From NCBI GenBank assembly GCA_001799365.1, contig MGTI01000053.1, positions 1-42,573 on the forward strand: a DNA stretch of 42,573 nt, read 5' to 3'. Source of the DNA: Desulfobacterales bacterium GWB2_56_26 (lineage in GTDB: Bacteria; Desulfobacterota; Desulfobulbia; Desulfobulbales; Desulfocapsaceae). A program made the position numbers and the translations under genes. This document shows, piece after piece, positions 1 to 42,573 of this stretch; the first letter of the stretch is position 1, and each line of letters begins with the position of its first letter. The notes beneath the pieces were generated by a model. That model was not told the DNA's origin, searched no databases, and saw only the letters and a program-made list of their open reading frames with translations.

Positions 1-40
1 CATTCACATAGTAAATCGGCGTGGTGATATATGTTGTCAT
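1..40 (-). CDS. metG: Methionyl-tRNA synthetase, N-terminal fragment (cut by window edge)
   Basis: Reading the minus strand from ATG at 40 gives Met-Thr-Thr-Tyr-Ile-Thr-Thr-Pro-Ile-Tyr-Tyr-Val-Asn before the window ends. This is the characteristic opening of class I methionyl-tRNA synthetases, just before the HIGH motif region. The enzyme charges tRNA-Met with methionine in the cytoplasm. It lies 69 bp downstream of ricT on the same strand, and the order holB-ricT-metG is common in bacteria. Only 13 codons are visible, so the call rests on the N-terminal signature plus context. Confidence 0.8.
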   Translation of the reverse strand, partial: MTTYITTPIYYVN

Positions 41-109
41 GGCTTTTCCCAAGCTTTTGCCTGCAGAAGGAGGCGGAAGCCTCCCCGTCGGTCCGGGCGG
101 CAGAAATTT

Positions 110-1015
110 TTATTCGCCGCCCTTCTTCTCCCGTTTCTTGTCGACGACTTCTTTCTTCACCGGCAGAAAGGCCTTCCAGTCCCGTTTAGTGAGCGCCACC
201 TCTTCCCCGGCGCTGTTCTCAGCGATTATCAAGTCCTGCAACGGTATCTGCCGCTTGACCAGGTAATCCTCGTTGCCGATCCTGATTTTCTTGCCCGCCT
301 TCGGCATGTTCTTCCGCTGCTTCCGGTACGTTTCGTACTCGTAGGTGAGACAACAGAGCAGTCGATTGCAGACCCCGGAAATTTTAGTCGGGTTGAGCGG
401 CAGGTCCTGCTCCTTAGCCATCTTGATCGACACCGAATCGAAATTCTGGATAAAGGACGAACAGCACAACTCCCGGCCGCAGGTGCCGATCCCGCCGATC
501 ATCTTGGTCTCGTGCCGGACTCCCACCTGACGCATTTCCACCCGGGTCCGGAATTCCTGGACCAAGTCCTTGACCAGGCCCCGGAAATCGACCCGGCTAT
601 CCGCGGTGAAATAGAAAATCATTTTACTGCCGTTGAAAAAGCGTTCGACCCGGACCAGATTCATGCTGAGCTGGTGGGTTTCGATCAGCTTGCTGCAAAC
701 CTTAAAGGCATGGGTCTCGCCTTCGGCCAGCCCCCGGAACTTTTCGCGCTCTTCGTCGGTTGCCGGCCGGATAATGGAAAAGCTTGCCTGACGTTTTTGC
801 CCTTTGCAGCCGCAGGTCGCCGAATACCTGGCGATATGAGCAGGTTCAAGACCGTGATCGGTCTGCACCATTACCGCCGTTCCGGCCAGAAGGCCGGCGA
901 TCGTCGCGACGGCAGTCGACTGCTGGCCGCCTTCGCGGAACTGGACCCGATAAAAAAAGACTTCTTCGTCGCCGGCCGACTCATCGACCGTTTCTTCGTT
1001 TACAGTTTCCGACAT
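110..1015 (-). CDS. ricT: RicT/YaaT-type PSP1 domain protein (RNase Y / stage 0 sporulation regulator family)
   Basis: A 301-residue PSP1-domain protein. The signature is the cysteine-rich centre: Gly-Thr-Cys-Gly-Arg-Glu-Leu-Cys-Cys around residues 177-185 (C179, C184, C185) and a second Cys-x4-Cys-Cys cluster at C216, C221 and C222. In Bacillus, RicT works with RicA and RicF as an iron-sulfur complex that directs RNase Y mRNA processing; that role in this organism is inferred from the family. The first 20 residues are acidic and low in complexity. The ATG at 1015 follows an AAGGA ribosome site. It sits 40 bp after holB and before metG, an order that recurs in many bacteria. Neither RicA nor RicF is in the window. 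Confidence 0.9.
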   Translation of the reverse strand: MSETVNEETVDESAGDEEVFFYRVQFREGGQQSTAVATIAGLLAGTAVMVQTDHGLEPAHIARYSATCGCKGQKRQASFSIIRPATDEEREKFRGLAEGETHAFKVCSKLIETHQLSMNLVRVERFFNGSKMIFYFTADSRVDFRGLVKDLVQEFRTRVEMRQVGVRHETKMIGGIGTCGRELCCSSFIQNFDSVSIKMAKEQDLPLNPTKISGVCNRLLCCLTYEYETYRKQRKNMPKAGKKIRIGNEDYLVKRQIPLQDLIIAENSAGEEVALTKRDWKAFLPVKKEVVDKKREKKGGE

Positions 1016-1055
1016 CTATTTCTCTATCCTTTCCAATATAACTTTGCCCAAGAAG

Positions 1056-2030
1056 TCACTGCAAGCTGAACAACAGCACCTCACAGACCAGGTTTTTATT
1101 GCAGTTTCGGGCAAGTTCCGACTCGGCCCGGCTAATCGCCTGCAATTTAGCAAAGAGTTGCGCGGAATTCCAGCTTTTCCGTCGGTGGGCGTCCGGCAAC
1201 CCCAGGTGGACGCTGTCCTCACCAAAGAGTAGATCCCGCACCCAGATCCTGAGCAGCCCGAAAAAGGCGGGCAGATCTTCCTTCAGGCCGGCCACGGCCT
1301 CGGCCAATCGCAGAATAATGCCGACATCGCGATCGGAATCGACGGCCGGGTCGGTCAGCACTCCCACCACCTCTTTCCACAGTGCCACCATCTCGGTATG
1401 CTGTAGGAGCAGCGCGCGGCCGGGACTCCCTTCGGCCAGCCGGGCGAGAAGCGGGGCCGCATCCGGCGCCACTCCGCGAGCAATGAGAATGGCCGAGGTG
1501 TCGGCGGTGGACAGGCCGGCAAACGGCACCACCTGGCATCTGGAAACAATGGTGGCGAGGACCTCCTTCGACGACTCGGCGGTCAGAATGAGCATGTTGT
1601 TGTCCGGCGGCTCTTCCAGTGTCTTCAAGAGACTATTCGCCGCTTCGCGCCGCATGGCCTGGACATCCTCCAGCACCACCACCCGGATCTTCGACTCATA
1701 AGGCGGATAAGTGAGTTCCTGCCCGAGTTGCCGGATCCGGTCGATTTTGATCACTCCCTTTTCCGGGCTTATCACCAGGAAATCCGGATGATTCATCGAC
1801 TTGAACTTGCGGCACGAGGGACAAAGCCCACAGGCCTCGGCGCCGCGCCGGTCCCGGCAGTTGAGTGCTGCCGCAAGCCCTTTGGCGAAGAGCTTCTTGC
1901 CGACGCCGTCCGGACCACGAAAGAGAAAGGCGTGTGGAATGCGGCCGGCGGCAAGCGAGCGATTCAGCAGCCGTTTGGCCTTGTCGTGACCGTACAAGCC
2001 GCTGAGCGAAAGTGATGGATAGTCGCTCAT
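1056..2030 (-). CDS. holB: DNA polymerase III subunit delta'
   Basis: A 324-residue clamp-loader subunit. It shows the P-loop Gly-Pro-Asp-Gly-Val-Gly-Lys-Lys at 39-46, a four-cysteine zinc module (C58, C67, C70, C73) and a Ser-Arg-Cys sensor motif in Val-Ser-Arg-Cys-Gln. The P-loop ends Lys-Lys instead of Lys-Thr/Ser, which fits delta' being an ATPase-inactive member of the AAA+ clamp loader. With delta and tau/gamma it opens and loads the beta clamp at the fork. Start ATG at 2030, 15 bp beyond the YhaM-like stop, so probably cotranscribed with it. Thymidylate kinase, the usual upstream neighbour of holB, is absent here and is replaced by the exoribonuclease gene. Confidence 0.92.
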   Translation of the reverse strand: MSDYPSLSLSGLYGHDKAKRLLNRSLAAGRIPHAFLFRGPDGVGKKLFAKGLAAALNCRDRRGAEACGLCPSCRKFKSMNHPDFLVISPEKGVIKIDRIRQLGQELTYPPYESKIRVVVLEDVQAMRREAANSLLKTLEEPPDNNMLILTAESSKEVLATIVSRCQVVPFAGLSTADTSAILIARGVAPDAAPLLARLAEGSPGRALLLQHTEMVALWKEVVGVLTDPAVDSDRDVGIILRLAEAVAGLKEDLPAFFGLLRIWVRDLLFGEDSVHLGLPDAHRRKSWNSAQLFAKLQAISRAESELARNCNKNLVCEVLLFSLQ

Positions 2031-2045
2031 TTCACCGTCATCCCG

Positions 2046-3068
2046 TCAAAAAAGGGTCGGCTGGCGGCTGCAGGCTTCCGGCTGCGATTCGTCCGGCCCA
2101 TTATCTTTTTTGGCGAAGCCACCGAGATAGAGATAACGCTCCAGAGCCCGCTGATATTCGGTCCAGGACATTTCGGCACCAATCATTTTCCGGCGCAGCT
2201 GTTCGGTGATGTTCATCTTGGCGTCCAGGTCGTCCAGGAAACTGAGGATAAAGGCCTCCACCGTCATCGGTACCGCCGGCGACCCAAATTCCTGCCTCCC
2301 GTGATGACTGAGGATGAGATGCTGCAGCTGGGCCAGCACCGGTTCGGGAAAGCCGGAGATCCTGCCTGCAGCCTCACCCACCATCTCGCTGCCGATGACC
2401 AGATGCCCTTTCAGCCTGCCCTGGACGGTATATTCCACCACCCCGCCCTCCATGGTCAGTTCGACCAGCTTGCCGATATCGTGGAGGAGGGCTCCGGCGA
2501 TGAGCAGGGAGCGATCGACGCCCTGATAGTGCGTGCTGAGAAAATCGGCGATTCGGGCCACCGACAGGGAATGCTCGAGCAGACCGCCGACATAGGCATG
2601 GTGAATGCCCTTGGCGGCGGGCGCCTCCTGGAATCTGGCCCACCAGTCGCTCTTCTTGAAAAAGAAGGCCAACAGTTTTTTCAGGTAAGGGTCGCCGACG
2701 CTCCGGATCAGATTGTGCAACTCATCTGCCATTTCCTCCCGACTGCGGGTCGAGGCGGGGACGAAATGCTGCAGCTCGACCTCCTCCGGGCCGGCCTTCT
2801 TGACTCCGTCGAACTTCAGCTGCAGTTTCTCCCGGTAGGACTGCACCACCCCGGTAAGGCGAATCACTTCGCCCGCGATGCAAACCGCCTGCAGCGCCTC
2901 GACATTATCCCATATGGGGCCGGAGAGCTCACCGCTCTTATCCATCACCGTTACCACCAGGTACGGCTTCCCCGCCCGGGTTTCCCCTATTTTCGCCGAT
3001 TTCACCAGGAACAGGTCGTCAACGCGATCGCCTTCCTGCAAATCCGCCACAAAGATATTCTTGCCCAT
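2046..3068 (-). CDS. OB-fold/HD-domain 3'-5' exoribonuclease, YhaM-like
   Basis: About 340 residues. The first 110 form an OB-fold nucleic-acid-binding domain, followed by an HD phosphohydrolase domain with His-His-Ala-Tyr...Leu-Leu-Glu-His, Leu-Leu-His-Asp-Ile-Gly-Lys and a later Ser-His-His-Gly metal site. This order matches YhaM/CBF1-type 3'-5' exoribonucleases that degrade RNA or single-stranded DNA. Two ATG codons are adjacent at 3071 and 3068. The AGGA ribosome site is only 3 nt from the first but 6 nt from the second, so 3068 is preferred. The C-terminal 20 residues are polar and unlike the core. It heads the minus-strand run with holB, ricT and metG, putting an exoribonuclease beside a putative RNase Y regulator. 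Confidence 0.85.
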   Translation of the reverse strand: MGKNIFVADLQEGDRVDDLFLVKSAKIGETRAGKPYLVVTVMDKSGELSGPIWDNVEALQAVCIAGEVIRLTGVVQSYREKLQLKFDGVKKAGPEEVELQHFVPASTRSREEMADELHNLIRSVGDPYLKKLLAFFFKKSDWWARFQEAPAAKGIHHAYVGGLLEHSLSVARIADFLSTHYQGVDRSLLIAGALLHDIGKLVELTMEGGVVEYTVQGRLKGHLVIGSEMVGEAAGRISGFPEPVLAQLQHLILSHHGRQEFGSPAVPMTVEAFILSFLDDLDAKMNITEQLRRKMIGAEMSWTEYQRALERYLYLGGFAKKDNGPDESQPEACSRQPTLF

Positions 3069-3237
3069 CATCGATCCTGTTCTCACCCGGGATTCATTGC
3101 CCGTCTCACCGGCTATAATTTCTCAATTACGCTAACGTACACAAGGAATGGCGAAAATACATCCATAAATTCTGCTGAAGGCAGGCAAAACCCGCCCCGG
3201 TCCTGCCCGGCCCGGCACCGCCGGCCATTTTTCCCGC

Positions 3238-3266
3238 TTGATGAATTGGCAAAACCGTGGAATAAT
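3238..3266 (+). promoter_or_regulatory. Candidate sigma-70 promoter for the ACT-UPF0210 pair
   Basis: TTGATG at 3238-3243 and AATAAT at 3261-3266 are separated by 17 bp, pointing at the ACT gene 80 bp downstream. It lies in the 277-bp divergent region between the YhaM-like gene and the ACT gene. Pattern match only. Confidence 0.35.
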
Positions 3267-3345
3267 GTCCGGTTTCGCGTTACCACCATTTCGTCAGCCG
3301 TAGCAGACATCAAAATTAAGCAGCCGCAGGACAGGAGTAAAGAGA

Positions 3346-3903
3346 ATGAGGAAACAGATGATCATTTCGGTCATGTCGAAAGACCGTCCCGGAATTATTG
3401 CAAGTATCACAGGAGCGATCTACCGGCTGGGCGGCGATGTCGCCGACCTGAATCAGACCGTCCTGTGCGGTTACCTGACCATGATCCTGAGCGTCTCCTT
3501 CGAGCCGGAGGTGACCAAGGAGGATGTCCTGGCCGCCATCTCCCATATCAAGACCGACTGCAAGTTCGAGGTGTCGATCAAGGAAGTCGCCCATAATCCC
3601 GAGGAGACTGAGATCGAGCCTCCGGAAACTTACATTCTCACCGTCCAGGGCCCGAACAAGGCGGGCATCGTCCACGGCATCAGTCAGTTCTGCTTCGAAC
3701 ACAATATCAATATTCTCGATCTGGCGACCACGCTTAAAAACGACCAGTATACCATGGCCCTGCAGCTCGATCTGACCCGGTCTGCCTCCTCGGTGGAGAC
3801 ACTGCAGAAGGAACTCGAAGAGTATTCGCGGCAGAGCAACCTGACGGTTATGATCCAGCACAACGACATTTTCCAGGTGACCAACGAGGTTTCCCTGCAC
3901 TGA
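3346..3903 (+). CDS. Tandem ACT-domain regulatory protein (GcvR-like)
   Basis: 185 residues containing two ACT domains. The first is at about 4-80 (Ile-Ser-Val-Met-Ser-Lys-Asp-Arg-Pro-Gly-Ile) and the second at about 95-175 (Leu-Thr-Val-Gln-Gly-Pro-Asn-Lys-Ala-Gly-Ile). Each has the beta-alpha-beta start and the glycine that usually lines an amino-acid-binding dimer interface. Family members such as GcvR act as small-molecule sensors, but the ligand here cannot be read from sequence. ATG at 3346 is preceded by AGGAG. It is followed 68 bp later by the UPF0210 gene on the same strand, and ACT proteins of this kind (UPF0237 type) are commonly paired with UPF0210 genes, which suggests the two work together. 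Confidence 0.85.
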   Translation: MRKQMIISVMSKDRPGIIASITGAIYRLGGDVADLNQTVLCGYLTMILSVSFEPEVTKEDVLAAISHIKTDCKFEVSIKEVAHNPEETEIEPPETYILTVQGPNKAGIVHGISQFCFEHNINILDLATTLKNDQYTMALQLDLTRSASSVETLQKELEEYSRQSNLTVMIQHNDIFQVTNEVSLH

Positions 3904-3971
3904 AAAAGCCCCGCCAGTCGGCGCCATTTGCTATTTCCCCCCGTACTCCGGGGACAGGAGTTATTACCAAT

Positions 3972-5354
3972 ATGCTACGCTCAGACCAGATCCTTGCTAC
4001 GGTGGAAATGATCCAGAAAGAGAACCTCGACGTCCGGACCGTGACCATGGGGATAAATCTTCTCGATTGCCGGGGCGGCGACATCGACGCGACCTGCGAC
4101 CGGATCAAAAAGAAAATCTTCAGCTATGCCGGCAACTTCGTCGCCACCTGTAACGAGATGAGCAGGAAATACGGCATCCCGGTGGTCAATAAGCGCATTG
4201 CCGTGACCCCCATCGCCCTGGTCGGCGCCGGCTTCCACAAGGAGGATTTTGTTCGCCTCGCCGTGACCCTTGACGAGGCCGCAAGCTCGGTCGGCGTCGA
4301 TATCCTCGGCGGTTTTTCCGCCCAGGTGGAAAAAGGTATGACCGCCACCGACCGGGAATATATCGCCTCTATCCCCGAGGCCTTGGCCGCCACCGACAAA
4401 GTCTGCGCTTCCATCAACATCGCCACGACCCAGAAAGGGATCAACATGGACGCCCTGGCGATGATGGGTCGCACCATCAAGGAGCTGGCCGAAAAAACCG
4501 CCCATCAGGACGGCTTCGGCGCCGCCAAATTCGTCGTCTTCTGCAACCAGCCCGGCGACAATCCCTTTATGGCGGGGGCAATCCACGGCGTGGAAGAGGC
4601 GGATGCGGTGCTGAATGTCGGGGTTAGCGGGCCGGGAGTTATCGCCCGGGCCCTGGAGCGGCTCATTCACCACCATCCGGAGCCGGGCACCCTGCAGCTC
4701 GACGAACTGGCCGAAGAGATCAAGCAGACCACCTTCCGCGTCACCCGCTGCGGCGAGTTGATCGGTCGGGCTGTGTCGAAATCGCTCGGCATCGAATTTG
4801 GCGTGGTCGATCTCTCGCTCGCCCCGACGCCCACCGTCGGCGATTCCGTCGGCGAAATCTTTAAGATCCTGGGCGTGGATGCCATCGGCGCCCCTGGCTC
4901 CACCGCCATCCTTGCCATGCTGAACGATGCGGTGAAAAAGGGCGGGATTTTTGCCAGCAAGACCGTGGGGGGCTTAAGCGGCGCCTTCATTCCGGTGATG
5001 GAGGATGCGATGCTGGCCGAAGCGGTGGGCGAGGGGTCGCTGTGTCTGGAAAAACTCGAGGCCATGACCTGCGTCTGCTCGGTGGGACTCGACATGGTAG
5101 CCATTCCGGGTTCAGTCGATGCCGACACCATCTCGGCCATCATCGCCGATGAGATGGCGCTCGGAGTGATCAACTGCAAGACCACCGCCGCCCGGCTCAT
5201 CCCGGTTCCCGGCAAGGAAGCGGGCGAACTGGTCAATTTCGGCGGACTGTTCGGGGCCAGCCCGATCATGGCGCTCAAAAACGTCGGCAAATCGAGCCGG
5301 TTCATCGCCTGGGGCGGACGGATGCCTGCCCCGATCCACAGCTTCAAGAACTAG
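3972..5354 (+). CDS. UPF0210 / DUF711 family protein
   Basis: 460 residues, the usual length of the UPF0210 (DUF711) family. It shows family-like stretches such as Val-Asn-Lys-Arg-Ile-Ala-Val-Thr-Pro-Ile-Ala, a conserved Gly-Val-Ser-Gly-Pro-Gly-Val and Asp-Leu-Ser-Leu-Ala-Pro-Thr-Pro near residue 280. The fold has been related to pyruvate-formate-lyase-like barrels, but I see no glycyl-radical motif and no established reaction. ATG at 3972 follows AGGAG at 11 nt. No signal peptide is visible, so it is probably cytoplasmic. The upstream ACT protein is the likely partner or regulator. The downstream neighbour is convergent, with a hairpin between the two ends. Confidence 0.88.
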   Translation: MLRSDQILATVEMIQKENLDVRTVTMGINLLDCRGGDIDATCDRIKKKIFSYAGNFVATCNEMSRKYGIPVVNKRIAVTPIALVGAGFHKEDFVRLAVTLDEAASSVGVDILGGFSAQVEKGMTATDREYIASIPEALAATDKVCASINIATTQKGINMDALAMMGRTIKELAEKTAHQDGFGAAKFVVFCNQPGDNPFMAGAIHGVEEADAVLNVGVSGPGVIARALERLIHHHPEPGTLQLDELAEEIKQTTFRVTRCGELIGRAVSKSLGIEFGVVDLSLAPTPTVGDSVGEIFKILGVDAIGAPGSTAILAMLNDAVKKGGIFASKTVGGLSGAFIPVMEDAMLAEAVGEGSLCLEKLEAMTCVCSVGLDMVAIPGSVDADTISAIIADEMALGVINCKTTAARLIPVPGKEAGELVNFGGLFGASPIMALKNVGKSSRFIAWGGRMPAPIHSFKN

Positions 5355-5356
5355 CG

Positions 5357-5420
5357 GTCAGCTCTCAGCTAAACAGTTTTTGTAGAACGAGCTGACTGCT
5401 GACAGCTGATCGCTGAAAGC
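5357..5420. repeat. Hairpin of short CAGCT/CTGAC-type repeats between convergent genes
   Basis: GTCAGCTCTCAGCT at 5357-5370 pairs at 12 of 14 positions with AGCTGACTGCTGAC at 5390-5403. The loop contains a TTTTT run, and further CAGCTGA/CGCTGAAAGC units continue to 5420. It fills most of the 72-bp space between the UPF0210 gene and the receiver-GGDEF gene and could terminate transcription from both sides. The near-repeated GCTGA units look like a degenerate short tandem repeat. Confidence 0.55.
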
Positions 5421-5426
5421 CTTCAG

Positions 5427-6422
5427 TTAAACAGCCAGCCTGACCCGCAGGGCATTGCGCCCGGTTTCCTTGGCTTCGTACAGGGCCTTGTCGGCGTAAT
5501 CGAGGAGTGAAGTTGCCCGCTGCTCCATGGAAGGGACCATGGTGGTGGCGCCGATGCTCACCGTCACCCGCCCGGCAACCGGCGAGGCCGGATGCGGGAC
5601 GTTCAGTTCGGCGACGTTCTTCATCATCCGCTTGGCCACCAGGACCGCACCGTCGAGGTCGGTATTGGGCAGGATGGCGGTAAATTCTTCGCCGCCGTAC
5701 CGGGCGACAATGTCGATCGGCCGAAGCAGTGCCTCATAGAGGGCCTGGGCTACCTTGCGCAGACAGTCGTCCCCCTCCAGATGACCGTAATGATCGTTGA
5801 AGTTCTTGAAATGATCGATATCGATAATGAGGAGCGACAGGGAAGCCCCGGTGCGCATGGCCTGTTTCCATTCCTTCTTCAGGTTGTCGTCGAAATAGCG
5901 CCGGTTGAAGAGGCCGGTCAAGCCATCGAGCGATGACAACACCTCCAGCTTGACATTCTTTTCTTCCAGTTCCTTCTGCAGGACTTCGAGTTCCAGGATC
6001 TTGGCATCGAGTTCGCGGGTCTTTTCCTCAAGCTGCTGCCGCTGCCGGTGCAGTTCCAGAAAGACATTGACCTTGCTCCGCAGGATATGGGGTTCGAGGG
6101 GCTTGAACAGATAGTCGACCGCCCCGGAATCGTAGCCTTTGAACATGTGCTCCCGATCCATCCGGGCGGCGGTGACAAAGATGATCGGAATCGATTTCGA
6201 TCGCGTGCTGCCCCGCATCAGTTCGGCCGTTTCGTAGCCGTCCATGACCGGCATCTGGACGTCCATAAGGATGAGGGCAAATTCGTAGTCGAAGACCTTG
6301 GCCAGGGCTTCATTGCCGGATTCGGCCCGCACCAGTTCCAGTTCAGGCTGGTCGAGCAGGTTTTCCAGAGTCAATAAATTTTCCTTCCGATCATCCACTA
6401 TGAGAATCGGTATCTTCTTCAT
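5427..6422 (-). CDS. Receiver-GGDEF response regulator (diguanylate cyclase)
   Basis: 331 residues. The receiver domain is at 1-120, with acidic pair D10/D11 and phosphoacceptor D54 in Leu-Met-Asp-Val-Gln-Met-Pro. A charged coiled coil at about 125-160 leads to a GGDEF domain at about 165-328. The active site is Arg-Tyr-Gly-Gly-Glu-Glu-Phe, a catalytically competent GGEEF. An inhibitory I-site Arg-Pro-Ile-Asp lies exactly five residues upstream, so product inhibition by c-di-GMP is expected. This is a PleD/WspR-like output protein that makes c-di-GMP from two GTP when phosphorylated. Its ATG directly abuts the stop of the CheB gene (TAGATG), so translation is coupled and the upstream hybrid kinase is the likely phosphodonor. 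Confidence 0.93.
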   Translation of the reverse strand: MKKIPILIVDDRKENLLTLENLLDQPELELVRAESGNEALAKVFDYEFALILMDVQMPVMDGYETAELMRGSTRSKSIPIIFVTAARMDREHMFKGYDSGAVDYLFKPLEPHILRSKVNVFLELHRQRQQLEEKTRELDAKILELEVLQKELEEKNVKLEVLSSLDGLTGLFNRRYFDDNLKKEWKQAMRTGASLSLLIIDIDHFKNFNDHYGHLEGDDCLRKVAQALYEALLRPIDIVARYGGEEFTAILPNTDLDGAVLVAKRMMKNVAELNVPHPASPVAGRVTVSIGATTMVPSMEQRATSLLDYADKALYEAKETGRNALRVRLAV

Positions 6423-6995
6423 CTATTGCCCCATCGCCAGCATGTTCAAGAACCTCCCGAGCCGATCGAGAGGCACGATATGATCGACAGCAACCGCTTC
6501 CAGCGCTGCCAGCGGCATGATATTCACCTCGGCCGTCTCCGGCGCCTGCACCACCGTCAATCCGCCGCATTCCTGGATTCGAGCGAGGCCTTCAGCGCCG
6601 TCGGCATTGGCACCGGTCATGACCACGCCGATCAGCCCCTCCAGAAACACTTCCGCCGCGCTGGCAAACAGCACGTCGATCGACGGACGCGAGTAATTAA
6701 CTCGATTTTCCAGGGACAAGGCAAGAGAATAATCCGCTTCGATCAAGAGATGATAATCCGGCGGCGCGAGATAAACCACCCCTGCTTCCGCCGGCTCTTT
6801 ATCCTCAGCCAGTTTCACCTTCACCGCGCAACGCTGCCGAAGATGATCGACCAGATAGGTGTCGGAGACGGGGCTGAGATGCTGGACGATCAAGACCGGC
6901 AGCGGCAGTTCCCGCTGCAGCTGGGGAAGCACCACCGACAGGGCCTTGAAACCGCCCGCCGATACCCCGATTACCATCGCCCGATAGTTTGCCAT
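6423..6995 (-). CDS. CheB-type protein-glutamate methylesterase, stand-alone catalytic domain
   Basis: 190 residues made only of the CheB esterase domain; the N-terminal receiver of classical CheB is missing. The catalytic triad is visible: S12 in Gly-Val-Ser-Ala-Gly-Gly, H39 in Gln-His-Leu-Ser, and D132 in Met-Thr-Gly-Ala-Asn-Ala-Asp-Gly. It would hydrolyse glutamate methyl esters or deamidate glutamine on a receptor-like coiled coil. Without a receiver it cannot be switched by its own phosphorylation, so control must come from a partner or substrate availability. It lies between CheR and the receiver-GGDEF protein in the same operon as the hybrid kinase, with no CheA, CheW or MCP in view. 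Confidence 0.92.
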   Translation of the reverse strand: MANYRAMVIGVSAGGFKALSVVLPQLQRELPLPVLIVQHLSPVSDTYLVDHLRQRCAVKVKLAEDKEPAEAGVVYLAPPDYHLLIEADYSLALSLENRVNYSRPSIDVLFASAAEVFLEGLIGVVMTGANADGAEGLARIQECGGLTVVQAPETAEVNIMPLAALEAVAVDHIVPLDRLGRFLNMLAMGQ

Positions 6996-7027
6996 GTCAT
7001 CTTGTTCCTCTTCGCCCGCCGTGCAAA

Positions 7028-7093
7028 AAGGACTGAGTGCTAAGGACTGAGTGGGGCGAAATATTTTTACTCATTGCTCATTGCTCAGTCCTT
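7028..7093 (-). repeat. Short repeat hairpin in the CheR-CheB junction
   Basis: AAGGACTGAG occurs twice directly (7028-7037 and 7042-7051), and its exact inverse CTCAGTCCTT is at 7084-7093. Between them lies a TCATTGC tandem. The last copy overlaps the 3' end of the CheR gene, so the final CheR residues (Gly-Leu-Ser-Asn-Glu-Gln) are encoded by repeat sequence. Read on the minus strand, the hairpin ends in CAGTCCTTTTTG, which could act as a partial terminator or attenuator inside the operon. Confidence 0.55.
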
Positions 7094-7940
7094 GATGTAA
7101 ACCTCGCTTCTTTCGATAGATTCTCTCCTTTTCACCGACAATGTCAAATTTATCGGCATAATCGGTAAACCTGAGACTCTCCTTGGGTCCGAGGCAAAGG
7201 AAACCTCCGGGGCAGAGGCTGTCGTAGAAAAGTTTCATCACCTTGTTCTGCAATTCCTTGTTGAAATAGATAAGCACGTTCCGGCAGAAGATGATGTTCA
7301 TCTCGGCAAAGACCCCGTCGGTGGCGAGATTATGGGCGGAAAACAGTACCCTGTCCCGGAGGGGCGGGTTGATCTTGACGCTCTCGTAGTCGGCCGTATA
7401 GTACTCGGCAAAGGACGACAGACCGCCCGCCTTCTGATAGTTGGCGGTATATTCCTTGACCACTTCGATGGGGAAGATGGCCTGCCTGGCCTTATCCAGC
7501 ACCAGATCGTTGAAGTCGGTGGCGTAGATCTGGATTCTTTTCCCGCTCACCTCCTCCTCGTGGAAGAGGATGCACATCGAATAGACCTCCTGGCCGGTGC
7601 TGCAGCCGGCATGCCAGGACCTGATGAAGGGGTAGGTCTTCAGGTGGGGAACCACCGCCTTCCTGATCTTGGCATAGACCCACGGGTCGCGGAACATCTC
7701 GGTGATATTGATCGACAGATCGAGCAGCAGCTGCTGGAGAAATGCCTGGTCATAGAGGATCTTGTGCAGCATCTCCGCATAGTTGTCCAGGCCCTCTGCC
7801 AGCTTCCGGTACTCCATCCGCCGCTTCAGGTGAGCCCCAGCGTAGTCGCGAAAATCGTGGCCGTATTTCAGGAAGAGTCCTTCGAGCAGGAGCTGGATCT
7901 CGATCCGTTCGTTTTCGAGCCGTTCGGCAATGTCGCTCAT
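7071..7940 (-). CDS. CheR-type protein-glutamate O-methyltransferase
   Basis: About 289 residues. The N-terminal helical domain carries Tyr-Gly-His-Asp-Phe-Arg-Asp-Tyr-Ala near residues 26-34. The methyltransferase domain has Ile-Thr-Glu-Met-Phe-Arg-Asp near 79-85, the SAM loop Ala-Gly-Cys-Ser-Thr-Gly-Gln-Glu near 111-118 and Cys-Arg-Asn-Val-Leu-Ile-Tyr-Phe further on. It methylates glutamate side chains using S-adenosylmethionine. ATG at 7940 overlaps the kinase stop as TGATG, so I prefer it to the GTG at 7952, whose ribosome site would be too close. No TPR or pentapeptide-binding extension is visible. Its target is not obvious, because no chemoreceptor gene is nearby; the kinase coiled coil is one candidate. 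Confidence 0.92.
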   Translation of the reverse strand: MSDIAERLENERIEIQLLLEGLFLKYGHDFRDYAGAHLKRRMEYRKLAEGLDNYAEMLHKILYDQAFLQQLLLDLSINITEMFRDPWVYAKIRKAVVPHLKTYPFIRSWHAGCSTGQEVYSMCILFHEEEVSGKRIQIYATDFNDLVLDKARQAIFPIEVVKEYTANYQKAGGLSSFAEYYTADYESVKINPPLRDRVLFSAHNLATDGVFAEMNIIFCRNVLIYFNKELQNKVMKLFYDSLCPGGFLCLGPKESLRFTDYADKFDIVGEKERIYRKKRGLHQGLSNEQ

Positions 7941-10900
7941 CAGTACAGCCACACCTTGAGGATGGAAATGAGGCGATCGGTATCGACCGGTTTGGCCAGA
8001 TAATCATTGGCGCCGGCCTCGATGCATTTCGCCCGGTCGCCCTTCATCGCCTTGGCGGTGAGGGCAATTATCGGCAATTCCTTGAATTCCGGCTTCTCCC
8101 TGATCCGCCGCATGGCCTCAAGCCCATCCATCTTCGGCATCATGATATCCATCAGCACCAGGTCGATTCCCCGGTGTTTATCGAGCCGGTCGAGAGATTC
8201 GAGACCATCTCGCGCCACCACTATTTTGACTCCTTTCTCTTCGAGAAGGTTGGTCAGCGCGAAGACGTTGCGCATGTCGTCGTCGACCACGAGGACCGTC
8301 TTGTCATCGAAGACCGCCTCCTGCCGCTGGTTCATGCGGAGCTTCTCCTTGTGATGCTCGGGCAGGTTCGCCGCCACCCGGTGGAGGAAGAGGGCCGACT
8401 CGTCCAGCAGCCGCTCCGGCGACCGCACTCCTTTGATGATGATGCTCTCGGTAAACTTGCGTAGGTTCTCCTCCTCCTGGCGGGTCAGGTCGCGGCCGGT
8501 ATAGACGATGACCGGCACCCTGGCGCAGATTTCACAGCCGCGAATCTGTTCCAGGAGCTCAAAACCGGTCATATCGGTCAGCCCCAGATCGAGGATCAGG
8601 CAGTCGTACTCGCCGCTCTGCAGTTCGGCCAGGGCCTCCCGGCCGGTGCTGACCAGGGTGGTAACCACATCGCCGTTGCCCACCAGGGTCTTGATCGATT
8701 CTGCCTGGATCTTGTCATCCTCCACCACCAGCAGTCTGCTGACCGGTTTCATGATGATATTCTTGATCCTGGCAAAGGCATCCTCGACTTTTTCGATGGT
8801 CACCGGCTTGGCAAGAAAACCGACGGCCCCCTGACGCAAGGCGTCCATGGCCCGGTCCGAGGCCGACATGAAGTGTACGGGAATATGCCGCAGGCCTGGA
8901 TTTTCCTTGAGCCTGGCCATAACCTCCCAACCGTCGATGCCCGGCAGGCCGATATCCAGGATGATCGCGTCGGGCCGGTAGTAATCGGCATAATGCAGGC
9001 CGGTCTCGCCCGATTCGGCGAGAATGCATGTAAAACCGCGTTCTACGGCGAAATCGCGCATGACTCCGGCAAAATTGGCGTCGTCTTCGATAATCAGCAG
9101 GGTCTTTTCGCCCGCACCTCTCTTTTGCTCAATATCAGGGAAATTTTCCGCCGGACGCTCGCTCAGCCGAACCGCCTTTTCGCCGACAATCGATTCTTCT
9201 TCATTCACCTCAGGGGAATTATGATTTTGCTCACCGGCGGCAGGCTCACCGGCTGTCTCTTGCGGCGCCACCCTTTGCGGAAGTCCAGCGGCTTCCGCCG
9301 GCCGTTCCGGCACGATCAGGGTAAAGGTGCTGCCCTCGCCCACCTTACTCTCCAGATGGATCGTGCCGCCCAGAAGTCTGGTCAATTCCTTGGAGATAGA
9401 GAGGCCAAGACCAGTGCCGCCGTAGGTTCGGCTGGTGCTGCCATCCGCCTGCTGGAAGGCCTTGAAAATCTCCTCCTGCTGCTCCAGGGCAATGCCGATT
9501 CCGTCATCTTTCACCGCAAAGGCGATCAAATTCTTCGCCTCGCCGCGGGTGAGCGCAATTGCCGAAGACGGCCGGGAGATCGTCAGGCTCACGCCGCCCC
9601 GATGGGTGAACTTGAAGGCGTTGGTCAGAAGGTTGCGCAAGATCTGCTGAACCCGCTGCGAATCGGTCAGGATGGACGCGGGCAGCGCCGAGTCAACGTT
9701 GATATCGAAGGCCAGCCCCTTATCCTCGGCCACGTGCTTGAACATCCGCCTGACACCCTCGATCATGTCGGCCAGCCGCACCTCCTCCATGATGAGCTCG
9801 ATCTTGCCCGCTTCGACCTTCGAGAGATCGAGAATCTCGTTGATCAGGGTGAGCAGCTCCGAACCGGAGGTATGGATGGCCTTGGCCGCCTCGATCTGCT
9901 TGTCGTCCAGGTTGTTGTTCCTGTTGGTGGCCAGGACCTGGGACAGGATGAGGATGGAATTGAGCGGGGTCCGCAGTTCGTGGGACATGTTGGCCAGGAA
10001 CTCGGATTTATATTTGCTGCCCATCTCCAGTTCAGCCGCCTTCCTCTCGATCTCCTTGGTGGCCTTCACCAGCTGCGCCGTTTTCTGGCGCAGCGCCGCC
10101 TTCTGTTTTTCCAGGTTTTCCGTGCGTTCCTGCAACTCTTCGTTGGTCACCCGCAGCTCTTCCTGCTGGGCCTGCAGTTCCTTCTGCGACCGCTGCAGGG
10201 CCTCGGTCCGTTCTTCAAGTTCTTCGTTGATGACCCGCAGCTCCTCCTGCTGGGCCTGCAGTTCGGCCTCCGACTCCTTCAGCTGCTTGGTCCGGGCCTC
10301 CAGACCCTTGTTGACCACCATCAGTTCGTCCTGCTGTTCCTGGGATTGCTCATAGAGCACTTGAATGGTTTCGCGGGATTTGGCCATGTTGACGAAGATT
10401 GCCACGTTCTCCAGGTTTTCTTTAATAAAGAGTCGTTGCAGCTCCGAGAAGGGAGTGAAAGAGCCGATCAAAAAGGCCCCGACGATTTCCCGTTCGAAGA
10501 CGAGGGGCGCCACCAGGCAGTAGCGGGCCGCCTGCTGATCGACGCCGAAATTATATTCAGGCGCCCCTTCCTTGACGTGGCTGAACACGATTACCCGCTG
10601 CTCAAGGGTCGCCTGGCCCACTAGCCCTTCGCCCAGCCTGATCCTGTTGAAGTTGCCGCTCCTGTCGCTGAAGGCGTGGCTCGCCACCAGTTCCAGCGTA
10701 TCTTCCCGATAGAGATAGAAGGCCCCGAGCTGTCCGCCCATATGCCCAACGATAAAGGAGATAAACTTCGTCCCCAGCGATTTGAGATCGGTTTCTCCGC
10801 GCAACCGATCATCCAACCCTTCCTTGCCCCGCTTCAGCCAGTCGGTTTCTTTGAGCCTGCCGGCCATCTCATTGAGGGCCCGGGCCAGCACCCCCAATTC

Positions 10901-12088
10901 ATCCTTTTGCACAAGTTCGATGGTGGCATCGTAATCACCGGCAGAAATCGCCTCGGCGAATTCCACATCGGCGATGATTGGTCGCACCAGCCTTCTGGAA
11001 AAGAACCAGGCCGACAGGACAATAAAAACCGAAAGCACTGCGGTCAGCAGCATTCCCCGATAGAGCTGGTCGCGTAGCGGAGCCAGCACCTCCTGGCGAT
11101 CGATTTTCGAGATCTGGTACCATTTCAGCCCGGGAATATTCAGCCGGTCGAAAACTACCAGAACATCTTTGCCATCGCTGTCCTTATACTGGTTGTGCCC
11201 GCCATCGAAGCTTCTGGCTGTTGCAGCTCGCCAATACTGAGGGATCCGCTCCAGTTCGTAACCGACGACATAGTTGCCGCCGCCCATGGACAGCATATTG
11301 CTTCTGAATTCGAATTTCCCGGTCTGTTCGAACCAGCGGATAAGATAGGATTCGCCGGACTTGCCGAGGCCGTCGCGGGAATCCATGACGACATTGATAA
11401 AGGACGGGGTCAACTGCAGCACGATCACACTGACCATCGTACCGCCGCTGTTGTACACCGGCGTGCCGATGAACAGCGACTCCACGCCATTGCTTGGCTC
11501 GTACGGGGAGAAGTCGACGACTGCAGTCTTGCCGGAATTGACCACTTCCCGCCAGATTTCGGCGAGACTGCTCTCCTTATACCTGCCGTGGACGAGGTTG
11601 GCGCCAAGGTCCCGCTCTTCGGCAACTGTAAAGACAACCTGACCTGTCAGGGAGGAGATGATCTTCAGGTCATGATAGCCGTAGGTCTCGATATACTCGA
11701 GGTAAGACGCCTTGTACTGATCTGCGATCTGGCGATATCCGGCGGACTCGACGGAAAGAGGCAGGGTCGCTGAGGCATCGGACCCGTGCCGGTAGTTTTC
11801 CAGATCGCTTATCAACTTGCTCAATCGATCACTGCTCGAAAGCGTCTTCAAGTCGTTTTCAAATCGATTGAAAGCGTTTTCCACCTGTTTTTTCTTGAGG
11901 GATTGGATCGAAATCAGTTTGTCGAAGGATCTCTCTTCCAGCGACTGGTTGCCCAGCCTGTAGGCGAAGAAGCCGACAAAAATCAACGGCAACATGCCGA
12001 TGAGTATGAAAACGATGATAAGTTTGCCTCTGATCGGAATATCTGAGAATCGCATCCGGTATGATCTCGCAGTGGGTTTGTCTTTCAC
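7940..12088 (-). CDS. Hybrid sensor histidine kinase: Cache-like sensor, HAMP, GAF, coiled coil, HisKA-HATPase, three receivers
   Basis: 1382 residues from GTG at 12088, chosen because GGAG lies 10 nt upstream and a good promoter ends just before it. TM1 is at about 19-43; a periplasmic Cache-like sensor at 45-345; TM2 at about 346-366; HAMP follows; a GAF domain spans about 440-570. A long coiled coil at 580-690 contains 28-residue repeats. HisKA carries His703 in Met-Ser-His-Glu-Leu-Arg-Thr-Pro, and HATPase has Asp-Asp-Gly-Ile-Gly-Ile and Gly-Gly-Thr-Gly-Leu-Gly-Leu. Three receivers follow with D1045, D1167 and D1314; the second has Lys-Gly in place of the usual Lys-Pro. It shares an operon with CheR, CheB and the receiver-GGDEF protein, implying a sensory module ending in c-di-GMP. 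The ligand is unknown. Confidence 0.93.
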   Translation of the reverse strand: MKDKPTARSYRMRFSDIPIRGKLIIVFILIGMLPLIFVGFFAYRLGNQSLEERSFDKLISIQSLKKKQVENAFNRFENDLKTLSSSDRLSKLISDLENYRHGSDASATLPLSVESAGYRQIADQYKASYLEYIETYGYHDLKIISSLTGQVVFTVAEERDLGANLVHGRYKESSLAEIWREVVNSGKTAVVDFSPYEPSNGVESLFIGTPVYNSGGTMVSVIVLQLTPSFINVVMDSRDGLGKSGESYLIRWFEQTGKFEFRSNMLSMGGGNYVVGYELERIPQYWRAATARSFDGGHNQYKDSDGKDVLVVFDRLNIPGLKWYQISKIDRQEVLAPLRDQLYRGMLLTAVLSVFIVLSAWFFSRRLVRPIIADVEFAEAISAGDYDATIELVQKDELGVLARALNEMAGRLKETDWLKRGKEGLDDRLRGETDLKSLGTKFISFIVGHMGGQLGAFYLYREDTLELVASHAFSDRSGNFNRIRLGEGLVGQATLEQRVIVFSHVKEGAPEYNFGVDQQAARYCLVAPLVFEREIVGAFLIGSFTPFSELQRLFIKENLENVAIFVNMAKSRETIQVLYEQSQEQQDELMVVNKGLEARTKQLKESEAELQAQQEELRVINEELEERTEALQRSQKELQAQQEELRVTNEELQERTENLEKQKAALRQKTAQLVKATKEIERKAAELEMGSKYKSEFLANMSHELRTPLNSILILSQVLATNRNNNLDDKQIEAAKAIHTSGSELLTLINEILDLSKVEAGKIELIMEEVRLADMIEGVRRMFKHVAEDKGLAFDINVDSALPASILTDSQRVQQILRNLLTNAFKFTHRGGVSLTISRPSSAIALTRGEAKNLIAFAVKDDGIGIALEQQEEIFKAFQQADGSTSRTYGGTGLGLSISKELTRLLGGTIHLESKVGEGSTFTLIVPERPAEAAGLPQRVAPQETAGEPAAGEQNHNSPEVNEEESIVGEKAVRLSERPAENFPDIEQKRGAGEKTLLIIEDDANFAGVMRDFAVERGFTCILAESGETGLHYADYYRPDAIILDIGLPGIDGWEVMARLKENPGLRHIPVHFMSASDRAMDALRQGAVGFLAKPVTIEKVEDAFARIKNIIMKPVSRLLVVEDDKIQAESIKTLVGNGDVVTTLVSTGREALAELQSGEYDCLILDLGLTDMTGFELLEQIRGCEICARVPVIVYTGRDLTRQEEENLRKFTESIIIKGVRSPERLLDESALFLHRVAANLPEHHKEKLRMNQRQEAVFDDKTVLVVDDDMRNVFALTNLLEEKGVKIVVARDGLESLDRLDKHRGIDLVLMDIMMPKMDGLEAMRRIREKPEFKELPIIALTAKAMKGDRAKCIEAGANDYLAKPVDTDRLISILKVWLY

Positions 12089-12125
12089 CGGAAATTTTCT
12101 CCGGCCAATGTTTTGACTCGGGGGG

Positions 12126-12154
12126 ATTGTAGCAGGTCGGCGCCGAAAAGTCAG
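12126..12154 (-). promoter_or_regulatory. Candidate sigma-70 promoter of the kinase-CheR-CheB-GGDEF operon
   Basis: On the minus strand, CTGACT at 12154-12149 is followed after 17 bp by TACAAT at 12131-12126. Transcription would begin near 12119, about 30 nt before the GTG at 12088. This supports that start over in-frame codons further upstream, which would lie before the transcript. It sits just downstream of the terminator ending the SQR gene. Confidence 0.5.
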
Positions 12155-12235
12155 GTGGCAAGAACAAATTCCTTGCCCAGATAATTCTCTGGACGTTGCA
12201 GGTTCTTGGGGTGCAAAGGCTTGTCGAAAAAGCAT

Positions 12236-12270
12236 AAAAAAGGGCCGGAGCTGCAAAGCAGCTCCGGCCC
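12236..12270 (-). terminator. Intrinsic terminator after the SQR-like gene
   Basis: A perfect 13-bp stem (GGGCCGGAGCTGC at 12242-12254 against 12258-12270) closes an AAA loop (TTT on the transcribed strand). On the minus strand it is followed by six T residues (12241-12236). It begins 36 bp after the TAA at 12306, not directly after the TGA at 12540. This is independent support that the transcript and reading frame extend to 12306. Confidence 0.92.
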
Positions 12271-12305
12271 TTCAACGATGAACGGATATTCCGGTCAGCA
12301 GGATC

Positions 12306-13532
12306 TTACTTGACCCGGTGCTTTCCTTCCATCATCAGATTCGGCGGTCCTAACCAGACACCCTTCAGGAGAAGGTTGAAGTAGGCCCATTTGAACATCA
12401 GTTTTGACATGTGGTTTATTTCCGTGTCTTTCAACAGACTGAGCGGTCCCACGGCAGGGAACGGATATTTTCCGGTCAAAGGTTCTTGTGAGTAGTTGAA
12501 GTCGATAATGTAGGCTTTCCCGAAGCCTGATTCGATGAATCAGACCGCGTGGCCATCCGACCGGGCGTGCTGTTCACCCCCGGTGATGTAGGCCATGATA
12601 TTTTCGTGCAGAACATCGCCCTGGAAATGGGCAACCGCGCCCGCCTTGGAGGTCGGAACGTCGGTACCGTCGCCAAGAGCCCAAACATTATCGTAGCCTT
12701 TCGGCTGCAGGGTGTGCTTGTCGACCGGAATGTAGCCCATGGGATCGGAGATCCCCGAGTCAATCATCACCTGCGAACCGAAGTTCGGGGGGATGGAGAC
12801 GAGCATATCGTAGTTGACTTCCGTGCCGTCATAGGCGGCGATCACCTTTCTGGTGTGATCTACCGAGCCGATGGCGAAGTTGGGGGTAATCTTGATATTC
12901 TTGTCTTTGCAGGCATCGGTCAGAATGCTGGTCGCTACCGGTTTGGTAAAAGCGCCGGCCAGCGGGGTGACGAACTCGATTTCCACCTTGTCGCGGATGC
13001 CGCGCTCGTAGAAATACCAGTCGGCGAGGAAAGCGAACTCAAGGGGGGCCACCGGGCACTTGATCGGCATCTCGGCGATGTTGACGACGAGTTTGCCGCC
13101 GGTAAACTTCTTCAGGGCCTTGCCGAGTTCCTGGCAATCGTTGTAGCGATAATACCCGAAGATATCGTTGCCCCATCCTTCCGCCAGACCTTCCACCTCT
13201 TCGGGGCGGACGTCGCAGCCGGTTGACATGATGAGAACATCGTATTTAAAAATACCTTCCGTGGCGGTGGTGACTTCCTGCTTGTCCCAGTCGACATTGG
13301 TCAGTTCGGAGATGACGAAATCGATCCCCGGCTTGATGAATTCCCGGCGGCTTCTTCTGATATCCTTGGGTTTGTTGATGTCAAACGGCACGAAGAGAAA
13401 GCCCGGCTGATAATAATGGACGTTATCCTTGTCAATCAGGGTAATCGTCCAGTCATCATCGAGGTCTTTCCTCATTTTGTTTGCCATCATGGTGCCGCCG
13501 CAGCCGGCACCCAGTATGACGAGTTTTTTCAT
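12306..13532 (-). CDS. Sulfide:quinone reductase family flavoprotein with in-frame TGA (candidate selenocysteine, U331)
   Basis: 408 residues if TGA at 12540-12542 is read as an amino acid. The FAD-binding Gly-Ala-Gly-Cys-Gly-Gly is at 8-13, Ser-Thr-Gly-Cys at 103-106, and Cys159 in Lys-Cys-Pro-Val-Ala-Pro matches the conserved SQR redox cysteine. Gly-Asp-Gly-Thr near 287-290 is the second FAD motif. Frame and homology continue past the TGA without a shift through Phe-Ile-Glu-Ser-Gly-Phe-Gly-Lys and Ile-Asp-Phe-Asn-Tyr to a basic C-terminus and TAA. From my memory of the family, relatives have Cys at the TGA position (His-Ala-Asn-Cys-Phe-Ile-Glu). A SECIS-like hairpin follows. SQR enzymes oxidise sulfide to sulfane sulfur and reduce membrane quinone; this member's substrate is not proven. 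ATG at 13532 follows AGGT. DUF1641 is upstream. Alternatives are a nonsense mutation or a sequence error. Confidence 0.85.
12512..12542 (-). promoter_or_regulatory. Candidate bacterial SECIS element after in-frame UGA
   Basis: In the mRNA, UGA (12542-12540) is followed by 11 nt and then the stem-loop AGGCUU-CGGGA-AAGCCU (12528-12512): six perfect pairs and a 5-nt loop with G at position two. The loop starts 17 nt after the UGA, within the 16-37 nt range described for bacterial SECIS elements, which favour a G among the first two loop bases. SelB would bind here. There is no selA, selB, selC or selD in the window. Confidence 0.6.
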
Positions 13533-13608
13533 AATACCTGTGTTCTCCTTTTCTGTCTTGGCCTGCAAGCCAGCCGTGCGGGCAGCTCTTCGGCCGTTGA
13601 TATGCCAG

Positions 13609-14568
13609 TTACGCGAGCGCTTCCCGTTGCTGTTGTTTGTCCTTCTGATATGCCTGCAGGCAACTGCCGACCGCCTGCAGCATCATGAAGAAGAATCCGA
13701 AGGCCTCCTGGACCTTGGGATCGTTCACCATCTTGATCATGCCTAAGGGGCCGATCGGTTTGACCTTGCTGAAATCCAGGCCGCTTATCACCTTACAGAT
13801 TTCCTCGATTTGGCTTTCATTGCAATCCAGCCGTTTCATGAAGGTGATCATCGTTCCGGCCAACTTGATCAGGCCGCTGCCCTGCTGCAGCCCATCGAGC
13901 CAGATGTTCATGCCGTTGAGAACATCGGTCTCTTTCATCAACACCCCGACTTCCTTGACGAACTCGGTCATCGGCTGCACCATGTTGAGCAGATCGCTCA
14001 GGGTATGGACGTTGATGAGGACGGTATGCAGGAGATCGCCCAGCTTTTCCGCCTGGAATTCCCCCTCATGCAGGGAGTTGAGGAATCGCAACATGCGGGG
14101 GTACATAAGCTGCAGAATGGGCACCATCTCGTCGCGCAGTTCGACCCCTGCCCGAAGCATGTCCAGTCCCTCCCCCATCGCATCGAGGTTGGTGAGGGCC
14201 TTGCGCAGCAGGATGGTCAGTTCGTCGACGTGAAACTCCCCTTCCAGGTCGGCAAAAAACTGTATCGATTTGGGATACGTCTGCTTGAGGATGGGCTCCA
14301 TGTCGCGGGTCAGCTCGACGCCGGCCTTCATGACACCGACGACCTCGTTTATCTCTTCGAGGCTGGTCAACAGGGTTTTGGCCACATGGATAAACTTCTC
14401 ATTGGAGTACCCGCCCTCGATGTCTTGAAAAAAACCGGTCAACCCGGGCTGGGCCTGTTTGAGAATCGGTTCCAGTTCCTGTTTCAGTTCCTGAAACACG
14501 TCCGACTTCAATGATCTGACTTCATCCGAGAGCCGGTCCAGCTTCTCCAGAATCAACGCTTCATTCAT
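13609..14568 (-). CDS. DUF1641 family protein with three 58-residue tandem repeats
   Basis: 319 residues, helical, with no membrane segment. The C-terminal part (about 210-305) has the DUF1641 look: Gly-Leu-Ile-Lys-Leu-Ala-Gly, then Pro-Ile-Gly-Pro-Leu-Gly-Met and Asp-Pro-Lys-Val-Gln-Glu-Ala-Phe-Gly-Phe. Before it are three tandem units at about 32-89, 90-147 and 148-206, each starting with (L/M)(E/V)PIL and sharing Tyr/Gln-Pro at 9-10, an acidic turn near 20 and Ala-Gly-Val-Glu-Leu near the end of the first two. ATG at 14568 has a GAGAG ribosome site. It is 76 bp upstream of the SQR-like gene, and DUF1641 proteins are recurrent SQR neighbours, so a role in assembling or anchoring that flavoprotein is plausible but unproven. 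Confidence 0.82.
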   Translation of the reverse strand: MNEALILEKLDRLSDEVRSLKSDVFQELKQELEPILKQAQPGLTGFFQDIEGGYSNEKFIHVAKTLLTSLEEINEVVGVMKAGVELTRDMEPILKQTYPKSIQFFADLEGEFHVDELTILLRKALTNLDAMGEGLDMLRAGVELRDEMVPILQLMYPRMLRFLNSLHEGEFQAEKLGDLLHTVLINVHTLSDLLNMVQPMTEFVKEVGVLMKETDVLNGMNIWLDGLQQGSGLIKLAGTMITFMKRLDCNESQIEEICKVISGLDFSKVKPIGPLGMIKMVNDPKVQEAFGFFFMMLQAVGSCLQAYQKDKQQQREALA

Positions 14569-15266
14569 TTTATTCTCTCGCTCATTAGATTCACCCGTTA
14601 CGCTTTTCGTGCAACGGTATCCCATTCGACAGGGACGGCTTTCCGATTCCGGCCCATGTCGTTCTGTATGCTTTATTCAGGGAGGGGTGTTTGGTCAGTT
14701 CGGGATCCGCTCCTCCAGCTGCCACACCTAAGAAATAATCAGATGCCCTGTTTGCACTTTTCGAACAAACTCATTTTTTCTTGTCTCTTACTGTGTGGTA
14801 TTGCACTATGTAGTACCATACTGCGTAAAAAATGAAAAGCCGGAAGACGATCCTCCTAGCAACTTTTACTCGGAGTTTTTCCTTAATCCCGTAAAGGTGG
14901 GTGGTTAAGAAGCCAGCAAATGGATCTCATTGCCGGTTAACAGCTGTTTCGGAAGTCCGGGCAAACGTACCCGGCGTCAATCGGAGAGAGAAGACCTGAT
15001 AGCAACCATTACCAGAACAAATATTCAACCTGCACTTCATGCATAATTTGCATTACAAATGTTGGTTCAATCTTTGATATCATGGGGGGAGCTTACGGAA
15101 AACAAGAAGCTGCCGCAAGAAAGGGGGAAGGAAAAAGGGGGCGCATTCCGGGAGGCCTGTATCAGGACTGCAGGGAAGAATGCGGACAAACATCCGTCAC
15201 AGCCAAGAAGAGGGATACAACCTCTCACTGTTGCCCTCCCTCATCTGATATGCCTTGAGCTCGCTC
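14569..15266. other. 698-bp region with no convincing gene
   Basis: It lies upstream of the DUF1641-SQR operon and downstream of the small unknown gene, both on the minus strand. No frame here has normal codon use or a recognisable product. An AT-rich stretch at about 14760-14840 contains TGGTA...TACCA half-sites and could hold the operon promoter and an operator. A small CCGGG...CCCGG hairpin lies near 14957-14977, and another AT-rich block near 15030-15060. I see no tRNA, riboswitch or repeat array. Confidence 0.5.
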
Positions 15267-15692
15267 TCAGGTTGCTGCCGCTGATGCCGCCTCGCGCAAC
15301 CTGGCGATCAGATAGCCGATCAGATCGTCATCGTATTCATTCATATCGAAACAGTATCCGTCGGCACCCGCCAGGCCGCCTGGGATGCATTCCCCCCTGC
15401 CCTCCGGGTCGGTAATCATATCTTCATAGAAGCAGACCGACAGCCACCTGGCCGAGGGATTATCGTCGATCACATCGATCATGGCAAAGAGATCACGCCC
15501 GACCTGATGTCGATGTTTTGGCCGCAGAGAATAACTGACCCCCGGCCGGCCGACAAATTGTAGACTGACGTCGGCCATTGCCGCAACCTCGGCGCAAAGG
15601 AGCGAAAAAGCCCGCCGCATGGAGTTCCCGTCTTCCCTCCAACCCGCCAGAAAAGCATCTACATCCTCACAACTTCTTAAGTCTTCATTCAT
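15267..15692 (-). CDS. Small conserved-looking hypothetical protein
   Basis: 141 residues from ATG at 15692, chosen because AGGA lies 8 nt upstream. It is acidic and mixed alpha/beta, with no signal peptide or membrane segment. Visible features are Gly-Arg-Pro-Gly-Val-Ser-Tyr-Ser-Leu-Arg, then Phe-Ala-Met-Ile-Asp-Val-Ile-Asp-Asp, Trp-Leu-Ser-Val-Cys-Phe-Tyr-Glu-Asp, and a tail with Gly-Tyr-Cys-Phe-Asp-Met-Asn-Glu-Tyr-Asp-Asp-Asp. I recognise no named domain. Codon use and the ribosome site support a real gene. It is divergent from yaaA, 171 bp away, so the two may share a control region. No function is proposed. Confidence 0.7.
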   Translation of the reverse strand: MNEDLRSCEDVDAFLAGWREDGNSMRRAFSLLCAEVAAMADVSLQFVGRPGVSYSLRPKHRHQVGRDLFAMIDVIDDNPSARWLSVCFYEDMITDPEGRGECIPGGLAGADGYCFDMNEYDDDLIGYLIARLREAASAAAT

Positions 15693-15863
15693 GGTCTCGT
15701 CCTTCCTCGCATGCACCAACCTTTATTTGCCAAGCCTCTAAAAATAATATATTTTGCAAGTACCCGCGGAGAGACCGGCGCCGTGACAGCGCCGGCCGGT
15801 TGCCGAGGATACGTTCAATGAACTGAAGTCACGCTTCCCCCTTGCGGGGGGTTAGGAGAATGC

Positions 15864-16631
15864 ATGCAGATTATCATACCCCCAGCGAAAACCCAACAAT
15901 TCATCGGCAGAGACTACGGGGAATATTCCATGCCGATTCTCTTGGCGAAAACTCGGGCTATCATCGACCTGCTGAAGACGATGAGCGAGCCGGAACTGGC
16001 CCGGCTGTTGAAGACCCGGGACATGCTGACCCAGTCGACCCACCACCGCATTCATAAGTTTGCCAAGCATTTGACGCTGCAGAACGCAGGTCAGGCGATT
16101 TTCACCTTCCAGGGCGATACCTACGCGGCTCTTGCCGCCGGGAACTTCTTCCCGGACGATCTCCAGTTCGCCCAAAGACAGCTGTTCATCCTCTCGGGAT
16201 TGTACGGGATTCTCCGCCCCCTCGACCTGATCCAACCGTATCGGCTTGATATGTCAACCCCCCTGCCGGTTGCCGAAGCCCAGAACCTTTATCGGTACTG
16301 GCGTGAACCGGTGACCGAGATCATCAACAGGGCGCTGGCGGAGGATGAGGAACGGACGCTGGTCAATCTCGCATCCACCGAATATGCCAGGGTGGTCGAT
16401 TGCAAGAAACTGCAGGGGAAAATGGTGACCATCACCTTCAGGGAACAGCACGATGGCGGATATCGCACCGTCCCCGTCCATGCCAAGAAAGCCCGCGGCC
16501 TCATGATCCGTTTTATCGTCACCGGCCGAATAACCGAGGCCGAAGGGCTGCGCGATTTTCATCTTGACGGGTATAGCTTTTCCAGGGAGGATTCGACTGC
16601 CGAGGAATGGCTTTTTTACAAGAAGGAATAG
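15864..16631 (+). CDS. yaaA: Peroxide stress protein YaaA (DUF328)
   Basis: 255 residues, the normal family length. Motifs include the opening Ile-Ile-Ile-Pro-Pro-Ala-Lys-Thr, Phe-Gln-Gly-Asp-Thr-Tyr near 74-79, Ser-Gly-Leu-Tyr-Gly-Ile-Leu-Arg-Pro-Leu-Asp near 110-120 with Pro-Tyr-Arg-Leu-Asp-Met, and Asn-Leu-Ala-Ser-Thr-Glu-Tyr. In E. coli YaaA lowers intracellular free iron during peroxide stress and binds DNA; it is cytoplasmic. In an anaerobe it would fit oxidative-damage defence. A small CCCCC-TTG-CGGGGG hairpin at 15837-15850 immediately precedes the ribosome site and may affect initiation. The gene is convergent with the hydrogenase operon, its TAG ending 10 bp from the protease stop. 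Confidence 0.9.
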   Translation: MQIIIPPAKTQQFIGRDYGEYSMPILLAKTRAIIDLLKTMSEPELARLLKTRDMLTQSTHHRIHKFAKHLTLQNAGQAIFTFQGDTYAALAAGNFFPDDLQFAQRQLFILSGLYGILRPLDLIQPYRLDMSTPLPVAEAQNLYRYWREPVTEIINRALAEDEERTLVNLASTEYARVVDCKKLQGKMVTITFREQHDGGYRTVPVHAKKARGLMIRFIVTGRITEAEGLRDFHLDGYSFSREDSTAEEWLFYKKE

Positions 16632-16640
16632 CGGTCGGGC

Positions 16641-17102
16641 CTAAAGAAGAGTCATAATCACTGCAACCGCTTCAGGAACAGCCCGGGCCACCGCCGCAGT
16701 CAGGCCGCCGCCCAGACGGTTGAAACAGCTGCCCTCGATGCCGACCAGATAGATGTTCTGCGGGACTCGTTCCGGATAAAGGATTGTGCCGACGCCAAGG
16801 GCCTCCCGGATGCCGATGCCGTGACCGCTGACCGGCCTCGGCGACGTGGCCGGCAGCTGATCCCAGCCGAGCCGGTGGACAGTACCGGCAGGACTGCCCA
16901 GCTGCACGCCGTCGACCACGATGAGCAGCTCTTCGCCGGCCAGTTCTTCCAGGAGGTCGATCCCTCCCAGGCCGAGAAAAGTCAGCCGCACCTTATCCGG
17001 CAGCGGCTGCTCAAGCAGAAGCTCGTAAACCGCCCGCCCGACGCCGTCATCGGCGGCCAGCTCGTTGCCGATGCAGACGATCAGGACGCGGCCGTCGTTC
17101 AT
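16641..17102 (-). CDS. [NiFe] hydrogenase maturation endopeptidase (HyaD/HycI family)
   Basis: 153 residues from ATG at 17102, two bases after the stop of the preceding gene (TAAGTATG). Family signatures are Gly-Asn-Glu-Leu-Ala-Ala-Asp-Asp-Gly-Val-Gly near the N-terminus, Val-Asp-Gly in the middle and Gly-His-Gly-Ile-Gly. The first Glu/Asp, the central Asp and the His form the nickel-recognition site in this family. After nickel insertion it removes the C-terminal tail of the hydrogenase large subunit. That substrate is encoded three genes upstream and still has a 24-residue tail after its last cluster motif, so the pair fit. It is the last gene of the hydrogenase operon. Confidence 0.92.
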   Translation of the reverse strand: MNDGRVLIVCIGNELAADDGVGRAVYELLLEQPLPDKVRLTFLGLGGIDLLEELAGEELLIVVDGVQLGSPAGTVHRLGWDQLPATSPRPVSGHGIGIREALGVGTILYPERVPQNIYLVGIEGSCFNRLGGGLTAAVARAVPEAVAVIMTLL

Positions 17103-17104
17103 AC

Positions 17105-17578
17105 TTAAGGGCGTACGCCGCTGAAGGCGAGACTGAAGCTGCAGTTTTCGCCCGTGGCCAGGGTCTTCGGCCGGGCCGGAAGGCCGCAGAGTTCGGCCAT
17201 AATGCCGGCAATATAGTAGTGAAACATCTGACAGGCCTGGCCGCCGATCTCCATCTGCCGGTTTTTGCAGACGCTGCCGATGGGACAACCATGCAGTTCG
17301 ATGACCGCCTCCGGTCCGGTAAGGCGTCCATCGATATCCATCTTTTGAATCTTCATGACCCGGATGAATTCGTCAAGCGCCGCCGCAGGGGTCTTCTCGG
17401 TCATATGAATCGGCAGATTGACCGCCATTTTCCGACCGGCGGCGACCGCAAGCGCGGGGGTCGACTTGCCGACAAAGGCCACGGTGGTCTCGATGAACAT
17501 ATCGAGGAGAAAGGAAACCTCGGTGAAGGCTTTGTCGTAATCCTCCGGGGTCAGCGTCAGTTCAATATTGCCGCTCAT
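17105..17578 (-). CDS. V4R-like protein of the hydrogenase operon, copy 2
   Basis: 157 residues, no signal peptide. The C-terminal half has a cysteine pattern recalling 4-vinyl-reductase (V4R) domains: Gly-Cys-Pro-Ile-Gly-Ser-Val-Cys near 96-103, Gly-Gly-Gln-Ala-Cys-Gln-Met-Phe-His-Tyr-Tyr-Ile-Ala-Gly near 111-124, and Gly-Glu-Asn-Cys near 143-146. The protein at the head of the same operon shows the same spacing, ending in Gly-Glu-Asn-Ala-Cys, so the two look paralogous. Its ATG overlaps the ferredoxin stop by 4 bp (ATGA). V4R domains bind small hydrophobic or cofactor-like ligands in other systems. A role in hydrogenase assembly or sensing is inferred only from position. Confidence 0.65.
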   Translation of the reverse strand: MSGNIELTLTPEDYDKAFTEVSFLLDMFIETTVAFVGKSTPALAVAAGRKMAVNLPIHMTEKTPAAALDEFIRVMKIQKMDIDGRLTGPEAVIELHGCPIGSVCKNRQMEIGGQACQMFHYYIAGIMAELCGLPARPKTLATGENCSFSLAFSGVRP

Positions 17579-17826
17579 AAAAATTTCTCCATGCGCATGC
17601 TGAATTCGATATTGCGGTAAAAATTCTTGACCACATGATGATTGCGATGGGCAATTGCCCCCGACGGGCAGATATAGGCGCAGCTCAGACAGCCGATGCA
17701 GTTTTCCACAACCGCCACCGTGACCTTCTTCGTCGCGGCCTCATAGGCAAAACATTCCGTCGGGCAGACGTCCTGGCACAGCCGGCAACCGCGACAGGCC
17801 TTTTCGTTGATCGTCATCTCCAGCAT
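17575..17826 (-). CDS. 2x[4Fe-4S] ferredoxin of the hydrogenase operon
   Basis: 83 residues from ATG at 17826. This start has GGAGG 8 nt upstream and lies two bases after the large-subunit stop; an in-frame ATG at 17841 would lie inside that gene. Two complete cluster motifs are visible: Cys-Arg-Gly-Cys-Arg-Leu-Cys-Gln-Asp-Val-Cys-Pro and Cys-Ile-Gly-Cys-Leu-Ser-Cys-Ala-Tyr-Ile-Cys-Pro. A basic C-terminal tail of about 25 residues follows. It is the obvious electron carrier between the hydrogenase small subunit and an external partner, since no diaphorase, MvhD or Hdr gene is present in the operon. Confidence 0.92.
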   Translation of the reverse strand: MLEMTINEKACRGCRLCQDVCPTECFAYEAATKKVTVAVVENCIGCLSCAYICPSGAIAHRNHHVVKNFYRNIEFSMRMEKFL

Positions 17827-17828
17827 CT

Positions 17829-19247
17829 TCAGCCCCTCCATATCGTTTTCGTTATCCTGCCATTTTCCCGGAATTCCACGGCCAGGGCCATCTTACCTAT
17901 GGCATGGGTCGAACAGGCAAGACAAGGATCGTAGCAGCGCACCACGAACTCCAGGCCGTTCAGCATCTTTTCGTCCTCCCCCCCCTGGAAGAGGGCATTG
18001 GCCCCCGCCTTGATCGATTTGTTGATTGCCGCGGTGTTCTGCTGGGTGGCAACGATCATATTAGCCGCCCGGACAATGCCTTTCTCGTCGATTTCATAGT
18101 CGTGGATCAGGGTACCCCGGGGAGCCTCGATATGGGCCACGCCGCGGCCGCCGGTAAAGGTGACCGGTACCCGGTTGTCGCCCCGAAGCGCCGAGTTGTT
18201 GATCAGCTGATCCGCCCGTTCGCAGGCATAGATCAGCTCGACCAGCTTGGCATACATCTGGATCACCGCGTTGTGGCAGGGCCGGCCGAATTTTGCCCGG
18301 AACTGTTCGAATTCCGCCTGGGCGAGCGGCGTGCCGATGCCGTCGACCACATTCAACCGGGCGAGGGTGCTGACCCGATAGAGATGCTCCGCTCCTTCGT
18401 AGTCGATATAGACCTCTTTGGCGTAGGAATTGGTCACCGTCCGCTCGGCGAGGAACTTCCGGTAGTCGGCGCTGGCGAATTCGGTTTTGATTGTGCCTTT
18501 CTCGTCCATGACCCGCAGGCGGCCGTCGTAGAAACTGAGCAGGCCGTCGTCGGTCACCGTCCCCAGGTACCAGGTAGGCAGATTGAGGCTGTCGAGCAAC
18601 TGCGGATTATCGTCAAAGAGCCGCAGCAAGAGGGTCTTGACCGGTCCGGAAAGCTCCTTGACCAGCCCCACCGCCTCGGCGGTCAGCTCCTTCAGCCTCT
18701 GGAACTGGCCGTCGCTGAGGTCAAAGGAAATGCCGCCCGCCACCGCAGTGACCGGATGGATGCCGCGGCCGCCGATGGTCTCGTTGATCTTCTGGCCGAG
18801 ACTCCGCAGGCGCAGTCCTTTCCCCGCGAGTTCCGGTTCGGCTGCCACCATGCCGACGATATTCTGGGTGGCGGCGTTGCCGGTAAGACCGAAGACCAGA
18901 TCGGGACCGGCGAGGACAAAGAGCGACAGCGCATGGGAATGGATGACATGGCCCATGTACATGAATTCCCGCAGCAGCCGGGCAGCCTCCGGAATCTCCA
19001 CTCCGGCCGCATGATCGAGGGCCTTGGCCGCGACCAGATGGTGGGCGGTCGGGCAGACGCCGCAGATGCGTGCGGTGACCTGGGGCAGGGTGTGGGCCTG
19101 CATGCCGACCAATATCCGCTCGAACCCCCGCAGTTCGTTGACGCAGAAGAAAGCCTCCTCCACCTTACCGTTATCGTCGCAATCGAGGAGGACCCGGGCA
19201 TGACCCTCGATCCTCGTTACCGGATCTATTTTAATCGTTTTGGACAT
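17829..19247 (-). CDS. [NiFe] hydrogenase large subunit, group 3 (Mvh/F420-non-reducing-like)
   Basis: 472 residues from ATG at 19247, which overlaps the small-subunit stop as TGATG. The proximal nickel motif is Arg-Ile-Cys-Gly-Val-Cys-Pro-Thr-Ala-His-His near residues 60-70. The distal motif is Asp-Pro-Cys-Leu-Ala-Cys-Ser-Thr-His near the C-terminus. All four nickel ligands are cysteine, so this is a standard [NiFe] enzyme, not [NiFeSe]. A 24-residue tail after the final His is the expected substrate of the operon's endopeptidase. It reversibly converts H2 to protons and electrons in the cytoplasm. The sequence resembles MvhA-type subunits, but without MvhD or HdrABC nearby the exact subgroup and electron acceptor remain open. 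Confidence 0.93.
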   Translation of the reverse strand: MSKTIKIDPVTRIEGHARVLLDCDDNGKVEEAFFCVNELRGFERILVGMQAHTLPQVTARICGVCPTAHHLVAAKALDHAAGVEIPEAARLLREFMYMGHVIHSHALSLFVLAGPDLVFGLTGNAATQNIVGMVAAEPELAGKGLRLRSLGQKINETIGGRGIHPVTAVAGGISFDLSDGQFQRLKELTAEAVGLVKELSGPVKTLLLRLFDDNPQLLDSLNLPTWYLGTVTDDGLLSFYDGRLRVMDEKGTIKTEFASADYRKFLAERTVTNSYAKEVYIDYEGAEHLYRVSTLARLNVVDGIGTPLAQAEFEQFRAKFGRPCHNAVIQMYAKLVELIYACERADQLINNSALRGDNRVPVTFTGGRGVAHIEAPRGTLIHDYEIDEKGIVRAANMIVATQQNTAAINKSIKAGANALFQGGEDEKMLNGLEFVVRCYDPCLACSTHAIGKMALAVEFRENGRITKTIWRG

Positions 19248-20179
19248 CAGCGGGCCTCCCCTTCGGCGATCCACTTGCGGATGAGAAATGTTGGTTTATT
19301 GCCGATCATCTTGGTCGCCATGGCGTAGGCGTACTGCGTCTTGGCTGTTCTTTCCAGATGGTCTTTCACGGTGTCGTATGGGATTTTGGTCAACCGGGAC
19401 ATCCGCTGGCCGATCTCGGTGCGGATATCCCGAGTCGGCTCGGTGAGCACCTGCATGGTGGGGCCGGCGCATCCGCTGCATGGCACCCCGTGATTGGGAC
19501 AGGGGGCCAGGCAGCGGTCAAGCGTCACCGATCCCTGGCAGATATAGCCCTGACTGAGAAAGCAGGTTTCTTTGTCCGGTACGCCCTCGGTTATCTCTTT
19601 AATGGTGTCCGCCTCCGTCTTGACCATGGTCCGCCGACAGCCGGCGCAGACGCTTTCCTTGCCGGCCTTGGGCGAGCGCTGCTCGATCAAGGCGCTGAGG
19701 CCCTCGAAGATGAAGTGGGGATGGGGCGGACAGCCGGGCAGATAGAGATCGACATCGATAACCTCGTCGATGGGGGTGACCATCTTTTCCAGACTGCTCA
19801 CCGAATTGTTCGGTAGAAAATCGGTCCTGGTAGTCGGACTCTGCCGGTAGACGTGATCCATGATCTCTTCACGGCTGTGGGCGAGGCCTGCGCCGTGCAA
19901 CCCGCCGTAGACCGCGCAGGTGCCGAAGGCGATGATGGTTTTACAGTTTTTCCGCATCTCTATTGCGGCGTGACGGTCGTGTTCGGTCCGCACCGAGCCG
20001 GTGAGGATGCCGATATCCGCTGCCGGATAATTCTTCTCGTCGGTCAGCACCGGACATTTCAGGATCGTAACCGACTCCAGGACCTTTAAAATCTTTTCAT
20101 GCAGATCGACCAGGGCCACATGACAACCGCCGCAATCGCACAGCCACTCGGTATTCAGGCGAATCTTATCTCCGCTCAT
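19247..20179 (-). CDS. [NiFe] hydrogenase small subunit, MvhG-like
   Basis: 310 residues, no twin-arginine signal, so cytoplasmic. The proximal cluster ligands include Cys-Asp-Cys-Gly-Gly-Cys-His near 14-20, Gly-Thr-Cys-Ala-Val-Tyr-Gly near 86 and Leu-Pro-Gly-Cys-Pro-Pro-His-Pro near 148. The C-terminal half adds Cys-Ala-Gly-Cys-Arg, Cys-Gln-Gly, Cys-Leu-Ala-Pro-Cys-Pro and Cys-Ser-Gly-Cys-Ala-Gly, giving ligands for further [4Fe-4S] clusters. It passes electrons from the large subunit's Ni-Fe site to the ferredoxin. The length and cysteine pattern match MvhG-type small subunits better than the shorter HoxY type. Stop and next start overlap (TGATG). Confidence 0.92.
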   Translation of the reverse strand: MSGDKIRLNTEWLCDCGGCHVALVDLHEKILKVLESVTILKCPVLTDEKNYPAADIGILTGSVRTEHDRHAAIEMRKNCKTIIAFGTCAVYGGLHGAGLAHSREEIMDHVYRQSPTTRTDFLPNNSVSSLEKMVTPIDEVIDVDLYLPGCPPHPHFIFEGLSALIEQRSPKAGKESVCAGCRRTMVKTEADTIKEITEGVPDKETCFLSQGYICQGSVTLDRCLAPCPNHGVPCSGCAGPTMQVLTEPTRDIRTEIGQRMSRLTKIPYDTVKDHLERTAKTQYAYAMATKMIGNKPTFLIRKWIAEGEAR

Positions 20180-20219
20180 TTTTTCCTCTTTAGAGTTGTC
20201 TTGGCGCTTCTATCGGGCC

Positions 20220-20714
20220 TTAGGCATCGACGGTCAGTACTTTCAGGCAGGCATTTTCCCCGGCGTGCCGGATCTCAAGCGTGGCCTTCTTGCCCATGAT
20301 GGTCTCAAGTGCCCCGGCGAAAAAGCCGTACATCATGTTGCACAGCGACCCCTGCTGCGGATGACCGAACCGCAGGAGGGCCTGGCGGATCATGCAGTCC
20401 CGGAAAACCAGCTGCAGCTGGTGCTGGCCTTTGTCGTTGATGGTGACCAGCTGTTCCTGCCCTTTAGGCTTGAACGGCTCGAATCCCCAGAGGCAGTGGT
20501 TGGCGGCAAGGATATGCCGCACCTCTTCTACCGCCGTAAGGAGATCGTCGGTCCGTTTGGCCTTCTCGGAAAACTTCCGGCCGAGATTGCGGCCCGCCGC
20601 GGTGGTCATGCTGGTTGCCCCCCGGCCCAGTATCGGTTCGATTCCCGCCGACAACGCCGCCATGAAATTCATGGTTTCCTGCAGGGTTCGCCTTTTTTTC
20701 AGGATTTCCTCCAC
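20220..20714 (-). CDS. V4R-like protein of the hydrogenase operon, copy 1
   Basis: 164 residues from GTG at 20714, preferred because GGAGG lies 5 nt upstream; TTG codons at 20732 and 20726 have no ribosome site. The N-terminal 60 residues are helical and basic. The C-terminal part carries Phe-Arg-Asp-Cys-Met-Ile-Arg, then Cys-Asn-Met-Met-Tyr-Gly-Phe-Phe-Ala-Gly, and His-Ala-Gly-Glu-Asn-Ala-Cys near the end, a V4R-like pattern shared with the protein encoded at 17105-17578. It is the first gene of the six-gene hydrogenase operon, 40 bp before the small subunit. Function is unknown; sensing or cofactor handling is only an inference. Confidence 0.65.
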   Translation of the reverse strand: MEEILKKRRTLQETMNFMAALSAGIEPILGRGATSMTTAAGRNLGRKFSEKAKRTDDLLTAVEEVRHILAANHCLWGFEPFKPKGQEQLVTINDKGQHQLQLVFRDCMIRQALLRFGHPQQGSLCNMMYGFFAGALETIMGKKATLEIRHAGENACLKVLTVDA

Positions 20715-20744
20715 TTCAGCCTCCAAGTGCAATGTGTTTCCAAT

Positions 20745-20780
20745 TACGTGAACGTATTCTTCGTAAGATTTTTTACGTAA
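20745..20780 (-). promoter_or_regulatory. Palindromic ACGTA sites upstream of the hydrogenase operon
   Basis: TACGT-GA-ACGTA (20745-20756) and TTACGTAA (20773-20780) lie 31-66 bp upstream of the GTG at 20714, with a related CTTACGAA between them. They sit downstream of a possible promoter (TTTACA, 18 bp, TATATG on the minus strand), where a repressor would act. The regulator is not identified. Confidence 0.35.
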
Positions 20781-20978
20781 GCCTTATTACATATACCGCG
20801 GAGACAATGGTCTTGTAAAATTAAAAGAAGGGAATTGCAAACTCAGTGACAGGATAAGTAACCGGTGAGGCCCGAAGGACAGGTTTTACCACTGCCTGCC
20901 ACCATCGGAATTTGCTCGAGGGGAATGGATAAAATTACAATGAGCTCAACCTGGTGACGAACAGAAGTTACGGCCGAA

Positions 20979-21623
20979 TCACTTACTCCAACCATACTCC
21001 CCTACCAGGTCGACAAACCGGACGCCGGCGAGATCGGTGATTTCCACCTTGCCTTCTTTCTTTTCCAGCAACTGCAGCATCTGGACGTGCTGGTCGCCGA
21101 CCGGGATTATGAGACGCCCCGGGTCGGCAAGCTGCTCGACCAAGGGCTCGGGAATGGAGGGACCGCCGGCGGTGACGATGATGACATCGTAGGGGCTGTA
21201 TTCGGGCCAGCCGAGCGTTCCGTCATCGAGTTTGGAACGGATGTTGTAATAGTGCAGTTTGTCGAAGATCCGCCGGGCTTCCGCGAGCAGGGAATCGATC
21301 CGCTCGACGGTGTAGACCTTGTAGCACATCCGGGAAAGCACCGCCGCCTGATAGCCGGAGCCGGTGCCGATTTCGAGAACCTTTTCATGGCCCTGGAGCT
21401 GGAGGGCCTGGGTCATATAGGCGACGATATAGGGCTGGGAGATGGTTTGACCGGCGCCGATCGGCAGGGGATGATCGCCATAGGCTCGTCCACGCATGGC
21501 ATCGTCGACGAATAGATGCCTGGGAACTTCGGACATCGCCTGAATGGTTCGTTTGTCGTAGATATCCCGGTTCAGGAGCTGTTCCTGAACCATGCGTATC
21601 CGGCCGGTTTCGTACGGATCCAT
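20979..21623 (-). CDS. pcm: Protein-L-isoaspartate O-methyltransferase
   Basis: About 214 residues. It has the family opening (Arg-Met-Val-Gln-Glu-Gln-Leu), the Pro-Leu-Pro-Ile-Gly-Ala-Gly-Gln-Thr-Ile-Ser-Gln-Pro substrate loop and the SAM motif Leu-Glu-Ile-Gly-Thr-Gly-Ser-Gly-Tyr-Gln-Ala. It methylates L-isoaspartyl residues in damaged proteins to start their repair, in the cytoplasm. ATG at 21623 is preferred over the GTG at 21626, which leaves no room for the AAGG site. It starts 6 bp after the stop of a lipoprotein gene, so the two are probably cotranscribed. Confidence 0.93.
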   Translation of the reverse strand: MDPYETGRIRMVQEQLLNRDIYDKRTIQAMSEVPRHLFVDDAMRGRAYGDHPLPIGAGQTISQPYIVAYMTQALQLQGHEKVLEIGTGSGYQAAVLSRMCYKVYTVERIDSLLAEARRIFDKLHYYNIRSKLDDGTLGWPEYSPYDVIIVTAGGPSIPEPLVEQLADPGRLIIPVGDQHVQMLQLLEKKEGKVEITDLAGVRFVDLVGEYGWSK

Positions 21624-21629
21624 CACCTT

Positions 21630-22025
21630 CTATTTCTTTTGCCAGGAATAATCTTTGGCCCAGTCCATCTCATCCTCGTCGGTCGAGGAATAGACACAGT
21701 CGGCAACAATGCCGTTACGCAGGGTTACCACCACATAATGGTATTCCGGCGAACCGATACGCTTGCCGACCAGGGGAGTTTTTTCAATGAGACTCATCTC
21801 TTTATCCCGGTACAGCCATTTCTCCACGCCCTCGCCGACCTCCTGCTGTTCATCCGGTTCGCCGAGAAAGACCAGCACATCTTCTTTGGTGGATTCTCCA
21901 ACCTTAAGCAGTGCCGCATCCGACGCAAGGTGACGCACCGGGTTTATATAGCATCCCGAAACGCCGGCAAGGAACGTCAAAACCAGAAGAAAAGACCATA
22001 ATTTTGCAGCCATACACCTCTCCAT
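21630..22025 (-). CDS. Small outer-membrane-type lipoprotein of unknown function
   Basis: 131 residues. The N-terminus has a short basic start, a hydrophobic core (Trp-Ser-Phe-Leu-Leu-Val-Leu-Thr-Phe-Leu) and the lipobox Val-Ser-Gly-Cys, so it should be lipidated after export. The mature part has Leu-Lys-Val-Gly-Glu-Ser-Thr-Lys-Glu-Asp-Val and Phe-Leu-Gly-Glu-Pro-Asp, the start of a SmpA/BamE-like fold, followed by Val-Thr-Leu-Arg-Asn-Gly-Ile-Val. This hints at a BamE-like role, which I hold only weakly. ATG at 22025 has AGGAGG 9 nt upstream; an in-frame ATG at 22013 is also possible. It is followed directly by pcm. Confidence 0.75.
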   Translation of the reverse strand: MERCMAAKLWSFLLVLTFLAGVSGCYINPVRHLASDAALLKVGESTKEDVLVFLGEPDEQQEVGEGVEKWLYRDKEMSLIEKTPLVGKRIGSPEYHYVVVTLRNGIVADCVYSSTDEDEMDWAKDYSWQKK

Positions 22026-22215
22026 CGAGCCAGTCCTCCTCCACCTCTCTACCGTTCTTATGAAGCTGTAGAGTTTGAAACCCCGGATAACGAACCACCA
22101 GGAACCGTCTGCCTAGTGTCTGAAATTATATTAATTCTCACTTCTATAGTCGGTGGGTGTCAATTTTTCAACGAATAACTCAGGACACGCGGGAAACCGA
22201 CTTGGCGAAATCGCC

Positions 22216-22246
22216 GCTCCATGCCGGGGTGGCGCCGGCATGGAGC
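22216..22246 (-). terminator. Strong hairpin downstream of htpG
   Basis: A perfect 12-bp stem (GCTCCATGCCGG at 22216-22227 with CCGGCATGGAGC at 22235-22246) begins 10 bp after the htpG stop on the minus strand. There is no U-tract after it, so it may stabilise the 3' end or pause polymerase. A smaller GGCGA-TT-TCGCC hairpin follows. Confidence 0.5.
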
Positions 22247-22256
22247 GGGCGGGCCG

Positions 22257-24140
22257 TCAATCCTGCACGACCCTGTTGAGAATCCGGTAGTTTCTCTCGA
22301 CCATGGCCAGCGGATCGACGTTAAGCCCCGCCTGGATCATGGCATTGTCGTGGATCTGCCGGGCTATTTCCGCAGCGAAATCCTCGTCTTTCACGGAGAG
22401 CTCGGCCAGTTTTCTGATCAGCGGATTCTGCGGATTGATTTCGAGTTTCTTCTTGCTCTCACCCATCCCGGGAAAGCCCTTTTCCTTCCGGCCGGCGGCC
22501 AGGACCCGCTCCATGGTGGAGGTCATGAAGGCGTCGGGATTGACGATCATGGCCGGGGCGTCGACCAGGCGCTTCGACACCACGACTTCCGAGATATGCT
22601 GCTCCAGGACCTTCTTCATCCATTCGGTCAGCTTGGCAAGAGTATCATGGTCGAGCTTCCTGCCATCCTCGCCTGGCGCAGTCTCCTCCTTCAACTCTTT
22701 TTCGTCTCCCGCGATGGCGAGATCGGCCCGGTCGGCGGAAACGAGCTTTTTGCCTTCGAATTCGGCGAGATGGCTGAGGACGAAGTCGTCGATCGGCTCC
22801 ATGGTATAGATGATCTCGATATCCTTCTTGCGGAACATCTCGATATACGGCCCGGCCTCGATGGCGACCCGGCTGGGACCGTTGATATAGTAGATTTCCT
22901 GCTGCTCGGGACCCATCCTGAGGAGATAATCGGCCAGCGAAATCGGCTTGCCTTCCTCCGATTTGGAAGACTCGAAGCGCAGCAGTTTGCCCAGCTCCTT
23001 CTGGAATTCATAGTCGGAGGTAATTCCCTCCTTAATATAGATGCCGAAAGCTGTCCAGAACTTCAGATATTTTTCGGGATCGTTCTTGGCCTCTTCGTCC
23101 AGAGATTTGAGGAAACGCTTGGTGATGACCTTGCGGATCTTCGACACCAGGGCGTTGTCCTGCAAGGCCTGGCGGGAGATGTTGAGCGGCAGGTCCTCGC
23201 TGTCCACCACGCCCTTTAAAAACCGCAGCCAGTCGGGCAGAATGTTCTTGGAATGCTGATCGATGAGGATCCGCTGGCAGTAGAGGTTGACGCCGGGATC
23301 GGTCTTGCCGAAACCGAAGACCTCGAAGTTTTCGGTCGGCACGAAGAGCAGGGCATTGATGGCGAGCGGCGCATCGGCGGAAAAGTGCAGCCGGTACAGG
23401 GGATCGCTCACCGCATTGCCGACGAACTTGTAAAACTCCACGTACTCTTCATCCTTGATCTCGTTCTTGTTCCTGGTCCACAGAGCCTGCACGGTGTTGA
23501 TGGTCTCGCCGTCCAGCTTGATAGGAAAGGAGACGAAAGCCGAGTACTGCTTGATGATCGCACTGATTTTCCACTTCTCTACATATTCCTTGGCGTCGTC
23601 CTTCAACTCGACTATGACCTTGGTGCCGCGGCGCAGGCCGGGCATCTCGCTGATGGTGAAGGAGCCCGTACCGTCCGAGACCCACTCATGCCCTTCGCTT
23701 TTATCCCACGAGCGGCTCTGCACCCTGACCGTCTTGCCGGCCATAAAGGCTGCATAGAAACCGACACCGAACTGACCGATAAGGCTGACATCCTTTTTCG
23801 CTGCCTCGACCAGTTCAGCCATGAAGGTGTTCGATCCGGAATGGGCGATGGTCCCCAGATTGTGTTCCAGCTCAGTGCGGGTCATGCCGATGCCGGTATC
23901 GGTGATGGTCAGGGTGTTGTTCTTTTCGTCGAGATCGATGGTGATTTCCAGCGGCAGGTGGCCGTCGAAGATATCGGTCTGGGTGATGCTTTCGTGGCGG
24001 AACTTCTCCAGGGCATCGGCCGCATTGGAGATCAATTCCCGGATAAAGACGTCTCGTTCGGTATAGAGGGAATTGATCACTATATCGAGGAGTTTTTTGG
24101 TTTCTGCCTTGAATTCATAGGTTGCGGTCTGGCCTGTCAT
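22257..24140 (-). CDS. htpG: Hsp90-family chaperone HtpG
   Basis: 627 residues, normal bacterial length. The N-terminal GHKL ATPase domain shows Phe-Ile-Arg-Glu-Leu-Ile-Ser-Asn-Ala-Ala-Asp-Ala near 34-45, Asp-Thr-Gly-Ile-Gly-Met near 80-85 and Gly-Gln-Phe-Gly-Val-Gly-Phe near 122-128. The middle domain contains Leu-Pro-Leu-Asn-Ile-Ser-Arg-Gln and the C-terminal dimerisation region ends near Arg-Ile-Leu-Asn-Arg. It is a cytoplasmic ATP-dependent chaperone for client maturation and stress recovery. ATG at 24140 is preceded by AGAGGTGA. A 9-bp inverted repeat lies about 60 bp upstream; it is not the HrcA/CIRCE sequence. Confidence 0.96.
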   Translation of the reverse strand: MTGQTATYEFKAETKKLLDIVINSLYTERDVFIRELISNAADALEKFRHESITQTDIFDGHLPLEITIDLDEKNNTLTITDTGIGMTRTELEHNLGTIAHSGSNTFMAELVEAAKKDVSLIGQFGVGFYAAFMAGKTVRVQSRSWDKSEGHEWVSDGTGSFTISEMPGLRRGTKVIVELKDDAKEYVEKWKISAIIKQYSAFVSFPIKLDGETINTVQALWTRNKNEIKDEEYVEFYKFVGNAVSDPLYRLHFSADAPLAINALLFVPTENFEVFGFGKTDPGVNLYCQRILIDQHSKNILPDWLRFLKGVVDSEDLPLNISRQALQDNALVSKIRKVITKRFLKSLDEEAKNDPEKYLKFWTAFGIYIKEGITSDYEFQKELGKLLRFESSKSEEGKPISLADYLLRMGPEQQEIYYINGPSRVAIEAGPYIEMFRKKDIEIIYTMEPIDDFVLSHLAEFEGKKLVSADRADLAIAGDEKELKEETAPGEDGRKLDHDTLAKLTEWMKKVLEQHISEVVVSKRLVDAPAMIVNPDAFMTSTMERVLAAGRKEKGFPGMGESKKKLEINPQNPLIRKLAELSVKDEDFAAEIARQIHDNAMIQAGLNVDPLAMVERNYRILNRVVQD

Positions 24141-24198
24141 GATTCACCTCTTGCAAATGTAACGGGTCGGGAAAGGGCCCCGGGACTTCCGGAGGCTC

Positions 24199-24240
24199 CT
24201 TACCATTGATTTTTTTCCTAAAGTCGGCCAAAATGGTAAG
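24199..24240. promoter_or_regulatory. Inverted repeat in the htpG / phosphoesterase divergent region
   Basis: CTTACCATT (24199-24207) and AATGGTAAG (24232-24240) form a perfect 9-bp inverted repeat with 24 bp between, in the 165-bp space separating divergent htpG and the phosphoesterase gene. The spacing suits a dimeric regulator over a shared control region. An RNA hairpin with a long loop is also possible. Confidence 0.4.
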
Positions 24241-24305
24241 CATCGATCACCTGCTGTCAAGACTTCCCCGGCAGTCGCAACCGCCTCCTTGAACAAGAAA
24301 ACGAC

Positions 24306-24986
24306 ATGAAAATAATAGTCTTCGGCGACATCCATATGGCAACCGGCGAGGCCCGGCGTATTCCGGGAATAGCTGAAGCCGACCTGGTGATCCTGAACGG
24401 CGACCTGACCAACCGCGGCGGGATCAGGGAAGCGAAGATCGTCCTGGACGACATCCTCGGCCTGAACCCGAAGGTGCTCGCCCAGTTCGGCAACATGGAC
24501 CGCCCGGAAGTGAACGACTACCTGGAGAACCTGGGGCTCAACCTTCACGGCCAGGCGCGCCTGATGGGCGGCGAGATCTGCCTGGTCGGTGTCGGCGGCT
24601 CGAATCCCACCCCGTTTCGTACCCCGTCGGAATTCTCCGAGCAGGAGCTGCTGCGCCTCGCCGAACAGGCGATGAGCCAGGGATTGGAGTATAAGAAGCT
24701 TGCCGAACCCCTGCATAGAAGAAGTATCCCGCTGATCCTGATCTGCCATGCGCCGCCTTTGAACACTACCGTCGACACCCTCCGCAGCGGCAGGCATGTC
24801 GGCTCTTCGGCGTTTCGTACCGTTATCGAAAAATATCGACCGGATCTCTGCATCACCGGCCATATCCACGAGGCAAAAGCCAGGGACACCCTGGCCGGCA
24901 CTCCGATTGTCAACCCCGGTGCACTGCGAGGCGGCTGGGTAACCATCCATATCAACCATTCCCAACTGGAAATCGACCTGCAATGA
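24306..24986 (+). CDS. Calcineurin-like metallophosphoesterase
   Basis: 226 residues. The five metal-binding motifs of the family appear in order: Gly-Asp-Ile-His near 8-11, Gly-Asp-Leu-Thr near 32-35, Gly-Asn-Met-Asp near 62-65, Cys-His-Ala-Pro-Pro near 148 and Gly-His-Ile-His-Glu near 185-189. It should be a dinuclear-metal phosphohydrolase in the cytoplasm; the third motif has Asp where many members have His. Sequence does not give the substrate. No signal peptide. The stop overlaps the start of the protoporphyrinogen oxidase gene as ATGA, so the two are translationally coupled. Confidence 0.88.
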   Translation: MKIIVFGDIHMATGEARRIPGIAEADLVILNGDLTNRGGIREAKIVLDDILGLNPKVLAQFGNMDRPEVNDYLENLGLNLHGQARLMGGEICLVGVGGSNPTPFRTPSEFSEQELLRLAEQAMSQGLEYKKLAEPLHRRSIPLILICHAPPLNTTVDTLRSGRHVGSSAFRTVIEKYRPDLCITGHIHEAKARDTLAGTPIVNPGALRGGWVTIHINHSQLEIDLQ

Positions 24987-26383
24987 ACGATCATTATCAG
25001 ACCATTATCATCGGCGGCGGGCTCTCCGGACTCACCGTCGCTCATAAGTTGCGGCTGCAGAAACCCCATCACCGCTTTGTGGTTATCGAAAAAAGCGGCC
25101 GGACCGGCGGTGTTATCGCCACCCACCGCAACCAGGGCTATACCGCCGAAATCGGCCCGCACGGTTTTCTCGACAACTGCCCGGAAAGCAGGCAGATTTT
25201 AGCCGAGACGGGTCTTGACCGGGAATCTCTGCAGGCGCCGCTGATCGATTTTGTCCGGTACGTCTATTTGCACGGCCGGCTGAACCTCATCCCCCAGACC
25301 CCGAAAAAGATCCTGATGGCGCCGCTCATCCCCTGGCAGGCCAAGCTGCGGGTGCTGGCCGAACTCTGGCAGCCGGTGCTGGGCGGCGAGCCGACGGTGG
25401 CCAAATGGGTTGCTCACCGCTTCGGCAAGGCGCTTTTACCCTATGTGGACGCCGTCTATACCGGCACCTATGCCGGCGATTACGACCGCCTGACCATCGA
25501 CAGCGTCATGCCGGGATTACGAGCCCTGGAAAAGGAACACGGCTCGGTGCTGAGGGGAGCACTGCAGCGGCTGCGGGCAAAAAGACAGGAAAAGTCGGTA
25601 AAAACGCCGTTCAGGATGCCGGCCATGACCAGCTTTCCTGAAGGGATGGCCCGTCTGCCGGCAAGACTTGCGGAAAACCTGGCCCCCGGCCGGGACCTTT
25701 TGCTCGATACCGCCGTGACTGCGGTGCACTCCGCGGGCAGCGGCTGGCAGGTGGAGACCGACAAGGGTATGCTGCAGGCAAGTCAAGTGGTGGTCGCCCT
25801 GCCCATCAATGCGGCCTTACGGCTGCTTGCCGCACTCGATCCGGCCATGCCGGAAAAGTCCGTACCTGAGGCTCAACTTGCCACCGTCGTCCTGGGCTTT
25901 GCCGACACAGTCAAGCTGCCGCCGGGCTTTGGCTTTCTTACCCCTGAATGCGAACAGCGTTTTGCCCTCGGCGCCCTCTTTTCCTCGAATATGTTTCCCG
26001 GCCGGGCGCCGGCAGGCCATATCGTTTTTGAAACCCTCGTCGGCGGCAGAAGACATCCGGAACGAGTCGAGCTGGATGACAGAACGCTGACCCGCAAGGC
26101 CTTTGAAGATGTCCGGCAGATTCTCGGCATCGCCATGGAGCCGGCCTACAGCACGGTTTTGCGACCCTGGGGCGGCATTCCCCAGCTCGAACGCAACTAT
26201 CCGGGCCTTCTTGCCTGGCGCAGGAGATTTCTTGCCGCCCACCCCCATCTCCATATCTGCGGCTTCGGCTGGGAAGGCATCGGTATGAACGACATGATGA
26301 AACAGGCGACCCGGGTCGCCGAAGAACTTCTTGCCCCGGGCCGGCGAGAAGAAGTCGCCGAAATCAAAGGGGTCTATTTTTAA
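24983..26383 (+). CDS. hemG: Protoporphyrinogen oxidase, HemY-type flavoprotein
   Basis: 466 residues. The N-terminal FAD motif is Ile-Ile-Gly-Gly-Gly-Leu-Ser-Gly-Leu near 9-17, followed by Glu-Lys-Ser-Gly-Arg-Thr-Gly-Gly near 36-43 and Glu-Ile-Gly-Pro-His-Gly-Phe. Tyr-Thr-Gly-Thr-Tyr-Ala-Gly-Asp is typical of HemY-type enzymes, and the C-terminus has the FAD-contact Cys-Gly-Phe-Gly-Trp-Glu-Gly-Ile-Gly. It oxidises a porphyrinogen to the porphyrin late in haem synthesis. HemY-type enzymes use oxygen in other organisms; in a probable anaerobe another acceptor would be needed. The symbol follows common automated naming; it is unrelated to E. coli flavodoxin-like HemG. A coproporphyrinogen oxidase (CgoX) role cannot be excluded. 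Confidence 0.88.
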   Translation: MNDHYQTIIIGGGLSGLTVAHKLRLQKPHHRFVVIEKSGRTGGVIATHRNQGYTAEIGPHGFLDNCPESRQILAETGLDRESLQAPLIDFVRYVYLHGRLNLIPQTPKKILMAPLIPWQAKLRVLAELWQPVLGGEPTVAKWVAHRFGKALLPYVDAVYTGTYAGDYDRLTIDSVMPGLRALEKEHGSVLRGALQRLRAKRQEKSVKTPFRMPAMTSFPEGMARLPARLAENLAPGRDLLLDTAVTAVHSAGSGWQVETDKGMLQASQVVVALPINAALRLLAALDPAMPEKSVPEAQLATVVLGFADTVKLPPGFGFLTPECEQRFALGALFSSNMFPGRAPAGHIVFETLVGGRRHPERVELDDRTLTRKAFEDVRQILGIAMEPAYSTVLRPWGGIPQLERNYPGLLAWRRRFLAAHPHLHICGFGWEGIGMNDMMKQATRVAEELLAPGRREEVAEIKGVYF

Positions 26384-26484
26384 CACCCCCCACAAGGTGG
26401 ACTCTTTTCAGTACCCCCTTGAGGGGTATAAGTACCTTCACGAAATTCTTTCTTAAAGAAACAAGAATGAATTCCTAAGGTGCT

Positions 26485-26525
26485 AAAAAAACCGCGCCTG
26501 GCTGATCGTGACTGCCAGGCGCGGT
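26485..26525 (-). terminator. Intrinsic terminator of dnaA
   Basis: The minus strand has ACCGCGCCTGGC pairing perfectly with GCCAGGCGCGGT (26525-26514 and 26502-26491) around an 11-nt loop, followed by a T-run at 26490-26485. It begins 28 bp after the dnaA stop. The 100 bp between it and the protoporphyrinogen oxidase gene also holds a small TACCCC-CTTGA-GGGGTA hairpin at 26412-26428. Confidence 0.9.
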
Positions 26526-26553
26526 CTCCCGGGGGGGAACTTGCGGGATATCT

Positions 26554-27891
26554 TCAGAGCTGTTTGACCTTGTTGCTCAGGATCTCCAGCTGGGCGCTGA
26601 CGGAATTGTCCCGCAGCAGCTGGTTGTTGACCACCTTGATCGAATGCAGGACGGTCGAGTGATCGCGGTTGAAGGTTCGGCCGATATCGGCCAACGACTC
26701 TTCGGTATACTTGCGGGCCAGATACATGGCGATCTGCCGTGGAAAGGTGATGGCTTTTTTCCGAGAGCGGGACTGAAGGTCCTGAATGCTTACATTGAAC
26801 TGGCCACTCACCAGTTCACAGATTGCGGCGGCGGACAACACCTGACTTACGCCGACGATCGAGGCCACAACCTCCCGGACCAGATCGAGATCGACATGGC
26901 CGCCGGTCAGTCGCGCCTTGGCCCGCACAGCAATGAGAGCCGATTCGATCTTGCGGATGTCGCCACGAATATGGTTGGCCAGGTAGTCGATCTGATCCTC
27001 GCCCAGCATCAACTGCTGCAGATGCGCCTTCTTCTCGACGATACGGACCCTGGTGGCAATGTCCGGGGCCTTGATCGAAGTCACCAGGCCGGAGGACATC
27101 CGCGACAGGAACTCGTTATCGATGCCCACCAGATCCCGGGGCGCCCGGTTGGCGGTGAGAATTACCCGCTTGCCCGATTTGATCAGCAAGTCGAGAATTT
27201 CATTCAACTCTTCCTGGGTCTTTTTCTTGCCGGTCAGGGCATGGACATCCTCCACCAGCAGGATATCGCAGTTATCATGGTATTTGCGCTTGAAGGCATC
27301 CATGGAGTTGGTCTGAATCCCGCGCACCATCTCCGCCGAAAATTGTTTCGCCGTGAGATAATGAAGTCTCGTCATCGGCGATTCGGCAAAAACCTGATGA
27401 GCCACCGCGTGGGTCAGATGGCTTTTGCCGAGACCGGTATCGCTGTTGATATAGAGACAGGGACCGACCATCCCATCTTTCGCGACGATCGACCTGCAGG
27501 CCGACTCGGCCAGGATGTTGCTCTCGCCCACCATGAATTCATCGAAGGTGTACCGGGGATGCAACGCCTTGAATTTAGAATTATTTTCCGGAATAAAGGG
27601 CAGCCGCATCGGGGTCCCGGCGGAAGATTTCGCTGCCGTCCCGACCACCACGGCCGGACGGCCCTCCTCGCAAAGCGCCACTTTCGCCGCAACCAAGCCG
27701 TTTTCCTGCATCTTTTCTTCGATCACACCGAGAAAATTCTGCTTGATGTAGGCGCTGAAATATCTATCCGGGGTCGAGAGAGAGAGACGTTCCCCCTGAA
27801 GCTGAACAAACTTGATTGGCTCTATCCACAAGTTGTAGATATTCTCCGCCAGCGTTTCTTTTAAACTCTCTTTCACTTTCTCCCAGACCAT
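26554..27891 (-). CDS. dnaA: Chromosomal replication initiator DnaA, divergent Walker motifs
   Basis: 445 residues. Domain I is at about 1-75; a short linker to about 105; AAA+ domain III about 106-325; and DNA-binding domain IV at the C-terminus with the signature Ile-Gly-Arg-Thr-Phe-Asn-Arg-Asp-His-Ser-Thr-Val near 403-414. The P-loop is Ser-Asp-Thr-Gly-Leu-Gly-Lys-Ser at 150-157, with Ser in place of the first Gly, and Walker B is Leu-Leu-Val-Glu-Asp-Val near 211-216, with Glu where most DnaA proteins have Asp. I believe similar variants occur in related Desulfobacterota, so this is probably a lineage form, not a defect. It opens oriC in its ATP form. The putative origin lies directly upstream. 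A near-consensus DnaA box (CTATCCACA, 27822-27830) lies inside the gene start. Confidence 0.95.
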   Translation of the reverse strand: MVWEKVKESLKETLAENIYNLWIEPIKFVQLQGERLSLSTPDRYFSAYIKQNFLGVIEEKMQENGLVAAKVALCEEGRPAVVVGTAAKSSAGTPMRLPFIPENNSKFKALHPRYTFDEFMVGESNILAESACRSIVAKDGMVGPCLYINSDTGLGKSHLTHAVAHQVFAESPMTRLHYLTAKQFSAEMVRGIQTNSMDAFKRKYHDNCDILLVEDVHALTGKKKTQEELNEILDLLIKSGKRVILTANRAPRDLVGIDNEFLSRMSSGLVTSIKAPDIATRVRIVEKKAHLQQLMLGEDQIDYLANHIRGDIRKIESALIAVRAKARLTGGHVDLDLVREVVASIVGVSQVLSAAAICELVSGQFNVSIQDLQSRSRKKAITFPRQIAMYLARKYTEESLADIGRTFNRDHSTVLHSIKVVNNQLLRDNSVSAQLEILSNKVKQL

Positions 27892-28440
27892 ATAGAACCC
27901 CTTCCCCCTTGGTAAAAACAGATATGACCCGAATAAAAGCGATTCGGCTTAGGACAAACAAGCATCAGAACCCGATGGATAGTTAAAAACGGCTGCTTAT
28001 CAGCCTTGTCTCGCAGTACTTCAGAATATTGTCATGCAGACCCGCACGACGGGTGTTTTTCTGGGGCCAGAATTAACTCCACTTTTCTCTGGCAGTCAAA
28101 GACGATTTACCGATGTTTTCTTATAAGGTTGGCGTGTTAGATACCCTCCTCTGGATCCCCCGAAATGGTTGAATCTGTGATTTTCATCAACGGGGAAGCC
28201 CGGTTTTCGAGGCATCTGGCGCTATCCATCTTTTCTCGCGACATCTGGCACCCTTAGCCTCTTATCCACAAAGTTATCAACAATTTCATAAAAAAATTGA
28301 TCTTAACCAATCTCTGTTTTGCTGGTTTTTCCTGTATTTTTCTCCATATTATTTGAATATCTCGATTGTATGTACGTCATTTCGCGGGCTTCAGACGATC
28401 TAAGAAAAAAGTTAATTTTTTTCCATGATAAAGGCTGGTT
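27892..28440. other. Probable chromosomal replication origin (oriC) between dnaA and comF
   Basis: A 549-bp non-coding region upstream of dnaA. It contains one perfect DnaA box, TTATCCACA at 28262-28270, a near-consensus TTATCAACA at 28274-28282 in the same orientation, and weaker TATCCA cores at about 28222 and, inverted, at about 27975. From 28283 to 28435 the sequence is markedly AT-rich, with A and T runs, and could be the unwinding element. The dnaA promoter must also be here. No coding frame in this region is convincing. The position next to dnaA, box cluster and AT-rich block together support an origin. Confidence 0.72.
28262..28282 (+). promoter_or_regulatory. DnaA box pair
   Basis: TTATCCACA (28262-28270, perfect consensus) and TTATCAACA (28274-28282, one mismatch) stand 3 bp apart in the same orientation, next to the AT-rich segment that follows. 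Their position fits DnaA loading beside the unwinding element. Confidence 0.75.
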
Positions 28441-29187
28441 TCAGCGGCCGCCTCCGGTCATACTCGCCCGCGCCAAGGTTATCACCCTCACCTCCCTGGC
28501 CCCGTGATTCTTCAGAACCCTGCTGCATGCCTCGACGGTGGTTCCCGTGGTGAAGACATCGTCGACCAGGCAGACGATCGACCGGTCGGGCTGGAAAGAA
28601 CGGTTCAACCGGAAGGCATTCTTCAGGTTTTTCCGCCGGTCGATGCCGCGCAGCTCGGTCTGCGCCACCGTATTTCTAACCCGGATCAGGCCATCGGGGA
28701 GGATCGTCCGTTCCCGTCCCGCAAAAAACAGCCGGGCAAGGACCGCAGCCTGATTAAGCCCTCGCCCCCGCAGCCGCAAGCGGTGCAGGGGAACCGGAAC
28801 AATAACGTGACAGTCGGCAAAAAGAGACAGATCAGCCCTCAGGGCGAGGTCTGCGAGGGCACCGGCTACAGAAGTGTCGCCGCCAAATTTCAGCTTATGA
28901 ACCAGTTGCCGCACGGCCGTCTCGTATCTGACGAGAGACCGGGCGAGATCGTACGACGGAGGTGTGGTAAGGCAGGCGCCGCAGAGGTGCCCGTGGCCGC
29001 CCGGCCGGTCGAGTTGCTCCATGCCGCAGATGGGGCAGAGAGGCTCGCGCAGGAAGCGGATGTTGCTCGTGCAGTCCGGACAGAGTTTTGCCGGACTGCC
29101 AACCGCAAGCCTTACGCCGCAGGAACCGCATACCGGCGGAAAAAGCAGGTCCATGCATCCCATTTTCATCTTGGCAAGGACTTTCAT
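28441..29187 (-). CDS. comF: ComF family phosphoribosyltransferase-like protein
   Basis: 248 residues. The N-terminus has Cys-x2-Cys zinc-finger pairs (Cys-Gly-Ser-Cys, Cys-Pro-Asp-Cys, Cys-Pro-Ile-Cys, Cys-Gly-Ala-Cys). The C-terminal type I PRTase-like domain has Val-Pro-Leu-His-Arg-Leu-Arg-Leu-Arg-Gly and the PRPP-type motif Leu-Val-Asp-Asp-Val-Phe-Thr-Thr-Gly-Thr-Thr. ComF/GntX proteins are linked to DNA uptake in competent bacteria and to use of external DNA; their enzymatic role is unsettled. ATG at 29187 follows a G-rich ribosome site. It ends at the edge of the putative origin and is read in the same direction as dnaA. Confidence 0.92.
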   Translation of the reverse strand: MKVLAKMKMGCMDLLFPPVCGSCGVRLAVGSPAKLCPDCTSNIRFLREPLCPICGMEQLDRPGGHGHLCGACLTTPPSYDLARSLVRYETAVRQLVHKLKFGGDTSVAGALADLALRADLSLFADCHVIVPVPLHRLRLRGRGLNQAAVLARLFFAGRERTILPDGLIRVRNTVAQTELRGIDRRKNLKNAFRLNRSFQPDRSIVCLVDDVFTTGTTVEACSRVLKNHGAREVRVITLARASMTGGGR

Positions 29188-29511
29188 TGTCTGCCCCCTG
29201 CCCGTTCTTGAATATGTACCATACCCCCTCTCCTTAATTCTTCCGCCTTACCGGGGATAACCGGGCCCGGCGGGAAAAATATGTCCACGCTACTCTAGCA
29301 CAGGTTTCCCACATTTTTCTTGCTCCACCACATGCAAGCTTTGCAAATCATTTGAAACATGGCATAATACCCGCGATTTTCGGTCAGTCTCGGCAACAGG
29401 CCTACCGAGAACCGTCCGGCAATACATAACAATGGAATCACACGCTCCTTTTCAGTTTCGCTGCCTGCGGCCGCTTGCGACCGCAGGTGAAAGAATTACA
29501 GGAAGGTATCT
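29188..29511 (+). promoter_or_regulatory. comF-bamA divergent region with bamA promoter and leader hairpin
   Basis: This 324-bp gene-free stretch holds a promoter candidate for bamA: TTGCAA at 29341-29346, a 16-bp spacer and CATAAT at 29363-29368. The transcript would carry a leader of about 135 nt. Within it lies a stable hairpin at 29464-29487: CCTGCGG and CCGCAGG pair outside an inner CGC-TT-GCG stem, with one mismatch. It ends 24 nt before the bamA ATG and could modulate translation or act as a pause. The ribosome site AGGAAGG is 7 nt from the ATG. Nothing else is recognisable. Confidence 0.5.
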
Positions 29512-32205
29512 ATGACTGTATCCAGGAAGATAGTCAATTGCGTTTCGGGAAGAGTTTGCCTTTTCAACCGTCTTGCCCTGCTGGTCTTGCTCACCGTTGT
29601 GTATGCCCTGCCTGCCTGGGCGGCGAGTGACAAGATCAGTTTCCTGCCCCTCAACGTGCACAGTCCGTTTGATGCCGAACAAATACAATCGCGCACCGAC
29701 AGTGAACTGCGGTCGGTGCTGGCGACAGCCGACCTGCCGCTTCTCCCCCGCAACGAGGCGGAAAAGCTCGTCGATTACAAGGCAGCCTGGCCGCCGCCGG
29801 CCACGGTACTACAGAATGTTGCCGACAAAATCAAGGTTGACAATCTCGCCGTGGGCAACCTCACGGTAATCGGCAACAAGATCAGCATCGACGTCAAACT
29901 CTTTGACCTCCTTGCCCCGGGCAAACCGACCTTTTACTTCCAGACCGCCGACTCGATTGAAGGCGTACGGAATGCTTTCGTCAAGATCGCCGCCGAAATC
30001 AGAAACTATCTCGACAAGGATATCCGCATTGGCGCCATCGCCCCCGAAGGAAATGAGCGCATCGACTCCGGCGCGATCCTGCGCAAGATCAAGACCAAAC
30101 CCGGAGATGCCTACAGTCCGGCGACCCTTCGCGACGATCTGAAAGAGATTTATAAAATGGGGTATTTCGACAATGTCCAGATCGACATGGAGGATACGCC
30201 AGCCGGCAAGAAGGTGGTGTTCCGGGTGACCGAGAAACCGCTCATCAACACCGTAACGTTCGAAGGAATCGACGAACTGAAGGAAGAGGATGTCAAGGCC
30301 GCGGCCAACATCAAGGAACAATTCATTCTCAATCCGGTCAAGATAAGCGAGGCGGAAGAGGCGATCCGGCAACTCTATAAAACCAAGGGCTTTTACAATA
30401 GCAAGGTTACCTCCTCCATCAGCTACCCGAGCGATAAGGGCGCGGGCGTCGTCTTCAAGATAGAGGAAGGCGAAAAGATTTACATCAAAGAGATAACCGT
30501 AGAAGGCAACGTAACCTTCGATGACGACGAACTCCTTGACGAAATCGAGACCGGCGAGAAGTGGTTCATGTCCTGGCTCACCGACGCCGGGCTTCTCGAT
30601 ATGAATAAGATCCAGCAGGATGCCCAGCGCATTGTCGCCTTTTACAACAATCACGGCTTCCTCGAAGCAAAGATCGGCGAACCGCAGATCCGGCAGGAAA
30701 AAGAGTGGCTGTTCGTCAAATTCGTGGTCGAGGAAGGACCGCGCTACCGTGTCGGCACGGTGGATTTCACCGGCGATCTGCTCGGCGACAAGGAGAAACT
30801 GCTGTCGCTTGTCGAGATCCGAAACAAGGAGTATGTGAGCAGACAGCAGATCAGGGACGATATCCTCAAGCTTACCGATCATTATGCCGAATCCGGCTAT
30901 GCCTTCGCCAGCATCCGGCCGCAAACCGAAAAAGCCCCCTCGGGCGACCGGATGGATATCACCTTCAAGATCAGCAAAGGCAATCTGGTCTATATCGACC
31001 GGATCACCATCAAGGGCAATACCCGGACGAGAGACAACGTCATCCGCCGCGAGCTCCGCATCGCCGAGGGCGGCGTCTTCGATTCCAAGGCCCTGCGTGA
31101 GAGCACCCAGGCCCTGCAGCGCTTGATGTATTTCGAGGAGGTGAATATCACCCCCGAGCCGTCGCTTGACCCCGACCGGATGAATGTAGTGATCGACGTC
31201 AAGGAAAAGAGCACGGGAACCTTCAGTGTAGGCGCGGGGTACAGCTCAGCCGACAACCTGATCGTCATGGGCCAGGTCTCCGAAAACAACTTTCTAGGCC
31301 GGGGCGACACCCTTTCGTTGAGCGGCAACCTCAGCGGCAAAAGTTCCCGATACAACCTCGGTTACACCAATCCGCATCTGAACGATTCGGCGCTCTCCTG
31401 GGGGCTCGATCTGTTCGATACGGAACGGGAATATGACGACTATACTAAGGATTCCATCGGCGGCGGCATCCGCGCCGGCTATCCTATCTTCGAGAAGTGG
31501 CAGCTGTTTGGCAATTACAGCTATACCGACACGGATCTCACCGACGTTACCGAAGATGCCTCCTTTATCATCAGGAATTCCGTCGATCTCCACGTTACCA
31601 GTGCGGTCAAGCTCTCGCTGGTCCGGGATACCCGTAACAAGCGGTACGGTGCCTCGGAAGGTTCGCGGAACTCGGTCAGTGTCAAATACGGCGGCGGACC
31701 GTTCGGGGGCGATGCGGAATTCACCAAGGTCGAAGGATCGACCGGCTGGTACTTCCCGATGCCTCTGCGGACTATATTCCATTTCAGTCTGAATGCAGGT
31801 CAGGTTTTCGAAAACGAAACGGACAAGCTGCCGGTTTACGAACGCTTCTACCTGGGTGGTCTCAACTCGATCCGCGGCTTCAAGTATGCCAAGGTGAGCC
31901 CCATCGATCCCTTGTCCGGGGATCGCATCGGCGGCGACAAGATGTGGTACGGCAACACCGAAGTGGTCTTTCCGCTGCTTGAAACCCAGGGTCTGATGGG
32001 CGTGCTCTTCTTTGATACCGGTCAGGTACTGAACGATGACGAGGACTGGGCGGACGCCAGCGACTCGATCAAGAAGGCGACGGGCGTGGAGGTTCGCTGG
32101 CTCTCGCCCATGGGCCCCTTACGTCTGGTCTGGGGCTACAACCTCGAACCCATAAACGGTGAAGACGATTCCGTCTGGGACTTCAGCGTCGGCGGCGTTT
32201 TCTGA
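29512..32205 (+). CDS. bamA: Outer membrane assembly factor BamA with extra N-terminal periplasmic domain
   Basis: 897 residues, longer than typical BamA (about 800). A signal peptide ends near residue 38 (Pro-Ala-Trp-Ala-Ala). Residues about 40-170 form an additional alpha/beta domain (Ile-Ser-Phe-Leu-Pro-Leu-Asn-Val at its start) resembling TolB-N-like domains. Five POTRA domains follow from about 171 to 580, and then a 16-strand barrel. The lid-loop motif Ser-Ile-Arg-Gly-Phe is near 787, and the protein ends in Phe, as expected for Bam-inserted barrels. BamA is the core of the machine that folds outer membrane proteins, so this organism has an outer membrane. ATG at 29512 has AGGAAGG upstream. 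It is not followed by ompH/skp, an unusual context. Confidence 0.94.
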   Translation: MTVSRKIVNCVSGRVCLFNRLALLVLLTVVYALPAWAASDKISFLPLNVHSPFDAEQIQSRTDSELRSVLATADLPLLPRNEAEKLVDYKAAWPPPATVLQNVADKIKVDNLAVGNLTVIGNKISIDVKLFDLLAPGKPTFYFQTADSIEGVRNAFVKIAAEIRNYLDKDIRIGAIAPEGNERIDSGAILRKIKTKPGDAYSPATLRDDLKEIYKMGYFDNVQIDMEDTPAGKKVVFRVTEKPLINTVTFEGIDELKEEDVKAAANIKEQFILNPVKISEAEEAIRQLYKTKGFYNSKVTSSISYPSDKGAGVVFKIEEGEKIYIKEITVEGNVTFDDDELLDEIETGEKWFMSWLTDAGLLDMNKIQQDAQRIVAFYNNHGFLEAKIGEPQIRQEKEWLFVKFVVEEGPRYRVGTVDFTGDLLGDKEKLLSLVEIRNKEYVSRQQIRDDILKLTDHYAESGYAFASIRPQTEKAPSGDRMDITFKISKGNLVYIDRITIKGNTRTRDNVIRRELRIAEGGVFDSKALRESTQALQRLMYFEEVNITPEPSLDPDRMNVVIDVKEKSTGTFSVGAGYSSADNLIVMGQVSENNFLGRGDTLSLSGNLSGKSSRYNLGYTNPHLNDSALSWGLDLFDTEREYDDYTKDSIGGGIRAGYPIFEKWQLFGNYSYTDTDLTDVTEDASFIIRNSVDLHVTSAVKLSLVRDTRNKRYGASEGSRNSVSVKYGGGPFGGDAEFTKVEGSTGWYFPMPLRTIFHFSLNAGQVFENETDKLPVYERFYLGGLNSIRGFKYAKVSPIDPLSGDRIGGDKMWYGNTEVVFPLLETQGLMGVLFFDTGQVLNDDEDWADASDSIKKATGVEVRWLSPMGPLRLVWGYNLEPINGEDDSVWDFSVGGVF

Positions 32206-32237
32206 TCCTTCCCAAAAAAGAGCAAGATAGTTATACT

Positions 32238-32270
32238 GCCGGTTATGCCGTAAGGCTAACCGGCACTTTT
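32238..32270 (+). terminator. Probable terminator between bamA and mfd
   Basis: GCCGGTTA and TAACCGGC form an 8-bp stem at 32238-32264, with a GCC/GGC inner pairing, followed by ACTTTTG. The run of four T is short, so read-through into mfd (ATG at 32278) is possible. Confidence 0.5.
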
Positions 32271-32277
32271 GTTGACG

Positions 32278-35200
32278 ATGCACGAAACACTCCTCAATCT
32301 CCTGACGAAGGAACAAACTCTCTCCGTGGCCGGACTGCGCGGGGCGAGTCCCGCCTGGCTTGCGGCAAAAGTGGCGGACCACCGCACCTGTTGCTGTATC
32401 GTGCCGGATGAGCATCTCATTTCGGTCTTCGAACAGGACATCGGTCTTTTCACCGAAAAACAGATTCTGCCGTACCCGGGCCATGAAATTCCGCCCTATA
32501 CCCCGCTCTCTCCGGACCAGCGGATCGCAGCTGCCCGCCTCTCCACTCTCTACAGTCTGAAAACCGGCAGCGGCGGCATCATGATCACCTCGATCGAGGC
32601 GCTGCTGCGACGGGTCATGCCGGCCGGTCTCCTGACCCGAGTTGCCGAATATCTGATGGCGGGCGAGGATTGCGATCGGGACGACCTGGTGCAGCGATTG
32701 GTCTACCTCGGCTATGAAAAGTCGGCCCTGGTGCAGTCGGTGGGGGATTTTTCGGTGCGCGGCGGCATTGTCGATATCTATCCGCCGCCCTTTACCCTCG
32801 ATTCCGGACTTACCCACGAGGGTCCGATCCGCCTCGATTTTTTCGGCGACACCATCGAATCGTTGCGCCCCTTCGATCCGTTCACCCAGCGTTCGTCCGG
32901 GGAACTCGGCGAAGCCACGCTCCTGCCGGTAACGGACGTCCTCCTCGACCCCGCGCCTGACCGTTTAAAGAAGATCATCGGACTGATCCACGAGGTAAGC
33001 GAACAAAACGGCTGGAACAGCGAGGAAACCGCCCGCATGGCGGAACGGGTAGGAAGCGGCCTGCGCTTTGAGGGGATGGAGTTTTTCCTGCCTCTCTTCT
33101 ACCCGGACCATGAACAGCCGACCTCGTCCGTCCTTGAGTTTCTGCCAAAGGACGCGGTATTGCTGCTCGTCGATCCGGAAGGCATCCGGCAGAGCATGAA
33201 TCTCACGCTCGAGCGCATCTGCAAAAACTACGAGACCGCCCGGGAGATGGCCAACCCCGCCCTGCCGCCCGCCGAGCTCTTTCTGCTGGAGGATGAGGTC
33301 ACCAGGCAGTTGGCCGGCTTTTCGCAGCTGAACGTCACCGATTTTACCCGTCCGGATGAAGAGACGATTACCATATCCACCGGCAATCATCAGCTGCTGA
33401 AACAGGAAATCTCCCTCAATCGCGCCAAGCTCGGCATTCTCGCTCCGCTCTCCGCCCAGATTTACACCTGGCAGAAAAGCGGCGAACGGGTGGTGGTCTG
33501 CTGCCGTTCGTCGCGACATACCAAGAATCTTGCCGAACTTCTCGGCAAACACGGCCATCAGGTGGAAATTCTGCCGGCACCTCTTGCGCTCGAACATCTG
33601 CCCGCTCGCGAAGGGGACCAGCCGCTTTTTCTCTGCGATCACCCGCTGTCGGAAGGATTTTCCCTGCCGGGCCTGCGCCTCCACCTCCTCTCCGAGAGCG
33701 AACTGTTCGGAGAGATGCGGCTCGGCGGCAAGAAAAAGGGCAAACCAAAAGAGGATCCGCTGCTCTTTACCGAGCTGCATTACGGCGATGTCGTCGTCCA
33801 TCGCGACCATGGCTTAGGCGTCTATCGCGGCCTCGACACCGTAACCTTCCAAGGGGTGATCAACGATTTCGTCTGCCTCGAATATAAGGACGGCGACAAG
33901 CTCTATCTTCCCGTCGACCGGTTGAACCTGCTCACTCGGTACCAGGGTCTCTCCGACCGCGACCCCAAGATCGACAAGCTCGGCACCCAGAACTGGAAGA
34001 CCACCAAAACCAAGGTGAAGGAAGAGGTCTGGAAGGTCGCCCAGGAACTGCTCGACATCTATGCCAAGCGCGAACTGCGGGAAGGCCGCCAGTTCTCACC
34101 GGCCGGGCAGCTCTTTCACGAACTGGAGGAATCCTTCCCCTTCGACGAGACCCCCGGCCAGGATCAATCGATCAGCGATGTAATAGGCGATCTTACCAGC
34201 GAACGGCCGATGGACCGGCTGGTCTGCGGCGATGTCGGCTACGGCAAGACCGAGGTGGCGGTCCGCGCCGCCTTCAAGGTGGTCGAGGATGGCTATCAGG
34301 TAGCCATCCTGGTACCCACCACCGTGCTTGCCGAACAGCATGCCAAGACCTTTGCCGAACGGCTGCAGGGTTTTCCGGTCACCATCGCCTGTCTCAACCG
34401 GTTTCGCAGCCAGGCGGAACAGAAGAAGATCCTGAAAGATCTGGCCAAAGGCCAGATCGACGTCATCATCGGCACCCACCGGCTCTTGTCCAAGGACGTG
34501 GTCTTCAAGGAGCTCGGGCTGGTGGTCATCGACGAAGAGCACCGGTTCGGCGTCGCCCATAAGGAAAAGCTGAAAAAGCTGCGGGCCGAGGTCGACATCC
34601 TGACGCTCACCGCCACCCCGATCCCCAGGACCCTGCAGATGTCGCTGCTGTCGATCCGCGACCTGTCGGTCATCTCCACCCCGCCGATCCACCGCCAGCC
34701 GGTCAAGACCTTCGTTGCCCGCTTCGACGAGCTGGTCATCAAAGAGGCGGTCAGCAAGGAACTGCGGCGCGGCGGCCAGGTTTTTTTCGTCCACAACCGG
34801 GTGAGATCCATCCAGCGGATGGCCTCTCTCGTGCAGCAATTGGTGCCGGAAGCGCGCATCGCCGTGGCCCACGGCCAGATGGCCGGCAAGGAGCTGGAAG
34901 AGATCATGGTCTCCTTTGTCACCAAGAAAATCAACGTCTTGGTCAGCACTACCATTATCGAGTCGGGACTTGACATCCCATCGGCCAATACCATCATCAT
35001 CAACAGGGCCGACATGCTTGGCCTGGCTGAGATTTATCAGCTGCGGGGCCGGGTCGGGCGGTCGAGCATCCAGTCGTTCGCCTACCTGTTAGTGCCGTCG
35101 CTCGACAGCCTGAGCAAAGATTCCAAGGAGCGGCTCCGGGCGCTTATGGACTGCAACGATCTCGGCGGCGGTTTCAAACTGGCCATGAGCGACCTGCAGA

Positions 35201-35823
35201 TCCGCGGCGGCGGCAACCTGCTCGGGGTCAGCCAGAGCGGCAATATCGCCGCTATCGGCTACGATCTCTATCTCGACCTGCTGCAGAAGACGGTTGCCGA
35301 CCTCAAGGCGCAGTCGATCAAGGACGACAGACCCATCCGCGAGGACCTCGATCCGGAAGTGAACCTCCAGCTCTCTGCCTATATCCCGGAAAGCTATATC
35401 CCGGATGTCAGCCAGCGCTACATCACCTATCGTCGCATGGCGGCGTTGACCACCTCTTCGCCTGAGATGCAGACCGACCTGGAGGAGGAACTTATCGACC
35501 GCTACGGGCCGCTGCCGATCGAGACCGTTACCCTCTTTCGGATCATCGCCCTGAAGAAAGAACTCGCCGGCTTACGCATCGGCAAGCTCGAACAGGGCCG
35601 CGACAGCCTGGTACTGACTTTCCTGAACGACACGCCCCTTGCGCCGGAGATGTTGCTTTCTTACCTTGAAAGAGCCGGGACCAAAAAACACGCTGCCGTC
35701 CCCAAGCTTACTCCGGACGGGCGGCTTATCATTTTCGGCCGGCTGACTTCGACCGAACACGTTTTCGAAACCATTGCAAAGATCCTTCATGAACTGGGCA
35801 AACTTGTCTCCGCTGCCTGCTGA
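32278..35823 (+). CDS. mfd: Transcription-repair coupling factor Mfd
   Basis: 1181 residues from ATG at 32278; two TTG codons just upstream are less likely and no strong ribosome site is visible. The order is a UvrB-homology region in the first 330 residues, the RNA-polymerase-interacting domain beginning near 500 (Tyr-Gly-Asp-Val-Val-Val-His-Arg-Asp-His-Gly-Leu-Gly), the superfamily 2 helicase with P-loop Gly-Asp-Val-Gly-Tyr-Gly-Lys-Thr near 650 and Asp-Glu-Glu-His-Arg-Phe near 751, and a TRCF C-terminal domain. It displaces stalled RNA polymerase at DNA lesions and recruits UvrA. Start is 72 bp after bamA; its 3' end overlaps the HAD gene. Confidence 0.96.
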   Translation: MHETLLNLLTKEQTLSVAGLRGASPAWLAAKVADHRTCCCIVPDEHLISVFEQDIGLFTEKQILPYPGHEIPPYTPLSPDQRIAAARLSTLYSLKTGSGGIMITSIEALLRRVMPAGLLTRVAEYLMAGEDCDRDDLVQRLVYLGYEKSALVQSVGDFSVRGGIVDIYPPPFTLDSGLTHEGPIRLDFFGDTIESLRPFDPFTQRSSGELGEATLLPVTDVLLDPAPDRLKKIIGLIHEVSEQNGWNSEETARMAERVGSGLRFEGMEFFLPLFYPDHEQPTSSVLEFLPKDAVLLLVDPEGIRQSMNLTLERICKNYETAREMANPALPPAELFLLEDEVTRQLAGFSQLNVTDFTRPDEETITISTGNHQLLKQEISLNRAKLGILAPLSAQIYTWQKSGERVVVCCRSSRHTKNLAELLGKHGHQVEILPAPLALEHLPAREGDQPLFLCDHPLSEGFSLPGLRLHLLSESELFGEMRLGGKKKGKPKEDPLLFTELHYGDVVVHRDHGLGVYRGLDTVTFQGVINDFVCLEYKDGDKLYLPVDRLNLLTRYQGLSDRDPKIDKLGTQNWKTTKTKVKEEVWKVAQELLDIYAKRELREGRQFSPAGQLFHELEESFPFDETPGQDQSISDVIGDLTSERPMDRLVCGDVGYGKTEVAVRAAFKVVEDGYQVAILVPTTVLAEQHAKTFAERLQGFPVTIACLNRFRSQAEQKKILKDLAKGQIDVIIGTHRLLSKDVVFKELGLVVIDEEHRFGVAHKEKLKKLRAEVDILTLTATPIPRTLQMSLLSIRDLSVISTPPIHRQPVKTFVARFDELVIKEAVSKELRRGGQVFFVHNRVRSIQRMASLVQQLVPEARIAVAHGQMAGKELEEIMVSFVTKKINVLVSTTIIESGLDIPSANTIIINRADMLGLAEIYQLRGRVGRSSIQSFAYLLVPSLDSLSKDSKERLRALMDCNDLGGGFKLAMSDLQIRGGGNLLGVSQSGNIAAIGYDLYLDLLQKTVADLKAQSIKDDRPIREDLDPEVNLQLSAYIPESYIPDVSQRYITYRRMAALTTSSPEMQTDLEEELIDRYGPLPIETVTLFRIIALKKELAGLRIGKLEQGRDSLVLTFLNDTPLAPEMLLSYLERAGTKKHAAVPKLTPDGRLIIFGRLTSTEHVFETIAKILHELGKLVSAAC

Positions 35824-36499
35824 ACCACAGGAGGCCCCGATTCCGCCGAATTTCACCTGGCAGGAGGTCGATACGATCTTCCTCGACATGGACGGCACCC
35901 TCCTCGACAAGTACTACGATGACTTCTTCTGGGAGCAGTATGTCCCCGAGGTCTACGCCTTCCGCAATAGTCTTCTGCCGGACCAGGCCCGGGAGCAGCT
36001 GCTGGCGGTGTACCGCAGCGTCGAAAACACCCTGCAATGGACCGATCTCGACTACTGGTCCGAGCGACTGGACCTGGATATTACGGCGCTGAAGAGAGAA
36101 GTGAGTCATTTGGTCGACGTCCATCCCCACGTTGTCGATTTCTTCCGCCACATGCAGGAAAAGGATAAAAAACTCTATCTCGTCACCAACGCCCATCCCA
36201 AAACCCTGCAGGTGAAAATGGAGAAAGTGAGAATCGAGCATTGGTTCGAGCAACTGATCTGCTCCCAGGAAGTTGGAGCGGCCAAGGAGCAGCCCGAGTT
36301 TTGGCAGAGACTGCAGCATCTGCTGCCGTACGACCGGACGAGGACTCTTTTCGCCGACGATACCGAAAAAGTCCTTCACTCGGCGGCCGCCTACGGCATC
36401 AAACATCTGATCCATGTGGCAAAACCCAGCTCCCGGCTTCTTCCCCGTCATTCATTCCACTTCCCGTCGATCCTCAACTTTCGGGAATTGATGTTTTAG
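35789..36499 (+). CDS. HAD-superfamily nucleotidase, YrfG-like
   Basis: 236 residues. The HAD motif I is Phe-Leu-Asp-Met-Asp-Gly-Thr-Leu-Leu-Asp near 29-38, motif II is Leu-Val-Thr-Asn-Ala-His near 135, and motif IV is Phe-Ala-Asp-Asp-Thr near 188-192. The segment after motif I (Tyr-Tyr-Asp-Asp-Phe-Phe-Trp-Glu-Gln-Tyr-Val-Pro) matches YrfG-type GMP/IMP 5'-nucleotidases, which dephosphorylate purine monophosphates. Exact substrate is inferred. ATG at 35789 lies 35 bp inside the mfd 3' end, so the two are translationally linked; a TTG at 35774 is less likely. A 7-bp inverted repeat (CTCCAGG/CCTGGAG, 36576-36620) lies downstream, before the next gene. Confidence 0.83.
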   Translation: MNWANLSPLPAEPQEAPIPPNFTWQEVDTIFLDMDGTLLDKYYDDFFWEQYVPEVYAFRNSLLPDQAREQLLAVYRSVENTLQWTDLDYWSERLDLDITALKREVSHLVDVHPHVVDFFRHMQEKDKKLYLVTNAHPKTLQVKMEKVRIEHWFEQLICSQEVGAAKEQPEFWQRLQHLLPYDRTRTLFADDTEKVLHSAAAYGIKHLIHVAKPSSRLLPRHSFHFPSILNFRELMF

Positions 36500-36654
36500 G
36501 TGACCCCAGGCAGTTCGAGCCCTGGACCGCCTTGGTCTTCCGCCGATCGGATATGAGAATATTGTTGCAAAGTTGCTCCAGGATGACTACCAATAGTTGT
36601 GTATCATCACCCACCTGGAGTTTATGAAATCACCATTATTAGGAGTAACTGGAA

Positions 36655-37113
36655 ATGAAAAAATTATCGCTGTTTTTGCTTCCGGTCATTATTGCCTTCA
36701 CCCTCTCGTCCTGTGGCCCCCAATATAGCAAGGGGACTCAGGGTGCCGGAATCGGCGCGGCCGGCGGGGCCATCGCCGGTCAGGCCATCGGCCGCAGCAC
36801 GGAAGCAACCTTGATCGGTGCCGCAGTGGGCACCCTGCTCGGCTACATTGTCGGCAACGAAATGGACAAATACGACCGGCAGCAGCTGAATCAGACGTAT
36901 GAGTACGCACCCTCCGGCCAACCGACCTCATGGCACAATCCTGATAACGGCAACAGCTATCAGGTCGTTCCGCAGCCGGCCTATACCCAGCCCAGCCAGC
37001 CGGACAGGCCCTGCCGGAAAGCGGAAATCCTTGCCACCATCGACGGCCGGACCGAAAAAACCTACACCACCGCCTGCCGCAACAGTGTCGGGCAGTGGGT
37101 CCTGCAGAATTGA
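36655..37113 (+). CDS. Glycine-zipper outer-membrane lipoprotein (17-kDa surface antigen-like)
   Basis: 152 residues. A lipoprotein signal ends at the lipobox Leu-Ser-Ser-Cys near residue 20. Residues 30-68 are a glycine zipper (Gly-Ala-Gly-Ile-Gly-Ala-Ala-Gly-Gly-Ala, then Gly-Thr-Leu-Leu-Gly-Tyr-Ile-Val-Gly) able to insert into or pack against membranes. The C-terminal domain has Trp-His-Asn-Pro-Asp-Asn-Gly, Val-Val-Pro-Gln-Pro-Ala-Tyr, Pro-Cys-Arg and a final Ala-Cys-Arg...Gly-Gln-Trp, as in rickettsial 17-kDa antigen-like proteins, with two Cys that may pair. It is probably an envelope-structure protein. It has its own leader of about 150 bp and a hairpin after it. Confidence 0.86.
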   Translation: MKKLSLFLLPVIIAFTLSSCGPQYSKGTQGAGIGAAGGAIAGQAIGRSTEATLIGAAVGTLLGYIVGNEMDKYDRQQLNQTYEYAPSGQPTSWHNPDNGNSYQVVPQPAYTQPSQPDRPCRKAEILATIDGRTEKTYTTACRNSVGQWVLQN

Positions 37114-37134
37114 TCTGCCGCACCTTGAACGACC

Positions 37135-37177
37135 GCCTCCTTCACTGCCGGTGAAGGAGGCATAGTCGCCTATTTTT
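37135..37177 (+). terminator. Terminator-like hairpin after the glycine-zipper lipoprotein
   Basis: GCCTCCTTCAC (37135-37145) and GTGAAGGAGGC (37151-37161) pair perfectly over 11 bp. The T-run (TATTTTT) starts 9 nt later, after a small overlapping AGGC/GCCT stem that could form the final hairpin instead. Confidence 0.6.
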
Positions 37178-37202
37178 CTTACTCTTTTCTTTTTCCTCTC
37201 AC

Positions 37203-38087
37203 ATGGCACCATCGCCCAAAGGCCAGTCGCGTCTGGCGCAATTCGCCTTAATCCTGGCCATGGTCCTCTGGGCAAGTTCTTTTATTGCCCTGAAATTTGC
37301 CTTTCGCACCTATGACCCCCTGGTGGTGATCTTCGGGCGCATGTTCATCGCCAGCATCTGTTTTCTCATGATCGGCAGGCGCCTGGCCCAGACACTCCAC
37401 TACCGCAAGGGGGACTACAAACTCATCCTGTTCATGGCCCTGTGCGAGCCCTGCCTCTACTTCCTGTTCGAGGCCAAAGCGGTGGAAAACACCACCGCCT
37501 CCCAGGCGGGGCTGATCACCGCCATGCTGCCGATTCTGGTCATGATCGCCGCCGGCCTTATTCTCAAGGAACGAATCACCGGCCGCTCCATCGCCGGCTC
37601 GATCATCGCGGTGTCGGGTGTCTGCTGGCTGACCTTGTTGAGCAGTCCGACCGCCGATGCTCCCAACCCGCTGCTCGGCAACTTTCTCGAATTCCTGGCG
37701 ATGGTCTGCGCCACCGGCTATACCATCGCCCTCAAATCGCTCACCGAACGCTACGCCCCCTTCTTCCTTACAGCCATACAGGCCTTTGCCGGCTGTCTGT
37801 TCTACTTTCCGTTGTTGTTTCTTCCGGGGACCAAACTCCCCACCGAATTTCACCTGGGCCCTGCTCTGGCAATTGTCTACCTCGGGGCGATCATCACCCT
37901 GGGTGCCTACGGCCTGTACAATTATGGCCTGAAACATGCGCCCGCCAATAAAGCCGCTTCGTATGTCAACCTCATCCCGGTTTTCTCGGTGATCATGGGC
38001 TGGCTGCTTCTCGGCGAGACCTTTACCGCCGGACAGACTGGTGCCGCAGTCGTGGTCATGGCTGGGGTCTATCTGAGCCAGAGATAG
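37203..38087 (+). CDS. EamA/DMT-family transporter
   Basis: 294 residues with about ten predicted membrane helices and two EamA repeats: the first from about 12 to 147, the second from about 158 to 292. Typical features are Trp-Ala-Ser-Ser-Phe-Ile-Ala near 24-30, Thr-Ala-Met-Leu-Pro-Ile-Leu and Leu-Lys-Glu-Arg-Ile-Thr near the end of repeat one, and Asn-Leu-Ile-Pro-Val-Phe-Ser-Val-Ile-Met-Gly and Leu-Leu-Gly-Glu-Thr-Phe in repeat two. Members move amino acids, nucleosides or other metabolites across the inner membrane; the substrate is unknown. No clear ribosome site precedes ATG 37203. The upstream hairpin suggests separate transcription from the lipoprotein gene. Confidence 0.88.
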   Translation: MAPSPKGQSRLAQFALILAMVLWASSFIALKFAFRTYDPLVVIFGRMFIASICFLMIGRRLAQTLHYRKGDYKLILFMALCEPCLYFLFEAKAVENTTASQAGLITAMLPILVMIAAGLILKERITGRSIAGSIIAVSGVCWLTLLSSPTADAPNPLLGNFLEFLAMVCATGYTIALKSLTERYAPFFLTAIQAFAGCLFYFPLLFLPGTKLPTEFHLGPALAIVYLGAIITLGAYGLYNYGLKHAPANKAASYVNLIPVFSVIMGWLLLGETFTAGQTGAAVVVMAGVYLSQR

Positions 38088-38428
38088 CTCACCGAAGTTG
38101 CCCTAGTTCCAGGCAATCCATCCCCAATGCCACAGACGTCCGAGGCCCTCGCTCCACCCACCTTTCCGTTAAAAAAAGATTGACAAAATTCGTCCGAAAG
38201 TTAATGATCATGAATCGATTGAGCGCTTGCTCGGATATTTTGCATGTAATTTTTCCTGAATAAGTAATCGAATTCCTGCGACAATAATCCGACTGAGCGC
38301 TCGGACGAAAAGGCCCGCTTGCTATGATCTGAGTACCTGTTTCGGCATATAGGGTCTGTAATGTTTTCATTACAGACAGTCTTTATACAAACGAAGTTCT
38401 TAGTCATCTTTCGCAAAAGGAGGAGCGT
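38088..38428 (+). promoter_or_regulatory. 341-bp control region before the ten-helix membrane protein
   Basis: No gene is visible. It holds a possible promoter (TTGACA at 38180-38185, TAATGA at 38202-38207), two related TGAGCGCT...CTCGGA elements about 74 bp apart (near 38219 and 38293), and a perfect 10-bp inverted repeat GTCTGTAATG-TTTT-CATTACAGAC at 38354-38377, 52 bp before the ATG. The repeat has no T-tail, so it looks more like an operator or leader hairpin than a terminator. The strong ribosome site AGGAGGAG precedes the ATG. The amount of structure suggests a tightly regulated gene. Confidence 0.5.
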
Positions 38429-39745
38429 ATGGCCGCAGCAGCAGAACTCAAGCCCCGGTGGGGACAACCCCTCACCGGAATCATCTCTTTTATTGCTTTC
38501 ACCGGCATTGCCTGGATACTCTGGTTTTTCCTGAGTGATCCGCGGGGACCGCTGCACACCTTCCCCTATCCCTTCGTGCTCTATCTGGCCATGATGATCC
38601 TGGTCGGCCTGTGGCAGCATATGTTTCTCGGCGACTGGCCTTTCGAGGATCTGCCCCAGCCGACGCGCGGCATCGTCGAGACCTTCGTCAACCTGGTCCT
38701 CGTCTGGTTTGTCATCCATGTGGTCTTTTACAGGGTTCTCGGAATAGGCTTCAACTTCCTCAGCGAGAGCAACCTCGAAGCTCTGGCCTCAGGCGGCTCC
38801 TACGTCGCCCAGTTCAAGGACGCGGCCGGCACCATGGTCGCCGCCGGCAAGGAACTTTCCCTGGAAAAACTCGTAGCCGGTACCGCCCGCTACGGCGAAA
38901 GGGCGGTGGTCTGCTTTGTCCTCATCGGCTTTTTCAGTTATCCGTTCATCACCATCCTGTTCGGCAAATGGCCGGTCCGTCCCAGCGACCTGAAACAACC
39001 CATGGCCGGCCTGGCCGAATTCGGCTGGTCTTCGCTGTGGACCATGTTTTTCTACGTCGCCCTTATCGTGCCCTTCTGGGGGATGCTCTACGGCAAGGTC
39101 TTCGGGACCTCCTACGGCATGAATTTCCCATGGTGGACGGCAATCGCCGGCACCTCGCATGTCCACTGGGTATTCGGCTGGTGGGAATGGATGATCGTCG
39201 TCCTGTTCATGACCCCAAACGTCTGGCGGATGAAGCCCTGGTCGTCGATCAAGCTCGCCCAGCCCTTGAAGGGGTTGGTATCCTTTTTCGCCATCGTGGT
39301 GATCGGTTACCTGATAGCTATGGCCTGTGTGAAATTTGCCCCCGTCTGGCTGCCTGACATGACCGAGGCGCTGAAGGCCAACAACAACGACAGCATGACG
39401 CGCTTCCTGTGGTATCATGCCGCGGAAATCGCCGGCTTCACCCTCATCCCCTTCCTGGTCTGGCATCATTATTTCGACGATATGGTACCGATGCAGGACA
39501 TAGATTCGTGGGGCGCTTTCTGGTTCCGAACCGTCGGTGTCGGCGTCTTCTGCGTGCTGAACTATATCTTCTTCTACTACATCAACTTCGGTCACTGGGG
39601 GCTTGGCAACCACCATATGGCACATGGCGTGGCGGACAGGGTCCTGCACGGCGAATCGCTGATCTGGAACTTCTGGTGGATCATTCCCCTGCTCTGGAAC
39701 GAATGGTTCTTCCACAAGTGGCCGTTCTACACCCACGAACATTAA
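38429..39745 (+). CDS. Ten-helix integral membrane protein of unknown function, rich in His and Trp
   Basis: 438 residues. I count about ten hydrophobic segments, near 16-35, 46-67, 85-104, 157-178, 198-222, 235-260, 285-303, 329-348, 366-387 and 412-432. Histidines and tryptophans cluster at helix ends: Trp-Gln-His-Met near 63, Ser-His-Val-His-Trp near 244, Trp-Tyr-His-Ala-Ala-Glu near 331, Trp-His-His-Tyr-Phe near 348, and His-Trp-Gly-Leu-Gly-Asn-His-His-Met-Ala-His before the last helix. Such placement is common where haem, metal or quinone is bound, but I recognise no family and make no functional claim. It stands alone, between a structured control region and a bidirectional terminator. 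Confidence 0.8.
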   Translation: MAAAAELKPRWGQPLTGIISFIAFTGIAWILWFFLSDPRGPLHTFPYPFVLYLAMMILVGLWQHMFLGDWPFEDLPQPTRGIVETFVNLVLVWFVIHVVFYRVLGIGFNFLSESNLEALASGGSYVAQFKDAAGTMVAAGKELSLEKLVAGTARYGERAVVCFVLIGFFSYPFITILFGKWPVRPSDLKQPMAGLAEFGWSSLWTMFFYVALIVPFWGMLYGKVFGTSYGMNFPWWTAIAGTSHVHWVFGWWEWMIVVLFMTPNVWRMKPWSSIKLAQPLKGLVSFFAIVVIGYLIAMACVKFAPVWLPDMTEALKANNNDSMTRFLWYHAAEIAGFTLIPFLVWHHYFDDMVPMQDIDSWGAFWFRTVGVGVFCVLNYIFFYYINFGHWGLGNHHMAHGVADRVLHGESLIWNFWWIIPLLWNEWFFHKWPFYTHEH

Positions 39746-39776
39746 GTTCCTGCTGAAAGGTAGATAAAACAAAAAA

Positions 39777-39810
39777 GGCCGGGATCTCACGACGAGATCC
39801 CGGCCTTTTT
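39777..39810. terminator. Bidirectional intrinsic terminator
   Basis: GGCCGGGATCTC (39777-39788) and GAGATCCCGGCC (39794-39805) form a perfect 12-bp stem around ACGAC. T-runs lie on both sides (TTTTTGTTTT on the plus strand, TTTTTTGTTTT on the minus), so it can end both the ten-helix membrane protein gene and the convergent LTA-synthase-like gene. Confidence 0.95.
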
Positions 39811-39855
39811 GTTTTGAAAGAGTCGCCAGTTCTGTTGGGGTGGCTGCCTTTGCCG

Positions 39856-41709
39856 TTACAGCCGGGGGTCGGCAGTCACGGCAGGAGCAGCCGCCCCCGA
39901 TGATGCCCCCGCCATCAGCGTTGCCGGCCGTCGGACGATCCCGGAGCCCAGGCTCATGATGTTGTTATAGCTGGCCGTTATTTTTTGAGATGTCCAGGTC
40001 TCGCGATTTTTACAGACCACCTGTTTGCAGATACGCTCCTCGGTAAGAACATCGAGGATAAAATCCATGAACTCGTAGTGATAGTCCGGCCAGGCCAGGC
40101 GTTTGTGCTGCGGGCCGTCGTAGAACCAGATGTTCTGCTTGAATTCGCCATTTTCGGACAGGCTGTAACCGAAATTTTTGTATACCCGCGGACCGCCGTC
40201 CAGCGGCGGCAGGTGGTCACTGGTGATTACAATCAGGCTGTCTGGATCGATCTCCCGCAGCTTCTGCAGGTAGTCGGCAACGGCCTCGGCCCGATAGTAG
40301 AATTGCTGGATGGCAAGATAGGTCTGGGAATTCTTGCCGACCCCAACGACATCGACCTTCGGCGGAAAACGTTTCAGATCGGTATCGTGGGGCAGATGAC
40401 CGTATACTCCCAGCACATAGTTGAGAAACGGCCGGCCGCCGGTCATGAGTTTTTTTACATAGGCGAGATTCTGGGTCAGCAGATCCCCGTCGAAAATGTA
40501 GTGCTCGGTATCGTCGTACTGCAGATAGGTCGGCCGGCTGCCGGCAAAGGCGGTCGGAAAATTGGTCTCCTGGAAACCGAGGCTGCGGTAGGCCTTCTCG
40601 GAATTAAAGAAGTCGGGCTTGTAGGATTGCGTGGCAACCGTCCGGTAGCCAACCTCGGCGAGTACGCTCGGCAGGCAGGGCGCCTTGGCCCCGTCGAGCA
40701 TGTTGAATTCCGCCGAGGTATAGAGTTCGAGTGCCGGCACGCCGCAGAGGAGCTCGAATTCGGCCTGCGCCGTGCCGCCGCCGAACACCGGGGATGTAGC
40801 CACATGCATTTTCGCCCGCATCGCCTTGAACTCGGGCGGGGCCGTCGGGGTGCGAAATTTCAGGCCGGTGAAACGCTCCGGATCGAGAAAGGATTCAAGA
40901 ACTAGAATATGAATATTGCGGGCATCCTGCAGGGTGGCTCGCAGGATCTCCGGATTCCGGTCGGGATCGTCGATCGGCGTCTGCATTGCGAGTTCCGCCA
41001 TCGCCTTATGCTTGGTCGCGGCAAAGAGCAGCAGCGAGGTGGCTCTGCCCATGCATGCCGAAGTCCAGCGATCCGACCAGGGAACAACATTGAGTCCGCG
41101 GCTGCCGGCAATCTCCAGGAAGTGCTTCGGTGCGGTATAGGCGGCAATGGGTGGCGCTGCGGCAAGCAACAGGAGCAGCAGGGGCAGCGCCAGTTCCCGG
41201 GGACGGCGCCTCAGCGCGAGGAGAAAGGCCGCGATCCAGAGGAAAATTCCGGCCACCACGCCGATCCGAGCCCAAATGGGGGAAACTATAAGTCCCTCCG
41301 GGAGAAGGAGTAGATCGTCCAGCTTAAAGATGCTGTGCATGAACACATAATACAGATCCATGCCCAGGTAGAGAACGATGATCGGCATCGCCGCTATCAC
41401 AGCCCGCCAGGTCTCCGGACGCATCAGATAGAAGAGTGCGGCGTAAACGAGCAGCAAAAAGGGCAATTCGTGGTGGAAAAAGTAAACCTGGACCTGATCG
41501 AGGCTTTCGTAAACGAGCAGCAAAAAAGGCAACTCGGGGTTGAACGAGAAGTATTCGTCGATGCCGCCAGCCAGTCCAAAGGACAGAGAGATAGCCAGCA
41601 GGATGAGGCTCAGAATTAAAAAGGGCAAAACTGCCCGCATCGCTCTGCGTAAAGAAAGGACAAAATCTCTCTTGTCGGGTAAATGGAGACGAAGGTATTC
41701 GGTTAACAT
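39856..41709 (-). CDS. LTA-synthase-like membrane sulfatase / phosphoglycerol transferase family protein
   Basis: About 617 residues. Several membrane helices occupy roughly the first 200 residues, followed by an extracytoplasmic alkaline-phosphatase-fold domain. That domain shows Leu-Val-Leu-Glu-Ser-Phe, the probable nucleophile Thr in Gly-Gly-Gly-Thr-Ala-Gln-Ala-Glu near 313, Gly-His-Leu-Pro-His and the metal site Thr-Ser-Asp-His near 497. Family members transfer phosphoglycerol or phosphoethanolamine-like groups to envelope glycans; the acceptor is unknown here. Two copies of Glu-Leu-Pro-Phe-Leu-Leu-Leu-Val-Tyr, 22 residues apart, mark an internal duplication. The start is uncertain: GTG at 41856 has a GAGGT ribosome site, but the 49 added codons have poor codon bias, so ATG 41709 is preferred. 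Confidence 0.82.
   Translation of the reverse strand: MLTEYLRLHLPDKRDFVLSLRRAMRAVLPFLILSLILLAISLSFGLAGGIDEYFSFNPELPFLLLVYESLDQVQVYFFHHELPFLLLVYAALFYLMRPETWRAVIAAMPIIVLYLGMDLYYVFMHSIFKLDDLLLLPEGLIVSPIWARIGVVAGIFLWIAAFLLALRRRPRELALPLLLLLLAAAPPIAAYTAPKHFLEIAGSRGLNVVPWSDRWTSACMGRATSLLLFAATKHKAMAELAMQTPIDDPDRNPEILRATLQDARNIHILVLESFLDPERFTGLKFRTPTAPPEFKAMRAKMHVATSPVFGGGTAQAEFELLCGVPALELYTSAEFNMLDGAKAPCLPSVLAEVGYRTVATQSYKPDFFNSEKAYRSLGFQETNFPTAFAGSRPTYLQYDDTEHYIFDGDLLTQNLAYVKKLMTGGRPFLNYVLGVYGHLPHDTDLKRFPPKVDVVGVGKNSQTYLAIQQFYYRAEAVADYLQKLREIDPDSLIVITSDHLPPLDGGPRVYKNFGYSLSENGEFKQNIWFYDGPQHKRLAWPDYHYEFMDFILDVLTEERICKQVVCKNRETWTSQKITASYNNIMSLGSGIVRRPATLMAGASSGAAAPAVTADPRL
41442..41536 (-). repeat. 66-bp-offset direct duplication inside the LTA-synthase-like gene
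   Basis: Two 29-bp blocks, 41442-41470 and 41508-41536, differ at only two positions and are exactly 66 bp apart, so the duplication is in frame (22 codons). It repeats a hydrophobic membrane segment near the N-terminus. Confidence 0.8.
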
Positions 41710-41879
41710 GGGCGTGGCAACGGGACGGGGTGGACTCTGCTTGATGAAGGGGAGGTGAAAATGCCCTATGATAGCATGTTCGATTGCATTTTCGACAGCT
41801 TTTTCCGGGGCAACATGACTTGGTACCTCGGCAGTCCGGAACCGACCGAGTGGCACTAATTTACCTCATTTTATTACCT

Positions 41880-42573
41880 TCAGCTAGTCCTTTTGGCTAA
41901 GGCCTCCGTCGCCGGCTCCATCCCTCCTTGAGGAAGGGACAAGATCCTCAGCAACTCGCCATGAATCCCCGGAGCGGCCGCCAGCACCGAGTAGGGCGAA
42001 CGAAGAAGATCGGGATCCCCTTGTACCGAGGTGACTGTCGCACCCGCCTCCCGGGCGATCAACGCCCCCGCCGCCAGGTCCCAGGGTTGCAGGGAGAGTT
42101 CCCAATATCCTTCGAAGCGCCCGGCCGCAACGTAGCAGAGATCGAGCGCCGCCGAGCCAAGCCTGCGCACCCCCTGGGCGAGCTTAGTAAATCTTACGAA
42201 GTGATCGAGGTTGTTGTCCTTTTTCCTCCTGACCTCATAAGGAAAGCCGGTTACCAGCAAGGCGCGGGACAGCTCCGTCTGCCGCCCTGCCGTAAGTGTC
42301 CGGCCGTTCAGCCGGGCGCCTTTCCCCAGTTCGGCGACAAACATCTCGTCCCGTAGCGGATCGAAGACCGCGGCAAGGGTCAGCCGGCCCAGGGCGGCAT
42401 AGGCGATGGACACACAGAAAAACGGCACGCCATGGGCATAGTTGACGGTGCCGTCGAGTGGATCGATGTACCATTGATCCCTGCCGCCGTCCAGACCGCC
42501 GCCCTCTTCCGCCAGGATCTGATGCCCGGGGAACCTGCGGCGCAATTCGCCGACCAGGAACTCTTCCGAACGG
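41880..42573 (-). CDS. Inositol-monophosphatase family protein (partial, start beyond window)
   Basis: At least 230 residues, open through the right edge: the frame continues upstream of 42545 as Arg-Ser-Glu-Glu-Phe-Leu-Val-Gly-Glu-Leu with no stop, so the N-terminus lies outside. The metal-binding motifs are Leu-Ala-Glu-Glu-Gly, Asp-Pro-Leu-Asp-Gly-Thr-Val-Asn-Tyr and, near the end, Gln-Pro-Trp-Asp-Leu-Ala-Ala-Gly. These define Mg-dependent IMPase/SuhB/FBPase-like phosphatases acting on inositol phosphate, fructose bisphosphate or PAP. The visible part does not separate these options; the SuhB/IMPase type seems closest. It is read toward the LTA-synthase-like gene, 170 bp before it. Confidence 0.9.
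   Translation of the reverse strand, partial: RSEEFLVGELRRRFPGHQILAEEGGGLDGGRDQWYIDPLDGTVNYAHGVPFFCVSIAYAALGRLTLAAVFDPLRDEMFVAELGKGARLNGRTLTAGRQTELSRALLVTGFPYEVRRKKDNNLDHFVRFTKLAQGVRRLGSAALDLCYVAAGRFEGYWELSLQPWDLAAGALIAREAGATVTSVQGDPDLLRSPYSVLAAAPGIHGELLRILSLPQGGMEPATEALAKRTS

Follow-up and report, generated by a model that had tools for sequence, protein, structure and literature searches.

A gene of the sulfide quinone reductase (SQR) family raises a simple question: does the TGA within its frame end the protein, or is it read as selenocysteine (Sec)? The gene lies in what is here called the window, the whole stretch of 42,573 nucleotides that was analysed (Table 1). Re-reading of the minus-strand frame agrees with the positions given in the preliminary description: from ATG 13532 it runs for 330 codons to TGA 12542-12540 and then for 77 codons more to TAA 12308-12306, and about 36 bp past the TAA, as that description also had it, a hairpin (GGGCCGGAGCTGC/GCAGCTCCGGCCC) with T's starts at 12270 (by eye). 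An open frame alone proves little, since a script run over all six frames of the window listed 30 places, this gene included, where a TGA lies between at least 80 and at least 60 open codons, measured from stop to stop. The open frame across the TGA was therefore rejected as weak evidence, and independent evidence was sought. In our reading of the sequences it is homology that is decisive for the selenoprotein call, and not the open frame. One of the 30 belongs to htpG (22257-25004, minus strand), which has a long open stretch in the same frame and a TGA ahead of its start, a read-through look that is coincidental.

Table 1. Features of the locus, in positions of the window
Feature	Position	Strand	Remarks
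Upstream partner gene, C-terminal DUF1641 motif	13609..14625	-	Pfam PF07849, E 5e-6
SQR-family gene, predicted to contain Sec	12306..13532	-	408 aa with Sec331
Cys159, partner cysteine	13056..13058	-	Aligned with Cys201 of human SQOR
In-frame UGA, predicted Sec331	12540..12542	-	Aligned with catalytic Cys379 of human SQOR
Probable bacterial SECIS	12512..12541	-	UGA-proximal hairpin 12529-12541 and main hairpin 12512-12528
Probable intrinsic terminator	12236..12270	-	13-bp hairpin and T run, read by eye

Family membership and the codon in relatives

The assignment to the SQR family made in the preliminary description holds up well. One NCBIfam profile (NF049943) spans residues 2-405, across the TGA, with 665.8 bits over a cut-off of 525; human SQOR aligns along residues 4-399; and a structure model of the window protein, built with Cys at 331 and holding no flavin or quinone, has the SQR fold along the whole chain. 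Human SQOR (6oi5, 6oi6, 8dhk) matches this fold over its whole chain with a TM of 0.88, and by alignment its Cys201 and Cys379 stand in the places of Cys159 and Sec331. It differs in its sequence (about 26% identity) and in having Cys379 where the window protein would have Sec; the window protein is, moreover, bacterial and has a DUF1641 partner gene. The SQRs of Acidithiobacillus ferrooxidans and Aquifex aeolicus share the fold (TM about 0.80) and rank below human SQOR in both sequence likeness (E about 2e-15 and 2e-13) and fold likeness. The nearest solved relative is human SQOR, which we take to be an SQR of type II; "type III" is NCBI's label for the family. Both redox-active positions of SQR are present by alignment, as C159 and U331. 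Cys159 is invariant in a 26-row alignment, in which the protein is conserved through to its C-terminus, and is Cys in all 38 Sec rows and all 62 Cys rows. The UGA is almost certainly read as Sec, which would sit at one of two catalytic positions in an SQOR-related enzyme.

The family itself has been predicted before, and the claim that this is a new, undescribed selenoprotein does not stand. The deep-Sep survey reported, in the part of the paper that bears on it, an "NAD(P)/FAD-dependent oxidoreductase" selenoprotein in two Desulfosediminicola strains (Xiao & Zhang 2025, PMC12013277), and a review, in its relevant passages, gives NF049943 and the SQR name with reference to that work (PMC13188914). 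NF049943 is named "type III sulfide quinone reductase, selenoprotein subtype"; the window protein belongs to this same family and shares its HxxU kind of Sec position, as the review text presents it. One related locus (L039) comes from D. flagellatus IMCC35005, one of the two deep-Sep strains; its protein is about 80% identical to that of the window, and it is taken here as the predicted gene. What is new is the evolutionary pattern and the naming of the catalytic position, and not the discovery itself. A CoA-disulfide reductase type (TIGR03385), listed in the same review as a Sec FAD-dependent oxidoreductase, likewise has Sec and falls in the same broad flavoprotein superfamily; it differs in family and, according to that text, in its motif, UGxP, and its model, with a cut-off of 578.8, gives the window protein only 39.6 bits.

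The aligned codon was read in 66 related loci from public genomes, where it is TGA in 33 and TGC or TGT in 29, with four loci lacking coverage and no other codon seen. The proposal that U331 replaces a conserved Cys is therefore supported, the codon aligning with both Cys and further UGA codons. The motif His-Ala-Asn-Cys-Phe-Ile-Glu given in the preliminary description also fits the Cys homologues: of 62 distinct proteins, 59 have Asn and 3 have Thr just before the Cys. The TGA loci of this set belong to Desulfobulbaceae, Desulfocapsaceae and unplaced "deltaproteobacteria" or similar, and include the named strains Desulforhopalus singaporensis, Desulfopila aestuarii and Desulfosediminicola flagellatus; the Cys loci are mostly from Bacteroidota and Chlorobiota. 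At one of the 33 TGA loci (L047) a TGC gene is also present, in tandem. A nonsense mutation or an assembly error in an ordinary Cys gene, with the downstream codons a relic, could be suspected in an assembly as fragmented as this one (263 contigs, 89% complete). That reading is in effect refuted, and we give it next to no chance: TGA stands at the same codon in half of the loci from other assemblies, the three named strains included, the protein is conserved to its C-terminus, and six codons past the TGA show no change among all 38 distinct Sec proteins.

A scan with NF049943 of 257 genomes of the window's order gave 75 places over the cut-off in 65 genomes, 39 of them with one TGA and 36 with no inner stop (hand count). 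Thirty-five of the 36 stopless places were fetched, and all have TGC or TGT. The highest score in the order belongs to a Cys gene (L090/L094, 680 bits); the NCBI model, though named for a selenoprotein subtype, catches Cys proteins too and does not separate Sec from Cys. In both genomes of family f8 a change of frame interrupts the Sec gene, which lacks residues around 171-211 (L138 2357-3525; L139 965-2142). Both kinds of gene, with TGA and stopless, occur together in 9 of the 65 genomes. These genomes meet by separate genes the needs that a single gene might otherwise serve with two products, a full-length Sec enzyme when selenium is at hand and a 330-residue truncated protein, with a role of its own, when it is not. 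Two products are inherent to UGA decoding; the truncated form, however, would come without the C-terminal helix (residues 371-388) and with only one of the catalytic positions, and a separate role for it is improbable.

Probable selenocysteine signal and decoding machinery

The main hairpin of the probable SECIS, AGGCUU-CGGGA-AAGCCU, has 6 bp and a 5-nt loop, CGGGA, that starts 17 nt past the UGA, and its predicted fold has -9.5 kcal/mol. With these values it lies inside the limits for bacterial SECIS elements as set out in the relevant section of a recent review, namely a loop of 3-9 nt, a stem of 4-16 bp, an MFE of at most -7.5, a G in the first two loop positions and a distance of 16-37 nt from the UGA (PMC13188914). 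Hairpin energy was discarded as evidence, being weak and by itself unremarkable (z -1.7, with 18 of 200 shuffled sequences folding equally well), and a test at synonymous sites was used instead. Among the Sec genes of the window's clade, which encode 38 distinct proteins, none departs from GAA at codon 334 or from GGC TTC GGG AAA GCC at codons 336-340, and the codon of Ser335 is TCA in 34 of the 37 genes with Ser there. Codons 334-341 have a mean normalised codon entropy of 0.13 in these 38 genes, against 0.80 over 224 other conserved codons, only one of which is at or below 0.15. For 29 Cys genes from the window's order the stretch has an entropy of 0.88, with 5 codons counted. Distant Cys genes, 27 of them (26 from Bacteroidota and Chlorobiota, and L052), have 0.58 there (6 codons) against 0.84 elsewhere, and the stretch is again the one of lowest entropy, though far less so, so that a little of the constraint may have a source other than SECIS. 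As the stretch is nearly invariant in the Sec genes, covariation cannot be demonstrated.

Much of the machinery that the preliminary description had named as a check is present: selB and selD were found in the genome itself, selD with an inner TGA, and a tRNA-Sec was matched by Rfam at a contig end (L011 1-87, minus strand) that cuts off its 3' end. ARAGORN called no tRNA at this site. Since 5 of 14 control genomes also pass the Rfam cut-off, it is the UCA anticodon that speaks for the match. No selA was found in the 263 contigs of the assembly, which is 89% complete. Among 18 genomes searched, selA is present in 15; those without it are the genome of the window and two of the same genus (84% and 56% complete), and all 9 same-genus genomes that are at least 93% complete have it.

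Could UGA instead be reassigned throughout the genome, to Trp or Cys, or be read through without selenium? Against this, cheR in the same window terminates at TGA 7073-7071, the genome has selB, selD and a tRNA-Sec, and the stretch past the codon stays constant only in genes with UGA there, having drifted in the Cys copies nested within the Sec clade (see below). This alternative is vanishingly improbable. We consider it close to certain that the gene encodes an SQR-family flavoprotein whose UGA is decoded as Sec by SelB via the SECIS hairpin just downstream; the preliminary description had seen a real selenoprotein gene, and had placed its Sec correctly.

Probable changes between selenocysteine and cysteine

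In a tree of 51 proteins, which drew on 10 of the 59 Cys proteins outside the window's clade, three Cys genes fall inside the Sec clade of the window: L099 and L101, which come from two genomes, and L102-Cys. L102-Cys is a tandem copy on the same contig as L047, and all three genomes also have a TGA copy. The locus (L102 3242-5976) holds the Cys copy and then the Sec copy, behind a single DUF1641 gene. The tree needs three Sec/Cys changes; one change sufficed in 0% of 200 bootstrap trees, and in a quick tree the number stays at three when the columns near residue 331 are removed. An arrangement that holds the Sec rows of the window's clade together, without the nested Cys copies, is rejected with p 0.0017, in a test whose group is defined by the codon itself. 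The SECIS codons have drifted in all three nested genes, by synonymous changes in L099 and L101; the hairpin is lost in L102-Cys, and L099 keeps a six-pair stem with an altered loop. Two Cys lineages inside the window's Sec clade are thus probable Sec-to-Cys reversions, as judged from tree and codons. Residue 330 is Val or Leu in 38 of 38 Sec proteins of this clade, versus Asn or Thr in 62 of 62 Cys proteins, the three nested ones included. As a marker that switches together with Sec it was rejected, the second Sec clade having Thr in 18 of 18 loci.

This second clade emerged when 395 genomes were sampled from the phylum; in these, TGA genes outside the window's order occur only in family f21, of another order. 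That order (29 genomes) has 17 TGA places over the cut-off and one partial, and the 18 loci fetched (L160-L169, L182-L189) have in common GAG AAG GGG TCC CTT CTC at codons 338-343. Over the 17 full-length loci these codons have an entropy of 0; for 228 other codons, 13 of which also have 0, the mean is 0.56. The hairpin that they form, with loop GGUC 25 nt past the UGA, is different from that of the window's clade (17 nt); its energy in one of the genes is weak evidence (z -1.03 and -1.20). Two genomes (G484, G643) each have two TGA copies and one copy with no inner stop. Of stopless places over the cut-off the order has 11, and the codon was read in those other than G524:C95, G580:C56 and G643:C26.

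A tree of 68 proteins needs five changes of the Sec label, and five to five in its bootstraps. From the window's clade it includes 23 of the 38 distinct Sec proteins, and from Bacteroidota and Chlorobiota 2 of the 26 Cys proteins, and it was made without the long-branch rows L065, L176 and L179; a 57-row tree that had these rows likewise needs five. The trees were built from loci other than the partial ones, such as L075, L079, L081, L086, L138, L139 and L169. A single shared origin of both Sec clades, nested Cys genes included, was tried and rejected with p 0.0005, a value that is optimistic because the nested rows were picked after the tree was seen. On our reading the five changes would be two gains and three reversions, with the root among Cys genes, which suggests two acquisitions of selenium and more than one later loss. 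We are unsure of the third reversion (L171, L172, L192, L194): in the tree these rows fall within the second Sec clade and the hairpin can still form in L171, but an AU test leaves the other arrangement standing (p 0.318). Repeated gains of Sec in a single family have precedent, 33 Cys-to-Sec events in 17 families having been counted in an earlier survey (Zhang et al. 2006, PMC1794560).

Gene neighbourhood and proposed catalysis

Of 54 Sec loci whose upstream sequence reaches at least 1.1 kb, 53 have a homologue of the DUF1641 partner gene on that side, 51 of them within 400 bp; the count contains several duplicates, the same genome having been fetched more than once. In the window itself the partner gene lies directly upstream, and its true start is probably near 14568, where most homologues begin to align. 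No DUF1641 gene is upstream at any of the 59 Cys places outside the clade. Some Cys genes have one downstream (L055, L094 and L114 by Pfam; L053, L117 and L121 by likeness only), so that the gene order differs and not the partner as such; the idea of a partner tied to Sec was accordingly rejected. Among the other Cys loci whose neighbours were mapped, none was seen beside L052, L065, L097, L104, L106, L099 or L101. The open-access literature searched held no paper joining DUF1641 and sulfide quinone. Elsewhere on the minus strand of the window (16641-20179) are NiFe hydrogenase genes nearest the Vhu kind, below curated cut-offs and with uninterrupted frames, comprising a large subunit with a VhuU-like end, a VhuG-like small subunit and a hydrogenase maturation protease.

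In the proposed cycle, which as a whole we hold to be rather likely, Cys159 and Sec331 would be joined in a redox bridge that probably includes a sulfur atom between them (Cys-S-S-Se). Sulfide would open this bridge, and the outgoing sulfane sulfur would be carried by the Sec side to an acceptor; the Cys159 persulfide would then form an adduct with flavin C4a, and the selenolate would reclose the bridge while FAD is reduced, with the electrons of FADH2 going to quinone. A selenolate in place of a thiolate may allow faster bridge opening, sulfur hand-over and repair after oxidation. We infer Sec insertion itself, enzyme activity and its chemistry, membrane contact, the direction in the cell and quinone as acceptor. 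No enzyme assay or other biochemical study of the subfamily was found in the open-access literature searched.

The direction of the reaction is where another role deserves weight. The selenoprotein may be no sulfide oxidase in the cell, working instead in a reverse or side direction (reduction of polysulfide, persulfide or sulfur), with DUF1641 as a scaffold. The named host strains belong, we presume, to sulfate-reducing and sulfur-disproportionating lineages, which are makers of sulfide, and a bridge of low potential, as Sec might give, would suit reduction. Some Cys relatives stand beside genes for sulfur carriers: in one from Bacteroidota (L055 4270-5817) DUF1641, DsrC and DsrE family genes come after the Cys gene, likely a sulfur-relay operon, and in L065 a DsrE family gene lies downstream. 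Such neighbours tie the module to sulfur carriers and keep a reductive or sulfur-relay role open. The fold and both catalytic residues, however, best match the sulfide-oxidising human enzyme, and we regard the reductive role as unlikely, if far from negligible. The reading that we prefer, a Sec-containing SQR, is highly probable, the mechanism proposed above somewhat less so. A broader proposition strikes us as evenly balanced: that the second catalytic position of SQR flips repeatedly between Cys and Sec, with at least two gains that have unrelated SECIS elements and two to three reversions, some beside a Sec copy, and that the Sec enzymes use a Cys-S-S-Se(Sec) catalytic cofactor. Such a bridge as an SQR cofactor was not found described in the open-access literature searched.

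SQR links sulfide to the respiratory chain and, in human mitochondria, detoxifies it, as described in the text drawn on here (PMC12510033). Two thirds of 15 Sec-to-Cys events were assigned to FdhA and SelD in the pertinent part of an earlier survey (Zhang et al. 2006, PMC1794560), and the probable reversions described here would add to these, as that text lists them, in a different family. A family that had been predicted thereby gains a concrete mechanism open to testing, and a natural Sec form at one of two catalytic residues, with close Cys copies, some of them in the same genomes, would offer a ready-made experiment on the benefit of selenium.
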